Assembly: GCF_027627475.1 (NCBI RefSeq)
Contig: NZ_CP115484.1
Coordinates: 2,836,001-2,900,000, forward strand
DNA length: 64,000 nt
Source of the DNA: Paenibacillus sp. SYP-B4298
Lineage (GTDB): Bacteria; Bacillota; Bacilli; Paenibacillales; Paenibacillaceae
Direction of reading: 5' to 3'
The notes under the pieces were generated by a model. It saw only the letters and a list, made by a program, of their open reading frames with translations. It did no database searches and was not told the DNA's origin. Shown one piece after another: positions 1-64,000 of this stretch. Position 1 is the stretch's first letter, and each line of letters opens with the position of its first letter. The position numbers and the translations under genes are program-made.

Positions 1-976
1 CGATGCTATCCTCCAACTGTCGGCGGTTCTGTTCCAGATTGCGTTTGCGCTCCTTCAGCACCTCGCCCTGGCCTTCGCATTTCTCATACTCCTCGCTATA
101 GTGCAGCATGGACTCATGCAACTGCTCAATCGCTGTCTCCAGCTCCCGCAACTGCTGCCGCTCCTTCTCCAGATGAGCATCATGCTTGCTGACGACCGCT
201 GTCAGCTTGAGCTCCTCTTCCTTCAAGCTGTCCAGGCGCGTATTCGCCTCGGCCCAGGACGTATGTACTTGCTCGATCTGGTGGACATACATCGCAATTT
301 CCTGCTGCTTTAGCTGCTCCTTCAATTCCTTGAACAGCCTCGCCTTCTCCGACTGCTGACGCAGCGGCTCCACCTGATCCTCCAGCTCAGAGACAAGATC
401 ATGAATCCGCAGCAGATTTTGCTCCGTATCATCCAGCTTGCGCTGCGCCTCCCGCTTGCGGGCTTTGTATTTTACAATACCAGACGCCTCCTCGAAGATG
501 CCGCGGCGATCCTCGGAGCGCGTGCTCAAGATCTCCTCGATCCGGCCTTGGCCTATAATCGAGTACGCCTCCTTGCCAATTCCTGTATCCATAAACAGCT
601 CGGTAATATCCTTCAACCGGCAAGACTGCTTGTTAATCAAATATTCGCTCTCTCCACTGCGGTGAACGCGGCGGGTTACCGTCACCTCATTGAAATCCAG
701 CGGTAACGCCTGATCCGTATTATCGAGCGTAAGCGACACCTCGCCAAAGTTCATGGCTTTACGCTTGTCGCTGCCGGCAAAAATAATGTCCTCCATTTTG
801 CCGCCGCGCAAGCTCTTGGCGCTCTGCTCGCCCAGCACCCAGCGGATGCTGTCCGATATATTGCTTTTGCCGCTTCCATTCGGGCCGACGACAGCAGTAA
901 TGCCGCGTACAAATTCCAGCTCCGTCCGATCAGCGAACGATTTAAACCCCGCCAACTCAATTCGTTTAAGGAACAT
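1..976 (-). CDS. smc: Chromosome segregation ATPase SMC, N-terminal part
   Basis: This is the first 325 codons of the SMC protein; the rest lies beyond the window edge. SMC dimers with ScpA and ScpB compact and segregate newly replicated origins. The start reads MFLKRIELAGFKSFADRTEL, the classic SMC opening. The Walker A motif GPNGSGKSN follows near residue 35, and the signature-like stretch GEQSAKSLRGGKMEDIIFAG comes after it. After about residue 170 the sequence becomes charged and heptad-like (KARKREAQRKLDDTEQ and onward), which is the beginning of the coiled-coil arm. It follows rnc on the same strand after a 271-base gap, the rnc-smc order found in Bacillus. Identification is certain; only the truncation limits it. 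Confidence 0.97.
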   Translation of the reverse strand, partial: MFLKRIELAGFKSFADRTELEFVRGITAVVGPNGSGKSNISDSIRWVLGEQSAKSLRGGKMEDIIFAGSDKRKAMNFGEVSLTLDNTDQALPLDFNEVTVTRRVHRSGESEYLINKQSCRLKDITELFMDTGIGKEAYSIIGQGRIEEILSTRSEDRRGIFEEASGIVKYKARKREAQRKLDDTEQNLLRIHDLVSELEDQVEPLRQQSEKARLFKELKEQLKQQEIAMYVHQIEQVHTSWAEANTRLDSLKEEELKLTAVVSKHDAHLEKERQQLRELETAIEQLHESMLHYSEEYEKCEGQGEVLKERKRNLEQNRRQLEDSI

Positions 977-1247
977 AAGCGCACCTTCACCTCAACGATA
1001 TTGTACCATATGCTGCACATATTTCACACCGGGCATAGCACAAGGACTGCCTTTACGACGGACGCCTCCCCTAATACGAACAGAAGGAGATTCCACCGCC
1101 GTGCAGCAGTTGGAATCCCCCTCTGACCTTGTCTGGCCGTGAAACGCCTACATCCTACATGTTAAAAAATCCAAACTCGTATACGCCCTTGCTGCTATAT
1201 GAGCTTGGATTTCATGGTGAAGCCGGCTATACAACAAGCGAGCCGAT

Positions 1248-1955
1248 TCACCTCTGCTCATGATCCTTGAGAAGCTTGCGCCACGCCTCGGAGGCCGCCT
1301 GCTGCTCCGCTTCCTTCTTCGTGCGGCCGCTGCCCCTGCCCCAGCATTCGTCGCCAAGGCTGACCTCTACGACGAATTCCCGATCATGCGCCGGGCCACG
1401 CTCCTCCACCACACGATACTCGACCGTACCCAGCGAGCTATGCTGCACACGCTCCTGCAGCTTGGATTTGAAATCCTTCACCAGCATCGGGCCGTCGCTC
1501 TCGATATGCGGAAACACCTTGACCGTCAAAAATTGCCGCACCTGCTCCAATCCTTGATCGAGGTACAGTGCCCCAATAAATGACTCGAACAGATCCGCAA
1601 GCAGCGCCGGCCGTCCACGCCCACCCAACTGCTCCTCACCTCTGCCAAGCAGCACATAGGCGCCAAAGTTGAGCAGCTCCGCAAAACGAGCCAGCGATGG
1701 CTCGCAGACGATGGACGCGCGCATCCGCGTCAGCTCCCCTTCGGGTCGCTGCGGATACGTCAGGTACAGATGCTCCGATACGAGGAGCTGCAGCACCGCA
1801 TCCCCCAAAAATTCAAGCCTCTCGTTGTCTTCCACATGACCGTGCCGATGTTCATTGACATAGGAAGTATGCGTAAAGGCTTGCTTCAACAACGGATACT
1901 GCTGAAAACGCAGCCCCAGCCGCTGCTGGAGCTCGTTGAATCGGTTAGGCTTCAT
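1248..1955 (-). CDS. rnc: Ribonuclease III
   Basis: Double-strand-specific endoribonuclease that processes rRNA precursors and structured RNAs. The protein has 235 residues, the normal size. The N-terminal catalytic domain carries the RNase III signature [12 protein letters not shown] near residues 43-54 and a second acidic cluster in [18 protein letters not shown], which supplies the metal-binding residues. The C-terminal 70 residues, from [11 protein letters not shown] to the end, form the double-stranded RNA-binding domain. The start codon overlaps the end of fabF by 11 bases, so translation is probably coupled. It sits between fabF and smc, as in B. subtilis. Confidence 0.97.
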
Positions 1956-3186
1956 ACTTCCTCATAATAATCGTTGCGTTATGCCCGCCAAAACCGAAGG
2001 AGTTGGACATGGCAGTTTGTACATCACTTCTGCGCGCAACGTTCGGCACATAATCCAGGTCGCACTCAGGGTCTTGATTATCAAGATTAATCGTTGGCGG
2101 GATGATGCCATTCGACAGTGTCAAGCCTAGAATGACTGCCTCTACGCCGCCTGCCGCGCCAAGCAAATGCCCGGTCATTGATTTGGTCGAGCTGACCGCC
2201 ACCTTGTATGCATGGTCTCCGAATGCCTTCTTGACCGCCTTCGTCTCCGAAATATCGCCCACAGGGGTCGAAGTGCCATGCGCATTAATATAATCGACAT
2301 CCTCCGGTGCAATTCCGGCATCCTTCAGTGCCCGCACCATACAGCGTGCCGCGCCATCCGGGTCTGGCTCGGTCATATGGTGAGCATCGCCGCTCATGCC
2401 ATACCCGATCACCTCGCCGTAGATTTTCGCACCGCGCGCCAGTGCATGCTCCAGCGATTCCAGCACCAGAACGCCCGCTCCCTCGCCCATAACGAACCCG
2501 TCGCGAGCGGTATCGAACGGTCGGCTCGCCTGCTGCGGCTCGTCATTGCGTGTCGACATGGCACGCATCGAGCAGAATCCAGCGATGCCTGTCGGACGAA
2601 TCGTCGCTTCCGCGCCGCCACAGATCATGACATCTGCCTCGCCGCGCTGAATCATCTTGTAGGAATCCCCAATGGAATGGGTGCCTGTCGCGCAAGCGGT
2701 TACCGCTGTGCTGTTCGGCCCCTTCGCTCCCGTCAGAATCGACACTTGACCGGAGGCCATGTTGGCGATCATCATCGGGATAAAAAACGGGCTGACCCGC
2801 TTGGGTCCCTTCTCCAGCAAGATATTATGCTGATCCTCCCAGGTGCCTAGTCCACCAATACCGGAGCCGATCATAATGCCGACTCGCTCAGGGTCCACTC
2901 CATCGCCAATTTTCAATGCTGCGTTTTCGATCGCCTTGAGACTCGCCACAGCAGCGAACTGGACAAAACGATCCATGCGCCGCGCTTCCTTCTTGTCGAT
3001 GCCGAATTGTTCTGGCTCGAAATTTTTGATCTCGGCGGCAATACGCGTCGGATAAGCGGATACATCAAACGCTTCAATCTCCGAAATGCCCGACTTTCCT
3101 TCCAGCAGGTTTCCCCAGAATACATCCAAGTCATGACCGAGCGAGGTCATGACCCCCATGCCGGTAACTACAACTCTTTGCTTCAT
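1945..3186 (-). CDS. fabF: 3-oxoacyl-ACP synthase II
   Basis: Condensing enzyme that elongates acyl-ACP with malonyl-ACP in type II fatty acid synthesis. It has the catalytic triad of the family: Cys near residue 165 in TACATGTHS, His in [11 protein letters not shown] and His in [12 protein letters not shown]. An in-frame ATG lies 36 bases upstream, but I chose the ATG at 3186 because AGAGGTGA precedes it at good spacing and the protein then begins [11 protein letters not shown] like its relatives, giving 413 residues. A hairpin and a 350-base gap separate it from acpP, so it may have its own promoter or depend on read-through. It overlaps rnc. Confidence 0.96.
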
Positions 3187-3536
3187 ACCAATCACCTCTA
3201 AGGACAGCAAAATGGTGTACATTATGCCAGCATTTTAAATGAGCATCCTTGCATCCTTCCCTAAGCAGCAAGCAGCAATGGTTGGAGCGACTATCATCCC
3301 TTCGTCTCCAGATTGCTATGGCCAGCTAGTTAGAATCGTATGATGCAATTATGCCCTATTCGCACAGTCAGCCAAACCTTCCATGTGCAGGCGCCGCCGA
3401 CTGCGATCAAAGCTCAATTAACGTTCACCTTGATAGCCAAGGCTGTATACTTAACCCTCCAGCGGCTTGCTGGCGGTTGCTATGACTTGCATGAATGGAG
3501 AGAAGTCCCGTTAGAACAACGGGACTTTGTAAAACC
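3187..3536. other. Intergenic stretch between acpP and fabF
   Basis: This 350-base gap holds the hairpin described separately next to acpP. I saw no further gene. Short open frames on the plus strand here have no ribosome binding site and resemble nothing I know. A fabF promoter could lie here, but I could not pick one out with confidence. Confidence 0.5.
3503..3527 (-). terminator. Perfect hairpin after acpP
   Basis: Two 10-base arms, AAGTCCCGTT and AACGGGACTT, flank a 5-base loop just downstream of the acpP stop codon. The arms pair perfectly. The tract after the hairpin on the minus strand is only CTCTCC, so this may be a weak or partial terminator that lowers expression of fabF, rnc and smc relative to acpP, or an mRNA-stabilising element. 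Confidence 0.6.
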
Positions 3537-3770
3537 TTACGTATGAGATTGTATGTAATTGACTACTTCTCCCACAGTGGTGATTTTCTCTGCATCCTCA
3601 TCAGAGATCTCCAAGTCGAACTCGTCTTCAAGTTCCATGACCAATTCCACGACATCGAGAGAATCAGCGCCAAGATCATCCTTGAAAGATGCTTCCAGCG
3701 TTACTTCAGCTTCGTCAACGCCAAGGCGGTCAACGACGATGCGTTTTACACGTTCCACTACGTCTGACAT
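3537..3770 (-). CDS. acpP: Acyl carrier protein
   Basis: Small acidic carrier (77 residues) that holds growing acyl chains on a phosphopantetheine arm. The attachment serine is Ser37 in the DSL motif of [14 protein letters not shown]. The composition is strongly acidic, as expected. It lies between fabG and fabF in the fatty acid operon, and a perfect hairpin follows its stop codon. This is one of the most conserved proteins known, so the call is secure. Confidence 0.98.
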
Positions 3771-3919
3771 CTATGTTCACCTCCTTTTGGTATTATACGA
3801 GAATCGTGGACAAAATGCCATAGTTCCTATCGGCCCTGCAAATATTAACTGCTCCACCGCCAGGCGCTCTCTTCATCGCAGTCGCCTGGAGACTGGCGCA
3901 GGTGCTTGCAGACCGTGGC

Positions 3920-4672
3920 CTAGCCCATATACATGCCGCCATCGATATGGAGCGTCTGACCTGTTACATAGGCTGCCGCATCCGATGCCAGGAAGCGCAC
4001 TGCTGCAGCAATATCCTCCGGCCGTCCCAGCTTCGCGAGCGGAATCTGGTTGCCAAGCTGCTCCTTCAACTCCTCCGGCAGCTTGTCCGTCATATCCGTC
4101 TGTATAAAGCCTGGGGCGACACAGTTAACCGTAATGCCACGCGAGGCCAGCTCACGAGCCGATGCCTTGGTCAAGCCGATTACGCCTGCCTTAGCCGCCA
4201 CATAGTTCGCCTGACCTGGATTACCAAGAACACCGACAACCGAAGAAATGTTGATAATTCGGCCAGAGCGCTGCTTCATCATCGGGCGGGTTACCGCCTT
4301 GACACCATTGAATACGCCCTTCAGATTCGTCTCGATGACCTCGTCAAACTCCGTTTCCTTCATGCGCATAATGAGATTGTCTCTCGTAATGCCGGCATTG
4401 TTGACCAGAATGTCGATACCGCCCCACTCGCCAACCACCTGCGCCACCATCGCATCAAATTCCTGCGACTTGCCGACATTCGCCTTGATCAGCAGCGCGC
4501 GGCGGCCCAGCGCCTCGACGGCCGCCGCCGTCTGTGCCGCTGCGTCCTCACTGCCCGCATAGTTGATCGCGACATCTGCGCCGCCTTCGGCCAGCGCAAT
4601 TGCAATCGCCCGGCCGATGCCGCGCGATGCGCCCGTTACGAGCGCTCTCTTTCCCGTCACATCTCCAAACAT
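3920..4672 (-). CDS. fabG: 3-oxoacyl-ACP reductase
   Basis: NADPH-dependent reductase of the short-chain dehydrogenase family that reduces 3-oxoacyl-ACP in each elongation round. It has 250 residues. The cofactor motif [12 protein letters not shown] lies near residues 14-25, the structural motif [10 protein letters not shown] near residue 90, and the catalytic YVAAKAG with its upstream serine (NISSVVG) in the middle. The C-terminus [16 protein letters not shown] is typical of FabG rather than of other SDR enzymes. About 200 bases without a recognisable feature separate its start from the fabD stop. Confidence 0.96.
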
Positions 4673-4872
4673 ATGATGCCCTCCCGCTTCAATTTACCTG
4701 CAGAACCATACACGGGGGCAGCTCTTGCCGTCCATGTCGTCTCCCTAGCCTGATCATCCGTTACCTTATGCGCCAGGCCAAGAAAAGGCAGACGAATCGC
4801 AGGCCCCTTTTGCATGAACCACCGCAGAGCCTGCTCCAGCACAGCCAAAAGCCGCCCTACTCTGCCAGGCTT

Positions 4873-5805
4873 CTATGCAAGCTCCGACAGCTTGTCCAGC
4901 GCCTCGACGCTGTTCACCGAGATAACAGCCGCTGACCGATCCGTCTTCTTAATCAAGCCGGCAAGCACGCTGCCCGAGCCGATCTCTACGAAGGTATCGA
5001 CCCCAAGGCTGAGCATCGTCCGCACGCTATCCTCCCACAGAACAGGAGAGTAGACCTGCTGCTCGAGCAAGCGGCGAATCTCGCCCGCCTCTTCAACCTG
5101 CTGCGCGGTCACGTTCGCAATGACCGGAATGCGCGCATCGCGAAGCTCCAGCTTCGCCAGCACGTCTGCCAACTGCTCTGCTGCAGGACGCATCAGCGAG
5201 GAATGGAATGGACCGCTCACCTCCAGTGGCATCACACGCTTCGCGCCAATCTCCTTGCCGCGGCTAACGACCTCGGACACCCCTTGCGCTGTCCCCGAGA
5301 TGACGATCTGTCCCGGGCAATTGACATTGGCCAGCTCGACAGCGGTGCCGCTTGCCGTAATCTCGCTACAGAGCGCCGCGAGCGCCTCGCGCTCAGCTCC
5401 CAGCACTGCTGCCATCGCGCCTTGGCCGCTAGGAACGGCCTGTTCCATGAACTGACCGCGGGCCCGCACCGTGCGCACCGCGTCCTCGAAGCTCATTACG
5501 CCTGAAGCCACAAGCGCGCTATACTCTCCCAGACTATGCCCTGCTGTGCAGACTGGCTGCAGATCACGCTCCTTGAGCACCTCCAGGATCGCCGTGCTGA
5601 CAGCCAGCAGTGCAGGCTGTGTATTGGCCGTCTGCTTCAGCTCCGCCTCCGGCCCGTTGAAGATTATATCGCTAAGCGCAAAGCCCAGCGCCTCATCTGC
5701 GCGCTCCATGATCGACCGCGCAGCCGGATAACGGCTCACGAAGTCCTGTCCCATGCCGACTGCCTGTGCGCCCTGACCCGGAAAAACAAACGCTATTTTT
5801 GCCAT
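4873..5805 (-). CDS. fabD: Malonyl-CoA:ACP transacylase
   Basis: Transfers malonyl from CoA to ACP, supplying the extender unit for FabH and FabF. It has 310 residues, the usual size. The nucleophile is Ser91 in GHSLGEYSAL, the N-terminal FPGQGAQ motif is present, and the catalytic His lies in SGPFHSSL. AGGAGG precedes the ATG at good spacing. It follows fabH after 27 bases in the same operon. Confidence 0.96.
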   Translation of the reverse strand: MAKIAFVFPGQGAQAVGMGQDFVSRYPAARSIMERADEALGFALSDIIFNGPEAELKQTANTQPALLAVSTAILEVLKERDLQPVCTAGHSLGEYSALVASGVMSFEDAVRTVRARGQFMEQAVPSGQGAMAAVLGAEREALAALCSEITASGTAVELANVNCPGQIVISGTAQGVSEVVSRGKEIGAKRVMPLEVSGPFHSSLMRPAAEQLADVLAKLELRDARIPVIANVTAQQVEEAGEIRRLLEQQVYSPVLWEDSVRTMLSLGVDTFVEIGSGSVLAGLIKKTDRSAAVISVNSVEALDKLSELA

Positions 5806-5832
5806 TATGAATCCCTCCTGTTGTTGGAGCGT

Positions 5833-6816
5833 CTACCAGACGAGCACCGAAGCGCCCCAGGTAAGTCCACCGCCAAAGCCGACAAATACAACCGTGTCGC
5901 CCTCCTGGATACGGCCTTCCTCTACCGCCTCGGCGAGCGCGATCGGGATCGAGGCTGCCGATACATTCCCGTATTTGTCCAGATTCACCATACACTTCTC
6001 CTCCGGCAGATTCAGCCGGTTCAGCGCAGACTGGATAATGCGAATGTTCGCCTGATGCGGAATGAGCAGATCAATGTCCTCCTTGGACAGCCCCGCCTTA
6101 TAAAGCGCCTCCTCAGCCGCACCGCCCATAATACGCACTGCGAACTTGAACACCTCGCTGCCTGCCATCTGGATATAATGTCCTCCAGCAGCAGCAGCCC
6201 CTTCAGGCGACAGACGGGAGCCGCCGCCGCTCACCTTGAGCAGCTCGCCGCCCGCGCCGTCAGCCCCTAACTGGAAGGAGCGGAAGCCGCGTCCTTGCGG
6301 CACCTCGCCCAGGACGACAGCCCCTGCGCCGTCACCGAACAGAATGCAGGTATTGCGATCTGTATAATCTGTAATGCGAGAGAGGCATTCCGCCCCGACC
6401 ACCAGCACATGCTTGTACATGCCGGAGGAGATCAGGCTTGAGGCCGTCGCCAGACCGTAGATGAACCCGGAGCATGCGGCCGACAGGTCGAATGCTGCCG
6501 CCTTCTTGGCGCCCAGTCTGTCTTGCAGCAGGCAAGCAGTCGACGGGAAGGATGTATCCGGCGTAATCGTTGCTACGATAATGAGGTCGAGCTCCTCTGC
6601 CGCAATACCTGCGGCTGCGATCGCCTTCAGCGAGGCCTCATAGGCCAGGTCCGAGGTCGCCTGCTCGGGCGCGGCAATCCGCCGCTCACGGATGCCTGTG
6701 CGGGTGACGATCCACTCATCGCTCGTCTCCACCATATGTTCGAGTTCCTGGTTGGTCAGAATCCGCTCAGGAACATATTTCCCCGTTCCGATAATACCGA
6801 CAGCTTGCACATTCAT
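5833..6816 (-). CDS. fabH: 3-oxoacyl-ACP synthase III
   Basis: Initiates fatty acid synthesis by condensing a short acyl-CoA primer with malonyl-ACP; in this group branched primers are usual (family knowledge). It has 327 residues. The Cys-His-Asn triad is visible: Cys115 in LSAACSGF, His in [11 protein letters not shown] and Asn in [10 protein letters not shown]. The end, [15 protein letters not shown], is the conserved FabH C-terminus. It lies 10 bases after the plsX stop, so the two are cotranscribed. Confidence 0.97.
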
Positions 6817-6826
6817 AGCGTCACTC

Positions 6827-7813
6827 TCACTTCCCGGTAATTTCCGATTGTATCGATTGGATCAGATTGCCCTGCAGCGCAATCCGCGCCTGGCGCACCG
6901 CATTTTTGACCGCATTGGCATCGGATGATCCGTGGCATTTCATAATAAGTCCATTAACCCCAAGCAACGGAGCTGCGCCATGCTCCTTGTAATCCATCTT
7001 CTTCCTCAAGCCCTTGAGTCCAGGCATCATGATGGCCGCCGCCATCTTCGTCAGCAGGGAACGGCTGAATTCCTCCTTCAGCGCCTTCAGCAGGAAGCCT
7101 GCCGTGCCCTCCATAGACTTGAGCATGATATTGCCGACGAAGCCGTCGCATATGAGCACATCACAGTTGCGATCCAGCACATCCCGCGCCTCTACATTAC
7201 CAACGAAATGCAGCGAGGTCTGCTGAATCAGCTCATAGGCCGCCTTGGTCAGCTCATTGCCCTTGCCCTCTTCTGTACCTACATTGAGCAGCCCTACCCG
7301 CGGGCTTGCAATCCCATGCACCTTCTCACGATAGATGCTGCCCATCAGCGCATACTGCAGCAGATGCTCCGGCTTCGCATCCATATTCGCGCCCAGATCA
7401 AGCGCCAGCACCCCGACATCATCCTTGGTCGGCATCATGGGAGCAAGCGCAGGCCGCTCGATTCCCTCGATACGTCCGACGACCAGCAATCCCGCAGCCA
7501 TCAGCGCTCCGGTGTTGCCCGCCGAGATCATCGCATCTGCCTCGCCCTCGCGCACCAGCCTGCCGGCTACCGCCATCGAGGAATCCTTCTTGCGACGAAT
7601 CGCCTTCACCGGCTCCTCGTCCGACTCAATCTTCTCCGATGCATGGCGCAGCTCCACATTGGATGGCGCCCCTGCCAGCAGCGGCTCGATCACCGCGCTG
7701 TCGCCAACCAGCACAAGCTTCAGATCCGGCCACTCGCGCGCCGCCAGCAGCGCGCCCTCCACTAGCGCGGACGGTGCATTGTCCCCGCCCATCGCATCAA
7801 TCGCGATCCGCAT
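6827..7813 (-). CDS. plsX: Phosphate acyltransferase PlsX
   Basis: Peripheral membrane enzyme that makes acyl-phosphate from acyl-ACP for phosphatidic acid synthesis with PlsY. The protein begins [14 protein letters not shown], the family signature. I chose the ATG at 7813 over one nine codons upstream, because AAGGAGGAG lies just before it and the family starts there; this gives 328 residues. It overlaps the end of fapR by 17 bases, which indicates coupled translation and matches fapR-plsX in Bacillus. Confidence 0.95.
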
Positions 7814-8414
7814 TCGCGTCTCCTCCTTCGAGTTTCTCATCCCTGGCGGATCGGTAGATCACAAAATGTCCCTGAAACACCATTTCCTCGCCAACATACG
7901 TGAATACATCCACCTTGGCCTTGCCTTTGCCACCCGTCATGGAGCTGACATAAGCCTTGGCAATGCACTTCTCCCCCAGGCGGACAGAGCGGACGAACCG
8001 GATGTCGGCCGACGCCGTCAGCGCAATCTCGTCATTCATCACAGCGACCGCCAGCGAATTGGCCTGCGCGAACACATGATGTCCGCGGGCAATGCCTGTT
8101 CTGGAGAATACATGCTCCTCCCGAATCTCGAAGATCGAGATTCCGCTTCGATCCAGTTGCAGATCAATGATCTCCCCGATCACCTCATCCAAAGGCAGCG
8201 ACCGAACCGCATCATAAGAACGCTCCGCCATCAGCTTGACCCGCTCCCGCAATTCGGGAATGCCAAGCTCCAGCCGGTCCAGCCGGATCGTTTGTATACT
8301 GACTTTCAGCAGCCGATTCAACTCCCTGTCGGTCATGAACGGGTTATCCTCAATGAGCCGCGAGAGCTGCTGCTGCCGTTGACGTTTGGGCAGACGCTCG
8401 ATTGTCCGCACCAC
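7797..8414 (-). CDS. fapR: Fatty acid and phospholipid biosynthesis repressor FapR
   Basis: Transcriptional repressor of lipid synthesis genes, released from DNA by malonyl-CoA (known for the family). The N-terminal helix-turn-helix is visible in [33 protein letters not shown] near residues 27-59. The rest is a hot-dog fold effector domain with [21 protein letters not shown] and [11 protein letters not shown]. The start is GTG at 8414 or the adjacent GTG at 8411. The AAAGGTG in front runs directly into the start, so the exact codon is uncertain. It is the first gene of the lipid operon and has a FapR-like operator on its own promoter, implying autoregulation. Confidence 0.95.
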
Positions 8415-8525
8415 CTTTATACGATTATAGTAAGTGAATCACACCGATATTCTCTTTTGCTATGTACAATCAGACGGAGCCGGCCTTAACCAGTCAGAAC
8501 GCTGCCATCTGTTTCCTATCAGCTG

Positions 8526-8574
8526 TTATCACCTGGTACTAATTCAGTATAAAGAAAAACAAGACGGGAAGCAA
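8526..8574 (-). promoter_or_regulatory. fapR promoter with FapR operator
   Basis: On the minus strand a -35 box TTGCTT (8569-8574) and a -10 box TATACT (8546-8551) are separated by exactly 17 bases. Immediately downstream lies a near-palindrome (8526-8542) with one half TTAGTACC and the other TTATCACC, the arrangement known for FapR boxes (TTAGTACC halves). The operator covers the expected transcription start, so bound FapR should block initiation. The -35 box lies in the loop of the neighbouring terminator. Confidence 0.82.
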
Positions 8575-8586
8575 TCCCGTCTTGTT
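8551..8586 (-). terminator. Rho-independent terminator of the yceD-rpmF unit
   Basis: A 12-base perfect stem (AACAAGACGGGA against TCCCGTCTTGTT) with a 5-base loop is followed on the minus strand by TTTCTTT. It lies about 100 bases after the rpmF stop codon. The loop and the 3' arm overlap the promoter of fapR. Confidence 0.88.
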
Positions 8587-8684
8587 CAAAATCATGATCG
8601 TACAAGTGCATGCTCCATTTGAAATTCCAAAAAAATAGCACCTCACCATAGATGAAGTACTACTTTATTCGCAAGCGCTTGAGC

Positions 8685-8858
8685 CTACTGTTTAATGATT
8701 TCTCTTGATTTATACGTTCCGCATACTTTACATACGCGGTGAGACAATTTCAACTCTCCGCATTGGTCGCACTTAACCATACCCGGAACAGCCAGTTTGA
8801 AATGTGTACGGCGCTTGTCGCGGCGAGTTTTGGATGTCCGTCTTTGTGGTACTGCCAT
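8685..8858 (-). CDS. rpmF: Ribosomal protein bL32
   Basis: Small protein of the 50S subunit. From the ATG at 8858, preceded by AAGGAGGTGG, it has 57 residues and begins [19 protein letters not shown]. It carries the two CxxC pairs (CDQC and CKVC) of the zinc-binding form of L32. An upstream in-frame ATG six codons earlier overlaps the ribosome binding site and is not used. It follows the YceD-family gene, the usual pairing in bacteria. Confidence 0.97.
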
Positions 8859-8896
8859 CTTTCCCACCTCCTTCACATAATAGCAGCCTACAGGGT

Positions 8897-9406
8897 CTAT
8901 TCGTTCTTGAACAGATCCTTCAGCGCGGCAAACCGCGGATCAATCACCTCATCGGCGCATCCGCAGGCCTGCTCATTCCGGTTGCCTCCGCACTGCGGGC
9001 ACAGCCCACGGCAATCCTCGCGGCACAGGGGAACAAACGGAAGATAGAGCAGCACGGACTCCTCCACATATGGGAGCAGATCGAGCTTGTCTTCTTCGAC
9101 CGGAATAATATCCTCATTGTCCGGCCCTTCTTCATAGACCTGGGAAGTCTGAAACTTCTCATAAAAAGGAATCTCCAGATGTGTCTTGGCAGGCTCCAGA
9201 CAACGCGAGCACGCCTGCTCCACATCGAGCGCGAGGCTGCCCTCTACCACAACGGTCTTGTCCTCCGCATAAGCGGTCAGCTTGACCTCGGCAGGCGACG
9301 CCCGAAGCACATCCTTCTTATGACGCAAAAGCTCATCGACATTCACTGACATATGAAACGGGACTTGAACCCCTTTTGTTAATACATCCTGCATTCTGAG
9401 CAGCAT
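8897..9406 (-). CDS. YceD family protein (DUF177)
   Basis: A member of the YceD/DUF177 family that nearly always precedes rpmF. In some bacteria and plants the family is tied to 23S rRNA accumulation (family knowledge; not shown here). The ATG at 9406 has GGAG seven bases upstream and gives 169 residues. Two cysteine pairs are visible: CSRC near the middle ([13 protein letters not shown]), and a C-terminal cluster, [13 protein letters not shown] followed by EQACGCADE, typical of the family. It is cotranscribed with rpmF and divergent from tmcAL. Confidence 0.9.
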
Positions 9407-9590
9407 AAGATCACTCCAAACAAACAAAGATTATTATATCGACCCGCCGCCCATTTTGTCAACATTTCACACCTGCAAAAAGTAATTTCATCTAAATTCG
9501 CTCCGCTGCGTCAGACATGCTATGATCAGTTGAGAGGCGGGCTCTGCCCGCAAGCATCCCCTTCAACTCCTGTAAGGAGGCATATTTGCC

Positions 9591-10838
9591 ATGCGCACTG
9601 TCGGAATTATTGTCGAATACAATCCGTTTCATAACGGACATCTTCATCATCTCCAGCAATCGCGGGCTGTGACGGGTGCTGACGCAGTCGTCGCCGTCAT
9701 GAGCGGCTGCTTCCTCCAGCGCGGGGAGCCCGCCATGTTCGGCAAGCGAACGCGAACCGAGATGGCGCTGCGGGGCGGCTGCGATCTGGTTATCGAGCTG
9801 CCTGTCGCCTATGCGACCCAGGCCGCGGAATGGTTCGCCTATGGAGCCGTATCGTTGCTGGAGGCCTCAGGCGTCGTCGATGCTCTGTGCTTCGGCAGCG
9901 AGGAGGGCGAGCTGTCTGCGCTGCGCGCCATCGCCGCCTGCCTGTCCAGCGAGCCGGAGCCATTCAAGCTGCTGCTGCGCGAGGAGCTGGCACAAGGCAG
10001 CAGCTATCCTTCTGCTTACAGCGCAGCCGTCAAGCGGCATCTGATCGCCATCGGCGAGCTGCAGGCCGCCAGGCTGCCGCTGGATCGACCCAACAATACG
10101 CTGGGGCTGCATTATCTGCTCGCCCTAGAGCGGCTCTCCAGCTCCATCGAGCCTTTCACCATTATACGCGAGAAGGCAGACTATAATCAAAAAAGCGTCA
10201 CCGACCAACGGATCGCCAGCGCCACCGCCATCCGCGCCCTGATTACAGGCGAGGCGGATATGGAGCGGATCGCGCCGCTGGTGCCCGGCTCCACGCTGCA
10301 ATTGATCCGCCGCGACCTTGAAGCAGGCAGGCCGCCGCTGACATGGGAGAGCTTCTACCCGCAGTTGCTTCATCTGCTCCTGTCACGCTCGGCGGAGGAG
10401 CTTGGCGACTATTATGAAATGAATGAAGGGCTGGAGCACCGGCTGCTGCAAGCCCTCTCCTCACTGCCCGGCCCGCCCCGCGGCTTCGAGGGGCTGCTAG
10501 CCGCCGCCAAGACGCGGCGCTACACCCGCACGAAGCTGCAGCGGGCGCTGCTGGCCGTGCTGCTCGGCCATCGCAAGCCACTGCTGGCGCGAGAGCAGCT
10601 GGCTGGCGGCATCGATTACATCCGCGTGCTCGGCTTCACCGATAAGGGGCGCGAGCTGCTGCGGCGGATGAAGCGCGCTGCGCGCGTTCCCGTGCTGCAG
10701 AGCGCCGCGCGCAGCCAGGGGCAGCACCGCTATCTGGAGCTGGATGTGCGGGCCGCAGCCGTCTACGAGGCTGCATTCGCCAGCTCCGGCCCGCGCCAGC
10801 TATACAGCGACTACTACGAGCCGCCTGTGATGCTCTAA
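9591..10838 (+). CDS. tmcAL: tRNA(Met) cytidine acetate ligase
   Basis: Activates acetate with ATP to acetylate the wobble cytidine of elongator tRNA-Met (established for B. subtilis TmcAL, formerly YlbM). The N-terminus has the nucleotidyltransferase motif EYNPFHNGHLHHL with HxGH around residues 13-20, then GCFLQRGEPAMF. Its length of 415 residues is normal. TAAGGAGG lies 11 bases before the ATG. It is one of the few plus-strand genes, divergent from yceD-rpmF and convergent with ylbL. Confidence 0.95.
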   Translation: MRTVGIIVEYNPFHNGHLHHLQQSRAVTGADAVVAVMSGCFLQRGEPAMFGKRTRTEMALRGGCDLVIELPVAYATQAAEWFAYGAVSLLEASGVVDALCFGSEEGELSALRAIAACLSSEPEPFKLLLREELAQGSSYPSAYSAAVKRHLIAIGELQAARLPLDRPNNTLGLHYLLALERLSSSIEPFTIIREKADYNQKSVTDQRIASATAIRALITGEADMERIAPLVPGSTLQLIRRDLEAGRPPLTWESFYPQLLHLLLSRSAEELGDYYEMNEGLEHRLLQALSSLPGPPRGFEGLLAAAKTRRYTRTKLQRALLAVLLGHRKPLLAREQLAGGIDYIRVLGFTDKGRELLRRMKRAARVPVLQSAARSQGQHRYLELDVRAAAVYEAAFASSGPRQLYSDYYEPPVML

Positions 10839-10858
10839 GAGCACAGCACAGCAAACCC

Positions 10859-11920
10859 TTACTGCGCTTCGCCGTTACCCCCTGGCCTTCCGCCTGCCAG
10901 CGATTGCAGCAGCACGACCGCTTCGTGCAGCGTTGCGACCGGCTCGATGCGCATGTGGCTGCCGAGCGCTGCCGCCTTCTCCTTCGCCTCCTGCGCATTG
11001 CCCGGCGGCACCAGGAACAGCTCGGCTCCGGCGCGATGAGCTGCCGTCACCTTGAAGCGGGCTCCACCGATCTCGCCCACCTTGCCATCTGGCGTAATCG
11101 TGCCGGTGCCAGCAATGCGGAGGCTGGCGGTCAGATCGCCCACCGTCAGCTCATCCAGCGTCTGCAGGGCGAACATCAGACCGGCAGACGGGCCTCCAAT
11201 ATCGCCGGCAGCGATCGATACCGCCAATTCGGGTCGGGAGGGCTCCAGATCCCGAATCTCTGCCAGCACGATGCCACCGAGCGCGAGCGGCAGATCCGCT
11301 CCCGCCAAGTCTTGCGGCACCGCCGCCAGCGGCAGTGCGAGCTCAAGCTCCTGTCCCTGCCGCGCGACCGTCCAGCTTAGCAGGTCGCCTGCCTGCCTCC
11401 TCTGCAGCCGTTGAACCAATTCCTCCGCCGTTCCCAGCTTGGCTCCATCCAGCGCGATCAGCATATCCCCTGGGCGAAAGCCCTTATGCTCCGGCAGCAC
11501 ATCTGTTACAGCCAGGCGGCGCACCTTCGCCTCATAGGCGATACCCGCCTCGCGGTAAGCCGCCTCCACCGCATTGCTCTGGGAATTAGCCATGACATAG
11601 AGCAGCCTGGCGGCATACTCCGTCTCACTCTGATCGCCCAGCACGTCCTGCTTGCGCAGCAAAGCAAGCTCATCATTCCACAGTGATTGAATCACCGTCC
11701 AATAATTAGCATACGTCATTTTTACTGTCGTCAGCATGAATGCTCCCTTGCTCGGCTTATCGCTCCGCTCTACCTTTACCATTGGCGCAACCGCCTCGAC
11801 AAGCCCCGGCTCATAGGCCGCATATGGCGTCGGCATGTAGAGCAGGATGAACATGAGCAGCGCGGCAGCAAGCGCCGGTCGGATGATATACGCCGCAGCG
11901 CGTCGATGTGTGGGTTCCAC
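10859..11920 (-). CDS. ylbL: SepM/YlbL-type membrane-anchored PDZ-Lon serine protease
   Basis: An extracytoplasmic protease with a Lon-type catalytic domain. The start is GTG with AAGGAGGGG upstream; the protein has 353 residues. One N-terminal membrane segment (AALAAALLMFILLYMP) is followed by a PDZ domain around VTDVLPEHKGFRPGDMLIAL. The Lon protease domain carries catalytic Ser in GGPSAGLMFAL and Lys in GGARFKVTAAH. The streptococcal homologue SepM trims a pheromone, and B. subtilis YlbL contributes to checkpoint recovery after DNA damage. Whether it acts on the peptide of the agr-type locus near 16 kb is only a speculation. Confidence 0.9.
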   Translation of the reverse strand: MEPTHRRAAAYIIRPALAAALLMFILLYMPTPYAAYEPGLVEAVAPMVKVERSDKPSKGAFMLTTVKMTYANYWTVIQSLWNDELALLRKQDVLGDQSETEYAARLLYVMANSQSNAVEAAYREAGIAYEAKVRRLAVTDVLPEHKGFRPGDMLIALDGAKLGTAEELVQRLQRRQAGDLLSWTVARQGQELELALPLAAVPQDLAGADLPLALGGIVLAEIRDLEPSRPELAVSIAAGDIGGPSAGLMFALQTLDELTVGDLTASLRIAGTGTITPDGKVGEIGGARFKVTAAHRAGAELFLVPPGNAQEAKEKAAALGSHMRIEPVATLHEAVVLLQSLAGGRPGGNGEAQ

Positions 11921-12093
11921 CCTCTCCCCTCCTTAGGATCAGCTTGGTCTAACCAGGATTTCGCCAGCGTACATTGTAATTATGGATTGGTGTACGGGCT
12001 ATGTTGGATCATACAGCGCAGCGCCTGGCTGCCTGTGAAGCGGCCTGCCCTGCCGGCCAAGATAAAGCCGCAACACGCGAGGAGGGATCGTAG

Positions 12094-13323
12094 GTGGCGA
12101 GAACGATTGTGATGGGTATCATTGCACTCTGGCTGGTAGCATCGATCGTTACCCAGCCCGAGGAAGCATTCCAGGCGGCATTGCAGGGGGTGTCCATGTG
12201 GTGGAATATTGTATTCCCGGGCCTGCTCCCCTTCCTGGTGCTGTCGGAGCTCATGCTTGCCTTCGGCCTCATCCATGGCTTGAGCGCGCTGCTTGGCCCT
12301 GTGATGCGCAAGACAACAGGGCTGCCTGGCGCCTCCGCCTGGCCGCTCGTTCTAGGCTGGACGGCGGGCTATACAGCGGGCGCCGAGGCATGTGCACGCC
12401 TGCTCGCTCGCCAGGAGCTGACCCGCAGCCAGAGCCAATGGCTCCTGGCCGTCTCCAGCATGCCTAACCCGATGTTCATGCTCATCGTCATCGGCGCTGG
12501 CTTCCTCCATCAGCCCGCCGCGGGGCTGATGCTGGCCTGCGCGGTATGGCTATCTGCCCTCCTGTGCGGTGCCGTGCTGCGTCTTGGGCTGCCTGCTCGC
12601 TCGTTCGGCACAGGCGGCGCCGCCTCTAGCGCGCATTGGGCACAGGCGGCACATTCGGCACAGCAAAGCCTGCTGCACCAAGCGGGCCGCGCCATGCTGC
12701 AGGCTCGCCGCGAGGACGGGCGCAGCTTCGGCAGCGTCCTGGGAGACGCGATCTCTCTTAGCATTCAAAAGCTGCTGCAGATCGGCGGCTTCATTATTTT
12801 CGGCGCGCTGGTCGTGCGCCTGCTTGCGCTGTCCTTACCCGGCGAGCTGTCCCTGCTTGCTTTTCCCGGCCTCTATGAGAGCCATCTGGGCGCCTACTCC
12901 GCCAGCCTGCTGCACGATGAGCTTGGCCCGGCGCTTTGTGTGGCGGTGGTCGCAGCGATCCTCGCTTGGGGCGGGTGGAGCGGGCTGCTGCAGATTCGCA
13001 GCGCGCTGCAGGGCACCGAGCTGCGCTTCGGCTCGTTCATTGCCGCCAGGCTGCTCCACGCCGCACTCGCCTTCGGAACAGCATTGCTGATGTGGAAGCC
13101 GTTTCACTATATAGGTCAGCAGATGAAGTCGGACGAATATGAACACGCCTTCTGGTCGCCTGCCAGCGTCCCCGCCCCTTTGCCGCTCCCTGTTGGCGCA
13201 CGCGAGCTGCCCTCGCTATGGACCCATGTGCCTGCGGCTCTCTGCCTTCTGGCGGGAGCGCTGGTCGTGCTTGCGGCGGCCTCCGCCACGCTGCGATGGC
13301 TCGGCAATCGCAAGCCGCTATAG
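12094..13323 (+). CDS. ylbJ: Sporulation integral membrane protein YlbJ
   Basis: Multi-spanning membrane protein required for normal spore formation in B. subtilis, where it is made in the mother cell. It starts with GTG, has GGAGGG six bases upstream, and is 409 residues long. Hydrophobic segments run throughout, beginning MARTIVMGIIALWLVASIV. The motifs MWWNIVFPGLLPFLVLSE and SMPNPMFMLIVIGAGF are conserved in the family, which resembles nucleoside-transporter gate domains. It is divergent from ylbL (173-base gap) and convergent with coaD, so the ylbJ-coaD-rsmD grouping of Bacillus is kept. Confidence 0.92.
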   Translation: MARTIVMGIIALWLVASIVTQPEEAFQAALQGVSMWWNIVFPGLLPFLVLSELMLAFGLIHGLSALLGPVMRKTTGLPGASAWPLVLGWTAGYTAGAEACARLLARQELTRSQSQWLLAVSSMPNPMFMLIVIGAGFLHQPAAGLMLACAVWLSALLCGAVLRLGLPARSFGTGGAASSAHWAQAAHSAQQSLLHQAGRAMLQARREDGRSFGSVLGDAISLSIQKLLQIGGFIIFGALVVRLLALSLPGELSLLAFPGLYESHLGAYSASLLHDELGPALCVAVVAAILAWGGWSGLLQIRSALQGTELRFGSFIAARLLHAALAFGTALLMWKPFHYIGQQMKSDEYEHAFWSPASVPAPLPLPVGARELPSLWTHVPAALCLLAGALVVLAAASATLRWLGNRKPL

Positions 13324-13406
13324 TGCCGCTATCGTTCCCATGGCAACTCTACAGAGTTCGGCCTGATCCATTACCGTAGACAGATCACTGTGCAAGCACT
13401 CGCAGA

Positions 13407-13424
13407 TCCCTCTCCCCAGAGGGA
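13407..13424. terminator. Short hairpin between convergent ylbJ and coaD
   Basis: TCCCTCT and AGAGGGA flank a CCCC loop in the 126-base gap between the two stop codons. There is no long T tract on either side, so this is at best a weak bidirectional terminator. Confidence 0.35.
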
Positions 13425-13449
13425 ATAAACCAGGCGCACAGCTTGCGGC

Positions 13450-14543
<1,094 letters not shown>

Positions 14544-14616
14544 TTGCGGTGTTCTCCTTCCTGATGCTAGCATGCAAAAATTAACTTCTGCTATCGTACC
14601 ACAATTCCCCCTTATT

Positions 14617-14652
14617 GAAAAAACAAAAAAGCGCCGAAATTTTTTCAGCGCT
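14617..14652 (-). terminator. Strong rho-independent terminator
   Basis: On the minus strand a 10-pair stem (AGCGCTGAAA against TTTCGGCGCT, one G-U pair) with a 3-base loop is followed by TTTTTTG and six further T. It begins at the last base of the stop codon of the 40-codon ORF at 14652-14774 and would also insulate rsmD. Confidence 0.88.
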
Positions 14653-14774
14653 CATGTATAGCCGCCCCGCAATTCGGACATCATGTAGATATGGCATCGC
14701 GAGATGCCGTAAGACAACCGCGGAGAAGACTTACGTTTCCCCATAAGCTCTTCGTCCGGTTTCTCCTCTCCCAT
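14652..14774 (-). CDS. Candidate 40-residue small protein or structured small RNA
   Basis: A short frame starting MGEEKPDEELMGKRKSS and ending MMSELRGGYT. AGGAG lies about 10 bases before the ATG, and a strong terminator begins at the last base of the stop codon. The amidase upstream has its own terminator, so the unit would be transcribed separately; a weak TTGGTT/CATAAA promoter with spacing near 17 is possible around 14815-14843. The coding stretch contains an inverted repeat GGCATC...GATGCC (14693-14708). A second hairpin, GACCACTCC with GGGGTGGTC, lies just upstream (14780-14803). These structures suit a small RNA as well as a peptide. I do not recognise the peptide. Confidence 0.4.
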   Translation of the reverse strand: MGEEKPDEELMGKRKSSPRLSYGISRCHIYMMSELRGGYT

Positions 14775-14901
14775 ATTTAGACCACTCCTGCAAAGGGGTG
14801 GTCGCTTTTATGTGTAGAACAAAAATAGAACCAACCACCACACCAACATTCGAGGCGATTTTTTGCATAGTCGGTCGGTTCTTCCATTTATATATGTAGA
14901 A

Positions 14902-14928
14902 AGAGCCGTGGTTATATGCCCCGGCTCT
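14902..14928 (-). terminator. Terminator of the amidase gene
   Basis: AGAGCC and GGCTCT arms, extended inward by a mostly paired GGGG/CC.C stretch, lie just after the amidase stop. TTTCT follows on the minus strand. Confidence 0.72.
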
Positions 14929-14935
14929 CTTCGCG

Positions 14936-15691
14936 TTACTTCTGCAGCAGCCCGAGCCGATCCAGGATGACAGCCAACTGCTCGCGGGTTACCGGCTGCC
15001 CGATGCCGAATTCATCCGTGGTCACCCCGTTCATAATGCCCGCTTCCGTCACCTTGCCGATTGCTGCCGCCGCCCAATGCTCCTGCGGCACATCCTTGAA
15101 GCCGTTAATCATCTGTTCCCCACCTCCCGTGGCCGCCTTCAGTCCGTAGACCTCCGCCACTCCTGCCGCCAGCGCTTGCGCGCATTGCCTCCGGTAGCCA
15201 TCTGTCTGAAGCAGCCGTGCCTCCTCCAGATGCGTCATGAAGCCGCACTCCACCAGTATAGCCGGCATTGCCGTCTCCCGCAGTACATGAAAGTTAGCTT
15301 GCTTGACCCCGCGGTCGCGCCGACCTGTCAGCTTCACCAGTTGCCGCTGCACCGCCTGCGCCAGCCGCAGCGAGGCAGCGGAGGACAAAGGATGAATGTA
15401 CGTTTCGATTCCCTCTGCCGTGCTCCAACTGCTGCCGCTGGCATTGGCATGAATAGACAGATAGATATCTGCTCGCCACTGGTTCGCCTTGTCCGTCCGC
15501 TCCTTGAGCGGCACATCACGACTCCCGTCCTCGGCATGTACCATCAGCGTCTCCACCTTGCCATATTGCTGCAGCAGCTCACGCAAGTAGACCGCGACCG
15601 CATGATTGAACTGAAACTCCCGCAAGCTGCCGTCCGGCGAACGCTTGCCCGCTGTTTGTGGGCCATGCCCCGCATCGATCGCTATTCTCAT
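14936..15691 (-). CDS. N-acetylmuramoyl-L-alanine amidase with one SLH motif, no signal peptide
   Basis: Zinc amidase of the Amidase_3 family that cleaves the bond between MurNAc and the stem peptide. The start MRIAIDAGHGPQTAGKRSPD holds the first zinc His, LSIHANASGS the second, and ILVECGFMTH the catalytic Glu. Residues about 195-251 (FKDVPQEHWAAAAIGKV to the end) form a single S-layer homology motif. I chose the ATG at 15691 because AGGAGG precedes it and the family begins there; no choice of start gives a signal peptide. The enzyme may therefore be released by lysis, as phage endolysins are, or act in the mother cell. It lies immediately downstream of the agr-type locus. Confidence 0.88.
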   Translation of the reverse strand: MRIAIDAGHGPQTAGKRSPDGSLREFQFNHAVAVYLRELLQQYGKVETLMVHAEDGSRDVPLKERTDKANQWRADIYLSIHANASGSSWSTAEGIETYIHPLSSAASLRLAQAVQRQLVKLTGRRDRGVKQANFHVLRETAMPAILVECGFMTHLEEARLLQTDGYRRQCAQALAAGVAEVYGLKAATGGGEQMINGFKDVPQEHWAAAAIGKVTEAGIMNGVTTDEFGIGQPVTREQLAVILDRLGLLQK

Positions 15692-15807
15692 ATGCAGTCC
15701 CCCCTCCTTCCTCATCGTATGCGCCGCCTGTCCCAGACATCGCGGCTCGTACCATGCCGGCGATACATTTTGCACGATGTGCAGCGGAGCCACTGCCTGA
15801 ACGTAAC

Positions 15808-15832
15808 CAAACCCCGCACAAAATGTGCGGGG
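15808..15832 (-). terminator. Terminator of the agr-type operon
   Basis: CCCCGCACA and TGTGCGGGG pair perfectly around a 3-base loop, directly after the stop codon of the LytTR gene. The trailing minus-strand sequence is TTTGGTT, so the T tract is short. Confidence 0.75.
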
Positions 15833-16240
15833 CTACTTTAACTCTCGGATTTTTTTCGCTATAATCCGATAGTTGCTGCGTGCGACGTTGCATGGCTTCT
15901 CGCCAGGCTGAGGCTTCTCGTTGAAGTACAGCCTGTACCATGTAGGGTCCATTCGTTTCACGTTGGACAGGTTAGCGATGCAGGGCCGGTCAACCAGCTC
16001 AAATGTCAGCCCTGCGGTCTGGAAGGCGCGAAGCCAGCGCTCAAGCGAGTTGGGAAGATAATAGACGCTATCGCTTGTATGCACCAATATCCGGTTCTGC
16101 ACCATCTCCAGAAACAAGATGTCCCCCACCCGGATATTTTCCAGACCTCGGCCTTCCAGATCCCTTGATGCCGCGACATACAGCCCTTCTACCGGATCTA
16201 TGTCAGCAATTCTTCGGGCACCTCTGGCTGGTTCACCCAC
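15833..16240 (-). CDS. Stand-alone LytTR DNA-binding regulator
   Basis: A LytTR domain with no receiver domain. The diagnostic stretch is DILFLEMVQNRILVHTSDS followed by SLERWLRAF and FELVDRPCIANLSNVKRMD, near residues 42-110, ending at LK. LytTR domains bind promoters of virulence, competence and bacteriocin genes as dimers; here there is no aspartate-bearing partner domain. The GTG at 16240 has no clear ribosome binding site, and its frame overlaps agrD, so translation may be coupled to agrD or begin a little further in. As the last gene of the agr-type operon it is the likely output regulator. Its lack of a receiver means the signal must arrive by another route than phosphorelay. Confidence 0.85.
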   Translation of the reverse strand: MGEPARGARRIADIDPVEGLYVAASRDLEGRGLENIRVGDILFLEMVQNRILVHTSDSVYYLPNSLERWLRAFQTAGLTFELVDRPCIANLSNVKRMDPTWYRLYFNEKPQPGEKPCNVARSNYRIIAKKIRELK

Positions 16241-16320
16241 AGAAAGCTGGCGCTCATGACGGACAAGGCCGCCGTGCAGCTTATTAAGGCTGCCGCTGCT
16301 CTAAGTGCTCTTTTGCTCAT
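16198..16320 (-). CDS. agrD: AgrD-like cyclic autoinducer prepeptide with Ser in place of Cys
   Basis: A 40-residue peptide read directly from the sequence. It has a basic start (MSKRALRAAAALIS), a hydrophobic helix, then SASFLWV followed by NQPEVPEELLT. This layout matches AgrD: a leader helix, a five-residue ring, and a C-terminal recognition tail rich in EVPxEL. In Staphylococcus aureus the ring begins with Cys and is followed by a tail of the same kind. Here Ser occupies that place (S-F-L-W-V), so the product would be a lactone, as known in S. intermedius, rather than a thiolactone. A near-perfect AAGGAGGTGAT lies six bases before the ATG, inside the end of agrB. It overlaps agrB by 20 bases. 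Confidence 0.85.
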   Translation of the reverse strand: MSKRALRAAAALISCTAALSVMSASFLWVNQPEVPEELLT

Positions 16321-16852
16321 TGGTTATCACCTCCTTTCGCGGCCGGAGCGTAATGAGTGAGATGGACTGAACAAACCAGCTCAAGGCGAGCAGATCGGAC
16401 TGAATGCGCAGATTGGTCAGCACCAGCAGCAGTCCTACCACCTTCAGCAGCGGATGATAGGCAACTGGTATGCGAGTCTGCCGTTCGATGCCTGCCGGCG
16501 CATACAGCGCAACCAGCACGCCGCTGATGACCGTCATCGTCAACACCAGGTAGCCGCCGGGCTGAATCAAGGTCAAGGCCGCGGCCGTTGCTGAGGAGAC
16601 GACGACACAGATTGTCCCTGACTTGAAATGATAGCCGCCGGTAATCGCCCGCAGCAGGGCAAATGCGAACAGCACGGTCATCGTCTCCGCCAGCTTGCCC
16701 AGTGCCAGCCCGAATACGGCACTAAGCGCAAGCGTGAAGACCGTATTAAGCACAATCGCCCATCCGTAACGCAGCACCGCCTCGCTAACCGGTTCATCGG
16801 GTATCGCCTGTTTCATTCTACCTGCCAGATGTCTGGCTAAGACTTCTAACAT
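16301..16852 (-). CDS. agrB: AgrB-like prepeptide-processing membrane protease
   Basis: Integral membrane cysteine protease that cuts AgrD at the C-terminal end of the ring and closes it. The catalytic pair is visible in RAITGGYHFKSGTICVVV: His in GGYH and Cys seven residues later, the same spacing as in S. aureus AgrB. The ATG at 16852 has AAGGAG seven bases upstream and gives 183 residues with several membrane segments. Its start overlaps the preceding membrane protein by 35 bases and its end overlaps agrD, so all of these genes are translated together. Confidence 0.92.
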   Translation of the reverse strand: MLEVLARHLAGRMKQAIPDEPVSEAVLRYGWAIVLNTVFTLALSAVFGLALGKLAETMTVLFAFALLRAITGGYHFKSGTICVVVSSATAAALTLIQPGGYLVLTMTVISGVLVALYAPAGIERQTRIPVAYHPLLKVVGLLLVLTNLRIQSDLLALSWFVQSISLITLRPRKEVITNEQKST

Positions 16853-17483
16853 GACGCCGCTCCTTTCGATACAGAACATGCAGCAGCAGGATCAGGAGGA
16901 CAGCGAAGGCCACAGCAGCGATGAGTACTTCATACTGGAACATGAAGACCGCAGCGACAAACGCAATATCCACGCAGATGAGAGACGCTAATAGCCTGTC
17001 TCCCGCCTGCACCCGGACCCAGCCTAGCGGGAAGGTGAATCCAAACCCCTTGCGGTACTGCACATAGCTGACGGCAAACAGCAGCGAGGTATTGATCGAC
17101 TGTAGCAGGAATGCATCCAACGTATTGCTGCGAATAGCATCATCCTGGGGTATCAGACCCGCCTCACCCAGCGTATACAGTGTAACGGACTGAAGCGCCC
17201 CGTACACGGTATACCCTGTGACAGCCATCACAATCGCCGCACCAGCGGACACCTGGCTGCGCGCAAGCAGAGCCAGCGAGCACATCAGCAGCGACATGGC
17301 TGGGACGTACTCCGGATTGTCTACGACCTGCCACAGGACGTAACTGACTGCCGACATCAGCAACGAAATGCATGCATAGTAGTGGACATCCGCTGTAATC
17401 CGGTACCTGAACAGCGATAACACCATGCCGAATATAGACATGCATTCCAACGTGGAGAACAGCAAGAAGCTTAGGGTACTCAC
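16818..17483 (-). CDS. Polytopic membrane protein, AgrC-sensor-like but lacking a kinase
   Basis: A 221-residue protein that is almost entirely hydrophobic. I count about six or seven membrane segments between MSTLSFLLFSTLECMSIFG and LIAAVAFAVLLILLLHVLY, with a short basic cytoplasmic tail (YRKERRHVRSLSQTSGR). It occupies the place of the receptor and has the size of an AgrC sensor domain, but no histidine box or ATPase domain follows. It starts with GTG behind AAAGGTGG and is the first gene of the agr-type operon. Two readings are possible: a receptor that works without phosphotransfer, or the membrane inhibitor partner of the LytTR protein as in LytTR regulatory systems. Both are inference. 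Confidence 0.75.
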   Translation of the reverse strand: MSTLSFLLFSTLECMSIFGMVLSLFRYRITADVHYYACISLLMSAVSYVLWQVVDNPEYVPAMSLLMCSLALLARSQVSAGAAIVMAVTGYTVYGALQSVTLYTLGEAGLIPQDDAIRSNTLDAFLLQSINTSLLFAVSYVQYRKGFGFTFPLGWVRVQAGDRLLASLICVDIAFVAAVFMFQYEVLIAAVAFAVLLILLLHVLYRKERRHVRSLSQTSGR

Positions 17484-17502
17484 AATGTCCCACCTTTAAT
17501 TC

Positions 17503-17553
17503 AACCTATAGGGTAATTGTGAATATTATACCATTTTTAACTAATAGGTTCAA
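17503..17553 (-). promoter_or_regulatory. Promoter and operator-like repeat of the agr-type operon
   Basis: On the minus strand, TTGAAC (17548-17553) and TATAAT (17525-17530) are 17 bases apart, and TGG before the -10 makes it extended. An inverted repeat of seven bases, AACCTAT (17503-17509) and ATAGGTT (17544-17550), brackets the core: one half covers the -35 box and the other lies downstream of the start site. It could bind the divergent XRE protein or the LytTR protein. Confidence 0.75.
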
Positions 17554-17749
17554 CTTGAATTTTGAGCTATGTAGCATTTATTGGCTGATTGCTATATTCA
17601 TAGTAAGCATCATAGCGACGCTAAAGCGCTGTCAGCAGAAGATGTGACTGCTATGGAGGACCGTTGATCGGTGCAGCCGACCCTAGTCTTTCCATATCAG
17701 GGGGCCTGCTAGCGGCCCAACCCCTGTGACTTCAGGATAGGTGATAGAG

Positions 17750-18088
17750 ATGAGCTTTGATTACACATTAATCGGGAAACGAATCAGAAAAGCGAGGGAG
17801 AACAAGGGATTAACTCAGGAGAAGCTTGCCGAGCAACTCGATGTTTCCAATGCTTACATAAGCAAGATCGAACGTGGCAGAACACCGGTTAACCTGGATA
17901 GACTCTCCGAGCTTTGCGTTGTGCTTGAGGAAACGCCGGAATATATTCTCGGCGGCACGAACAAGGCCTCCAATGATTTTCTGCGCAACGAGATTATCGA
18001 TATGCTTGAGGGCTGTCCGCCCGGCAAGATTAAGCTGATCTCACAGATCGTCAAGCATATCGTCGACTACGATGACCCATCATCCTGA
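17750..18088 (+). CDS. XRE-family transcriptional regulator
   Basis: Cro/C1-type DNA-binding protein of 112 residues. The helix-turn-helix is GLTQEKLAEQLDVSNAYISK near residues 20-39, followed by IERGRTPVNLDRLSELC. The C-terminal 40 residues (DMLEGCPPGKIKLISQIVKHIVDY) are probably for dimerisation. I prefer the ATG at 17750, with AGGTGAT in front, to the GTG at 17741. It is divergent from the agr-type operon across a 266-base gap. A possible 5' hairpin with CAGGGG and CCCCTG arms lies around 17698-17728. The position suggests it controls the agr-type promoter; that is inference. Confidence 0.88.
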   Translation: MSFDYTLIGKRIRKARENKGLTQEKLAEQLDVSNAYISKIERGRTPVNLDRLSELCVVLEETPEYILGGTNKASNDFLRNEIIDMLEGCPPGKIKLISQIVKHIVDYDDPSS

Positions 18089-18144
18089 GCCTGAGCGTCA
18101 TACAGGCTCGCAAGGCTGGACAGGCAAGACTACACCTCGCAGGA

Positions 18145-18180
18145 GACTCGGGCGCCGCAGCGGCGAAGCCCGGGTCTTTT
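18145..18180 (+). terminator. Terminator of the XRE gene
   Basis: GACTCGGGC and GCCCGGGTC arms, with an inner GCCGC pairing region, are followed by TTTT. It lies 57 bases after the stop codon and just before csaA. Confidence 0.82.
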
Positions 18181-18207
18181 GCTATTTCACTTAGGAGGAA
18201 CCCCATC

Positions 18208-18537
18208 ATGGCAACCTTAGACGATTTTATGGCGCTCGACATGCGGATCGGCACCATCCTACAGGCCGAGCCCTTCCCAGAGGCCCGAAAGCCCGCCATA
18301 CGGCTGCAGATTGATCTGGGCGAGCTGGGCATTAAAAGCTCCTCAGCGCAGATTACGCAGCGCTACACCCCGGAGCAACTGATCGGGCGGCAAGTAGTCG
18401 CCATCGTTAACTTTCCCCCGCGCCGCATCGCCGGCTTCAAGTCTGAGGTGCTCGTGCTGGGCGCCGTGCCGGGAGAAGGCGATGTCGTGCTGCTGCAGCC
18501 CGATCAACCGCTAGCAAGCGGCACCCCGATCGCTTAG
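18208..18537 (+). CDS. csaA: CsaA-like chaperone / tRNA-binding domain protein
   Basis: A 109-residue protein consisting of one tRNA-binding OB fold, related to the C-terminal domain of methionyl-tRNA synthetase. It begins MATLDDFMALDMRIGTILQA and contains the conserved VVAIVNFPPRRIAGFKSEVLVLG. In B. subtilis CsaA binds unfolded preproteins and can support export (known). TTAGGAGG precedes the ATG. It stands as a single gene between the XRE terminator and the convergent polymerase pair. With a second SecA-like ATPase 20 kb away, an export link is possible but not shown. Confidence 0.93.
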   Translation: MATLDDFMALDMRIGTILQAEPFPEARKPAIRLQIDLGELGIKSSSAQITQRYTPEQLIGRQVVAIVNFPPRRIAGFKSEVLVLGAVPGEGDVVLLQPDQPLASGTPIA

Positions 18538-18548
18538 AGCGCTGCCAG

Positions 18549-19022
18549 CTAGCGGAACATCTCCTGCACATACCGGGCGATGCGCATGCTCATCTCCGAG
18601 CGGATCACATCGCGCAGCATCGCAAACTGGTTCTCGTAGCCCCGGCATATAAAATGATAATGCAGCGCGCTGTCGATCCGCTCATCCTCGAATACCTTGA
18701 TGCTGCGGTTGCGCAGCTCGCGCCGGGTTCGCGCCAGATCATGATGAATGCGGGTTAGCAGCACCTGCGACGCTTTGATATACAGCCCCTTCATCGAGTA
18801 GCCGGACAATTCGATTTCGCGGCTGTTTTTCTCGACTACGCTGAGCATCATCGGCAGCAGCACCACATCACGGATCAGCTCCAGCTCCTCGCGGGTCGGA
18901 ATCTGCGCACGAGCCTGCTCCGAATTGCCCCCCTCCTTCATCAGCAGATACTGCTCCCGATGCTCGGGCAGCATCATGCGGCTCGACTCCCAGCGCCCAT
19001 TGCCCTCCAGCTTCTTGCTCAT
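18549..19022 (-). CDS. Hypothetical protein coupled to the Y-family polymerase, YolD-like N-terminus
   Basis: A 157-residue protein whose ATG overlaps the polymerase stop (ATGA), so the two are translated as a pair. The first 25 residues, with GRWESSRMMLPEHREQYL, resemble the start of YolD-type proteins, which accompany UvrX-like polymerases in Bacillus. The remainder (REELELIRDVVLLPMMLSVVEKN onward) is helical, charged and unlike YolD. No membrane segment or signal peptide is visible. Being under the two SOS boxes of the polymerase, it is probably DNA-damage inducible. Its function is unknown to me. Confidence 0.75.
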   Translation of the reverse strand: MSKKLEGNGRWESSRMMLPEHREQYLLMKEGGNSEQARAQIPTREELELIRDVVLLPMMLSVVEKNSREIELSGYSMKGLYIKASQVLLTRIHHDLARTRRELRNRSIKVFEDERIDSALHYHFICRGYENQFAMLRDVIRSEMSMRIARYVQEMFR

Positions 19023-20272
19023 TTATAATGCCCTCCAATCTTCGCCTCGCGCTCACGCGCCTGGGCAGCATCCGTCAGAGAAGACGCGCGCAGCAGCGCC
19101 GCGGCTCCGAAGCGCGCCTTGATCGTATCCGTCGCCTTGGCGAGCCGCCGCTTGCGCTCCCGATCGCCAAACATCGTCAGTTGGTATTCCCCATCGGGAG
19201 ACAGCCCGGACAGCGCCATCCCCAATTGCCGCACCGGCTCGCCATCCCAATGCGCATAGAACAGCTTGCGCGCAGCCGCATACACCTCATCTGTAAGATG
19301 CGTCGGGTCAAGCAGCGTACTCTGTCTGGAGAACCCTGTAGGCGCGTCATAGTCCGCACCGCGCGCGCTGACAGCCAGCACGCGGCCCATATAACCCTTG
19401 GCCCGGCAGCGCCGACACACCTCCTCGCTCAGCTCCAGCAAAATAATATTGATCTCCTCCGGCGTTGCGTAATCATAAGGCAGCGTCATCTGATGCCCAA
19501 CCGCCTGCTGACGGTCATGTGTCGATAGCGCTACCGGGCTGGGATCGAGCCCCCTGGCGGTCTGCCAATACAGCTCCGCCTGAATATCGCTGTTGCGACC
19601 CAGCCGCAGCCGAAGTCGCCGCTTCAGCTCCGGCAGCGGCACAGCAGCCAGCTCCCCGATCGTGCGCAGCCCCATCCGCTCAAAGTGCCGCGCCATGCGC
19701 GAGCCGACACCGAACAGTTGGCGGATCGGACGCGGCCACAGCAGCTCCTCCACCCGCGCTGTCGGCAAAGTGAACACGCCCTCTGTCAGCTTCTTCGCCC
19801 AAATATCCGTCGCCATCTTCGCCAGCACCTTCGTCGGTCCGATACCGACCCGCGCCCACACACCGGTACTGAGCAAAATATAGTCCTGCAACTGCCGAGC
19901 CAGCTCGGGCGGCGAGCCGAAGTAGCGCAGCGAGCCCGTCACATCAAGAAATTGCTCATCAATGGAATACGGCTCTACCAGATCGGTGAACCGATGAAAA
20001 ATCTCGGTAATCTTCAACGAAGCTTCAATATAGGTCTGCATGCGCGGACGGATGACGACCAGCTCCGGGCATTGTCCCAGCGCCTCCCCCAGCCGCTGCG
20101 CCGTCGTCACCCCGCGCTCCTTGGCGAGCGGGCACGCAGCCAGAATAATACCGGAGCGCCGTGCAGGATCGCCTGCAACAGCGAGCGGCCGATCGCGATA
20201 CTCGGGGTGGGCTGACTTTTCCACAGATGCATAGAACGATTGGCAATCCACCAGCATGATGACTCGCTCCAT
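19019..20272 (-). CDS. Y-family translesion DNA polymerase (UvrX/DinB type)
   Basis: Low-fidelity polymerase for bypass of damaged bases. The ATG at 20272 with GGAGGGGGAG in front gives a 417-residue protein starting MERVIMLVDCQSFYASVE, whose aspartate is the first metal ligand. The catalytic PYSIDEQFLDVTG motif, with adjacent Asp-Glu, is intact near residue 110. Helix-hairpin-helix residues (IRQLFGVGSRMARHFERMGLRTIGELA) and the little-finger domain follow. The Cys in VDCQSFYASVE, and the YolD-like partner, favour the UvrX/YqjW subgroup over DinB. Two SOS boxes lie upstream. Confidence 0.93.
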   Translation of the reverse strand: MERVIMLVDCQSFYASVEKSAHPEYRDRPLAVAGDPARRSGIILAACPLAKERGVTTAQRLGEALGQCPELVVIRPRMQTYIEASLKITEIFHRFTDLVEPYSIDEQFLDVTGSLRYFGSPPELARQLQDYILLSTGVWARVGIGPTKVLAKMATDIWAKKLTEGVFTLPTARVEELLWPRPIRQLFGVGSRMARHFERMGLRTIGELAAVPLPELKRRLRLRLGRNSDIQAELYWQTARGLDPSPVALSTHDRQQAVGHQMTLPYDYATPEEINIILLELSEEVCRRCRAKGYMGRVLAVSARGADYDAPTGFSRQSTLLDPTHLTDEVYAAARKLFYAHWDGEPVRQLGMALSGLSPDGEYQLTMFGDRERKRRLAKATDTIKARFGAAALLRASSLTDAAQAREREAKIGGHYK

Positions 20273-20328
20273 TTTTTCTCCCCCTCCATAACAAGCGGCT
20301 GCCCGGCTCTTCGCCCTCCGCCGCACAA

Positions 20329-20342
20329 CGAATATATGTTCG
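20329..20342. promoter_or_regulatory. LexA (SOS) box 1 of the translesion polymerase
   Basis: CGAATATATGTTCG differs from the Gram-positive SOS consensus CGAACATATGTTCG at one position. It lies 57 bases before the polymerase ATG, just downstream of a TATAAT (20348-20353, minus strand), so bound LexA would block the transcript start. Confidence 0.85.
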
Positions 20343-20356
20343 TATCTATTATATAC

Positions 20357-20370
20357 CGAACAAACATTCG
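20357..20370. promoter_or_regulatory. LexA (SOS) box 2 of the translesion polymerase
   Basis: CGAACAAACATTCG has one mismatch to the symmetrical CGAAC(N4)GTTCG rule. It falls between the TATAAT at 20348-20353 and a possible TTGCAT -35 box (20373-20378) with a long 19-base spacer. Box-to-box distance is 28 bases. Confidence 0.8.
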
Positions 20371-20483
20371 TTATGCAACAGGAAATTATTTACGTCCTTC
20401 CCCTGACGGATTGCATGGCAAAAAGGGAGGCAGCAAGCACGCGCTCGCCGTCTCCCTCCTCCAGCCATCCTTCCTCGCCCCTG

Positions 20484-22133
20484 CTATCCCTGCGACCAGC
20501 CTGCGCTCCTTGCCGCTGCAGCGGCAAGCTTGAGCTTGGACAAGCCGAAGCCATACTCATTCGTCATCTCAAAGGACGGCGGCAGGCTCAGCCGTGTCAG
20601 ATGACGCTCCACATCCCCTAATCCCGCAAACCAATCTCCCGGCACGGGGCGCTCCAGCGGACGGTCCGGCCAAGCCTGCGACAGCATCGGGCTAAGGATC
20701 AGCCTGCCCGCATCCTGCCTCCTGTCCGCCATCCCTGACGCTTCTCCTCCATTGCTGCCAGCACCCTTCGCTTGACCCCCGGCAAACAGATGCGGCGCAT
20801 AGTCCGCTCTGGAGCCGCTATGACGAACAGCGCGAGCGAAGCGCACAACGCCCTGGTGCACCTCGGGAACAGCAAATAGCAGCGCATATAGCTGCTTGCC
20901 GAATTCAATCCGCTCCTCCAGATGACCGAAGTTCTCCAGAATCAGACCCGCCAGCCGCAGCGGTTGAGGCCAAGCCGCATAGGGAAAGATGACCTGGTTA
21001 AGCTGCAACAGCGATTGCAGCTCGAAAAATGAAGCCTGCACCACCCGCTCGCTCAGCTCCGGGTGCTGCACCACTCTGCGCTCAATATAATGCTGCTCGT
21101 TAATAATGAGCGACACGGTCAACAACGCCGCATCCTGATCGCGCCAAAAAATCCGCCAGGCCGGGAACATGAATCGCGATACCCCCAGCGCAGGCAACAG
21201 ATACGACAGATCGCGCCCCGCCCGCTTGCCCGCCTCATATAGCAGCAGTTGGGGATAAGCATCCCCAAAAATGAAAGCATTGGCCCGCTCCAGCAGCCAG
21301 AACGTATCCTCCCGCTGCTGCCAAGACAGCAGCCCAGGCAGCAGTCCGCCCTGCAGATCCGTCATATTCCAGCCGCCATTGCGCGACACCATATGCGCCA
21401 GCAGCGCCCAATGCAGCTCCGGGTGCCGCCTGTACATGTCCCAATAAGCCTGAGTGCGCGTCACATTATTGCGGTTGCAGCGCTCCGTCCGCTCCTGAAT
21501 ACTGTGCAGCAGCTCCGTCTCCTGCTCGCTGCACAGCTCGCGCTCACGCCGCAAGCGAGCCTCCGCAGACACGCTGCCATGCGGCGACCATTCAGGAACA
21601 GGGCGAACAGACTCATCTGCACCGCCCCTGCCAGGACCCGCCTGATCAGCCTTCGCATTGACTTCATCCCCTGTACCGTCATGCCTGCCCCTTGCACCAC
21701 GCGCAGCTCCCAGCGAGCGGTGCTTGGCTGCATGACGGCGGTCAGGCAAACCAGACTTCTGCGCGGCACCCGGCGCCGCTTGGGATAAGGCCGCGGAGTC
21801 GGCAGCATCCATAGACGCCTGCGCGCCAAGCTCGCTAGCCGCCTCCATGGCGCTCCCGATCCGCTGGCTGCTTGCCAGCAGCGGCCCGGAGGACATCCGC
21901 CCCATCCGGCGGCAAGCCTGGAGCAGCAACTGCAGCGAATCCGGGCGCAAGCGGAGCTGGCGCGCACTGCGGGCCATACGACGGGATCGCTGTTGCCCCC
22001 GCCATTTGGCAACAACATAGTAGAGCGCGTGCTGTGGCAGCCGCAGCAGGCGGCCGGATTGTCTTAGCGCCGCCTTGATCCAATCCCGCACTTTCCTCCA
22101 CGGCGCACCGATGCGCTTGTTCCCTTGCCCCAT
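20484..22133 (-). CDS. DUF2515 family protein (YppC-like)
   Basis: A 549-residue protein with the DUF2515 core NNVTRTQAYWDMYRRHPELH and WALLAHMVSRNGGWNMTDLQ in its middle, as in B. subtilis YppC, whose function is unknown. The ATG at 22133 has AAGGAG nine bases upstream. About 110 residues before the core (21555-21887) are rich in Ala, Gly and Arg and look disordered. A second such patch, with GGQAKGAGSNGGEASG, lies near the C-terminus. No signal peptide or clear membrane segment is visible. A 20-base perfect palindrome, CTTGCCGCTGCAGCGGCAAG, is in the 3' end of the gene (20509-20528). Confidence 0.82.
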   Translation of the reverse strand: MGQGNKRIGAPWRKVRDWIKAALRQSGRLLRLPQHALYYVVAKWRGQQRSRRMARSARQLRLRPDSLQLLLQACRRMGRMSSGPLLASSQRIGSAMEAASELGAQASMDAADSAALSQAAPGAAQKSGLPDRRHAAKHRSLGAARGARGRHDGTGDEVNAKADQAGPGRGGADESVRPVPEWSPHGSVSAEARLRRERELCSEQETELLHSIQERTERCNRNNVTRTQAYWDMYRRHPELHWALLAHMVSRNGGWNMTDLQGGLLPGLLSWQQREDTFWLLERANAFIFGDAYPQLLLYEAGKRAGRDLSYLLPALGVSRFMFPAWRIFWRDQDAALLTVSLIINEQHYIERRVVQHPELSERVVQASFFELQSLLQLNQVIFPYAAWPQPLRLAGLILENFGHLEERIEFGKQLYALLFAVPEVHQGVVRFARAVRHSGSRADYAPHLFAGGQAKGAGSNGGEASGMADRRQDAGRLILSPMLSQAWPDRPLERPVPGDWFAGLGDVERHLTRLSLPPSFEMTNEYGFGLSKLKLAAAAARSAGWSQG

Positions 22134-22208
22134 TAGCCTGCACTCCTTCGTATCGATCCTAACTACCAGTATCGGCACGAGCGGATGGCTTTCATTCAAG
22201 CTCCAGGC

Positions 22209-22252
22209 AAAAAAAACGGTTCACCTGCCCTCACAAGGACAGATGAACCGTT
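22209..22252 (-). terminator. Terminator of spoVIF
   Basis: AACGGTTCA and TGAACCGTT arms with further inner pairing (CTG/CAG) are followed on the minus strand by eight T. It lies 67 bases after the spoVIF stop and before the DUF2515 start. Confidence 0.88.
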
Positions 22253-22318
22253 CTCCTGTACGCACCCGGCCCCATACAATCGAGAGCACCTGGGCGGGAC
22301 GGCTGGCATCGGCACATA

Positions 22319-22606
22319 TTAGCGAAACATGCCCCACAGCTTGATGAGATGAAACGTATTCTTCGGATCAATCTTCTGGGCGATCACGAACGCCACCAGT
22401 TGCTCCTCCTGCGTATCCGTCAGCGGCTCCTTCAGGATCGCCGCCGCCGACTTGACCAACCGCCGCACCTTGCCGCGATCCTGAAGATCCTGCTTCGACA
22501 GATCCGACACCAGCAGCTTGATCCGCTCCTTGGTCGGCGTATGCTTCAGCTTCGCCTTCACGCGCTCGACCAGCTCCGGGCGGATGCCGAACTTCTTGTA
22601 GCTCAT
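22319..22606 (-). CDS. spoVIF: Stage VI sporulation protein F-like
   Basis: A 95-residue basic protein without signal peptide. The pattern SKQDLQDRGKVRRLVKSAAAILKEPLTD followed by EEQLVAFVIAQKI matches the SpoVIF (YjcC) family, which controls late coat assembly in B. subtilis through the GerE regulon (known). It stands alone, with a strong terminator after it, between recG and DUF2515. The assignment rests on remembered family pattern, so a related small sporulation protein is possible. Confidence 0.72.
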   Translation of the reverse strand: MSYKKFGIRPELVERVKAKLKHTPTKERIKLLVSDLSKQDLQDRGKVRRLVKSAAAILKEPLTDTQEEQLVAFVIAQKIDPKNTFHLIKLWGMFR

Positions 22607-22703
22607 GAGATGCGCACCTCCGTATTCAGGCCTGGCCGTCTCTGGCGAGCGGCCCGATAGCCGACAATTCTTTACTATATGCCGGCTCTGCCCGGAAGTT
22701 GCG

Positions 22704-24758
22704 TCAGTCGAGCAAGTCTCCCTGGAAAATCTGCTCCCGCGTCAGCCGCTCGCGCAGCGCGCCATACTCCGGCAGCTTCCAGAAGCGCTCGTCCGCCACG
22801 AGCTGCGCCGCATCATCGCGCGCCTGCTCCAGCACCGCGAAGTCGCTCGACATATCGGCGAGCTTGAACTCCGGCAGCCCGCTCTGCTTGGTTCCGAAGA
22901 AGTCGCCTGGGCCGCGCAGCTCCAGATCACGCCGCGACACCTCGAAGCCGTCATCCGTCTCCGTCATCACCTTCATCCGCTCCTGCCCGATCTCCGACTT
23001 CGGGTCAGCGATGAGCACACAGTACGACTGATGAGCGCCCCGCCCGACACGGCCGCGCAACTGATGCAACTGCGACAGACCGAAGCGCTCGGCATCCATC
23101 ACCACCATCAGCGTCGCGTTCGGCACATCGACGCCAACCTCAACCACTGTCGTCGAGACGAGCACCTGCGTCTCATTAACACTGAACTGGCGCATCGCCT
23201 CCTCCTTCTCCGCCGCTGCCATCCGCCCGTGCAGCAGACCGACGCGATAATCGGGGAAAGCTTGCTGCAACTGCACATGCAGGTCAATCGCATTTTGCAC
23301 ATCGAGCTTGTCCGACTCCTCGATCAACGGGCAGATCAGATACGCCTGCCTGCCTGCCGACACCTCGCGGCGGATGAAGCCCAATACCCGATTCAGCAGC
23401 TCGTGCTTGACCCAATAGGTCTTGATCGGCTTGCGCCCCTGCGGCCGCTCGCGCAGCGTCGACACATCCATGTCGCCGAAGGCCGTAATCGCCAGCGTGC
23501 GGGGAATCGGCGTCGCCGTCATCGTCAGCACATCCGGGTTCATCCCCTTGCGCCGCAGTACACTGCGCTGATTCACCCCGAAGCGGTGCTGCTCATCCGT
23601 CACCACAACGCCAAGCTGTTGAAAATGAACCCCGTCCTGAATGAGCGCATGCGTGCCCACTGCAATCTGCGTCAGCCCCATCTGCAGTCCGCCCAGCACA
23701 TCGCGCCGCTGGCGCTCCGTCATGCTGCCCGTCAGCAGCCCAACCTGTACATGATACGGCTCGAACAGCCGCTGCAAGGAGCGCATATGCTGCTCTGCCA
23801 GTATCTCCGTCGGCACCATCAGCGCCCCCTGATGACCCGAGGTTACAGCCGCATATAGCGCGATCGCTGCGACCACCGTCTTGCCAGAGCCAACATCGCC
23901 CTGCAGCAGTCGGTTCATGCAGTATGGCTGGCGCATGTCATGCAGAATTTCGTTCGTCACCTTCTTCTGCGATTCCGTCAGCTCGAAGGGCAACTGGCGG
24001 ACGAAGGCCAGCACTGCCTCATTGTCGATCTTGTGGGGCACCCCGTCCTTGCGATCGCGATTCCAGGCGCGGTAAGCGTGCAGCTTCAGTTGGAACAGAA
24101 ATAACTCCTCATACACCATTCGCCGCCGCGCCTCCTGCCCCTCATGCGAGTCCTCGGGATGGTGGATGCGCCGAATTGCCTCGCGGCGCGGCATAAGCCG
24201 GTGCTGCGCCACCAGCTCGCGCGGCAGCACCTCCTCAACCATCGTGCCGTATTGCAGCAGCGCCTGCCCGATCGTCTTGCGCATCCAGTTCTGCGTGAGC
24301 GAGCCCCCGACGGAATAGACCGGCTGCAGCGTGCCTGATTTGGCGGATGCGCCACCGGGGAACTCCGAATCCGCCACCGTTAGCTGCAGCCTGCGCTGAT
24401 CCCATTTGCCTGTCAGCACAATCTCGCGCCCTGGTTGAAGCTGATCCTTCAGATAATGACGGTTGAAGAAGACCGCTGTCACCAGCCATTGCTCGACCGC
24501 CACCTTACAGCTCAACCGGGACTTCGCGCGTCCGTAGCGCTGCATGACCGGCTCCCCCATAATCTTGCCCTGCACCGTAATCTTCTCGCCATCCTTCACC
24601 GAGGATAGCTCCCGAATCCGGTAATCCTCATAACGAAACGGATAATACTCCAGCAGATCTCCAACCGTATGAACGCCAAAGGCGTGAAGCTCCTGTTCCT
24701 TCGGAGCACTCACGCCTTTCACTTGGCGGACAGAAATCTGATCTATAACCATCGTCAT
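22704..24758 (-). CDS. recG: ATP-dependent DNA helicase RecG
   Basis: Double-stranded DNA translocase that remodels stalled forks and recombination intermediates. The ATG at 24758, behind GAGGGTGG, gives 684 residues, the normal length. The wedge/OB domain occupies the N-terminal third. Walker A is GDVGSGKTVVAAIALY, the DEAH-like box is DEQHRFGVNQR, and later motifs include TMTATPIPRTLA and LHQLRGRVGRGAHQSYC. Only ten bases separate it from the degV stop, so the two are cotranscribed. Confidence 0.97.
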   Translation of the reverse strand: MTMVIDQISVRQVKGVSAPKEQELHAFGVHTVGDLLEYYPFRYEDYRIRELSSVKDGEKITVQGKIMGEPVMQRYGRAKSRLSCKVAVEQWLVTAVFFNRHYLKDQLQPGREIVLTGKWDQRRLQLTVADSEFPGGASAKSGTLQPVYSVGGSLTQNWMRKTIGQALLQYGTMVEEVLPRELVAQHRLMPRREAIRRIHHPEDSHEGQEARRRMVYEELFLFQLKLHAYRAWNRDRKDGVPHKIDNEAVLAFVRQLPFELTESQKKVTNEILHDMRQPYCMNRLLQGDVGSGKTVVAAIALYAAVTSGHQGALMVPTEILAEQHMRSLQRLFEPYHVQVGLLTGSMTERQRRDVLGGLQMGLTQIAVGTHALIQDGVHFQQLGVVVTDEQHRFGVNQRSVLRRKGMNPDVLTMTATPIPRTLAITAFGDMDVSTLRERPQGRKPIKTYWVKHELLNRVLGFIRREVSAGRQAYLICPLIEESDKLDVQNAIDLHVQLQQAFPDYRVGLLHGRMAAAEKEEAMRQFSVNETQVLVSTTVVEVGVDVPNATLMVVMDAERFGLSQLHQLRGRVGRGAHQSYCVLIADPKSEIGQERMKVMTETDDGFEVSRRDLELRGPGDFFGTKQSGLPEFKLADMSSDFAVLEQARDDAAQLVADERFWKLPEYGALRERLTREQIFQGDLLD

Positions 24759-24768
24759 CGTTCCACCC

Positions 24769-25629
24769 TCACGCCCTTGACATGAAAATAGCGGCTGCGC
24801 CCGGACCCACATGGGTGCCGATGACCGCGCCCAGCTTCGTAAAGCCGACCTCGCGCACATCAAAATGCGCCTTCGCCAGCTCCAGCAGCTCCGCCGCATT
24901 GCCTTCATGGTGTGCAGAGGCCATCATAATATGAACGGGCACACCGTCGAAGTCCTGCTTCAGCAGCTCCATCATTCGAGCCATTGCCTTGCGCTGACCA
25001 CGCACCTTGTCCACTGCGGCAACCATACCCTCATTATCTACGGTCAAGATCGGCTTAATGTTCAGAATCGAGCCGAACAGCGCCGCCGCCTTGCCGATCC
25101 TTCCGCCCTTTTGCAAATATTCCAGTGTATCCACCAGGAAGTACAGCCGAATATCCTGACGCAGCCGGGCAATCTCGGCTAGAATCTCCTCCTTGCCCGC
25201 CCCTTCCCTCGCCATCCGGGCTGCCTTCACCACCGCAATGCCGTAGCCGTAGGAGGCCATCTTCGAGTCGATGACCGTAATATCCCCTTCCTGCTCCTGC
25301 AAGGAGGTTGCCAGCAGCGCCGACTGGTACGTCCCGCTAAGCGCTGAGGACAGATGCAACGAGATAATCGCTGCGCCAGGATGCTCCTTCAGCAGCCGGT
25401 CATAGACCGCCATGAAGTCGGCCGGCGAGGGCTGCGAGGTCGTGGGCAATACATCCGAAGCGATCAGCTTGGTGAAGAATTCATCCGATTCGATCGTTAC
25501 GGCGTCTTCATACACCTCATGGCCGAAATGCACCTTGAGCGGCACCATGATGATGCCTAGCTCCTCCCGCACCTCGCGAGCAATGTCCGCTGTACTGTCC
25601 GTCACAATAATGACCTGCTGTGCTCCCAT
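24769..25629 (-). CDS. DegV family fatty-acid-binding protein
   Basis: A 286-residue DegV-fold protein. Members of this family act as FakB: they present a bound fatty acid to the kinase FakA for phosphorylation (established in Staphylococcus). It begins VIIVTDSTADIAREVREELGI, with the conserved TDSTAD. Further family segments are TTSQPSPADFMAVYD, ISLHLSSALSGTYQSA and DSKMASYGYG. It lies 24 bases after the fakA stop, so kinase and carrier form one unit here and probably work together in recycling exogenous fatty acids. Confidence 0.93.
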   Translation of the reverse strand: MGAQQVIIVTDSTADIAREVREELGIIMVPLKVHFGHEVYEDAVTIESDEFFTKLIASDVLPTTSQPSPADFMAVYDRLLKEHPGAAIISLHLSSALSGTYQSALLATSLQEQEGDITVIDSKMASYGYGIAVVKAARMAREGAGKEEILAEIARLRQDIRLYFLVDTLEYLQKGGRIGKAAALFGSILNIKPILTVDNEGMVAAVDKVRGQRKAMARMMELLKQDFDGVPVHIMMASAHHEGNAAELLELAKAHFDVREVGFTKLGAVIGTHVGPGAAAIFMSRA

Positions 25630-25653
25630 GATCTTCCCCCCCTCTCCTTAACA

Positions 25654-27525
25654 TTATTCTACGGCAAAAAGATACGGATATAAAGGCTGACCGCCGCTGT
25701 GAACCTCCAGTTCCACCTCTGGATACGTCTCGCGCAGCCAGTCCGACAGCTCCTCGGTCACCGCCTGCGGCGCATCCTCGCCGGTGAGGATCGTCACCAG
25801 CTCTCCGCTGTCGCCGATCATGCGAGAGAGCAGCTCGCGGCAGACGCCGATCAACTCAGGCGCTGACGCTACGATGGCCTTCTCCTGGATGCCAATATAA
25901 TCGCCTGCTGCAATCGTCAGCTCCTCGATGACCGTGTCGCGCACCGCATGCGTCACCTGCCCGGAGCGCACCTGTTGTGCCGCCTCCTGCATGAACGCCT
26001 CATTGCGCTGCGGCGTCTCATGATCCTTGAAGGCCAGCAGCGCCGCCATCCCTTGCGGAATCGAGCGGGTCGGTATGACAGTCACCTGCCGCTCGCTCAG
26101 CTCAGCGGCCTGCTGAGCGGCCAATATAATGTTGCTGTTGTTCGGCAAAATATAGATATGCTCTGCAGGAAGCGAATGAATTGCCTGCACGAAGTCCTCA
26201 GCGCTCGGATTCATGGTCTGACCGCCAGACAACACAATATCGACATTATTATCAAGGAAGATGCTCGCAATGCCCTCACCCAGCGCCACGCTGATGATTC
26301 CATACGGCGCCAGCTCATAAACCTCCTCCAGCGCGCTCGGCGCAGCAGCACCGGCGAGCACCGAAGGCATCTGGGCAGCGAGCGCCTCCTCCTCAACGCT
26401 CGCATAGCTGCTCCATGCCGGAGCAACCTCTATGCTCTCATCATAGACCGTGCCATCATGAAGAAGATCGCGGTGCTGCTCACGCATGTTCAGAATCTGA
26501 ATATCGGTAAGCTCGCCATACGGCAGCGACAGATTCAATACATCCCCCGGCTTGCGCGAGTGGACATGCACCTTGATGACATCGTCATCAACGATGACCA
26601 GAATCGAGTCTCCATCCTGCGACAATGCCTGCTTGAAGGATGCCTCATCGAACTGGACAGCCGGAACCCCTCCCAGCGTCCGCTGAATGAAAAACTCCAT
26701 GTCATACAAATATTCAATGGTCTCCGTCGAAAGCTGCGACTGGGCTGCTGCGGAGGCTGGAGCAGCAGACGCTGAACGCCCGCTCCCCTGGCTGGCAGCC
26801 GTATGAGCAACCGCCCCGCGCGCACTCCCCAGCGGCGCTCCCTTCTTCTCCAGGCTCGCCGCTGGAGGAACGCTGTCCCGATGTCCCTCCTGCATGACGC
26901 CAGCCTCCGCTCCGCGCAGGCTCTGCAGGAAGCCCTCGTAGATATAGACCAGCCCCTGGCCGCCCGAATCGACAACGCCGACCTGCTTGAGCACCGGCAA
27001 CAGCTCTGGCGTGCGCGCCAGCGCCTCATTCGCCTTCGCGCAGACCTCCTCCATCAGCTCTGTTATGCTCTGGGCACGACGAGCATAGTAAACCGCATGC
27101 TTGGCAGCCTCCTTGGCAACCGTCAGGATCGTTCCTTCCACCGGCTTGACGACAGCTCGATAGGCTGTATCGACTCCCTGCTGCAGCGCTGCTGCGAATT
27201 GGACAGGCGTCACCTGCTCCTGTCCAGCAACACCGCGGGCAAAGCCGCGGAATAGCTGAGACAAAATAACGCCAGAGTTGCCTCTTGCGCCCATCAGAAG
27301 CCCCTTGGAGAGCACCTCCGTCACCTTTGCCAGCGATTCCGATGGCTTGCCGCGCAGCTCCTGCACCCCGGCGTTCATCGTCAGATTCATATTCGTTCCC
27401 GTATCGCCATCCGGCACTGGAAACACATTTAGCGCATTGACATGCTCCACATGCCGCTGCAGATGCTCAGCTCCTATAAAAACCATTGCAGTAAAGTCGC
27501 TTCCATTAATAAAGCGCTTACTCAT
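25654..27525 (-). CDS. fakA: Fatty acid kinase catalytic subunit FakA (YloV)
   Basis: DhaL/DAK2-type kinase that phosphorylates FakB-bound fatty acid. The nucleotide-binding domain has NVFPVPDGDTGTNMNLTM near residues 33-50, with the metal-binding aspartates, then GARGNSGVILSQLFRG. A middle domain and the C-terminal DegV-like domain (LPNNSNIILAAQQAAEL) follow. At 623 residues it is longer than the usual 550. The extra length is a 60-residue Ala/Ser/Gly-rich linker (26722-26910) after the first domain. It follows yloU by 14 bases and precedes degV. Confidence 0.95.
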   Translation of the reverse strand: MSKRFINGSDFTAMVFIGAEHLQRHVEHVNALNVFPVPDGDTGTNMNLTMNAGVQELRGKPSESLAKVTEVLSKGLLMGARGNSGVILSQLFRGFARGVAGQEQVTPVQFAAALQQGVDTAYRAVVKPVEGTILTVAKEAAKHAVYYARRAQSITELMEEVCAKANEALARTPELLPVLKQVGVVDSGGQGLVYIYEGFLQSLRGAEAGVMQEGHRDSVPPAASLEKKGAPLGSARGAVAHTAASQGSGRSASAAPASAAAQSQLSTETIEYLYDMEFFIQRTLGGVPAVQFDEASFKQALSQDGDSILVIVDDDVIKVHVHSRKPGDVLNLSLPYGELTDIQILNMREQHRDLLHDGTVYDESIEVAPAWSSYASVEEEALAAQMPSVLAGAAAPSALEEVYELAPYGIISVALGEGIASIFLDNNVDIVLSGGQTMNPSAEDFVQAIHSLPAEHIYILPNNSNIILAAQQAAELSERQVTVIPTRSIPQGMAALLAFKDHETPQRNEAFMQEAAQQVRSGQVTHAVRDTVIEELTIAAGDYIGIQEKAIVASAPELIGVCRELLSRMIGDSGELVTILTGEDAPQAVTEELSDWLRETYPEVELEVHSGGQPLYPYLFAVE

Positions 27526-27539
27526 ATGGATACCCTCCC

Positions 27540-27899
27540 CTACCGAGATACACGAACGCCTTGAACAAATACATGAACATGATCGGCCTGAATGCCAACC
27601 ACCTCATTGAGCACGTATTTGACTTTGGATTGAATGTTATGCGCGACCTCTGAAATTTTGACTCCGTAGCTTACGATGATATACAGATCGATGTGCAGTG
27701 CGTCTTGCTCCCGGCGAAGTTCGACCCCTCTGGACAGATTCTCGCGGCCTAGCAGTTCGGCGATGCCGTCCTTGAACTGCTTGCGGGATGCCATGCCTAC
27801 AAGTCCGTAACACTCCATAGCGGCAGATCCGGCAATTACAGATACAACCTCATCGGCAATATATATCGTCCCGGATTCTGTGTTCATCTGAATCGTCAC
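27540..27899 (-). CDS. yloU: Asp23/Gls24 family envelope stress protein (YloU)
   Basis: Small Asp23/Gls24-fold protein of 119 residues, almost always found before fakA in Bacillota. I chose a GTG at 27899, behind AAGGGGAG, so that the protein begins MTIQMNTESGTIYIADEVV, matching B. subtilis YloU; the longer frame adds 27 unrelated residues. Conserved parts are MECYGLVGMASRKQFKDG and DLYIIVSYGVKISEVAHNI. Homologues sit at the inner membrane surface and respond to envelope stress. Here it is the first gene of the yloU-fakA-degV-recG unit and has a clear promoter. Confidence 0.93.
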   Translation of the reverse strand: MTIQMNTESGTIYIADEVVSVIAGSAAMECYGLVGMASRKQFKDGIAELLGRENLSRGVELRREQDALHIDLYIIVSYGVKISEVAHNIQSKVKYVLNEVVGIQADHVHVFVQGVRVSR

Positions 27900-28011
27900 G
27901 GCGCTCACTCCCCTTGTGTTCATTATGCAGCGCGACTTGCGCTCGCGGGCAAACAAAACTATGTATGGATGCCAAGCCATCTATCCTGCAACGAGGACTA
28001 TTCAACATTGT

Positions 28012-28040
28012 ACTATAAAAAAAAGCGATATAGAAGACAA
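28012..28040 (-). promoter_or_regulatory. Promoter of yloU-fakA-degV-recG
   Basis: On the minus strand, TTGTCT (28035-28040) and TATAGT (28012-28017) are separated by 17 bases that include a run of T. It lies about 110 bases before the yloU start. An inverted repeat AGCCGATA (28044-28051) and TATCGGCT (28072-28079) is just upstream of the -35 box and could be an operator or a plus-strand hairpin. Confidence 0.75.
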
Positions 28041-28161
28041 ACGAGCCGATATTGGCGATGTACAGCCACCTTATCGGCTATTTCCTTAATTTTAAGCACT
28101 TTTAAGCCGCTTTGCAAATGTTTACTACTAAAGCAATCTTCCCTCTCCATCTAGCTTTGCC

Positions 28162-28217
28162 AAAAACAGAATCACCATCCCTGATCGCCGACTCGGCGGT
28201 TCGGGTATGGTGATTCT
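28162..28217 (-). terminator. Terminator of the surface-protein operon
   Basis: An 11-base perfect stem (AGAATCACCAT with ATGGTGATTCT), with a second small stem (GCCGA/TCGGC) inside the loop, is followed on the minus strand by GTTTTTGG. It lies 14 bases after the SLH gene stop codon and closes the five-gene operon. Confidence 0.88.
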
Positions 28218-28230
28218 AAATTTGATCTGA

Positions 28231-29589
28231 TTAGTTCAAGGCGAGCGCCTGGAGGATGACAGCCGCAGCTTCCGCCCGCGTAGCCAATCCTTTTGGACGC
28301 AGAGAACCGTCCTTATAGCCGCTCATAATGCCGTTGGACGATACCGCGGCAACTGCCTTTTGCGCCCAGGCTGCAATGTCGGCGCTATCCGTGAACGAGC
28401 TTTCGGCTTCAACCTCAGACAGCTTGGCAGCCTTGGCAATCATCACCGCCATCTGCTCACGTGTAATGAGATCATTAGGCCCAAATCGTTCGGCGCTGTA
28501 GCCATTGACGATGCCGGCCTCCACAGCAGCCGCGATCGCGTCCTTCGCCCAGTGCGAAGCGGTATCCTCGAACGCAGCGCTGCCCTTCGCCTCCAGCTTG
28601 TACGCCTTGGTCAGCACCGACACAAACTCCGCGCGGGTAATATTATTATTCGGCTTGAAGGTGCCGTCGGGATAGCCGCTAATCGCGTTCAGTGCAACGA
28701 GCTTCTGGATCGGAGCCGCAGCCCAGTGGCCGCTGATGTCCGTCAGAACCGGAGTAGACGGCTTCGGATCGCTCGGGAGCTTCTCGGAGAGAACGGCAAA
28801 TTTGGTAAAATGGTTCACGGTTCCCGAGAGCGTGCGTGTCGCCCAATTGACCTGCTGATTGTCAAGCGGAACCCAGATGCCCTTGGTCTCATCGAGCCAA
28901 CCGATGACCACTTTATGGGTGCTCAGGGTAATGCCTGACACGCTGATTGGCAAGGTGATCGTGATCGGCTTCAGGAAATTGCCGCTCTTGTCCTTCGTAA
29001 TTTCAAATACATCGCTTGCTAGCACCTGTTCTGCAGGAACCGGAAGCTTCGATGTATCCGCGACCTTCACAACGGTAATGCGCATGCTGCTGTCCAGCGC
29101 CGCGGCAGGTATATCGATGACTGCACCGTTCAGCACAGCCTGACCGCCCGCAACCTGAATCTGCTGGCTGTTGCTTGGTGTCGACGTGGAGGCATCTCCT
29201 CCGCCTCCGCCGCCACCGCCACCGCCAGTGGAGCCGCCAGAGGTCGAGGCTGCCTTCACCTCGAACGGATCGGAGGCAACGTCTGTTCCTTGGCCGACCG
29301 CCGCCGTATAGGTGCCCAGCGTTGCCCCGGCAGGCAGCTTGATGGATACCGAATACGTGCCGCCGCTTGTCTTCACGACATCATAATAGAGCACGGTATT
29401 GTTCGGTGCAACAACCTTGACAATCACTTCTGAATAGCTGGATGATCCGGCGATCGTAATCGTATCCCCAGGCACCTTGCTCGTAATATCCGTAATCGTG
29501 ACATTATTCGGGGCCGCCCATGCATGACCCGGAATGGCTGCCAGCAGGAGCACCGCAATAATCATTAGATGGAACCAACGTTTGTTCAC
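28231..29589 (-). CDS. Secreted surface protein with three SLH domains
   Basis: Exported cell-wall-binding protein of about 452 residues. I prefer the GTG at 29589, which has AGAGG upstream and gives a clean signal peptide (KRWFHLMIIAVLLLAAIPGH, cleavage after AWA); an ATG at 29610 has no ribosome binding site. After an N-terminal beta domain (NNVTITDITSKVPGDTITI) comes a ten-glycine linker. Next is a ZU5-like beta domain (LNGAVIDIPAAALDSSMRIT). Three S-layer homology motifs fill the last 170 residues (DISGHWAAAPIQKLV, DTASHWAKDAI, DSADIAAWAQKAV). SLH motifs bind pyruvylated wall polymer. It is the last gene of the operon, after the giant protein, and may be its surface anchor or partner. Confidence 0.9.
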   Translation of the reverse strand: MNKRWFHLMIIAVLLLAAIPGHAWAAPNNVTITDITSKVPGDTITIAGSSSYSEVIVKVVAPNNTVLYYDVVKTSGGTYSVSIKLPAGATLGTYTAAVGQGTDVASDPFEVKAASTSGGSTGGGGGGGGGGDASTSTPSNSQQIQVAGGQAVLNGAVIDIPAAALDSSMRITVVKVADTSKLPVPAEQVLASDVFEITKDKSGNFLKPITITLPISVSGITLSTHKVVIGWLDETKGIWVPLDNQQVNWATRTLSGTVNHFTKFAVLSEKLPSDPKPSTPVLTDISGHWAAAPIQKLVALNAISGYPDGTFKPNNNITRAEFVSVLTKAYKLEAKGSAAFEDTASHWAKDAIAAAVEAGIVNGYSAERFGPNDLITREQMAVMIAKAAKLSEVEAESSFTDSADIAAWAQKAVAAVSSNGIMSGYKDGSLRPKGLATRAEAAAVILQALALN

Positions 29590-29667
29590 GCCATGTTTCC
29601 TCTCTTTCATGGAATCATCGAACCCGGCCCTGCGGCCAGGTTCGATGGACAAGGATATAACCAGGGA

Positions 29668-32600
29668 TTAGTTCAGAACAACCGGATCGGCCAGCGCATT
29701 GCCCACTTCCGTGAAGCTGCCGCTGTAGGCGTCCGCTACAAACACTTTTACGGAGTAGTTGGCGCCAGATACGTTGAAGTGAGCCTTCAACTCCTCGGCA
29801 GAAGCCACATCCTTCTCCAGCACCACAATGCTGACCGGCTCATTGCCGCGCATCAGTTGGAAGATAACCACCTCATTGCCGCTGTGAGTCATACCCGCAG
29901 TAGGCGAGACGGTCACCTTCGCCAGTACACCATTGGTGGTTGTCAGCGAGCCATCGCTGATGACGAACGGCTTCGCTCCCTCGGCAGCATAAGCAACCGT
30001 GGCCTTGTCGCTCTCCTCCAGACCTGCCCGGGTGACAGACACCAGAACCGTACCGCCACCTGTTCCCAGTTGCGCGACGGTAACGGTAGCCGAAGTCGCC
30101 TGAGCGCCAACCGTCTCTGTGCCCAGCAGTACATTCAAGGCACTGTATACGCGCACGACATCGCCAGCTTGCAAGCCGCCAACCTCAATCGTATCCGACT
30201 GATTCTGCTCGCGGTTGACGACCAAAATATTCGCCGCAGCAGGCTGTGACGTTTTCACGCGCTTCAGCACCGTGACTGTAAAGCTCTTCGTCTCCGTCAC
30301 ATTGCCCTTCGTAATCGTCGCTGTCAGCGTCACCGCCTTGTCGCCGGACGCATTCGCCGGGCGCGTCACCGTGCCGATTGCCGCGATCACATTCGCATCG
30401 CTCGTTGCCCAGGCGATCGTTGTGCCACTCGCTCCGCTGAGCGGCAGCGTCAGATTGCCCGTCACCGCCGAGGCTGTCTCATTGCCTGTGAAGCCGATCG
30501 CCAGCGCCGTCTTGTCGGCTGCTACCGATTCGTTATCGTTCAGCGCCGATTGCTTCAACACGTTCACGATGAACTGCTTCGTCTCCGTCACATTGCCCTT
30601 CGTAATCGTCGCTGTCAGCGTCACGGCCTTGTCGCTGGACGTATTCGCCGGGCGCGTCACCACGCCGCTCGCCGCGATCACATTCGCATCGCTCGTTGCC
30701 CAGGCGATCGTTGTGCCACTCGCTCCGCTGAGCGGCAGCGTCAGATTGCCCGTCACCGCCGAGGCTGTCTCATTGCCTGTGAAGCCGATCGCCAGCGCCG
30801 TCTTGTCGGCTGCTACCGATTCGTTATCGTTCAGCGCCGATTGCTTCAACACGTTCACGATGAACTGCTTCGTCTCCGTCACATTGCCCTTCGTAATCGT
30901 CGCTGTCAGCGTCACGGCCTTGTCGCTGGACGTATTCGCCGGGCGCGTCACCACGCCGCTCGCCGCGATCACATTCGCATCGCTCGTTGCCCAGGCGATC
31001 GTTGTGCCACTCGCTCCGCTGAGCGGCAGCGTCAGATTGCCCGTCACCGCCGAGGCTGTCTCATTGCCTGTGAAGCCGATCGCCAGCGCCGTCTTGTCAG
31101 CTGCTACCGCCTCGCTATCGTTCAGCGCCGATTGCTTCACCACGTTCACGATGAACTGCTTCGTCTCCGTCACATTGCCCTTGGTGATCGTCGCTGTCAG
31201 CGTCACGGCCTTATCGCTGGACGTATTCGCCGGGCGCGTCACCACGCCGCTTGCCGCGATCACATTCGCATCGCTCGTTGCCCAGGCGATCGTTGTGCCA
31301 CTCGCTCCGCTGAGCGGCAGCGTCAGGTTGCCCGTCACTGCCGAGGCTGTCTCATTGCCTGTGAAGCCGATCGCCAGCGCCGTCTTGTCGGCTGCTACCG
31401 ACTCGCTATCGTTCAGCGCCGATTGCTTCAACACGTTCACGATGAACTGCTTCGTCTCCGTCACATTGCCCTTGATGATCGTCGCCGACAACGTGATCGC
31501 CTTATCGCCAGCCGTATGCGCGGGTCGGGTCACTGTGCCATTTAGCGAGATGACATTCGCATCGCTGGACAGCCAGGCAATCGTCGTGCCGTTCGCTCCA
31601 GCCGTCGGCAGGGTAAGATTGCCGCTTACGGCAGACTCTGTATCTGTACCGGAGAAGCCGAGTGCAAGCGCCGCCTTGTCCGCTGCTGCCGACTCCGCAT
31701 CATTCAGTGTGAGCTGCTTGAGCACCGTCACTGTGAATAGCTTCGTTTCGGTCTCTCCGCCCTTCGTAATCGTTGCCGTCAAGGTGACCGTCTTGTCTCC
31801 CGCAGTGAAGGCCGGACGGGTGACCGTGCCATCAGCCGCAACAACCGTCGTATCACTAGATGTCCAGGTGACGACCGAGCCATTCGCTCCTGCCGTCGGC
31901 AAGCCCAGAGGGTTAACCACTCCTGCCGCCGTATCTGCTCCGTTATAGGTCAGGCGAAGCGCAGCCGCGTCCTCCTCCACTGCTTCCGCATCATTATACT
32001 GATCCAGCCGCAGAACATTCAGCGTAAATTCCTTCGTCTGCGTTGAGGCGCCCTTGGCAATCGTCGCCGTCAGCTTGACGATCGCATTGCCTGCCTTGCG
32101 TGCAGGGCGGCTCACCTCGCCTGTAGTCGACACGACATCCTCATCCGCGGAGGCCCATGTAATCGTCGTGCCATAATCGCCAGCGACTGGCAAGGTCAGA
32201 TCGCCTGTCACCGACGCTGCCGAATTGCTGCCGGAATAGCCGATATTCAAGGCAGATGCATCGGCGCCAACCGCTTCCGCATCGGTGATGTCGTTTTTGA
32301 CGACGATAATGACGAATTGCTTCGTTCTCGTCTGGCCCTGGTAGCTCAGCGTCGCCTTCAAGGTAACGGCTGCATCCCCATCCAGGTACGCAGGGCGGGT
32401 GACTTCGCCAAGAGCGCCTGCACCCGAATCGACATTGACATACGACTTGCTCGATTCCCAGGTAATGACTGAACCGCCCACGCCACTCACCGGCAGCGTC
32501 AGATGACCCAGCACCTCGCTTGGCGAATCGCCACTGGCAAAACCGATCTGTAGCGCATTGGCGTCACGCGCCAGCGTCCCCTGATCGATGGCCGCGTCCA

Positions 32601-35600
32601 GCGCGTCCTGGATGCTGGCCTTGTCCGCATAGCCGTTCGTAACCGGCGCGGCCAGACGCACCTGATTGGCTGCCTCCAGCTTGTCCGCAGCGCTGAGCAG
32701 GTTGAAATCGGTCAGATCCAGCCCAAGGCTGACATCTGTCAGTGCGGCAAGAGCTGCGGAATCGGTTGCGGCAATATTAACCGCGGCAACTGGTTGACGA
32801 TCGAGCACCGCCTGATCAAAGGCCGCTTGAATCGCATTCTGATCAGCATAGCCTGCACCTGCTGGAATCCCTGCCAATACATCCGCCGAAATCGCGAGCT
32901 GGTCCGCCATCTTCCACTGGTTTGCAGGGCTGAGATTAAGACCAAGGCTCATATCGCCCAGCGCTGTACCCATAGCCAAGGCGCTCGTTGCCAGGTTGAC
33001 CGCCGCAATCGGCTGACGAGCCGTTACAGCGGAATCGAAGGCACTCTGCACCGCTGCCCAGTCCGCGAAGCCCGGATACCCCCCGCCAGGACGCGCAGCA
33101 TGCACCGCAGCAGCGACAGCCTCGCGGTCATTGGTGAGCCAGCTCGTGAACACGCCCTGATCCAGCCCCTCCGGCTCTGTAGCGAGCACCGTCAGGATGT
33201 CTGCGCCAGATGCAGCCAGGTTCAGCGCGGCAATCGGCTGACGATCGGTCATCTTGGCCGAGAATTCCGCAGCCAGTGCGCCCGTATCTGCGTAGCCGTC
33301 CGCCGGGCGGGCCGCTACGAGCGCAGCCGACACAGCAGCCTGGTCAATAGCCACCCAGCCGCCATACACGGTCAGATCGAGCGTTAATTCAGTCTCGTAG
33401 GCGTTCAGAACGAGATCCATCTCATCCTCATCCGCAGCCAGGTTGACCGCTGCCAGCGGTGTGCGAGCCGTAACCGCGTCATTAAATTTCAACTGAATAT
33501 CAGACAACGCAGCATAGCCCGTGCCTACGTCCGCCAGCACAACGCCTGCCACGTAGAGCTGATCCTCTGTGCTCCAATTATCAAAATTATTCCGTACCAG
33601 ACCAAGCGTATTCGACTTCAGCGCAGCCAGCATTGCTGCCTCATCTGCCGCAGCGTTCACCGCAACGATCGGCTTGCGTGCGTCGATTCCATCTTCCAGC
33701 GCGGTCTGCACCGCTGCCTTGGTTGCATAGCCAGTGCCCCGGTTAGTCCGAACATATTCAGCTACCGCCAGCTTGTCCACATCGAGCCAGCCTGCGTACT
33801 CGTCCAGCGTCAGCGCAAGCGTTGCATCCTCGATCGCTGTCTTCATCTGAGCAGCACTGGCCGCCGCATTGACCGCCGCCATCGGAGCATCCGCAGCAAT
33901 CGCCGCCGCCAGTGCGCTCTGCACCGCTGCGACATCGGCATAGCCAGATGCAGGACGCTCATCGACCAGATAAGCAGACACGAGCAGCCGGTTCGCATCG
34001 GAAGGGAGTGCGTCATAAGCGGTACGGTCAAGCCCTGTAATCGCTTCGACAGCCGTCTTCGCCGCGGCCCCCGTCGTCGCCAGATTCAATTCAGCAATCG
34101 GCTGTCTGGCCGTTACCTTCGCATTCAGTGCCGCCTGTATTGCAGCCTTGTCCGCATAGCCAGTCGTATCCGCTGCTTGATCTGCCAGCAGTCCGGCAAG
34201 CACCGCATCGACGTCGACGGCAAGCCAGCCCGAGTAGCCGGAAACATTCAGATTGAGCGTGGCCCCCTCCAGCGCAAGCCTCAGCTCTGCTTCTGTAGCG
34301 GCGCTGTTGACGGCCGCCTCCGGCTCGCGATTGTTAACCGCCGCATTAAAGGCCGTCTGCACATTAGCCAGCATCGTCCAGGAGCCTCCACCACGGATCG
34401 AGATTACGATCGCAGCCGCAGCCGTCTGATCCGCAGGCTTCCAGTTCTCGTAGATGCCTTGAACCAACCCAAGATCGACTGCCTCCAGCGCCGTCTCCAT
34501 CGATGCTTCGTCAGCAGCGATATTGACCGCCTGAATGGCATTCGCCAGATCCAGCGCCGCTTGAACAGCAGCCTTGTTCTCAAAGCCGTCCAGCGGACGA
34601 TTATCGGCAACAATAGCTGCAATCTGCGTGCCATACGTAGCATATAGTGCGCCAAGGGTGAGATTCAGCGCCGCGTCAGTCAACGCAGCATCCATCTCTG
34701 TTGCATTCGTCGCAGCATTGACCGACGCCAGCGGCATCACATCACTAACCGCCGTATTGAACGCGGCCTGCACTGCGGCTTGATCCGCAAATCCGATCGT
34801 TGGAACATTCGCAAGGACATGAGCCGACACCGCTGCCTTGTCTGCACTCTTCCAGCCGCTCCAGTGCGTCCCGAGATTCAAGGCCAGATCGTTATCCTCC
34901 AGCGCAGCCTGCATCGCGGCTTCATCGACCGCAAGGTTCACAGCCGCTACCGATGCGCGCGCATCAACCGCACTATCAAATACCGTCACGATCGCCGCCT
35001 TGGTAGCAAAAGCTCCATTAGAGGTACGATGCTGAAGTACACTGCTCGCTACCGCTGTCCGATCTGCAGATTTCGTATAGCTGGTATAGAGCGCATTGGC
35101 AGGGAGCGCCAGATCGGCATCCTCAAGTGCCAACTGCATCGCCGCTGCATCTGCCGCCAGGTTGACACTCGCCAGCGGTGCTCTGTTCAGCTCCGCCGCG
35201 TCGAACACCAGCTCGGCAGCCGGGCCGCTCACATATCCATCGGATGGACGAGCATCCAGCACCTCCTGGGCAACCGCCAGTTTATCGACATTATCCCATG
35301 CTGCAGGCGGCAGCAGATTAATTCCCGCCAGCGCTGTCAGCATCGCTGCCGCGTCAGCAGACAGATTGACCGTTGCAACAGGCGTTCGGTTCGTTACAGC
35401 CGTGTCAAATGCCGTCTGTACAGCGGCCTGATCGATATAGCCGTCTCCAGAGCGGGCGCTCTGCACCGCATCAGCCACCGCATTGCGGTCAGCCGTCAGC
35501 CAGGTCGAATACACGCCTGGCGTCAAGCCCAGCAGAGCAGCTTCCAGCGCTGCGCGCATCGCGGCTGTGTCGCCTGCCAGGTTGACCGCTGCCAGCGGCG

Positions 35601-36897
35601 CATTGGCGGCAAGCGCTGCATCGAGCGCCGCTTGAACCGCAGCCTTGTCAGCAAACCCTCCGCCTGGGCGAGCAGCAAGCACTGCATCCGCTACCGTGTT
35701 TTTATCATTAAGCAGCAGGCCGTTATACGTGTCCAGAGAGAGTCCCAGCACGACAGCCGTCAACGCGCTCTTGATGCTGCCCCGATCCGCCGCCGCGTTG
35801 ACCACATCCACCGCCTGGCTGATCTGCTCCGCTGCTACATGCACACTCAGCGCTGCCTGAATAGCCGGCTGATTGGCAAAGCTGCCATCCGCTGTCCTTT
35901 GATTCAGCATCGCTTGTGCCGCCGCCAGCCTGTGCGCCGCATTCAGCTTGTAGTACTCGACAAGATCCAGACCAAGCCCGGCTGCCTCGAGCGCCGACTT
36001 CATCTCTGCAGCGTCAACAGCGCCGTTCACGACCGCCACAGCGGCAGCATAGGCCGCCTCCATTGCCTTGAGCGTGACCAGCTCGTTGAGCTTTGTCTGA
36101 ATCGCATTTTTATCCGCGAATGCGCCGTTGCTCTGCTTTTCATCGTACATTTGCTGTGCGACCGCCAAGCGATCGGTGGCATTCAGATTTTGGTAGGAGG
36201 TCAAAATAAGTCCGAGGTAAGGGTCGCCCAGTGCTGTTGCCAGCGCATTGGCATCGGCGGCCTGATTGACTCCCGCTACAGCCGTTGCCAGTGCTTCCGC
36301 ATCAAGCGCCTCTTGTACAGCATCGTTGAGCCAGTTCTGGATGTCCGTCTGGCTGGTAAAGCTGCCCCCTTGATTGGTGCGATGCTGAAGCATCAGTGCT
36401 GCCGCATTCAGCTTGCCATCCGGTGTGCTCAGATTGTTGTACGTGGTCAAGATCAGCCCAAGCGCCGTGCTTTCCAGTGCGGTTCTCATCTCGGAGGCGG
36501 TGGCCGCATTGTTCACCGCCGCGATCGCATTGGCCAGCAGCTCGATATTTTGCCGATCGGAAACATACGTATTCAACTGCTCCTGAATGTCCTGCTGAGT
36601 GGCATAACCGCCGCCGGGACGACTATCGATCATACTTTGCGCTACAATGGCTTGCCCTTGAGCGCTCAGCGTGCCGTAGCTCGTCAGGTTAAGTGCCAGA
36701 TCGGGGCGGGCGAGCGCCGTCTGCATCTCAGCGGCGGTGGCCGCATTGTTCACATCGGCTATCGCAGCCAGCTCATCTGCACTGGCCACAGGTGCCGGAA
36801 TCAGCGAGACGACCGAGGAGACCGCAATGGCGGCCGACATCATCGCAGCCACATTTTTAGTTAAAGGCTTGTGCTCATCACTTTTCTTATTGGACAT
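29668..36897 (-). CDS. Giant secreted repeat protein (2409 residues)
   Basis: An exported modular protein. A signal peptide (MMSAAIAVSSVVSLIPAPV, cleavage after ASA near residue 40) is followed by 19 copies of a 65-80-residue helical repeat. The pattern is VNxAADxAAMxxALE, then LGL..Y, then D..AVA..V...RP..GYADKAAVQAALD. After about residue 1430 come eight Ig-like modules of about 97 residues (LTLPLSGASGTTIAWATSD, then VTRPANTSSDKAVTLTATIT), the last four nearly identical. A unique 190-residue beta-rich end ends at DPVVLN. No LPxTG or SLH motif is present, so it must be held by a partner or released. AGAGAGG precedes the ATG. I do not recognise the helical repeat; adhesion or S-layer-like structure is a guess. 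Confidence 0.85.
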   Translation of the reverse strand: MSNKKSDEHKPLTKNVAAMMSAAIAVSSVVSLIPAPVASADELAAIADVNNAATAAEMQTALARPDLALNLTSYGTLSAQGQAIVAQSMIDSRPGGGYATQQDIQEQLNTYVSDRQNIELLANAIAAVNNAATASEMRTALESTALGLILTTYNNLSTPDGKLNAAALMLQHRTNQGGSFTSQTDIQNWLNDAVQEALDAEALATAVAGVNQAADANALATALGDPYLGLILTSYQNLNATDRLAVAQQMYDEKQSNGAFADKNAIQTKLNELVTLKAMEAAYAAAVAVVNGAVDAAEMKSALEAAGLGLDLVEYYKLNAAHRLAAAQAMLNQRTADGSFANQPAIQAALSVHVAAEQISQAVDVVNAAADRGSIKSALTAVVLGLSLDTYNGLLLNDKNTVADAVLAARPGGGFADKAAVQAALDAALAANAPLAAVNLAGDTAAMRAALEAALLGLTPGVYSTWLTADRNAVADAVQSARSGDGYIDQAAVQTAFDTAVTNRTPVATVNLSADAAAMLTALAGINLLPPAAWDNVDKLAVAQEVLDARPSDGYVSGPAAELVFDAAELNRAPLASVNLAADAAAMQLALEDADLALPANALYTSYTKSADRTAVASSVLQHRTSNGAFATKAAIVTVFDSAVDARASVAAVNLAVDEAAMQAALEDNDLALNLGTHWSGWKSADKAAVSAHVLANVPTIGFADQAAVQAAFNTAVSDVMPLASVNAATNATEMDAALTDAALNLTLGALYATYGTQIAAIVADNRPLDGFENKAAVQAALDLANAIQAVNIAADEASMETALEAVDLGLVQGIYENWKPADQTAAAAIVISIRGGGSWTMLANVQTAFNAAVNNREPEAAVNSAATEAELRLALEGATLNLNVSGYSGWLAVDVDAVLAGLLADQAADTTGYADKAAIQAALNAKVTARQPIAELNLATTGAAAKTAVEAITGLDRTAYDALPSDANRLLVSAYLVDERPASGYADVAAVQSALAAAIAADAPMAAVNAAASAAQMKTAIEDATLALTLDEYAGWLDVDKLAVAEYVRTNRGTGYATKAAVQTALEDGIDARKPIVAVNAAADEAAMLAALKSNTLGLVRNNFDNWSTEDQLYVAGVVLADVGTGYAALSDIQLKFNDAVTARTPLAAVNLAADEDEMDLVLNAYETELTLDLTVYGGWVAIDQAAVSAALVAARPADGYADTGALAAEFSAKMTDRQPIAALNLAASGADILTVLATEPEGLDQGVFTSWLTNDREAVAAAVHAARPGGGYPGFADWAAVQSAFDSAVTARQPIAAVNLATSALAMGTALGDMSLGLNLSPANQWKMADQLAISADVLAGIPAGAGYADQNAIQAAFDQAVLDRQPVAAVNIAATDSAALAALTDVSLGLDLTDFNLLSAADKLEAANQVRLAAPVTNGYADKASIQDALDAAIDQGTLARDANALQIGFASGDSPSEVLGHLTLPVSGVGGSVITWESSKSYVNVDSGAGALGEVTRPAYLDGDAAVTLKATLSYQGQTRTKQFVIIVVKNDITDAEAVGADASALNIGYSGSNSAASVTGDLTLPVAGDYGTTITWASADEDVVSTTGEVSRPARKAGNAIVKLTATIAKGASTQTKEFTLNVLRLDQYNDAEAVEEDAAALRLTYNGADTAAGVVNPLGLPTAGANGSVVTWTSSDTTVVAADGTVTRPAFTAGDKTVTLTATITKGGETETKLFTVTVLKQLTLNDAESAAADKAALALGFSGTDTESAVSGNLTLPTAGANGTTIAWLSSDANVISLNGTVTRPAHTAGDKAITLSATIIKGNVTETKQFIVNVLKQSALNDSESVAADKTALAIGFTGNETASAVTGNLTLPLSGASGTTIAWATSDANVIAASGVVTRPANTSSDKAVTLTATITKGNVTETKQFIVNVVKQSALNDSEAVAADKTALAIGFTGNETASAVTGNLTLPLSGASGTTIAWATSDANVIAASGVVTRPANTSSDKAVTLTATITKGNVTETKQFIVNVLKQSALNDNESVAADKTALAIGFTGNETASAVTGNLTLPLSGASGTTIAWATSDANVIAASGVVTRPANTSSDKAVTLTATITKGNVTETKQFIVNVLKQSALNDNESVAADKTALAIGFTGNETASAVTGNLTLPLSGASGTTIAWATSDANVIAAIGTVTRPANASGDKAVTLTATITKGNVTETKSFTVTVLKRVKTSQPAAANILVVNREQNQSDTIEVGGLQAGDVVRVYSALNVLLGTETVGAQATSATVTVAQLGTGGGTVLVSVTRAGLEESDKATVAYAAEGAKPFVISDGSLTTTNGVLAKVTVSPTAGMTHSGNEVVIFQLMRGNEPVSIVVLEKDVASAEELKAHFNVSGANYSVKVFVADAYSGSFTEVGNALADPVVLN
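30250..31413 (-). repeat. Tandem 291-base repeats in the giant gene
   Basis: Four in-frame copies of a 291-base unit encoding an Ig-like module of 97 residues. Unit boundaries recur at 30541, 30832, 31123 and 31414, exactly 291 bases apart. The three inner copies differ at only a few positions; the copy nearest the 3' end of the gene differs more. Such identity implies recent duplication or gene conversion and makes copy number likely to vary between strains. Confidence 0.92.
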
Positions 36898-36951
36898 GGG
36901 TTAGACCTCTCTTTTTTGGCATATAAAATCCCGTTCGATGACAAACACAAT

Positions 36952-37347
36952 TTAATTCACCTGCAATACATGCCATTCGTCTGTGCCGAAGCGCACGAGA
37001 CACACTGTCTGCTCTACGCTCCGCTTCCCCGAAGAATGCTGCTCGAACACATCAAGATAGACACGAAAGATCGGCTCCTCACCGTAGGTGACAACCATCT
37101 CGGACTGCAGAGCATACCCGCGCTTCAATCCGGGACGTCTGCCAGAGCCGGGGGCGCCGTATTCGTCCAGATAGCGGGCAGCCGTTCGTATAATTCGCAG
37201 TTGCTCTCCCAGCTCCAGCTTATCTATGGTCTGAATCATTTCCTCCTGCTGCGCTTCCTCCGAAGCGCCCTCGCACTGCTGGGTGACAGGCTCCGATGCT
37301 GCGGCGCTTCTCTCTGACATGAGCCATGACGATAACCGGTGGATCAT
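36952..37347 (-). CDS. Cytosolic protein of unknown function in the surface-protein operon
   Basis: A 131-residue protein with no signal peptide. The ATG at 37347 has GGAGGG six bases upstream. The N-terminal half is helical and acidic (SEEAQQEEMIQTIDKLELGEQLRII). The C-terminal half looks like a small beta-rich domain (MVVTYGEEPIFRVYLDVFEQ and QTVCLVRFGTDEWHVLQVN), possibly of the cystatin or NTF2 type. It lies between the two secreted repeat proteins and downstream of the SecA-like gene. In accessory Sec loci small cytosolic proteins help target the substrate. That role here is an inference; I do not recognise the family. Confidence 0.6.
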   Translation of the reverse strand: MIHRLSSWLMSERSAAASEPVTQQCEGASEEAQQEEMIQTIDKLELGEQLRIIRTAARYLDEYGAPGSGRRPGLKRGYALQSEMVVTYGEEPIFRVYLDVFEQHSSGKRSVEQTVCLVRFGTDEWHVLQVN

Positions 37348-37380
37348 GCCGCTCCCTCCCCTCACTTCATATCTGAATGG

Positions 37381-38055
37381 TTAGGACAGCGATACGATCG
37401 CGGTATTGAGCGCCTGCTGCAGCGCCGCACGGCTCGGGAATCCTCCCGCAGGAGCCGCAGCCCGCACCGCCTCAGCGACAGCTTGCTTCTGCTCGGGGGT
37501 CAATTTCCGGTAATGCAGCATAACAAGCCCCAAATACGGGGATTCCAGTGCACGCTGGAGTTGAGTCGAATCGCCCGAGGAATTGACTGCCACAAGCGCA
37601 TCACGCAGCACCGCCGCATCGCGCTGAGCTGCCACCGCCCGGTTCAACGCCTCCTGCACAGCCGCCGAATCCCCCAGCGGAACGCCGCTGCTGAGCAGCG
37701 CCTCAGCCGCCGCCGCCCGATCTTGCTCCGACAAGGCGTTATAGGCTGTCAGATTCAGGGCCAGCTCCGCTGCCTCAAGCGTGCTCTGCAGCTCGGATGC
37801 GGTCGAAGCGCTATTCAGCTTGTCCAGCGCCTGCACAACGGGCGAGGTAGTCTGCGGCAAGGCATTGAAGACGCTTTCAGTCTGTTCTCCCGAATCTGCG
37901 GGCGACAGTCCGTTCGCTGCCACCTCCGCTGTTGTAATGCCGGAGGACAGCAGCGGCGCCGCAACTGCAGCCGCCAGCGTCAACGTCAGCGCCTTGGCTG
38001 CGCGCTTGCCTTTTGCGGCGTGTGTATTGGATTTGCTCTCGTATCTTTTGGTCAC
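37381..38055 (-). CDS. Small secreted protein sharing the helical repeat of the giant protein
   Basis: A 224-residue exported protein starting with GTG. Its signal peptide has a long basic n-region (KRYESKSNTHAAKGKRAAK) and the core ALTLTLAAAVAAPLLSSG. Two copies of the helical repeat seen in the giant protein follow: LDKLNSASTASELQSTLEAA with LNLTAYNALSEQDRAA, and ALVAVNSSGDSTQLQRALES with LGLVMLHYRKLTPEQKQAVA. It may be a minor subunit that packs against the giant protein through the same fold. It comes directly after the SecA-like gene (49-base gap). Confidence 0.78.
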   Translation of the reverse strand: MTKRYESKSNTHAAKGKRAAKALTLTLAAAVAAPLLSSGITTAEVAANGLSPADSGEQTESVFNALPQTTSPVVQALDKLNSASTASELQSTLEAAELALNLTAYNALSEQDRAAAAEALLSSGVPLGDSAAVQEALNRAVAAQRDAAVLRDALVAVNSSGDSTQLQRALESPYLGLVMLHYRKLTPEQKQAVAEAVRAAAPAGGFPSRAALQQALNTAIVSLS

Positions 38056-38104
38056 AGGTGATCGCCTCTTTCTTCTATAGATCTATCGAATTCCCGGATC
38101 AGCG

Positions 38105-40357
38105 CTACGCTGTTCCCTGCAGCAGCGCTGCCCGGCTTTCCTGCTCTCGAATGACGGCCTTGGCTATAAAGCGATGGTATCTGCGAACAAAGAGGGTATG
38201 GAGCCGATAAGCCTCCTCCTCGTACACCTGCACGAGATCCCGGGATTCCAGCGCCCGAAAATGAATCCCTTGCCTGATCATAGCAAGCTGCTCCATATGC
38301 TCCATCCAGTACTGATCGAGCTGGCGCAAGCAGCGCAGACGCCATCCACGGCGCCATGTCTGCAGCTCCTGCTGCTCCACAAAGCGGGCCCATCCAGGCT
38401 CCCACAGCAGTCTGAGCTGCTCTGCCATCTTGCCCGTCGTCATCTCCGGATCGGCATGCAGCCCTTCCAGACGGAATTCCTGGCCAAGCTGGCGCAGCTT
38501 CCATTCCTCAACCATTCGCTCGGGCGGGCATAGCCGCAGTGTGCACTGATCCATCCATTGCTCAACCGAGCGCTGCAGAGCCGACTCAATCCGGTCGGTC
38601 AGCAGCAGCTCGTCCCGGCTGGCATAGAACCACTCCCGCTGACGGTGCGTCACACTGTCCAGACGGAATAATAGCGAACGGATGGCATACATATGCTGCT
38701 CCGCCCGCTGCTGCACCCGGTCGGCGAATTCCAGCAGCTCCTTGGACGATACCCCATCCTCGCCCCAGCGCCAATTGCTCTGCCAACGCTCTGCCTCATC
38801 GCGGGCAAAACGCTGGAACAGCTCATCCTCCAGCGAGATATAAAATTGCGACCGACCCGGATCGCCTTGCCTGCCCGACCGCCCGCATAGCTGCAGATCG
38901 ATTCTGCGGCTCTCGTTCCTCTCCAGTCCGATGACATGCAGCCCGCCACGTTGCGCTACGCCATCCGCAAGACGAATATCCGCGCCGCGACCCGCCATAT
39001 TCGTGGCAATGGTGATCTTGGACAGCTCGCCAGCTCCGCTAATAATATCCACTTCCTCCTGCTCCGTTCGGGCATTCAGCAGTTGGAACGACAGACCCGC
39101 GCGCGACAGTCGCTCAGCCAACTGCTCGGACTGCTGCACCGTCACCGTACCGATCAGCACCGGCACCCCCTTGTCCTGCAAGGCAGCGATGTCCTGAACA
39201 AGACGGCTCAGCTTCGCCTCCCTGGTTGCGAACACCAGATCAGGAGCATCCACCCTCATAACCGGCTTATGCGTCCGAATCGGAGCAACCTCCAGGCCGT
39301 AGATGTGAAGCAGCTCCTCCTTGGCATCCTGCAGCGTGCCGGACATACCGCTGAGCTGTGCATACAAGCTGAAATACTTCTGTACCGAAATCGACGCATG
39401 GGTCAGCGTTTCCTCGCTCAGCTCCAGCCCTTCCTTCATCTCAATCGCTTGCTGCAGACCATCGCCGAATTCCCGGCCCTCCAGCACCCGGCCTGTATAG
39501 GCATCAATAATGCCTACCTTGCCCTCAGCAATCAGATAGTCTCTGTCTGCCCTCATGAGGACATGCGCTCGCAAGCATTGGAGCAGAGCATGATAAAAGG
39601 ACACATGCTCCGGGTCAAACAGATTGTCAATCTGGAAGATGGCCTCCACTCTGCTGATACAGCGATCCGAGAACGAAACCTGGTTCGTCTCATAATCGCA
39701 TTCGTAGTCCGTTCCTTCCCGAAGCCCTCGAACAAAACGATTGCAAATATGCCATAAATCAGGAGCGCTCCTTGATTTGGAAGCAATGACAATCGGCGTG
39801 CGCGCTTCGTCGATCAGAATGCTGTCGATTTCATCGATGATTGCGCAGGCAAGCCCGCGCTGCACCCGCTTGTCCGGCTCATCCACCAGATGATCCCGCA
39901 AATAGTCGAAGCCAAACTCCGACCACGTGCCATAGGTCACATCACAGCTATAAGCAGCCTGCTTCTCGTCTGCCGTAAGCTCCGCCCGGTTCAAGCCCAC
40001 CGTAATGCCCAGCAACTGCATAACCTTGGCGGCCTGAAGATAATCACGCTCCGCCAGATACGGATTGGCGGTGATCATATGTACGCCTCTTCCCTGAGCG
40101 GCAAACCAGAAGAGCGGAATAAGTGAAGCAAGCGTCTTCCCTTCTCCTGTCTTCATCTCGGCAACCTTGCCGCTGATCATCTCGCAGCCGCCCTCCAGTT
40201 GCTCGTTATGCAGCAAGTAGCCGATAGAGCGCCTGATCGCCTCCTTGACGAGCGCAGCCGCCACACAGAGGTCATGCTCAGCGGCTTTCCCGGATTGGAG
40301 CAGCTTCGCAAGCTGATCCTTGTGACCGATAAGCTCTTGATCGGACAAACAGCGCAT
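38105..40357 (-). CDS. SecA-like preprotein translocase ATPase (accessory SecA)
   Basis: A 750-residue SecA homologue. Walker A is AEMKTGEGKTLASL near residues 66-79; Walker B is IIDEIDSILIDEARTPIV near residue 170. Also present are the SecA signatures YGTWSEFGFDYLRDHL, NMAGRGADIRL and LCGRSGRQGDPGRSQFYISL. The C-terminal zinc-binding tail of housekeeping SecA is absent, and the scaffold helix ends at LRQGIHFRALESRDLVQVYE, so it resembles SecA2-type ATPases. Homology seems to continue upstream of the ATG (LALINSKFEL in frame) without a standard start codon, so the true start is uncertain. As first gene of the operon it probably powers export of the repeat and SLH proteins. Confidence 0.85.
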   Translation of the reverse strand: MRCLSDQELIGHKDQLAKLLQSGKAAEHDLCVAAALVKEAIRRSIGYLLHNEQLEGGCEMISGKVAEMKTGEGKTLASLIPLFWFAAQGRGVHMITANPYLAERDYLQAAKVMQLLGITVGLNRAELTADEKQAAYSCDVTYGTWSEFGFDYLRDHLVDEPDKRVQRGLACAIIDEIDSILIDEARTPIVIASKSRSAPDLWHICNRFVRGLREGTDYECDYETNQVSFSDRCISRVEAIFQIDNLFDPEHVSFYHALLQCLRAHVLMRADRDYLIAEGKVGIIDAYTGRVLEGREFGDGLQQAIEMKEGLELSEETLTHASISVQKYFSLYAQLSGMSGTLQDAKEELLHIYGLEVAPIRTHKPVMRVDAPDLVFATREAKLSRLVQDIAALQDKGVPVLIGTVTVQQSEQLAERLSRAGLSFQLLNARTEQEEVDIISGAGELSKITIATNMAGRGADIRLADGVAQRGGLHVIGLERNESRRIDLQLCGRSGRQGDPGRSQFYISLEDELFQRFARDEAERWQSNWRWGEDGVSSKELLEFADRVQQRAEQHMYAIRSLLFRLDSVTHRQREWFYASRDELLLTDRIESALQRSVEQWMDQCTLRLCPPERMVEEWKLRQLGQEFRLEGLHADPEMTTGKMAEQLRLLWEPGWARFVEQQELQTWRRGWRLRCLRQLDQYWMEHMEQLAMIRQGIHFRALESRDLVQVYEEEAYRLHTLFVRRYHRFIAKAVIREQESRAALLQGTA

Positions 40358-40855
40358 CAGCTCGAACTTGGAATTAATGAGTGCAAGCCTGTCTCTGCGC
40401 GCCTTTCTATGGCCTCCAAACCACCCGAGGCGCCTTTCCCTCCCATACCGACCTATACGTGATCACTCTCCCCGGCCAAGGCGTCCCATTACAACCTTTG
40501 TCCTATTACCCCAGACTATTTAATGATAAAAATAGTACAACTATAAATATCGGTATAATAAATCAATAACTTTAGTACTATTTTTTTGCGTTATTGTATA
40601 ATTTCCTATCCCAACACCCTATATTTTTATGTCGAATTTAATCGATTATAGTCATAAAGAATCATAATTCAATGACCTATTCCGAAGTGTTATACTTCAT
40701 TGTACGATGGACATCGTCCCCCTCGACTCCGCTACACAAAATAATGTGAAATGAAGAGGGGCAGGACTAGATTTCAATACCAATTTGTGATATGCTATTT
40801 TAGTGTTTATTTGCAGCGGTGTTGTAGCAGCAGTATTTGAAGGAGGTGTATCTCA
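40358..40855. other. AT-rich divergent promoter region of the surface operon and rpmB
   Basis: About 500 bases, the part from 40500 markedly AT-rich against the GC-rich surroundings. It must carry promoters in both directions. An 11-base inverted repeat (40528-40585) is listed separately. The rpmB ribosome binding site GAAGGAGG lies at the right end. I saw no gene here. The first 110 bases on the minus strand are open in the frame of the SecA-like gene. Confidence 0.6.
40528..40585. promoter_or_regulatory. Widely spaced inverted repeat before the SecA-like gene
   Basis: AAAAATAGTAC (40528-40538) and GTACTATTTTT (40575-40585) are perfect inverted copies, 47 bases from centre to centre. The AT-rich spacer contains promoter-like words on the minus strand (TATAGT at 40540-40545, TATACC at 40552-40557). 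It looks like a pair of operator half-sites flanking the operon promoter. Confidence 0.55.
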
Positions 40856-41044
40856 ATGTCTCGCAAATGCTTTATTACAGGCAAAGGCCCAAGCACTGGC
40901 AACCATGTATCCCATGCCAATAACAAAAACAAACGCACCTGGGGCGCCAACGTTCAAAAGGTTCGCATCATGGTTGACGGCAAGCCGAAGCGCGTATATG
41001 TCAGCGCTCGTGCGCTGAAATCCGGCAAAATTACCCGCGTTTAA
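40856..41044 (+). CDS. rpmB: Ribosomal protein bL28
   Basis: A 62-residue basic protein of the large ribosomal subunit. It begins [20 protein letters not shown], preceded by GAAGGAGG, and ends [10 protein letters not shown]. In B. subtilis rpmB is divergent from yloU; here the two are separated by the 12-kb surface-protein operon. Confidence 0.97.
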
Positions 41045-41055
41045 TCGAGCATAAC

Positions 41056-41084
41056 GGCATGTGTTGTCCTGGACAACACATGCC
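41056..41084. repeat. 29-base perfect palindrome after rpmB
   Basis: GGCATGTGTTGTCC and GGACAACACATGCC are perfect inverted copies separated by a single base. It lies 11 bases after the rpmB stop codon and just before the real terminator. It has no T tract, so it is not itself a terminator; it could protect the 3' end of the rpmB message, bind a protein, or form a cruciform. Confidence 0.8.
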
Positions 41085-41090
41085 GCATGT

Positions 41091-41126
41091 AAAAAGCACC
41101 TGAGCTCGCTCAGGTGCTTTTTTTTC
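41091..41126 (+). terminator. Terminator of rpmB
   Basis: AAGCACCTGAG and CTCAGGTGCTT arms around a CTCG loop are followed by TTTTTT. The A run on the left side means it could also stop transcription on the minus strand coming from spoVM. Confidence 0.92.
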
Positions 41127-41514
41127 ATTTTAGCGTGTATAAGTGCTGTTCACCTTAAGTGTAGAGCGCCTAAGAATCGCTACCCCTGCCTTTTCGCCCC
41201 CGCTTGCATACGCCGCCGACTGCAGTCAAGCCGCTGTGGCTCCAACGAAGCTCGTCTTCCCTGTACAGCATTCCGCGATTTGTCCCCTTATCGGCGGCAA
41301 ATGCCGGCCTGCAGTCCAGCGACGGCGGCGGCACAGCCGGCTCGCCAAGCCAGCCTTCCGCCATGCTTGCAAAGTACAGGCGCCAGCAATTCTCGGCATG
41401 CTAGGGGCCCAAGGCGAGCAGCAGCTTGCTGTTCACACCGCTCTTGCAGCGGCCCCGCCCGTTATAGGCGCTCTATCCGTCGTTTATAATCGTTCGACAG
41501 CGGATGCATCGGAG
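41127..41514. other. Intergenic stretch between rpmB terminator and spoVM
   Basis: Nearly 390 bases with no gene I can support. A 64-codon minus-strand frame (41170-41364) lacks a ribosome binding site and resembles nothing I know. The stretch is GC-rich like coding DNA, so it could be the remains of a decayed gene. Confidence 0.4.
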
Positions 41515-41595
41515 CTAGTTTTTTTGGAAGGTGTTCAGGACTGCTTTTACAAACCCACCCAAAAACTTCGGCAACTTGATCGTGTAAAATTTCAT
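41515..41595 (-). CDS. spoVM: Stage V sporulation protein M
   Basis: A 26-residue amphipathic peptide read directly from the sequence: it begins MKFYTIKLPKFLGGFVKAVL and ends NTFQKN. B. subtilis SpoVM (also 26 residues, beginning MKFYTIKLPKFLGG) differs only in the second half. SpoVM recognises the convex surface of the forespore and anchors the SpoIVA basement layer of the spore coat. GGAGGG lies eight bases upstream of the ATG. Its location beside rpmB is the same as in B. subtilis. It proves that the organism belongs to an endospore-forming lineage. Confidence 0.97.
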   Translation of the reverse strand: MKFYTIKLPKFLGGFVKAVLNTFQKN

Positions 41596-41652
41596 GTTCC
41601 ATCCCTCCTCAGCCACGCTATCGAATTCACTTTATTATATTCACCACGACAC

Positions 41653-41689
41653 AAAAAAGGTTACATGAGAAACCGTTCCCCATGTAACC
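41653..41689 (-). terminator. Terminator after the rpe-linked membrane protein gene
   Basis: GGTTACATG and CATGTAACC arms are followed on the minus strand by TTTTTTG. It lies 24 bases after the stop codon and ends the long prpC-to-rpe transcription unit before spoVM. Confidence 0.9.
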
Positions 41690-41712
41690 ATCCTATGCGT
41701 GATCAAGTCGTC

Positions 41713-42009
41713 CTATTCCAGCGCCGGATTCATCTCGGGCGGCAGCAGATTCACCCCGGCCATATACAGATAGGCCACAATAATGAGCACCGTCAACAGG
41801 TAAAATACGATGGACATCACAACAAAGGCAATACGCCCGCCCAGCGACTCATACTGTTTAAAAAAACGAATGCCCAGCAGCAGTACCCCCAGCGAGAATA
41901 CATAGCGGATAAAGCCCAGATTGGTGAATACCGAGAACAGGCTGAGCAGGATGCCGCAGGCCAGACTATACAGCACGACCGCCAGAAACACTCTGGAGCG
42001 CTCGCCCAT
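41713..42009 (-). CDS. Small membrane protein downstream of rpe
   Basis: A 98-residue protein with three hydrophobic segments: VFLAVVLYSLACGILLSLFS, FIRYVFSLGVLLLGIRFF and IAFVVMSIVFYLLTVLIIVA. Its ATG overlaps the rpe stop codon (TGATG), so it is translated with rpe. In B. subtilis this position holds thiN (yloS), thiamine pyrophosphokinase, which this is not. I do not recognise the family. Confidence 0.75.
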   Translation of the reverse strand: MGERSRVFLAVVLYSLACGILLSLFSVFTNLGFIRYVFSLGVLLLGIRFFKQYESLGGRIAFVVMSIVFYLLTVLIIVAYLYMAGVNLLPPEMNPALE

Positions 42010-42665
42010 CAGCCCCTACCAGGACGCAGCGCTGCGATCGCCGCAGCACGGTCAGGCGCATTGAACACCGCGTTGCCAGCTACCAGCACGGTGGCACCCG
42101 CTTCACGCACCTGAGCTGCCGTCTGTGCATTGATGCCCCCATCCACCTGGATCAGCACATCTCCTCTGCCGCGACGCTCCAGTTGCTCCTTCAAGCGGGC
42201 AATCTTGGACAGCGAGGCCGGGATGAACTGCTGGCCGCCAAAGCCAGGATTGACGGTCATGATGAGCACCAGATCGACATCATCCAGCACCTCCTCCACC
42301 GCCGATAACGGCGTGGCCGGGTTCAGTGCCACACCTGCTGGCAGTCCGTGCTCCTTGATCATGTGCAGCACACGGTGCAGATGCAGGCAAGCCTCCGCAT
42401 GTACGGTAATGCGGTCTGCGCCAGCCTGTACGAAATCTGCAATCAACTGCTCGGGATTAGAGATCATCAAATGAACGTCAAATGTCAGCTTGGAGTGTGG
42501 CCGCACAGCGCCGACAATCGGCGCTCCAAAGGTCAGGTTCGGCACAAAATGACCATCCATCACGTCGATGTGAATCCAATCCGCTCCCTTGCTCTCCACA
42601 TCGGCAATTTCTGCCGCCAGTTTGGCGAAGTCTGCTGACAATATCGATGGTGCAATAATGGACAT
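42009..42665 (-). CDS. rpe: Ribulose-phosphate 3-epimerase
   Basis: Interconverts ribulose 5-phosphate and xylulose 5-phosphate in the pentose phosphate pathway. It has 218 residues in a TIM barrel. The opening [18 protein letters not shown], the metal-binding [19 protein letters not shown], and [14 protein letters not shown] are all family signatures. The C-terminal [18 protein letters not shown] supplies the second metal aspartate. Three bases separate it from rsgA, as in the Bacillus order. Confidence 0.97.
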
Positions 42666-42668
42666 GAA

Positions 42669-43610
42669 TTAGTACCTCCGCTTTCTATCGTTCATCTCAT
42701 CCAAAAACAGGCTGTAGTTGCGATGTCGGCTCGGCTCGATCCGCCCTTCCTCCAACGCCTCCAGAACCGCGCAGCCAGGCTCTTGAATATGGCTGCAGCC
42801 ACGGAATTTGCAGGAGGACGCCAGCTCTCTCATCTCCCGGAAGCAATATCCGAGCTGGTCGATGCCCAGCTCTGTAAAATCAAGCTGGCTAAAGCCCGGT
42901 GTATCCGCCACATAACCGCCACCGCCAATCTCGATCAGCTCCACATGACGGGTCGTATGCTTGCCTCGTCCAAGCCGATTGCTAATGGCCGCCGTCTCCA
43001 GCCCTAGACCGGGAACCAGCGCATTCAGCAGCGACGACTTGCCGACACCCGATTGGCCAGAGAATACACTGAGATGACCCTCCAGCCGCGCCTTGAGCGC
43101 CTCAATCCCTTCCTTGCGCCGTGAGCTGGTCGTATAGATCTCATAGCCAAGAGGAGCATAGATGCGCCGCACCGCCTCGGCTGCCTCAGCCGCCTCGACC
43201 GCATTCTCATCGGACTGGTCTCCATCCGTCAGATCGCCCTTGCTTAGACAGAGTAGCGCCTGAATGCCCGCATGCTCGATATGTACCAGAAACTTGTCCA
43301 GCAGTTGGAGATTGAGCGCCGGCTCGGACACAGAGAACACCAGCACCGCCAGCTCGATATTGGCTACCGGCGGGCGGATCAGCTCCGAGATGCGGGGAAG
43401 CAGCTCATCCACCATGCCCTCCCCGTTCTCCGTCAATGTATAGATGACACGGTCGCCAACCAGCGGCGACAGCCCCTTCTTCTTGAAGATGCCGCGCGCC
43501 CGGCACTGAATCAGATCGGATGAAACCGTCGATTCATCCGGCATGACATAATAATAACCGCTTAATGCCTTAACAATGCGTCCTTCGCCCGATCTAGCCT
43601 TGCTCGTCAT
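42669..43610 (-). CDS. rsgA: Ribosome small subunit-dependent GTPase RsgA
   Basis: Circularly permuted GTPase that helps the 30S subunit mature. The ATG at 43610, behind CGGAGG, gives 313 residues; the open frame upstream belongs to prkC. After the OB domain come SKGDLTD (G4), FSGQSGVGKSSLLNALV (G1) and DTPGFSQLDF (G3), in permuted order. The zinc site SSCKFRGCSHIQEPGCAV closes the protein. It overlaps the end of prkC by 17 bases. In B. subtilis PrkC phosphorylates this GTPase (CpgA), which fits the coupling. Confidence 0.97.
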   Translation of the reverse strand: MTSKARSGEGRIVKALSGYYYVMPDESTVSSDLIQCRARGIFKKKGLSPLVGDRVIYTLTENGEGMVDELLPRISELIRPPVANIELAVLVFSVSEPALNLQLLDKFLVHIEHAGIQALLCLSKGDLTDGDQSDENAVEAAEAAEAVRRIYAPLGYEIYTTSSRRKEGIEALKARLEGHLSVFSGQSGVGKSSLLNALVPGLGLETAAISNRLGRGKHTTRHVELIEIGGGGYVADTPGFSQLDFTELGIDQLGYCFREMRELASSCKFRGCSHIQEPGCAVLEALEEGRIEPSRHRNYSLFLDEMNDRKRRY

Positions 43611-45726
43611 GGTTTCCTCCGGAATTGTGGCTTTCTCCCTGATTGGCGCCGCCATTCTCCGTCGCAGCTCCCTGCTCTGGCTCCTGCGGCTCGGCCGGTT
43701 GCTCCACCGGCGGTTCCGGCTCCTGCGGCGCCATGCCCGGAACGCTCTCTCCCTGGGAAGCGCCCGCTTGAACCTGATCATAGGTGCGGGTGAACACATC
43801 GGCTAATTCGCCATCGCGATAGACCATCACCTGAGCTTCCTTGCCCGGCCCCAGCGTAACCTTGACCGGAATCGTCGTCCAATCGGAGATCGTCTGCTTG
43901 CAGCACTCGATGTTCTGCCCCGTAGCATCCGAATAGACCACCTTCACTTCACTCGTTCCGCCAGCCTGAGCCGGCGAGACATTGATATTGAACGTAAATT
44001 GGCGGGCGTCTGCAGGCAGTCCAGAGCTGACGGTGATCGAAACTTCCGCGCCCTTGGCCACCTCTGTTCCTGCCTCATGCGGAAATTGCTCCAGCACAGT
44101 GCCCGCAGGCTCAAAGCTCGGCTCTTCCACGATGCCGTTGCCTGGCCCAAGCCGCAGCTCATTGTCACGGATCAGATTGATCGCTTCCTTCTGTGTGCGA
44201 CCGACCAGATTCGGCATGGCGACCATCTCCAGACCTTTGCTGACCTCGAAGCGGATGGCGACCTGCTCGATGCGGAATTGCTCGCCTGCCACAGGCGACT
44301 GGGACAGAATCGTGCCTGCCGGCTTATCCGAGAACACTTCCTCCGACTTGATCTGATCGGCTGTCAGCCCAAGCGTGAGCAGATTGTCGCGCACATCGCT
44401 GTATTTCTGATCGACATAGTTCTGCATTTCCTCCATCTGCGGGCCGCTGCTGACATAGAGCCGCAGATACGTTCCGGTCTTGACAATCATATTTTGCTTC
44501 GACTGCTGAATGACCTCCTCCTTCGGCTTCTCCGAAGCCTCATAGATGATCGGGTCTTCCACCTTCAGCCCCGCCGCCTCCAGCTCGCTCCTGGCCTGTG
44601 TCAGCGTCTTGCCGACCACGTAAGGAACATCCACCTCGCTCGTATCCAGATCATTCAGGAACATGCGCAGGCCGAAGAACAGCAGCCCGAGCACAAGCAG
44701 CGTGCCGCCAATCATGACAACAGGCTTGATCCATCTCTTGCCTTGTGTTCTAGCTTGACCCTCCTGCGGTTGCCGGGAAGCATAGCTCTCCTGCTCGACA
44801 GTCGTCCGTTCCGCCGGAGCGTCGTACACGGCTCCGCCCCGAATCGCAGGCATGACGCGCGTGTCCTCCATATCCTCATGAAAATGGAGCTTCGTCTCAT
44901 TCAAGCGCCCGGCATCCAGGCAGCTCTCCAGATCACGCAGCATGTCGGCGGCTGATCCGTAACGCTCCCCAGGATTTTTGCGCATCGAGCGGAGAATAAT
45001 ATTTTCCAGGCTTTGCGGAATATGCGGATTGACCACCCGCGGCTCCTCGAACCGCTCCTGCAGATGCTTGAGCGCCACACTGATCGGACTTTCCCCCAGA
45101 AACGGCAGCTTGCCGGTCAGCATCTGATACAGCACGATGCCCAGAGAGTACAAGTCCGATTTCTCGCCTGTGCTAACCCCTTTGGCATGCTCTGGAGAAA
45201 AATAATGCACCGAGCCGACTACCGAACCAGCCTGGGTAATCGTCGAGGAGGTAACCGCGCGGGCAATGCCAAAGTCCGTCACCTTCACTCTTCCATTTTT
45301 GCCAATTAATATATTATGTGGCTTAATGTCACGATGAATAATCTGGTTATAATGAGCATGCTCTAATGCATCGCATATCTGCATCGCAATGCGCACAGCC
45401 TCCTCGGTCTGCAACGGCGCGCGCTCGGTAATAATCTCGTTAAGATTGCTGCCCTCGACATACTCCATGACAATATAGTGCGTCTCGTCCTCCTGCCCGA
45501 CATCATAGATGCTGACTACGTTCGGATGGGAGAGCGCGGCTGCAGACTGAGCCTCGCGGCGGAAGCGTCGCACGAATTCCTCGTCATGGACGAATTGCTG
45601 GCGCAGCACCTTCACTGCCACATTCCGTCCAAGCAATATATCATGCGCCTTGTAGACTAGCGCCATGCCGCCCTCGCCGATCCGTGCGAGAATTTCATAA
45701 CGGCCGCCTAATTCATGTCCGATCAT
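43594..45726 (-). CDS. prkC: PASTA-domain Ser/Thr protein kinase PrkC
   Basis: Membrane kinase that senses muropeptides and controls growth and germination. The ATG at 45726, behind GAGGGGTGAGG, gives 710 residues. The kinase domain has GEGGMALVYKAHD (glycine loop), HRDIKPHNILIG (catalytic loop) and VTDFGIARA (DFG). A single membrane helix (MIGGTLLVLGLLFFGLRMFL) separates it from three PASTA repeats (VPYVVGKTLTQARSELEAAG; DQKYSDVRDNLLTLGLTADQ; MPNLVGRTQKEAINLIRDNE). A beta domain and a Pro/Glu/Gly-rich tail follow. Seven bases separate it from its phosphatase gene. Confidence 0.97.
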   Translation of the reverse strand: MIGHELGGRYEILARIGEGGMALVYKAHDILLGRNVAVKVLRQQFVHDEEFVRRFRREAQSAAALSHPNVVSIYDVGQEDETHYIVMEYVEGSNLNEIITERAPLQTEEAVRIAMQICDALEHAHYNQIIHRDIKPHNILIGKNGRVKVTDFGIARAVTSSTITQAGSVVGSVHYFSPEHAKGVSTGEKSDLYSLGIVLYQMLTGKLPFLGESPISVALKHLQERFEEPRVVNPHIPQSLENIILRSMRKNPGERYGSAADMLRDLESCLDAGRLNETKLHFHEDMEDTRVMPAIRGGAVYDAPAERTTVEQESYASRQPQEGQARTQGKRWIKPVVMIGGTLLVLGLLFFGLRMFLNDLDTSEVDVPYVVGKTLTQARSELEAAGLKVEDPIIYEASEKPKEEVIQQSKQNMIVKTGTYLRLYVSSGPQMEEMQNYVDQKYSDVRDNLLTLGLTADQIKSEEVFSDKPAGTILSQSPVAGEQFRIEQVAIRFEVSKGLEMVAMPNLVGRTQKEAINLIRDNELRLGPGNGIVEEPSFEPAGTVLEQFPHEAGTEVAKGAEVSITVSSGLPADARQFTFNINVSPAQAGGTSEVKVVYSDATGQNIECCKQTISDWTTIPVKVTLGPGKEAQVMVYRDGELADVFTRTYDQVQAGASQGESVPGMAPQEPEPPVEQPAEPQEPEQGAATENGGANQGESHNSGGNHDEQG

Positions 45727-45733
45727 GACATCC

Positions 45734-46495
45734 TCACCCCTCTTGCTCCATGCCCGTAACGGCTTCATTATACAGCAGCACGACTGTAATATTGTCGTCG
45801 CCTCCAGCTTGAAGCGCCAGCTCCACCAGTTGCTGCGCCTTGTCCTCCAGATTCCCCTCGCCGCCCAGGAGCGTCCTCTGCATCTGCTGCTCGCTGACCA
45901 TATTGCTGAGTCCATCGCTGCATAGCAGCAGCAGCTCACCGGGCGCCCACTCCAACGTCTGGACATCCACCTCAACCTGCGCATCGGTGCCCAGCGCGCG
46001 AATCAGCACATTGCGGTGTGGATGGTTGGCAGCCTCCTGAGCGCTGATCTGACCACTCTTCGCCAGCTCATTCACCAACGTATGGTCATCTGTGAGCTGG
46101 GTAATGGATTGCTCGCTGACCTTATAAGCTCTGCTGTCGCCAATATGCGCAATGACCGCCTGCTGCCCATCCGCAACAGCCGCCACAACAGTCGTCCCCA
46201 TATTGTGGTACTGCTCATTTTGCGCAGCAACATCATAGACGACCGCATTGGCCTGGTGGATCGCGCCCGCTATCAGCTCTTGCACCTGGCCGCCAGCCAG
46301 ATCCAACTGCTCGGCAGGCAACGATTCGCGGAAGGTCTGCACGGCAAGCTGGCTGGCAACATCCCCGGCCTGATGGCCGCCCATGCCGTCGGCTACGATG
46401 GCAATCGCCAACTGGTCGTTATACAGACTGACCCATGCCTGATCCTCATTGACCAGCCGAATCCGCCCAATATCACTTCGTTTTGCTGTAATCAA
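45734..46495 (-). CDS. prpC: PP2C-type Ser/Thr phosphatase PrpC (Stp)
   Basis: Metal-dependent phosphatase opposing PrkC. It begins at a TTG at 46495, preceded by GAGGTGAT, giving 253 residues starting MITAKRSDIGRIRLVNEDQA; the longer frame upstream is only the shadow of rlmN. PP2C motifs are VADGMGGHQAGDVAS, IAHIGDSRAYKVSEQ, LCSDGLSNMV and GGDDNITVVLLY. The ribosome binding site overlaps the rlmN stop codon. The prpC-prkC-rsgA order is as in B. subtilis. Confidence 0.96.
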   Translation of the reverse strand: MITAKRSDIGRIRLVNEDQAWVSLYNDQLAIAIVADGMGGHQAGDVASQLAVQTFRESLPAEQLDLAGGQVQELIAGAIHQANAVVYDVAAQNEQYHNMGTTVVAAVADGQQAVIAHIGDSRAYKVSEQSITQLTDDHTLVNELAKSGQISAQEAANHPHRNVLIRALGTDAQVEVDVQTLEWAPGELLLLCSDGLSNMVSEQQMQRTLLGGEGNLEDKAQQLVELALQAGGDDNITVVLLYNEAVTGMEQEG

Positions 46496-46502
46496 ATTCG
46501 CA

Positions 46503-47549
46503 TCACCTCGCCTGAGACTCCATATGTTTGGCTCGCAGTTGGCCGCAAGCGGCTGCAATATCATGCCCTTGCTCCCTGCGGATGGTTGCATTGATCTTGT
46601 TGCGTTCCAGTATGCGCTGGAATTCAAATATATCCTCGCGCGGCGTGCGCACATATTTGCGCTCCGGCACATGGTTGACCGGAATCAGATTGACATGGCA
46701 GAGTAGCCCCTGCAGCACACTTGCCAGCTCCTCCGCATGCTCTGGCCGGTCGTTTACACCGCCGATAAGCGCATATTCAAAGGTAATGCGACGCCCGGTC
46801 TTGGCTATATAATAGCGGCAAGCCTCCATCACCTCATCGAACGGAAAGCGGCGGTTGACCGGCATCAGCTTCGACCGCAGCTCATCATTGGGCGCATGGA
46901 TCGAAATCGCCAGATTAATCTGTGTGTTCTCCTCGGCAAACTTGTACATGCTCGGCACGATGCCGCTCGTGGACACCGTAATATGGCGCTGGCCGATATT
47001 CAGCCCCTTCTCATGGATCATGATGCGCAGAAAGTCCATCGTTGCCTCATAGTTCTCGAACGGCTCACCCGAGCCCATGATCACGATGCTGGAGATGCGC
47101 TCATCGGTCGCATCCAGCATCTGCTGTGCTGTCACCACCTGAGCAACGATCTCGCCCGCCGTCAGATTGCGCTTGAGGCCGCCGAGGGTCGAGGCGCAGA
47201 AGGTGCAGCCGATCCGGCAGCCCACCTGAGTGGTCACACAGATGCTATTGCCATAGTTGTGGCGCATGACGACCGTCTCGATCGCATGATTGTCATGCAG
47301 ACCGAACAGGAACTTGACCGTTCCATCCTTCGATTCAAACCTCGTAATTTCACCCAGCGTCACAAAGGCAAATTGGTCGTCGAGCTTGGCGCGTAGCGGC
47401 TTCGGGAGATTGCTCATCTCCTCAAATCCGGTCACCCGCTTGACGTACAGCCAGTCAAACAGTTGAGCGGCGCGGAAAGCCGGCTCGCCATTATCCTTCA
47501 TCCATTGCTGAAGCTGCTCCAGCGTATAGTCATATATGAACGGTTTCAT
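46503..47549 (-). CDS. rlmN: 23S rRNA (adenine-2503 C2)-methyltransferase RlmN
   Basis: Radical SAM enzyme that methylates A2503 of 23S rRNA and A37 of some tRNAs. It has 348 residues. The iron-sulfur cluster motif is [10 protein letters not shown] (CxxxCxxC), preceded by VCVTTQVG-type residues. The SAM-binding [14 protein letters not shown] and [11 protein letters not shown] follow, and the C-terminal catalytic Cys is in DIAAACGQL. It is the first gene of the rlmN-prpC-prkC-rsgA-rpe run; a 240-base gap separates it from rsmB. Confidence 0.97.
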
Positions 47550-47792
47550 TTTATCAACACCTGTTTCTGTTAGCGTGCGTTGGTCATCTGACCACTCGCC
47601 TATTTTACCACATTCCGCCCTATGCAGACTACCAAGCGCAGGAAGCCGTCAACGGTCGCCAGAGCCAAGGCTGGGCGCAGCATTGCGCCCAAGCTTGCCG
47701 ATAGATGTGGAATTTTTAATCTTCCTTACATTTGAAATTATAGACGAAGCATGGGATTGACTGTGGACAGAAGGAGCTGTCAACCTGGCTGA

Positions 47793-49199
47793 CTAGCTGC
47801 GCCGACGCAGCCTGGCGATGAAGAATCCGTCACTTCCCGCATGATGCGGCAGCAACTGCGCCATCCCGTCGAACGCTGCTCCGATTGCCCCCTTCTCCCG
47901 CAGCGCCGCCAGCAGCGGCTGCGGCCAATCCGGGTCCAGCTCGAACTCCTCATGCTCGCGCACAAAGCGCTCCACCTGCTCCTCGTTCTCGCGGCGCTCC
48001 ACCGTACAGGTGCTATAGACGAGCGTGCCGCCAGGCTTGACCAGTGCCGAGCACGCATCAAGCAGCCTGCGCTGCACCTGGGCGACACCCTCGATGTCCT
48101 CCGGCGTCTTGTTCCACTTCAGCTCCGGCTTGCGGCGGATGACGCCAAGGCCCGAGCAAGGCGCATCCAATAACACGACGTCGAACGCACCCGGCTCCAG
48201 CTTCTCCGCCAGCGCTCTTGCGTCGCCGCTCATCGTGCGGATGCTGGACAGTCCCAGCCGCGCCGCCTGCTGCTCAATCAGCTTCAGCTTATGCGGATGC
48301 AGATCATTGGCGAACACCTGCCCTTGGTCGTCCATCTTCTCCGCCAGATGCGTCGTCTTGCCTCCCGGAGCTGCGCAGCAATCCACCACCTGCATGCCTG
48401 GCTGCGGATTGGCGACCTCTGCCACCAGCATCGAGCTCTCGTCCTGCACCGTCCACCAGCCGTCACGGAAGAAGGCGGTGTCCGCCAGATTGCCGCCGCG
48501 ATCCACGATAATCCCTTGCGGCGCCAGCTCCGAAGCCCTCGCTGCCGCGCCCTGCCCGCTCAGTTGCTCCAGCACCTGCTCGCGCGATGCGCGGCGGGCG
48601 TTAATGCGCACGCTGGAGCTTGGCGGTTCATTGCTCGCCGCGCACATCGCTTCGGCCGTCTGCTCCCCATAGGCGGCAATCCACCGCTCAACCAGCCATT
48701 GCGGGTGTGAATGAGCAAGCGCGATCCGCTCGGCGGCAGGCAACCCTGCCGGAATCTCCAGCTCGCCGCGGCGGCGCAGCATATTGCGCAGCACCCCGTT
48801 CACCATGCCTGCGATGCCGGCATGACCGCGGCGCTTGGCGATCTGCACCGCTTCATTCACCGCCGCGTGCGGCGGGATGCGATCCAGATAGACGAGCTGA
48901 TAGACGCTCATCCGCAGCAACTGGCGCACCCACGGCTCCAGCTTGCGCACTCCCTTGGCGACGAAGCGAGACAACCAGTAGTCGAGCGTTCCTTGCCGCT
49001 GCAGCGTCCCATATACCAGCTCGGTGGCGAGCGAAGCGTCAGCTCTTGAGAGCTTGGCTGCTTGCAGCGCCTGATTAAGCTGGAGATTGCTGTAGGCCTG
49101 ATCCGCTTCGACACGGCATAGCGTGTCCAGCGCAATCTCGCGTGCGGAGAGCGGTCGGAGCGGTCGGCTTGCTGAGGGACGCTTGCGCTGCTCCGTCAT
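47793..49199 (-). CDS. rsmB: 16S rRNA (cytosine-967 C5)-methyltransferase RsmB
   Basis: SAM-dependent rRNA m5C methyltransferase of 468 residues. The N-terminal NusB-like domain (SAREIALDTLCRVEADQAYS) binds RNA. The SAM site is VDCCAAPGGKTTHLAEKM. The two catalytic cysteines lie in LLDAPCSGLGVIRR and STCTVERRENE. Its start overlaps the fmt stop by four bases (ATGA). The def-fmt-rsmB order matches many bacteria. Confidence 0.97.
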   Translation of the reverse strand: MTEQRKRPSASRPLRPLSAREIALDTLCRVEADQAYSNLQLNQALQAAKLSRADASLATELVYGTLQRQGTLDYWLSRFVAKGVRKLEPWVRQLLRMSVYQLVYLDRIPPHAAVNEAVQIAKRRGHAGIAGMVNGVLRNMLRRRGELEIPAGLPAAERIALAHSHPQWLVERWIAAYGEQTAEAMCAASNEPPSSSVRINARRASREQVLEQLSGQGAAARASELAPQGIIVDRGGNLADTAFFRDGWWTVQDESSMLVAEVANPQPGMQVVDCCAAPGGKTTHLAEKMDDQGQVFANDLHPHKLKLIEQQAARLGLSSIRTMSGDARALAEKLEPGAFDVVLLDAPCSGLGVIRRKPELKWNKTPEDIEGVAQVQRRLLDACSALVKPGGTLVYSTCTVERRENEEQVERFVREHEEFELDPDWPQPLLAALREKGAIGAAFDGMAQLLPHHAGSDGFFIARLRRRS

Positions 49200-50158
49200 T
49201 GCCCTTCACCGCCAAGCACAGTAGAATCCTCCAGCCTTGCGCCCTTGAGCCAATCCGCTGCCGTCATCGCCTTCTTGCCAGCAGGTTGAATCAGCAGCAG
49301 CTCCAGCACGCCTTGTCCAGTTTGCACCAGCAATCGTCCCTCATGCACAGCAAGCGCACCCGGCGGCTTGCCGCTGAGGGCGCGATGCTCCGCTGCGGAC
49401 GGGGCTGTCAGCACGCTGCATTCACGCACCTTGAAGGTCTCGCCCTGCAGGAAGGTGAAGCCGCCTGCCATCGGCGACAGCCCTCTTACCTGGTCGTAGA
49501 TTTGCCGCGCTGTACGTCCCCAGTCAATCCGTTCATCCTCGCGCGTCAGATTCGGCGCATAGGTCGCCTCCGACTCCTCCTGCGGCACAGCGCGCACGCT
49601 GCCGTCAATTAGATCCGGCAGCGTGCGTCCGAGCAGCTCTGCTCCCGCCAAGCTCAGCTTGTGAAACAGCGTGCCGGAGGTATCCTCCTCGGAAATGGGC
49701 ACCTCAACACGACTGATCATGTCGCCGGTATCCAGTCCCTTCGCCATGTACATGATCGTCACCCCGGTTACCGTCTCGCCATTGATGATCGCACGCTGGA
49801 TCGGAGCGCCGCCGCGATATTTCGGCAGCAGCGAGCCATGCACGTTAATACAGCCCAGCCGCGGCAGCTTCAATACCCCCTCTGGCAGAATCTGGCCGTA
49901 GGCCGCCGTAACGATCAGATCCGGCTCATACGCAGCCAGCTCCGCTACCGCCTCCGGGCTGCGCATCCGCTCGGGCTGCAGCACAGGCAGTCCATGCCGC
50001 AGCGCCACCTCCTTGACCGGCGGCGGCGTCAGCTCCCGCTTGCGTCCCTTCGGACGATCCGGCTGCGTGACGACAGCCACCACCTCATGCTCGCTGCCCA
50101 GCAGCAGCTCCAGCGAAGGAACGGCAAACTCCGGCGTTCCCATAAATACGATACGCAT
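49196..50158 (-). CDS. fmt: Methionyl-tRNA formyltransferase
   Basis: Formylates initiator Met-tRNA using 10-formyl-tetrahydrofolate. The ATG at 50158, behind GGGGAG, gives 320 residues starting MRIVFMGTPEFAVPSLELLL. The catalytic Asn-His-Asp set is represented by NVHGSLLPKYRGGAPIQRAI and the later DTGDMI. The C-terminal OB domain binds tRNA. Only four bases separate it from def, whose product removes the same formyl group later. Confidence 0.97.
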   Translation of the reverse strand: MRIVFMGTPEFAVPSLELLLGSEHEVVAVVTQPDRPKGRKRELTPPPVKEVALRHGLPVLQPERMRSPEAVAELAAYEPDLIVTAAYGQILPEGVLKLPRLGCINVHGSLLPKYRGGAPIQRAIINGETVTGVTIMYMAKGLDTGDMISRVEVPISEEDTSGTLFHKLSLAGAELLGRTLPDLIDGSVRAVPQEESEATYAPNLTREDERIDWGRTARQIYDQVRGLSPMAGGFTFLQGETFKVRECSVLTAPSAAEHRALSGKPPGALAVHEGRLLVQTGQGVLELLLIQPAGKKAMTAADWLKGARLEDSTVLGGEGQ

Positions 50159-50162
50159 GCCG

Positions 50163-50648
50163 TCACTCCCCATTCTTGCGCGGCCTTGCGGTAATATCGT
50201 ATACACTCTCCGCCAGATCAGTGAACAGCACCCCGTTCAGATGGTCCACCTCATGCTGAAATGCACGCGCCAGATAATCGGACGCTTCAATCGTAAATTC
50301 CTTGCCGTCGCGATCCTGGCCTTTCACCGTAATATCCTTGGCGCGCAGCACATCGCCATTCAAATTCGGGATGCTCAGGCAGCCCTCAGGGCCCAACTGC
50401 TCGCCGCTGCGGGCGATAATCTCTGGATTGACCATCTCGATCAAGCCATGCTCATCTCCCACATCAACCACGATGACCCGCTTCAGGATGCCGATCTGCG
50501 GCGCAGCCAGTCCCACTCCCTCGGCATCATACATCGTCTCGGCCATATCGCGCAGCAGCTTGTGCAGATTGGCATTGAACTTGGTTACTTCTTTCGCCCG
50601 CTCGCGCAGAACGGGATCAGGATCTTTCACTATAATACGAATGGACAC
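50163..50648 (-). CDS. def: Peptide deformylase
   Basis: Metallo-enzyme that removes the formyl group from new proteins. It has 161 residues. The three active-site motifs are GVGLAAPQIG, EGCLSIPN and FQHEVDHLNGVLF, with Cys and two His binding the metal. The size and motifs suit the shorter (type 1-like) deformylase. The gene begins the def-fmt-rsmB set; the 330 bases upstream contain no gene. Confidence 0.97.
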   Translation of the reverse strand: MSIRIIVKDPDPVLRERAKEVTKFNANLHKLLRDMAETMYDAEGVGLAAPQIGILKRVIVVDVGDEHGLIEMVNPEIIARSGEQLGPEGCLSIPNLNGDVLRAKDITVKGQDRDGKEFTIEASDYLARAFQHEVDHLNGVLFTDLAESVYDITARPRKNGE

Positions 50649-50980
50649 AGCGTATCCCTGCCTTTACCAATAATATAGTCAATTCTATGAAGCATACCGC
50701 TTGATACAGCATTCCAAGCGGTACGAGAACAGCATGATCAGCCAACGGAGCGGCTGCCCAAATCTAACGAAACTACAGCACGTTATCGTACTAATATAAA
50801 CATGACTATAGACGGAAATAGCGTGCCTGAGTTTCGTTACATTTCACTATCACCGGCTGCGCCTCGAAGGCGGCGCAGCCCGGCCCCGAGCCACCTTAGC
50901 CTGCAGCCATGACGATTCGCTCCGAATGATCTTCAGCTTGCCCCTGCAGTTGAAGGAGCAGCATTCTAACGTTGTTTCAA
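50649..50980. other. Intergenic stretch between priA and def
   Basis: About 330 bases without a recognisable gene. It holds a hairpin with perfect 9-base arms, TACCGCTTG (50695-50703) and CAAGCGGTA (50715-50723), and a GC-rich hairpin GGCTGCGCC/GGCGCAGCC (50857-50881). The second may be a weak priA terminator, though no T tract follows. A def promoter is expected here, but I cannot assign one firmly. Confidence 0.45.
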
Positions 50981-53773
50981 TTACATAATGACTTGCGGGT
51001 CGACATCGACACTGAACAGCACCTTGCTCTGCTGCCCTTCCTGCAGCGAGGCCAGGGCTTGCCGGATCAGTCCGACCGCATCGACGCTTCCCCGATATTT
51101 TACCATACATTGAAACCTGTAGCGATCCTTGAGCCGCGGGATCGGCGAGGCTACCGGCCCCAGCAGACTGAGCACTCGCTCCTGCGACCCGCTCAGATCG
51201 CCGAGGACTCCCGCTGACGCCGCCAACTGCCGAAGCTGCTCAGCGAACAGCTCACCCTGCGCAATCAGAAGCGGCAGCTGCTCATGGGACATGGTAACCA
51301 GCACAAGTCGGCAAAATGGCGGATAGGACAGCAGCCGACGCGCCTTCAGCTCATATTCCAAAAACGCATCATAATCATGCCGCTTAGCTGTCTGAATCGC
51401 GTAATGCTCCGGCATATAAGATTGTATGACGACGCGCCCCGGAAGATGATGGCGGCCTGCCCGTCCAGCTACTTGAGTGAGCAGTTGGAACGTCTTCTCC
51501 GCCGCGCGGAAATCCGGCATATGCAAGCCCGAGTCGGCAGCGATGACCCCTACGAGCGTCACCATTGGAAAGTCCAGCCCTTTGGCGACCATCTGTGTAC
51601 CGAGCAGCACATCTGCCTGCTGCCGCCCGAATGCGGTCAGCCATTTCTCATGAGAGCCCTTCTCCGTCGTCGTATCCACATCCATTCGTATGACCCGAAT
51701 GCCGGGAAACAGCTTCGCCAGCTCCTCCTCCACCCGCTGCGTTCCGGTGCCGAAGAAACGGATATGCTCGCTGCTGCAATCCGGGCAGGATTCGGGCGAG
51801 CGCTGGGCGAACCCGCAGTAATGGCAGCGCAGCATACGCGTATTCTGGTGATAGGTGAGCGTGATGTCGCAATGCGGACAGCCAGCCGTATAGCCGCATG
51901 AACGGCACATGACAAAGGTCGAATAGCCCCGCCTGTTCAGCAGCAGCACCGCCTGCTCTCCCCGCTCCAGACACTGCTGCAGCGCACTGTGCAGGGGGCG
52001 GCTGAACATCGAGCGATTGCCCGCCTTCAGCTCCTCGCGCATGTCGACGATCTCGACCGGAGGAAGCGGCCGCCCCAGCGCCCGCTCCGGTAGCGGCAGC
52101 AGGGCGCCGACAGAGGCTGTCGGCTCTTGGCTCTCGCCAGCGGGCGGCGTCATGGCGCCTTGCCCAGCGGCAGCAGCCTGCCTCCCGTCGATGTCTTCCC
52201 CGTAGCCGATACCCGGCCGAGCTTCTTCCTGTATCGCTCGCGCCTGCGCGCCTGGAGCTGGTAAGCCCCCGGCTGCGACGTGGCGAGGATGCCCGCTGAC
52301 CGCTACAGCTCCAGTTGCAGTTGCATGGTCGAGCAGCCGCGCGTCAGCAGGCCGCTTGGCTGGCGGCACAGCGCGCCGGGCGGCCATATAGCTCTCCAGC
52401 GATGGCGTCGCCGAGCCGAGCACGACAACCGCGTCATGCTGGCGCGCCCGCTTGATCGCCACATCGCGCGCATGGTACTTGGGCGTCTCCTCCTGCTTGT
52501 AGGAGGACTCATGCTCCTCATCAATAATAATCAGTCCGACCGAGTCGAACGGAGCGAAGATCGCCGAGCGCGCCCCAATCGCCACCTGCACGCGCCGCTG
52601 CTTGATTTTGCGCCACTCATCATAGCGCTCCCCGTTAGACAGGCGGCTATGCAGTACAGCCACCGCATCGCCGAAGCGGGATTTGAACCGTTCGACCATC
52701 TGCGGCGTTAATGAAATCTCCGGCACCAGCACGATAGCCTGGCGGCCTTGGGCGATGCACAGCGCAATCGACTGCAGGTAGACCTCGGTCTTGCCGCTCC
52801 CGGTCACGCCCTGCAGCAGATACACCTTGGCTTCACGCGCCAGCACCGACCCGGTAATGGTTCGGTACACGCTGGCTTGCCCTTCTGTAAGCTGCAGCGG
52901 CTCGGATACACCGAACTCGCGTCCGGCATATGGATCGCGATCCTGCTCCACCTCGCGCAGCTCGACCAGCCCCTTGGCCGCGAGCGAGCGCACACTGGAG
53001 GCTGAGCCGCCGGCCTCCGTCAGTAGCTGCTGCAGCGCGATGCCGCCAGGACAGCGGGCCACCGTCTCCAGCAGCTCGCGCTGCCTCGCAGCCCGGCTGG
53101 ACAGCTTGCCCAGCTCCTCGCGCAGCTCATCCTCTGTCAGCAGCGGGAAGACGGTCAGCACCTTCTTGACCGCCAGCCGATCCTTCACCGCCACTCGCTC
53201 GGTCAGCTCCCCACTGCGAAGCGCGGCTGCCATCAGCAGCTCCCACTGCGGAAACCTCGCTTGCAGCGACTCCAGACGCACCAGCCCCTGGCGGGCGATA
53301 TAGTCGCGCAGCTCCTGCGGCAGCAGCGAGTCACCAGGCTCTGCCGCATCGGATCGCGCAGCCTCGCCTCGCCCGGCTCTCTCAGCCTGCTGACCGACTA
53401 TTGCTTGCGTCCAGCCTTCACCAAGCCCGATATAGCGCTCGGCCTTGCCCTTGAGCGCGGCCGGAATCATCGCCTGTAGAGCAGCCGTCCAGGTGCAGCA
53501 ATATTTGACACTAATCCAATGCGCCAGCTCAACCAGATCCGGCGATAACGGCGGCACCGGGTCGAGCAGCTCTGCAAGAGGCTTCAGCCGGGAGCCGGAC
53601 ACCTCCGACTGCTGCGTCAGCTCGACGACGAACCCTTGCAGCGTGCGTCCGCCAAACGGCACGCCAACCCGACTGCCGACCTCAATCCAGCTCTCCAGCT
53701 CAGCAGGCACAGCGTAATCGAAGGGGCGATCGGTCTGCCTGCTCGGGACATCGACGATGACGCGAGCGATCAT
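50981..53773 (-). CDS. priA: Primosomal replication-restart helicase PriA, with insertion
   Basis: Superfamily 2 helicase that reloads the replisome at stalled forks. The 3'-flap-binding N-terminus begins MIARVIVDVPSRQTDRPFDY. Walker A is QGVTGSGKTEVYLQ near residues 321-334; the DEEH box is at residues 418-421. The zinc-binding cysteines follow in CRSCGYTAGCPHCDI, CHYCGF and CPDC. At 930 residues it exceeds the usual length of around 800. About 90 residues rich in Ala, Pro and Gly (468-556, bases 52106-52372) are inserted between SATPSLESYMAARR and LPLPERALGRPLPPVEIVDM. Its start overlaps the coaBC stop by four bases. Confidence 0.97.
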   Translation of the reverse strand: MIARVIVDVPSRQTDRPFDYAVPAELESWIEVGSRVGVPFGGRTLQGFVVELTQQSEVSGSRLKPLAELLDPVPPLSPDLVELAHWISVKYCCTWTAALQAMIPAALKGKAERYIGLGEGWTQAIVGQQAERAGRGEAARSDAAEPGDSLLPQELRDYIARQGLVRLESLQARFPQWELLMAAALRSGELTERVAVKDRLAVKKVLTVFPLLTEDELREELGKLSSRAARQRELLETVARCPGGIALQQLLTEAGGSASSVRSLAAKGLVELREVEQDRDPYAGREFGVSEPLQLTEGQASVYRTITGSVLAREAKVYLLQGVTGSGKTEVYLQSIALCIAQGRQAIVLVPEISLTPQMVERFKSRFGDAVAVLHSRLSNGERYDEWRKIKQRRVQVAIGARSAIFAPFDSVGLIIIDEEHESSYKQEETPKYHARDVAIKRARQHDAVVVLGSATPSLESYMAARRAVPPAKRPADARLLDHATATGAVAVSGHPRHVAAGGLPAPGAQARAIQEEARPGIGYGEDIDGRQAAAAGQGAMTPPAGESQEPTASVGALLPLPERALGRPLPPVEIVDMREELKAGNRSMFSRPLHSALQQCLERGEQAVLLLNRRGYSTFVMCRSCGYTAGCPHCDITLTYHQNTRMLRCHYCGFAQRSPESCPDCSSEHIRFFGTGTQRVEEELAKLFPGIRVIRMDVDTTTEKGSHEKWLTAFGRQQADVLLGTQMVAKGLDFPMVTLVGVIAADSGLHMPDFRAAEKTFQLLTQVAGRAGRHHLPGRVVIQSYMPEHYAIQTAKRHDYDAFLEYELKARRLLSYPPFCRLVLVTMSHEQLPLLIAQGELFAEQLRQLAASAGVLGDLSGSQERVLSLLGPVASPIPRLKDRYRFQCMVKYRGSVDAVGLIRQALASLQEGQQSKVLFSVDVDPQVIM

Positions 53774-54987
53774 GACTGCTCCGCCCCCAAGCGCCGCTGC
53801 AGACGCTCGGCGGCCAGACGAACGAGACGCTCGGCAACCTCGCGCTTGGAGAGCATCGGCCAGGCATCGACCAGCCCTGCTGCGTCGAATAGCTGCACAA
53901 TATTTGTATCGCCATGGAAGCCCGCGCCTTCCTGTGATACATCGTTGGCTACGATCAGATCACAGTTTTTGCGGTGCAGCTTGTCCATCGCATAATGCTC
54001 CACCTGGGAGGTCTCCGCGGCGAAGCCGATCAGTAATTGGTGGCGCTTGCGGGCGCCCAGTGTCTCCAATATATCCGGTGTCTTCTCCAGCTCCAGCACA
54101 AGCCCCGCACCCTGCTTCTTCAGCTTCTCCCCATGCATGTGAATGGGACGATAGTCCGCCACCGCCGCTGCCTTCACCACTATATCGGATTGATCGAATC
54201 GTTCCAGCACCGCCTCCAGCATCTGCTGTGCCGACTCCACCCGCACCAGCTCCACTCCTGCTGGCGGCGGTGCCGATGTACGAGCAGCGACCACAACAAC
54301 CTCTGCGCCATGCTCGGCAGCGGCCGCGGCAATCGCAAATCCCATCTTGCCGGAGGAATCATTGGTCAAGTAGCGTACCGGATCGATCCGCTCCATCGTG
54401 CCTCCGGCCGTCACAAGCACCCGCCTGCCCTTTAGCAGCTCGGTGCGTCCGAAGTATTGGCGCACAGCCTCCACGATGTCCTCCGGCTCCGCCAGCCTTC
54501 CCTTGCCCACATAGCCGCAGGCCAGCAAGCCTTCGCCCGGCTCGATGAATCGGACGCCGCGCGCCGCCAGCAGCTCCATGTTATGCTGTACCGCAGGATG
54601 GGCATACATATGCACATTCATCGCCGGAGCCACCAGCACAGGCGCCGTCGCCGCCAGCAGCGTCGTGCTGAGCATATCATCTGCCAGCCCGTGCGCCATC
54701 TTGGCTATAACATTGGCCGTCGCAGGCGCCACAATGATGAGATCGGCATGATCCGCCAGATCGATATGAGCCACGACAGACGGGTCCTTCTCATCGAACG
54801 TATCTGTATAGACCGGGTGCTTGGACAGCACCTGCAGCGTCAACGGCGCAATAAACCTTGCCGCGGAATCGGTCATGATGACCCGCACAGACGCCCCCTG
54901 CTGCGTCAGCTTGCTGCATAAGGCGGCCGCTTTGTAGGCGGCAATGCCGCCTGATACGCCAAGCACAATCGTTTTTCCCTTCAGCAA
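53770..54987 (-). CDS. coaBC: Bifunctional phosphopantothenoylcysteine decarboxylase/synthetase
   Basis: Two consecutive steps of CoA synthesis in one polypeptide of 405 residues. The N-terminal flavoprotein decarboxylase (CoaC) begins MLKGKTIVLGVSGGIAAYKA and has the active-site PAMNVHMYAHPAVQHN and ACGYVGKGRLAEPEDI. The C-terminal synthetase (CoaB) starts with GRRVLVTAGGTMERIDPVR and has NDSSGKMGFAIAAAA. It is upstream of and overlaps priA, the order conserved in Bacillota. Confidence 0.97.
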   Translation of the reverse strand: MLKGKTIVLGVSGGIAAYKAAALCSKLTQQGASVRVIMTDSAARFIAPLTLQVLSKHPVYTDTFDEKDPSVVAHIDLADHADLIIVAPATANVIAKMAHGLADDMLSTTLLAATAPVLVAPAMNVHMYAHPAVQHNMELLAARGVRFIEPGEGLLACGYVGKGRLAEPEDIVEAVRQYFGRTELLKGRRVLVTAGGTMERIDPVRYLTNDSSGKMGFAIAAAAAEHGAEVVVVAARTSAPPPAGVELVRVESAQQMLEAVLERFDQSDIVVKAAAVADYRPIHMHGEKLKKQGAGLVLELEKTPDILETLGARKRHQLLIGFAAETSQVEHYAMDKLHRKNCDLIVANDVSQEGAGFHGDTNIVQLFDAAGLVDAWPMLSKREVAERLVRLAAERLQRRLGAEQS

Positions 54988-55140
54988 CCTTAGCCTCTCC
55001 CTTCCTCGTATCCTGTCTCTTGCAAGCGTTCATGACGATTTCGCCGATGCCGTCGGCGCTACGCCCTGTATGTTACGCGATCAGATTCCTCCAGGCGCCC
55101 AAGCCTCAATATCCTCCAGCCTATAACAGCTTACAACAGC

Positions 55141-55443
55141 CTACAACAGCTTAAAGCGTGTTAATTGCTCCCATTGCTGCTCCTTGCGCAGCACCTCACG
55201 CTGCTTGGAGCCGATCAGGTCAAAATGAGGATACGGCTGTCGGCGGTGAATGTAGCGTGGATTCAGCCCATGCGATGCACACCATTGCTCCAGACGCTCC
55301 AGATCGGAGCAGCCGGCTTTGGTGACACTGTTGTATTCTGGAAACCGCGGATCATACCAGTAATGGGTCAGGAAGGCGATCTCTTGCCGGGCTACAGCGG
55401 CCTTCCACCGTGCCAGCTCCTCCTTGCTCACTCCAAATGCCAC
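55141..55443 (-). CDS. Conserved hypothetical protein
   Basis: A small protein of about 100 residues beginning at a GTG (55443) with AGGAGG eight bases upstream. It contains ELARWKAAVARQEIAFLTHY, then WYDPRFPEYNSVTKAGCSDL and PYPHFDLIGSKQREVLRK. It is hydrophilic, without signal peptide or membrane segment, and rich in aromatic and charged residues. The gene stands 153 bases upstream of coaBC on the same strand. The ribosome binding site makes it likely to be real; I do not recognise a family. Confidence 0.65.
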   Translation of the reverse strand: MAFGVSKEELARWKAAVARQEIAFLTHYWYDPRFPEYNSVTKAGCSDLERLEQWCASHGLNPRYIHRRQPYPHFDLIGSKQREVLRKEQQWEQLTRFKLL

Positions 55444-55871
55444 ACGGCCCACCTCCTCACACTTCTCGCTCTTTGAAAGCCTCAGGCAGCAGGTGCAAGC
55501 CAACAAGCCCAAATAGGCCCGCAGCTGGCGCAACCGGCAGCTCAACCGGATGGCCAGCCTTGGACCTTGGCGCGGCTGTCTCCCCTCCGGCCTGTACGGC
55601 AGATGCCTATCTTATACATAGCCACCATTGCACGATGCCGGCTTGATTTTGAAAAAAATAACAACCACGGGGGTTGTCACTTGTGAGGCAAACATTCAAT
55701 TGTGTTGCAATAACGGGAGCGGCTCCTATCTAAGCCCCCGGGCATAACCAGTCAATTCACCATGCTGAGCCCAAGCTCCATCCTGCTTCAGCTCAACAGA
55801 TCCGCTGCAATACGGACCCGTTGAACGGCAGATGCTTGTTAAGGCGTGTCTTCGGCGTGTGAAGAAACATC
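55444..55871. other. Intergenic stretch after rpoZ
   Basis: About 430 bases holding the rpoZ-unit terminator (listed separately) and, presumably, the promoter of the following genes. No other gene or RNA was recognised. Confidence 0.5.
55652..55677 (-). terminator. Terminator of remA-gmk-rpoZ
   Basis: ACAACC and GGTTGT arms around a short C/G loop are followed on the minus strand by TATTTTTTT. It lies about 195 bases after the rpoZ stop. Confidence 0.75.
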
Positions 55872-56081
55872 CTAGTTCTTAATATCAGGGTCCGATTCTA
55901 CCTGGATGTAATCGTTATAGATCTCCTCCAGCGCCACACCGACAAACTTGTGCGACTTCGGAGCTCTCAGCTCGGATTTCTCCCCGTCGCGCAGCATCCG
56001 GGCACGTCTGGACGCGGCAACTACCAGAGAATACTTGCTGTCAACCTTCTTAACCATCTCATCAATCGATGGATATAACAT
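55872..56081 (-). CDS. rpoZ: RNA polymerase omega subunit
   Basis: A 69-residue subunit that stabilises the beta-prime subunit. It begins MLYPSIDEMVKKVDSKYSLV and contains VVAASRRARMLRDGE, the conserved omega core. It follows gmk by 15 bases, the universal gmk-rpoZ pairing. Confidence 0.96.
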   Translation of the reverse strand: MLYPSIDEMVKKVDSKYSLVVAASRRARMLRDGEKSELRAPKSHKFVGVALEEIYNDYIQVESDPDIKN

Positions 56082-56096
56082 TGCTCTTCACCTCGT

Positions 56097-56714
56097 TCAT
56101 GCTTTCTCGGACGCCGGCTGCATCCGGTTCAATTCGTTCACATAGCGCTCGCGCTTGCAGTGCTCTGCAGTGACGATGCTCTCAATCCGGTAGCAGGCCG
56201 CCTCAATCTCATCATTGACCACGGCATAATCATAATGCTGCAGCAGATTCATCTCCTCGGCTGCTACCGTCATCCGGCTCTGGATCAGCTCATCGCTCTC
56301 TGTGCCGCGCCCGGTAATCCGCTGCTTCAGCACATCCAGCGAAGGCGGCAGCAGGAAGATGAAGATCCCCTCCGGGAACTTCTCCTTCACCTTCAGCGCG
56401 CCCTGCACCTCAATCTCCAGAATGACGTCCTTGCCACTATCCAGGGTGCGCTCCACAAAATCGCGAGGCGTTCCATAGTAGTTGCCGACATACTCGGCAT
56501 GCTCCAGCAGCGCATCACGGGCGATCATGTCCCTGAATTGTTCCTTCGTCTTAAAAAAGTAATTCACACCGTCCTGCTCGCCCGTCCGGGGCGAGCGCGT
56601 CGTGGCGGATACCGAATAGACCAGCTCCGGCATTCTCTGCCGGAGCAAGGAGCAGACGGTGCCTTTGCCTACGCCGGAAGGACCGGATAATACAACCAAA
56701 AGTCCTCTTCTCAT
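56097..56714 (-). CDS. gmk: Guanylate kinase
   Basis: Phosphorylates GMP to GDP. The ATG at 56714, preceded by GGGGAG, gives 205 residues starting [20 protein letters not shown] with the P-loop near residues 10-18. GMP-binding residues are visible in [20 protein letters not shown], and the lid in [16 protein letters not shown]. It is 12 bases after remA and 15 before rpoZ. Confidence 0.97.
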
Positions 56715-56726
56715 GATACTCCCCAT

Positions 56727-56987
56727 CTATTCGTCGTTGTCGTCATCCTTCGTCGACAGGCGATGCGCCACAGTCTCGGGCTGAACCGCCGAGAGGATGA
56801 CGTGGTCGCTGTCTGTAATGATGACAGCGCGTGTACGCCTACCGTATGTTGCGTCAATCAGCATATGACGGTCGCGGGCTTCCTGAATGATCCGCTTGAT
56901 CGGCGCAGATTCCGGACTGACAATCGAGATAATCCGATTGGCCGAAACAATGTTGCCAAAGCCAATATTAATTAATTTAATAGCCAT
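56727..56987 (-). CDS. remA: Extracellular matrix regulator RemA (DUF370)
   Basis: DNA-binding activator of biofilm matrix and osmoprotection genes in B. subtilis. The ATG at 56987, behind GGAGGGG, gives 86 residues starting [20 protein letters not shown]. The conserved [20 protein letters not shown] follows. It is the first gene of the remA-gmk-rpoZ unit, as in Bacillus. The yicC gene that usually precedes it is not present here. Confidence 0.95.
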
Positions 56988-57309
56988 TGCAGGCTTCCCC
57001 TCCGGTCTTCCTCGTAGCATTCGCCCGAAAGAACAAAATGTATAATCGACACAAGAATATGGCCGGGTCAGAAGCTAGCGAGCGGATTGCACTATTGTTG
57101 ACGAAAAATCCCAAGTGCATACGTTCCGTTACTTCGCCAGCGTCTCCCTTCAAGGCTACAATCACCTGCATGTCCTCCCGCCAATGGCGGACAGACGCAG
57201 CCCTGCGCCTCAAGTTGACGATGGCAAACACATCCATGACCCTATTCTAATTCATTTTGTAGACAGGAACAAGAGAAAAAGCCCCCACCGTAAAAATTCG
57301 ATTTCGCTG
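56988..57309. other. Intergenic stretch before remA
   Basis: About 320 bases. Overlapping 86-87-codon frames exist on both strands, neither with a convincing ribosome binding site or family. A -10-like TATACA (minus strand, near 57040) may belong to the remA promoter, but no good -35 box accompanies it. The yicC gene expected here in Bacillus is missing. Confidence 0.4.
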
Positions 57310-59196
57310 TTACTGAACAGCAGGCTGCGTCCGACCGGTTTTTTGCCAGACATGACGGGTCAGATGGACAGACATTTCATAGAACATGAAAGGCGTAATC
57401 AGGTAGATGCCGTTGAAATGCTCCATGGCGGTATCCAGCAATTCCTCCGCGATGCGCACGCCCTCCGCGCGGCCTGCTTCACCCTCCAGCCCCGCCATCC
57501 GGCGGCGCACTTCATCGGATAGCTGAATGCCAGGCACCTCATTGTGCAAATATTCCGCATTGCGGCCGCTTGCCAGCGGCATGATGCCGATGAATACCGG
57601 CACGGACAGATGCTTCGTACCCTCGGCGACTCGCTTGATCAGGTCGGCGTCATAGACCGGCTGTGTCATGATATAGTCCGCCCCGGAATCAATCTTGCGC
57701 TCCAGACGCTGGATCGCCTTGTCCAGATGCTTCACATTCGGGTTGAAGGCCGCCCCGACGACGAACGATGCCTTCTGCTTGAGCGGCTTGCCGGAGAAGG
57801 CGGTGCCTTCATTGAGCTGCTTAATCATCCGAATCATCTCGAAGGAGGTCAGATCATATACCGAGCTGGAGTCCGGCAGATCGCCAAAGCGCGCCGGGTC
57901 GCCCGTTACAGCCAGCACATGGTCAATGCCCAGCGCGTCCAGCCCCATCATATGCGACTGTGTGCCGATCAGGTTGCGGTCACGACAGGCGATATGGACG
58001 AGCGGCCGCAATCCGAGACGCTCCTTCACAACAGCGGCCAGCGCCAGATTGCTCATCCGCGTCACAGCCAGCGAGTTATCCGCCAACGTCACCGCGTCTG
58101 CACCCTCCTGCTGCAGCGCTGCGCAGCCATCCATGAATTTGCGAATATCCAGATCGCGCGGCGGATCCAGCTCCACGATAACGGTATGCCGCGTCTTCAC
58201 CTTGTCGACCAGGCTCGGCTCCTGCGGAATGATCGTCTCGCGCTCCGCTACCGCAACCGCAGCCGCAGCAGGCTGGTCACTAGTAGCCCCCTGGCGAGTC
58301 TGCTCTGCTCCCGTCTCGATCGGTGACGGCACATAGCTGCCAAGTGCAGCGGCGATCGCCGCAATATGATCCGGCGTGGTGCCGCAGCAGCCGCCGATCA
58401 GGCGCGCGCCGCGATCAGCGAACCGGGTCGCGGCATCCGCGAAATATTCCGGCGTGGCGACATACGTATATTTTCCATCAACATAGTCGGGAAAACCGGC
58501 ATTCGGAAAGATCGACATCGGCACGCCAGCCGATTCCGTCATCGTATCGATCGCCCGGATGATACCTGCAGGGCCGCTGCGGCAGTTCAGGCCAACGACG
58601 TCCGCCCCCTCGCCCGCTAGCGCGGAGAATGCCTCATTCAGGCTATAGCCGTCTTGAGTTCTACCGACATCCTCTACGGCAAACTGGCAGATCACCGGCA
58701 GATCTCCCGCCTTGCGAATAAGGCGCAGCGCCAGCAGCATCTCATCCAGATCATAGAAGGTTTCCAGCATAATCCCGTCCACGCCCTCATCCATCAGCGC
58801 GCCAAGCTGCTGCTCGAACGCTCTCGTCAGATGGGAGGTGCGGACATTGCGCTTCTTGCCTGCACGGATCGAGCCGACCGCGCCCACGACATACGCATCA
58901 CTGCCCACCGCAGAGCGGGCGATGCGAACTCCTGCACGGTTGATGGCCTCCACTTCGCTCTCCAGACCATACTTGTACATATTCTCATAGTTGGCGCTGA
59001 ATGTGTTCGTCTCGATGACCTTGGCGCCTGCCTCATAGTAGAGGCGATGAACGCGCTCGACCAGTTCCGGACGCAGCACGTTGAACTCTTCATAAGAAAC
59101 GTTAACAGGAAAGCCCTGCTGATGGAGAAAGGTTCCCATTGCCCCGTCACCGGTCAGCCAGGTTGTCTGCAACGCCTCGCGCAAACTTGGTTTCAT
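57310..59196 (-). CDS. Bifunctional homocysteine S-methyltransferase / methylenetetrahydrofolate reductase
   Basis: A two-domain protein of 628 residues, like B. subtilis YitJ. The N-terminal half is a zinc homocysteine methyltransferase. It starts MKPSLREALQTTWLTGDGAM and carries its metal cysteines in VGLNCRSGP and IGGCCGTTPDH. After a Gln/Ala linker, the C-terminal half is a MetF-type reductase (VIVELDPPRDLDIRKFMDG, THSMMGLDALGIDHVLAVTGD-like segment, YIMTQPVYDADLI) that makes methyl-tetrahydrofolate. GGAGGTGG precedes the ATG. The leader carries a promoter and a long hairpin, but no S-box was seen. It stands between remA and dapF, away from other methionine genes. Confidence 0.94.
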   Translation of the reverse strand: MKPSLREALQTTWLTGDGAMGTFLHQQGFPVNVSYEEFNVLRPELVERVHRLYYEAGAKVIETNTFSANYENMYKYGLESEVEAINRAGVRIARSAVGSDAYVVGAVGSIRAGKKRNVRTSHLTRAFEQQLGALMDEGVDGIMLETFYDLDEMLLALRLIRKAGDLPVICQFAVEDVGRTQDGYSLNEAFSALAGEGADVVGLNCRSGPAGIIRAIDTMTESAGVPMSIFPNAGFPDYVDGKYTYVATPEYFADAATRFADRGARLIGGCCGTTPDHIAAIAAALGSYVPSPIETGAEQTRQGATSDQPAAAAVAVAERETIIPQEPSLVDKVKTRHTVIVELDPPRDLDIRKFMDGCAALQQEGADAVTLADNSLAVTRMSNLALAAVVKERLGLRPLVHIACRDRNLIGTQSHMMGLDALGIDHVLAVTGDPARFGDLPDSSSVYDLTSFEMIRMIKQLNEGTAFSGKPLKQKASFVVGAAFNPNVKHLDKAIQRLERKIDSGADYIMTQPVYDADLIKRVAEGTKHLSVPVFIGIMPLASGRNAEYLHNEVPGIQLSDEVRRRMAGLEGEAGRAEGVRIAEELLDTAMEHFNGIYLITPFMFYEMSVHLTRHVWQKTGRTQPAVQ

Positions 59197-59319
59197 TAGT
59201 AGCTTTCCACCTCCACAGGCGTAAGCACAGCCCGCGCACAGGGGCGGCCGCATATAGACAGCGCGCCCCCATACTGCCGTCGGATGGCTCCGCGGTAGAA
59301 CTGCAAATACAAATTCAAA

Positions 59320-59392
59320 CCGGAAACTCACCCCTCTGACGTCAGAAGGAAGCAAGTTTCCGGCACTATTGCAAGTCTATAAAGCTATTATA
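59320..59392 (-). promoter_or_regulatory. Promoter and structured leader of the methionine gene
   Basis: TATAAT lies at 59387-59392 on the minus strand; ATGACA 19 bases further up is a weak -35 candidate. The transcript would begin near 59380 and soon form a hairpin with 9-base arms CCGGAAACT (59320-59328) and AGTTTCCGG (59355-59363), and a second perfect palindrome, TCTGACGTCAGA (59335-59346), inside. About 185 bases of leader precede the start codon. It does not match the SAM-I riboswitch core. Confidence 0.6.
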
Positions 59393-59456
59393 CTCTATTT
59401 AAGACGAAATGTGTCATTTTCATTGTCAGAGATTTCGAGAATCAGACCAAGCTGAC

Positions 59457-60287
59457 CTACAGGCTGCCCTTGAAGACGACGGCCGCCGGTCCGCTCATGT
59501 ACACATGGTTGTCCGCTTCGCTCCATTCAATCAGCAGATCGCCGCCCTTGAGCGATACGGTTGCCTTGCGATCCGTCAAGCCGTTCAGCACAGAGGATAC
59601 GACTGTCGCACAAGCTCCGGTACCGCATGCCAGCGTCGGCCCTGCGCCGCGCTCCCATACGCGCATGTCCGTATGTGAGCGGGAATGAACGGTGACGAAT
59701 TCCACGTTGATCTTGCGCGGGAACATCGGATGCGTCTCCAGCTTCGGCCCCCAGACCGCCAGGTCGAAGTTGGCAGCGTCCTCCACATAGATGACACAGT
59801 GCGGATTACCCATCGAGACTGCCGTAAACGCGAATTCACGTCCATCCACCTCGATCGGATGACTCACGACCGGGTTCGCGTCCACTGTCGTCGGCACCTT
59901 AAGTCCCTCCAGCACCGGCTCGCCCATGTCGACCCGCACGAGCGTCACCTCGCCGTTATCCACGGTCAGTTGCACCTGCTGCACCCCTGCGCCCAGCGTC
60001 TCAATCGTAATCTGCTGCTTGTCCGTCAGACCGTTGTCGTACACATACTTGGACACGCAGCGAATCGCGTTGCCGCACTGCTCCGCCTCCGAGCCGTCCG
60101 AATTGATGATCCGCATCCGAAAGTCCGCTCTCTCCGATGGCAAGATGTAGACCAGCCCATCCGCCCCTATACCGAAATACCGATTGCACAGCGATACCGC
60201 CAGCTCGCTTGCATCTTTTGGCAGCTCCTGCTCGCCTGCAATAACGACAAAGTCGTTGCCCAGTCCATGCATTTTAGTAAATTCCAT
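59457..60287 (-). CDS. dapF: Diaminopimelate epimerase
   Basis: Converts LL- to meso-diaminopimelate for lysine and peptidoglycan. The ATG at 60287, behind AAGGAGCGG, gives 276 residues starting MEFTKMHGLGNDFVVI. The two active-site cysteines are in SEAEQCGNAIRC and PTLACGTGACATVV. The C-terminus GGDLLIEWSEADNHVYMSGP is typical. It appears to be a single-gene unit; the next gene downstream has its own promoter. Confidence 0.97.
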   Translation of the reverse strand: MEFTKMHGLGNDFVVIAGEQELPKDASELAVSLCNRYFGIGADGLVYILPSERADFRMRIINSDGSEAEQCGNAIRCVSKYVYDNGLTDKQQITIETLGAGVQQVQLTVDNGEVTLVRVDMGEPVLEGLKVPTTVDANPVVSHPIEVDGREFAFTAVSMGNPHCVIYVEDAANFDLAVWGPKLETHPMFPRKINVEFVTVHSRSHTDMRVWERGAGPTLACGTGACATVVSSVLNGLTDRKATVSLKGGDLLIEWSEADNHVYMSGPAAVVFKGSL

Positions 60288-60629
60288 CTGCACCGCTCCT
60301 TGTCTTATCATGCCTCAACAACCGCTGCCCTCCCGGGGGCCGGGCGACAGCCGGGTTCCGCGAATCTATTGTCTTTATGACTACCTCTGTCCTGGACTTG
60401 CCAGGTCTGCAGACGGCGCAGCTTCGTTTCACGTCATCATGAGGCAAAATGTATTGTGTGCTTATAGTCTAACGGAAAACAGGCGCGCAGCGTTATTCAC
60501 ATTTTGTAGCATTATTTGCACTAATTCGCATGTGTATGCATTCGCCCCCGAACGGACAAGCTCCACCACCAGCTAACGGCCGCCCCGGATTCTCGATCCG
60601 AAGCGGCCGTAAGCAGAGCTATTGCCAGA
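60288..60629. other. Intergenic stretch between the P-type ATPase and dapF
   Basis: About 340 bases. It holds the hairpin at 60576-60610 and presumably the dapF promoter, which I could not place with confidence. No gene was recognised. Confidence 0.45.
60576..60610 (-). terminator. Hairpin after the P-type ATPase gene
   Basis: ACGGCCGC and GCGGCCGT arms with an inner GGAT/ATCC stem lie 20 bases after the ATPase stop codon. No T tract follows on the minus strand, so efficiency as a terminator is doubtful. Confidence 0.5.
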
Positions 60630-63410
60630 TTATCGTGCTGCGGGGTGGGTGCCGCCGCGGAAGTCAAGCCGCTTCTTCGGCTTGCCGCGCCCTATGCCCA
60701 GCACGCTGCCGATGCCCATGACGAATGTCGGGATGCCAGCGGCGACAAACACGAGACACCAGGCTCTGAAATCGAGCGGCACCGTCTTGAAGATCGGCTG
60801 CAGCGCTTCGATATAGACGACGCCCAGCATCAGCACCAGCGACGATAGCACCGCCAGCACAAGATAACGATTCTGCAGCGGATTGCGGTGAAAGATGGAG
60901 CGCGAGCTGCGACAGTCGAAGACATGAATGAGCTGCGCAAGCACCAAGGTGGCAAATGCGACGGTCTGCGCCTCGATCAGCTCGGCACCGGATTGCAGCG
61001 TAATCCAGAAGGCTGCCAGCGTACAGACACCGATCAGAATGCCGCGGCTGATGATCTTCCATCCGAGCCGTCTGGCAAATATATTCTCCTTCGCCGGACG
61101 CGGCTTCTGCTGCATCAGATCCTTCTCCGACTGATCGACGCCCAGCGCCATGGCTGGCAGGCCATCGGTCACCAGATTCACCCATAGAATCTGGATCGGC
61201 ACCAGCGGCAGCGGCAGTCCAGCCATCATCGCCAGGAACATCGTCAGAATCTCGCCGACATTAGAGGCGAGCAAATACCGGATGAACTTGCGAATATTCT
61301 CGTAGATGCCGCGCCCCTCCTCGATCGCGGCGACGATCGTCGCGAAGTTGTCGTCGCTGAGCACCAGCGCCGACGCCTCCTTGGAGACATCCGTCCCAGT
61401 GATGCCCATGGAGATGCCGATGTCGGCCGCCTTGATCGCGGGCGCATCATTGACACCATCGCCAGTCATGGCGACGACATGGCCTTTGCGTTGCAATGCC
61501 TTCACAATACGCAGCTTATGCTCCGGCGACACGCGGGCGTAGACATACGTATTGTCGACACAGGCATCCAGCTCCTCATCCGACATCGCCGACAACTGCC
61601 GCCCCGTCCTCGTCTGTCCGCCGCGCGGCATAATGCCCAATTGCCCGGCGATGGCCTCAGCGGTCATCTGATGATCGCCCGTAATCATCACCGTCTTGAT
61701 CCCTGCTCTGCGGCAGGTCGCGATGGCGTCCCGCACCTCGCGCCGCGGCGGATCGATCATGCCCGTCAGCCCGACGAAGATCAGTTGGCTCTCGGTCTCC
61801 TGCTCGGTCTCGCACGGGTCATGCGGCCGCAGATCACGGTAGGCGAGCCCCAGCACCCGCAGCGCGTCCCCTGCCATCTGCTCGGCTCCTGCAGCAACTC
61901 GCTGCCGCAGGCTGGCTGTGAGCGGCATCACCTTGCCATCCCATAATATATAGCTGCATTGTTCCAGCAGCAGATCCGGCGCTCCCTTGGTGCAGAGCAG
62001 GCGGCCGCCCTGATGGTGCACCAGCACCGACATTCGCTTGCGCTCCGAGTCGAACGGCAGCTCCTTCACCCGCTTGTAGATGCCATCCAGCGATTTGCCC
62101 GATACGCCCAGCTTGGCCGCCAGCACCGCCAGCGCCCCTTCTGTCGGATCGCCCTGCAGCGTCCACTCCTCGGCTGGCTCCTCCTTGCTCCGGCGTCCCT
62201 TCCGCTCGGAGTCTATCTGTGATCGCACCAGCGAGGCATTGTTGCACAGTGCAGCGACCTGCAATAGACGGCGCAGATGCTGATCATTCTTCAGATCGGC
62301 GGGCGAGCCGTTCTCCGTCACCTCACCCACCGGCTCATAGCCTTCGCCGCTCACCTCCAGCCAGCGTCCGCCCATCCAGATGCGCGTCACCGTCATCTTG
62401 TTCTGTGTCAGCGTCCCGGTCTTATCGGAGCAGATGACCGAGGCACAGCCGAGCGTCTCTACAGACGGCAGCTTGCGCACGATGGCCTTGCGCTTGATCA
62501 TCCGCTGGACGCCGAGCGCCAGTGCGATCGTGACAATCGCAGGCAGCCCCTCCGGGATAGCTGCGACCGCCAGGCTCACTCCAGCCAGGAACATGCCATA
62601 TGCCGGCTGGCCATGCAGGATGCCTGCCACGACGACCAGCAGGGTTAACGCGACGGCGACACCGATCAATATTTTGCCGAGCTGCTCCAGCCGATGCTGC
62701 AGCGGGGTCTCCATCGCATCGGTCTGGGAGATCAGATCGGCGATTTTCCCCATCTCTGTATTCATGCCGGTGCGCACGACAATGGCTTTGCCTGTTCCGC
62801 GCGTAATCATCGTGCCCATGAAGCCCAGGTTGCGCTGGTCGCCAAGCGGCAGCTCCGCATCCCCTATGCTAGCGGAGGACTTGCCGACCGGCACCGACTC
62901 ACCGGTTAGAGCGGATTCCTCCGCGTACAGACTGCTCGTCTCCAGAAAACGCACATCTGCCGGCAGTCGATCCCCTGATTCCAGCAGCACGAGATCCCCC
63001 GGCACCAGCTCCACCGCAGGCACCTGCCGGGTCTGTCCATCCCGCACCACCTTTGCTGTCGGCGCAGACAGCTCCTTGAGCGCGCGCAGCGAGCGCTCCG
63101 CCCGGAACTCCTGAATGAAGCCGAGCACGCCATTAATGAGAATAATGGCCACAATCGTTAACGCATCCAGATACTCCCCCAGCAAACCGGATAGGAGCGT
63201 GGCTCCGACCAGCACAAGCACCATAAAATCCTTGAATTGGTTCAGCAGCAGAACGATCGGCGATATCCGTTTGCCCTCGGACAGCTCATTGCGGCCAAAT
63301 CGGGTCAGCCGCTCTGCCGCCTCGCTCTCGCCGAGCCCCTGCGCCGGTGCGCAGTCCAGCGCCTTGGACAGCTCGCTCTCATCCATCTGGTACCACTGTT
63401 TCTGTTCCAT
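60630..63410 (-). CDS. P-type calcium-transporting ATPase (SERCA-like, YloB-type)
   Basis: P-type cation pump of 926 residues. The N-terminal cation-ATPase domain ([20 protein letters not shown]) is followed by the A domain with [11 protein letters not shown] and the P domain with [43 protein letters not shown] and [20 protein letters not shown] follow. About ten membrane segments are expected; IPEGLPAIV in the fourth is the calcium-site motif of type IIA pumps. B. subtilis YloB, in the same neighbourhood, is a calcium pump active in sporulation. It is divergent from rqcH. Confidence 0.95.
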
Positions 63411-63724
63411 TCCCTGTCTCCCTCCGCTTCACGCCGCCTTTTCACTGGCCCATAGGCCTGCAGGCATCGCCGTACAAGCCGGCCCTTGCCTACAATGTAT
63501 TCGGACAACCCGCAAAATATCCCAGCTTGGGGGTTAAGTTTTTGTCCCAACTATGGCATGATAGACAATAGAGCGCCCGCTCATGTCAGCAGAAGCATCG
63601 GCTCGAATTAAGACATGTCTGAAAACGCTGAACGGATCAGATCGGTGAGAGATGCTCTTGAACGGGTTTTCAGATACGACCTCATATTATTGCTTGGATT
63701 GAATAAAAAGGAGAAATGACAATC
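63411..63724. other. Divergent promoter region of the P-type ATPase and rqcH
   Basis: About 310 bases that must hold two promoters. AAAAGGAG near the right end is the rqcH ribosome binding site. Possible promoter words (TTGAAC near 63657, CATATT near 63682) have poor spacing. No gene was recognised. Confidence 0.45.
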
Positions 63725-64000
63725 ATGGCCCTTGACGGCATCGTAACAAGCGCTATAGCCAGTGAGCTGAAGTCGCTCATCGGCGCGCGTATTCATAAAA
63801 TTCATCAGCCCAACCCGCGGGATCTGGTGCTGCAAATTCGCGGCAACGGCAGCCAGGTCAAGCTGCTGTTATCGGCCAACCCGACCTATCCGCGCGTTCA
63901 TCTGACCCAGCAGAGCTTCGTCAACCCGCTGGAGGCTCCCATGTTCTGCATGCTGATGCGCAAATATTGCGAAGGCGGCGTCATTGAACAGTTGGAGCAG
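63725..64000 (+). CDS. rqcH: Ribosome quality control factor RqcH (NFACT family), N-terminal part
   Basis: The first 92 codons; the rest lies beyond the window. RqcH (YloA; NFACT family, older name fibronectin-binding protein) binds stalled 50S subunits and directs addition of C-terminal alanine tails. The start MALDGIVTSAIASELKSLIG and the segment RIHKIHQPNPRDLVLQIRGN are diagnostic of the NFACT-N domain. AAAAGGAG precedes the ATG. yloA next to yloB is the Bacillus arrangement. Confidence 0.93.
   Translation, partial: MALDGIVTSAIASELKSLIGARIHKIHQPNPRDLVLQIRGNGSQVKLLLSANPTYPRVHLTQQSFVNPLEAPMFCMLMRKYCEGGVIEQLEQ

Follow-up and report, generated by a model that had tools for sequence, protein, structure and literature searches.

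How a bacterium exports and anchors a surface protein of more than two thousand residues is the question raised by five adjacent genes in Paenibacillus sp. SYP-B4298 (genome G000, a single contig of 6.26 Mb). The genes lie within a stretch of 64,000 nucleotides of this contig, here called the window, in whose numbering all coordinates are given. A sequence-only reading had described them as an operon that couples a SecA-like ATPase to giant repeat and SLH surface proteins. The sequence evidence makes it probable that this organism has a separate route for exporting and attaching one kind of giant surface protein. The interpretation favored here, with a probability of roughly 0.68, is that the cassette encodes a SecA2-only accessory export system with dedicated cargo, a 131-aa partner protein, selection through the signal peptide, and docking on an SLH protein.

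A five-gene cassette and its motor

The five genes all read from the minus strand, in the order secA2, short repeat protein, 131-aa protein, 2409-aa giant, and three-SLH protein, with intergenic gaps of approximately 15-57 nt, depending on the start codons chosen. A promoter-like site (TTGAAT-16-TATAAT; 40645..40672, minus strand) lies upstream of secA2, although its 10/12 score in a consensus scan constitutes weak evidence. The cassette is closed by an intrinsic terminator on the same strand (approximately 28167..28218), where folding gave a hairpin of -34.3 kcal/mol (z -4.25) that none of 200 shuffled sequences equaled in stability, followed by a U run. The proposal of five co-directional genes with one strong terminator thus stood, with the ORFs as originally placed. 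The flanks, by reading, hold what we take to be a divergent rpmB gene and co-directional asp23 and fakA genes. The same five genes occur in the same order, at a different chromosomal place, in G112, a genome from another family, so the set is not a chance assembly. The gene order is not constant (the small gene precedes secA2 in G242), and the two-repeat short protein is present in three of seven intact loci.

By its sequence features, the ATPase at the head of the cassette is a SecA2 (38105..40357, minus strand; 750 aa from its ATG). Pfam recognizes the SecA DEAD, cross-linking, P-loop, and wing/scaffold domains, and the C-terminal zinc tail is absent, as first noticed. A separate housekeeping secA, the existence of which had been put forward as a check, is found at 4.52 Mb and encodes an 847-aa SecA that retains the tail; the two proteins are 40% identical and both exceed the Pfam cut-off (449 bits for the 4.52 Mb protein and 294 bits for the window protein), with two more SecA_DEAD matches in the genome falling under the family cut-off. 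Across the sequences compared, the tail is present in none of the seven SecA2s linked to the small gene and in 14 of 17 housekeeping rows, and because the remaining three housekeeping rows also lack it, its absence alone is a weak criterion for SecA2.

Two features of the window copy deserve attention. The ATPase motifs are kept except for motif VI, where LRGR has become LCGR; one SLAP-linked SecA2 has LKGR at this position. In addition, the reading frame is open to 40462, and a comparison by eye places a conserved N-terminal stretch in this frame ahead of ATG 40357, no standard in-frame start codon preceding it, while a short out-of-frame ORF terminates at that ATG. On this comparison, the conserved N-terminus seems to start before ATG 40357, and the gene may either use a rare start or be a truncated copy.

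The phylogenetic position of the motor was assessed with 41 SecA rows, comprising seven linked SecA2s, 17 housekeeping SecAs (14 from the order and three from others), nine SLAP-linked SecA2s, four of a SecDF group, and four of a dGTPase group, the last two labels being loose (SecDF was read in three of four loci and dGTPase in two of four). The linked SecA2s form one clade with 100/100 support in both trees (seven rows in one, six in the other), apart from housekeeping SecAs and from the Bacillus anthracis/SLAP type. The window protein groups with no housekeeping SecA in the SecA tree, which had been suggested as a check. In one tree, the SLAP-linked SecA2s are the neighbor group of the cassette SecA2s (97/94), a tentative relation in which long branches meet and which only an outgroup would allow to be judged. 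Within the clade, the SecA2s from the window and G242 form a pair (98/96), whereas the housekeeping SecA from G242 goes with those from G175 and G232. Together with the genes flanking the cassette, which differ among the window, G112, G361, and G240, this pairing points to spread of the cassette by horizontal transfer.

Cargo, signal peptide, and anchor

The giant (29668..36897, minus strand; 2409 aa) consists of a signal peptide (36763..36897), 19 repeats of approximately 73 aa at residues 44-1441 (32575..36768), an array of aBig_2 domains, and a C-terminal domain, or CTD (29671..29949), defined by alignment and genome search. The short secreted protein (37381..38055, minus strand; 224 aa from a GTG) carries a signal peptide and two copies of the same repeat, which the repeat HMM detects with domain E-values of 4e-13 and 1.8e-19. 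An unrecognised helical repeat shared by two secreted proteins had been proposed; this holds for the 73-aa repeat, but not for the C-terminal half of the giant, which Pfam recognizes as aBig_2. A model of a repeat pair is all-helical (mean pLDDT 96.8), with the helix continuous from one repeat to the next, and this suggests that the repeat region of the giant is rod-like. The 73-aa repeat also occurs outside cassette loci. With no more than 29 candidates scored per genome, it was matched in 28 of the 198 genomes searched, 25 of which have one to three copies, while the giants of G112 and G242 have more than 20 each. No SLH domain is found in the giant, and the cargo is unlike SLH S-layer proteins, in agreement with the early view that the substrates differ from those of SecA2-only S-layer export.

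Four unrelated cargo middles are found across the seven intact loci. In the window, G112, and G242, the middle is composed of 73-aa repeats and aBig_2 domains (the latter by reading in G242), accompanied by the two-repeat short protein. Ig-like repeats, by reading, occupy the middle in G175 and G232, and a GDGQDP repeat does so in G361, while in G240 a 4918-aa frame contains SbsC_C and other domains. In G175, G232, and G242, the front and back of the cargo gene are on separate contigs and were paired through the kind of repeat that both contain. The helical repeat is one of four interchangeable middles, and with four unrelated middles, the choice of cargo can hardly reside in the middle.

What the cargo of all seven intact loci has in common is a type of signal peptide with a K-rich start, a core of Ala, Thr, Met, and Ser, and a V-V-x-x-L-P-like end; the short protein of the window fits this type least. 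A profile of it was run against 78 genomes (eight carriers of the 131-aa family and 70 non-carriers) and matched at E ≤ 1.6e-11 in seven of the eight carriers, with E 1.5e-17 for the window giant, although all 10 of these strong matches are rows of the profile itself. The best match outside cassette cargo reached E 0.0022, and matches at E ≤ 0.1 occur in 12 of the 70 non-carriers; the eighth carrier, G251, gives 0.087. A matrix trained on six signal peptides from the window, G112, and G242 was also applied, against a background of 2166 distinct N-terminal frames from both strands of the loci, many of which are not genes. It ranked the cargo of G240 second, directly below the cargo start of G232, and that of G361 fifth. 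Scoring above the G361 cargo (15.4) were a CTD protein of G046 with its near-copy in G033 (17.7, 17.9) and a reverse-frame ORF (17.4). In hydrophobicity, the cargo signal peptides fall below those of the SLH partners without overlap (eight versus six; p 0.002), whereas the comparison with 15 CTD proteins from genomes without this SecA2 gives a weak difference (hydropathy, p 0.10; LIFVW count, p 0.025).

At the other end of the cargo, the CTD spans approximately 90 aa and is common to cargo proteins from the window, G361, and G112, with that from G240 more distantly related. It occurs in all eight carriers and also in 19 of the 70 non-carriers, where it scores up to 88 bits versus 78 in carrier G242. 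An SLH gene follows the cargo gene in all seven intact loci. In the window, its product lies in a frame that opens at TTG 29652, with ATG 29610 as the likely start (28231..29610, minus strand), and it combines a signal peptide that is hydrophobic by reading and by hydropathy with a conserved N-domain and three C-terminal SLH domains (Pfam SLH, 3.7e-48), in line with its first description as a three-SLH protein. The N-domain recurs in six of the seven loci, being shared with the partners in G361, G112, G175, G232, and G242, with 32-48% identity in the parts that match. The G240 cargo terminates in the CTD and what is, by reading, a dockerin, and the next SLH protein has an S8 protease domain and lacks the shared N-domain. 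Taken as a whole, the constant set comprises SecA2, the 131-aa protein, and the signal peptide of the cargo, to which the CTD and the SLH partner belong less exclusively.

The 131-aa family and known SecA2 systems

The small gene (36952..37347, minus strand) encodes, from ATG 37347, a 131-aa protein with no signal peptide by reading, as expected of the cytosolic protein originally described. Its profile matches eight of 392 genomes of the order Paenibacillales, and the gene adjoins an intact secA2 in seven of them; in the eighth, G251, it adjoins a C-terminal remnant of secA2. No Pfam or NCBIfam model matched the family. The AF2 model predicts an N-terminal helix followed by a helix with antiparallel strands, an arrangement that may be cystatin- or NTF2-like. 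The suggestion that this protein is a dedicated partner or targeting factor for SecA2 fits its linkage, which does not amount to proof.

Systems of this general kind have been described in several bacteria. In B. anthracis, slaP and slaQ support secretion of S-layer proteins together with secA2 (PMC9277125), and as far as that account goes, the likeness to this type (TIGR04397, TIGR04399) extends to a second SecA, a partner gene beside secA2, and surface cargo. The cassette differs in that its cargo is a giant without SLH domains, accompanied by a separate SLH protein. TIGR04397 is the best NCBIfam model for the window SecA2, but membership was rejected at 790.9 bits (794.2 in the genome search) against a cut-off of 1085; the nine B. 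anthracis-type SecA2s of the tree, every one of which has an adjacent SLAP gene, score 1282-1361. The cut-off is not perfectly specific, since rows from G853 and G839 that were classed as housekeeping pass it at 1093-1094. SLAP itself (TIGR04399) has no match in G000. Homology of the 131-aa protein to SLAP/SlaP was likewise rejected, as hhalign gave a probability of 0.2%, indicating no relation, and the best hit of the small-family HMM among 1417 ORFs from 35 SLAP- or SecA-bearing loci had an E-value of 0.54. On this comparison, which covered SLAP, the 131-aa family may be new. Nor is SLAP strictly tied to a second SecA, as family f168 combines it with just one SecA, placed among the housekeeping proteins in the tree.

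In Clostridioides difficile, SecA2 is needed for S-layer proteins and CwpV (PMC3297441), has been suggested to bind SecYEG, and is 54% identical to SecA1 (PMC7503281), versus the 40% in the window genome; as described in the portions of these two papers available to us, it comes with neither a small partner nor a signal-peptide class. The accessory Sec systems of streptococci resemble the cassette, according to the same source (PMC3297441, in part), in their dedicated motor, large adhesin, accessory proteins, and cargo-specific targeting region, and they employ Asp proteins and SecY2. A SecA2/SecY2 system was rejected here because each of the eight carriers, including the window genome, has one SecY match, and neither Asp proteins nor glycosyltransferases are encoded among the five cassette genes, which bears out the absence of such genes in the sequence-only reading. 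The cassette signal peptides are also approximately 40-50 residues long by reading, compared with 90 in GspB (PMC3297441, in part). Finally, mycobacterial SatS is a cytosolic protein that serves a subset of SecA2 cargo, and its description in the part of PMC6333443 available to us, a predicted 46 kDa and a new fold, would set it apart from a protein of 131 aa whose predicted arrangement may be cystatin-like. By analogy, the cassette would work in the manner of the SecY2-free SecA2 systems found in clostridia and bacilli.

Competing explanations and a proposed export route

The most serious single objection to a strict partnership with SecA2 is that G251 has retained the small gene. There, the signal peptide of the neighboring CTD protein has a KD of 2.91, versus 1.83-2.18 in eight cargo signal peptides, a hydrophobic core that would be expected if this protein had reverted to the ordinary route, albeit in a single case. 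It is thus conceivable, if unlikely, that the 131-aa protein is a cargo chaperone or regulator for any SecA and that SecA2 merely boosts capacity, with no selection of substrates; yet each of the seven other carriers has the small gene next to an intact secA2, all seven from one clade, and the special signal peptide is strong in those seven alone among the 78 genomes. We consider it equally doubtful that the shared signal peptide and CTD are leftovers of ancestry around recombined middles, carrying no code for export or docking. Such a view would draw on the constant position of the cargo gene, on the CTD as a common surface domain of the order, and on the plain homology of three of the seven cargo proteins (window, G112, and G242), but it fits poorly with the diversity of signal peptides among non-carrier CTD proteins and with the short protein, which lacks a CTD and still carries, in G112 and G242, a signal peptide of related type, more weakly so in the window.

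Two other explanations seem less probable still. The cassette could be a divergent S-layer export locus of the B. anthracis SecA2/SLAP type, as the best NCBIfam model and the joining of both SecA2 groups in one tree might imply. Against this stand the shortfall in score, the absence of a SLAP match in G000 and, by profile comparison, of a relation between SLAP and the small family, cargo without SLH domains, and a joining that hinges on the outgroup and in which long branches meet. It is about as improbable that the window copy is decaying and non-working, whatever the cassette does elsewhere: the altered motif VI and the lack of a standard start before the conserved N-terminus would agree with decay, whereas all five long frames, including the 2409 codons of the giant, remain open.

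Returning to the favored reading of a SecA2-only accessory route, we propose that SecA2, probably together with the 131-aa protein, would recognize the Ala/Thr/Met/Ser-rich signal peptide and feed the long cargo, whose export would depend on this ATPase, into the general SecYEG channel, given the single SecY of the genome. Outside the cell, the long surface protein, perhaps a fiber, would present a middle that varies between strains, and its CTD would dock on the co-encoded SLH protein, held in turn to a wall polymer by its three SLH domains. The SLH protein, with its more hydrophobic signal peptide, would probably leave through the housekeeping SecA. A bolder version, to which we assign somewhat less than even odds, is that the 131-aa family represents a novel class of export targeting factor that, together with a SecA2 clade of its own, reads a private signal peptide; signal peptide, motor, reader, giant, and wall anchor would then move between bacteria as a unit, with free exchange of the giant's middle.

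A single SecA2 clade, a single partner family, and a single type of signal peptide, combined with four unrelated cargo middles, provide a clean natural set, through which the problem of how an accessory SecA selects its cargo becomes directly testable. The arrangement also suggests a modular display of very long proteins on Gram-positive cells and, if the proposal is true, would represent a naturally occurring plug-in system for displaying proteins thousands of residues long.

The secA2 start region and a remnant elsewhere

In the window, the conserved N-terminus of SecA2 is encoded upstream of the first ATG of the gene, at 40357-40462, where a standard in-frame start codon is absent, and a short out-of-frame ORF terminates at that same ATG. 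In the genome G251, another carrier of the 131-residue cytosolic protein family, only a C-terminal remnant of secA2 is left (L059; G251:C1:5518590-5519024), and the adjoining small gene is intact. Elsewhere in the window, a ylbH leader RNA was identified on the minus strand (14718-14811; 66.2 bits).

Repeat and partner proteins outside the cassette

A further locus of the window organism's genome (L147; G000:C1:3500-13500) encodes a 1093-aa protein that carries two copies of the 73-aa repeat (G000:C1:7480-7905) and ends, C-terminally, in a dockerin-like stretch; by reading, the gene that follows encodes a cohesin-like and SLH protein. As for SLAP, the partner protein that adjoins SecA2 of the B. 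anthracis type, five genomes of family f168 (G853, G839, G822, G938 and G967) each possess several proteins of the SLAP family, despite having only one SecA match apiece.

Other SecA homologues

Eight contigs from the IMG/VR viral collection (L047-L054) also carry SecA homologues, which possibly lie in bacterial flanks. A SecA-like paralogue of approximately 770 aa with a reduced C-terminal region is widespread in the order of the window organism, occurring at L138, L139, L140, L141 and in many other genomes, and a dGTPase-like gene adjoins it in L138 and L139. Finally, the SecA paralogue loci L134 (G005), L135 (G066), L136 (G003) and L137 (G240) in relatives represent another accessory system. 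Their SecA paralogue, 51-57% to housekeeping SecA, is without the zinc tail and is adjoined by glycosyltransferase-like genes; in addition, three of the four (G005, G066 and G240) possess a SecDF-like gene and encode an SLH protein, and collagen-like repeats of the GATGAT type occur at L136.
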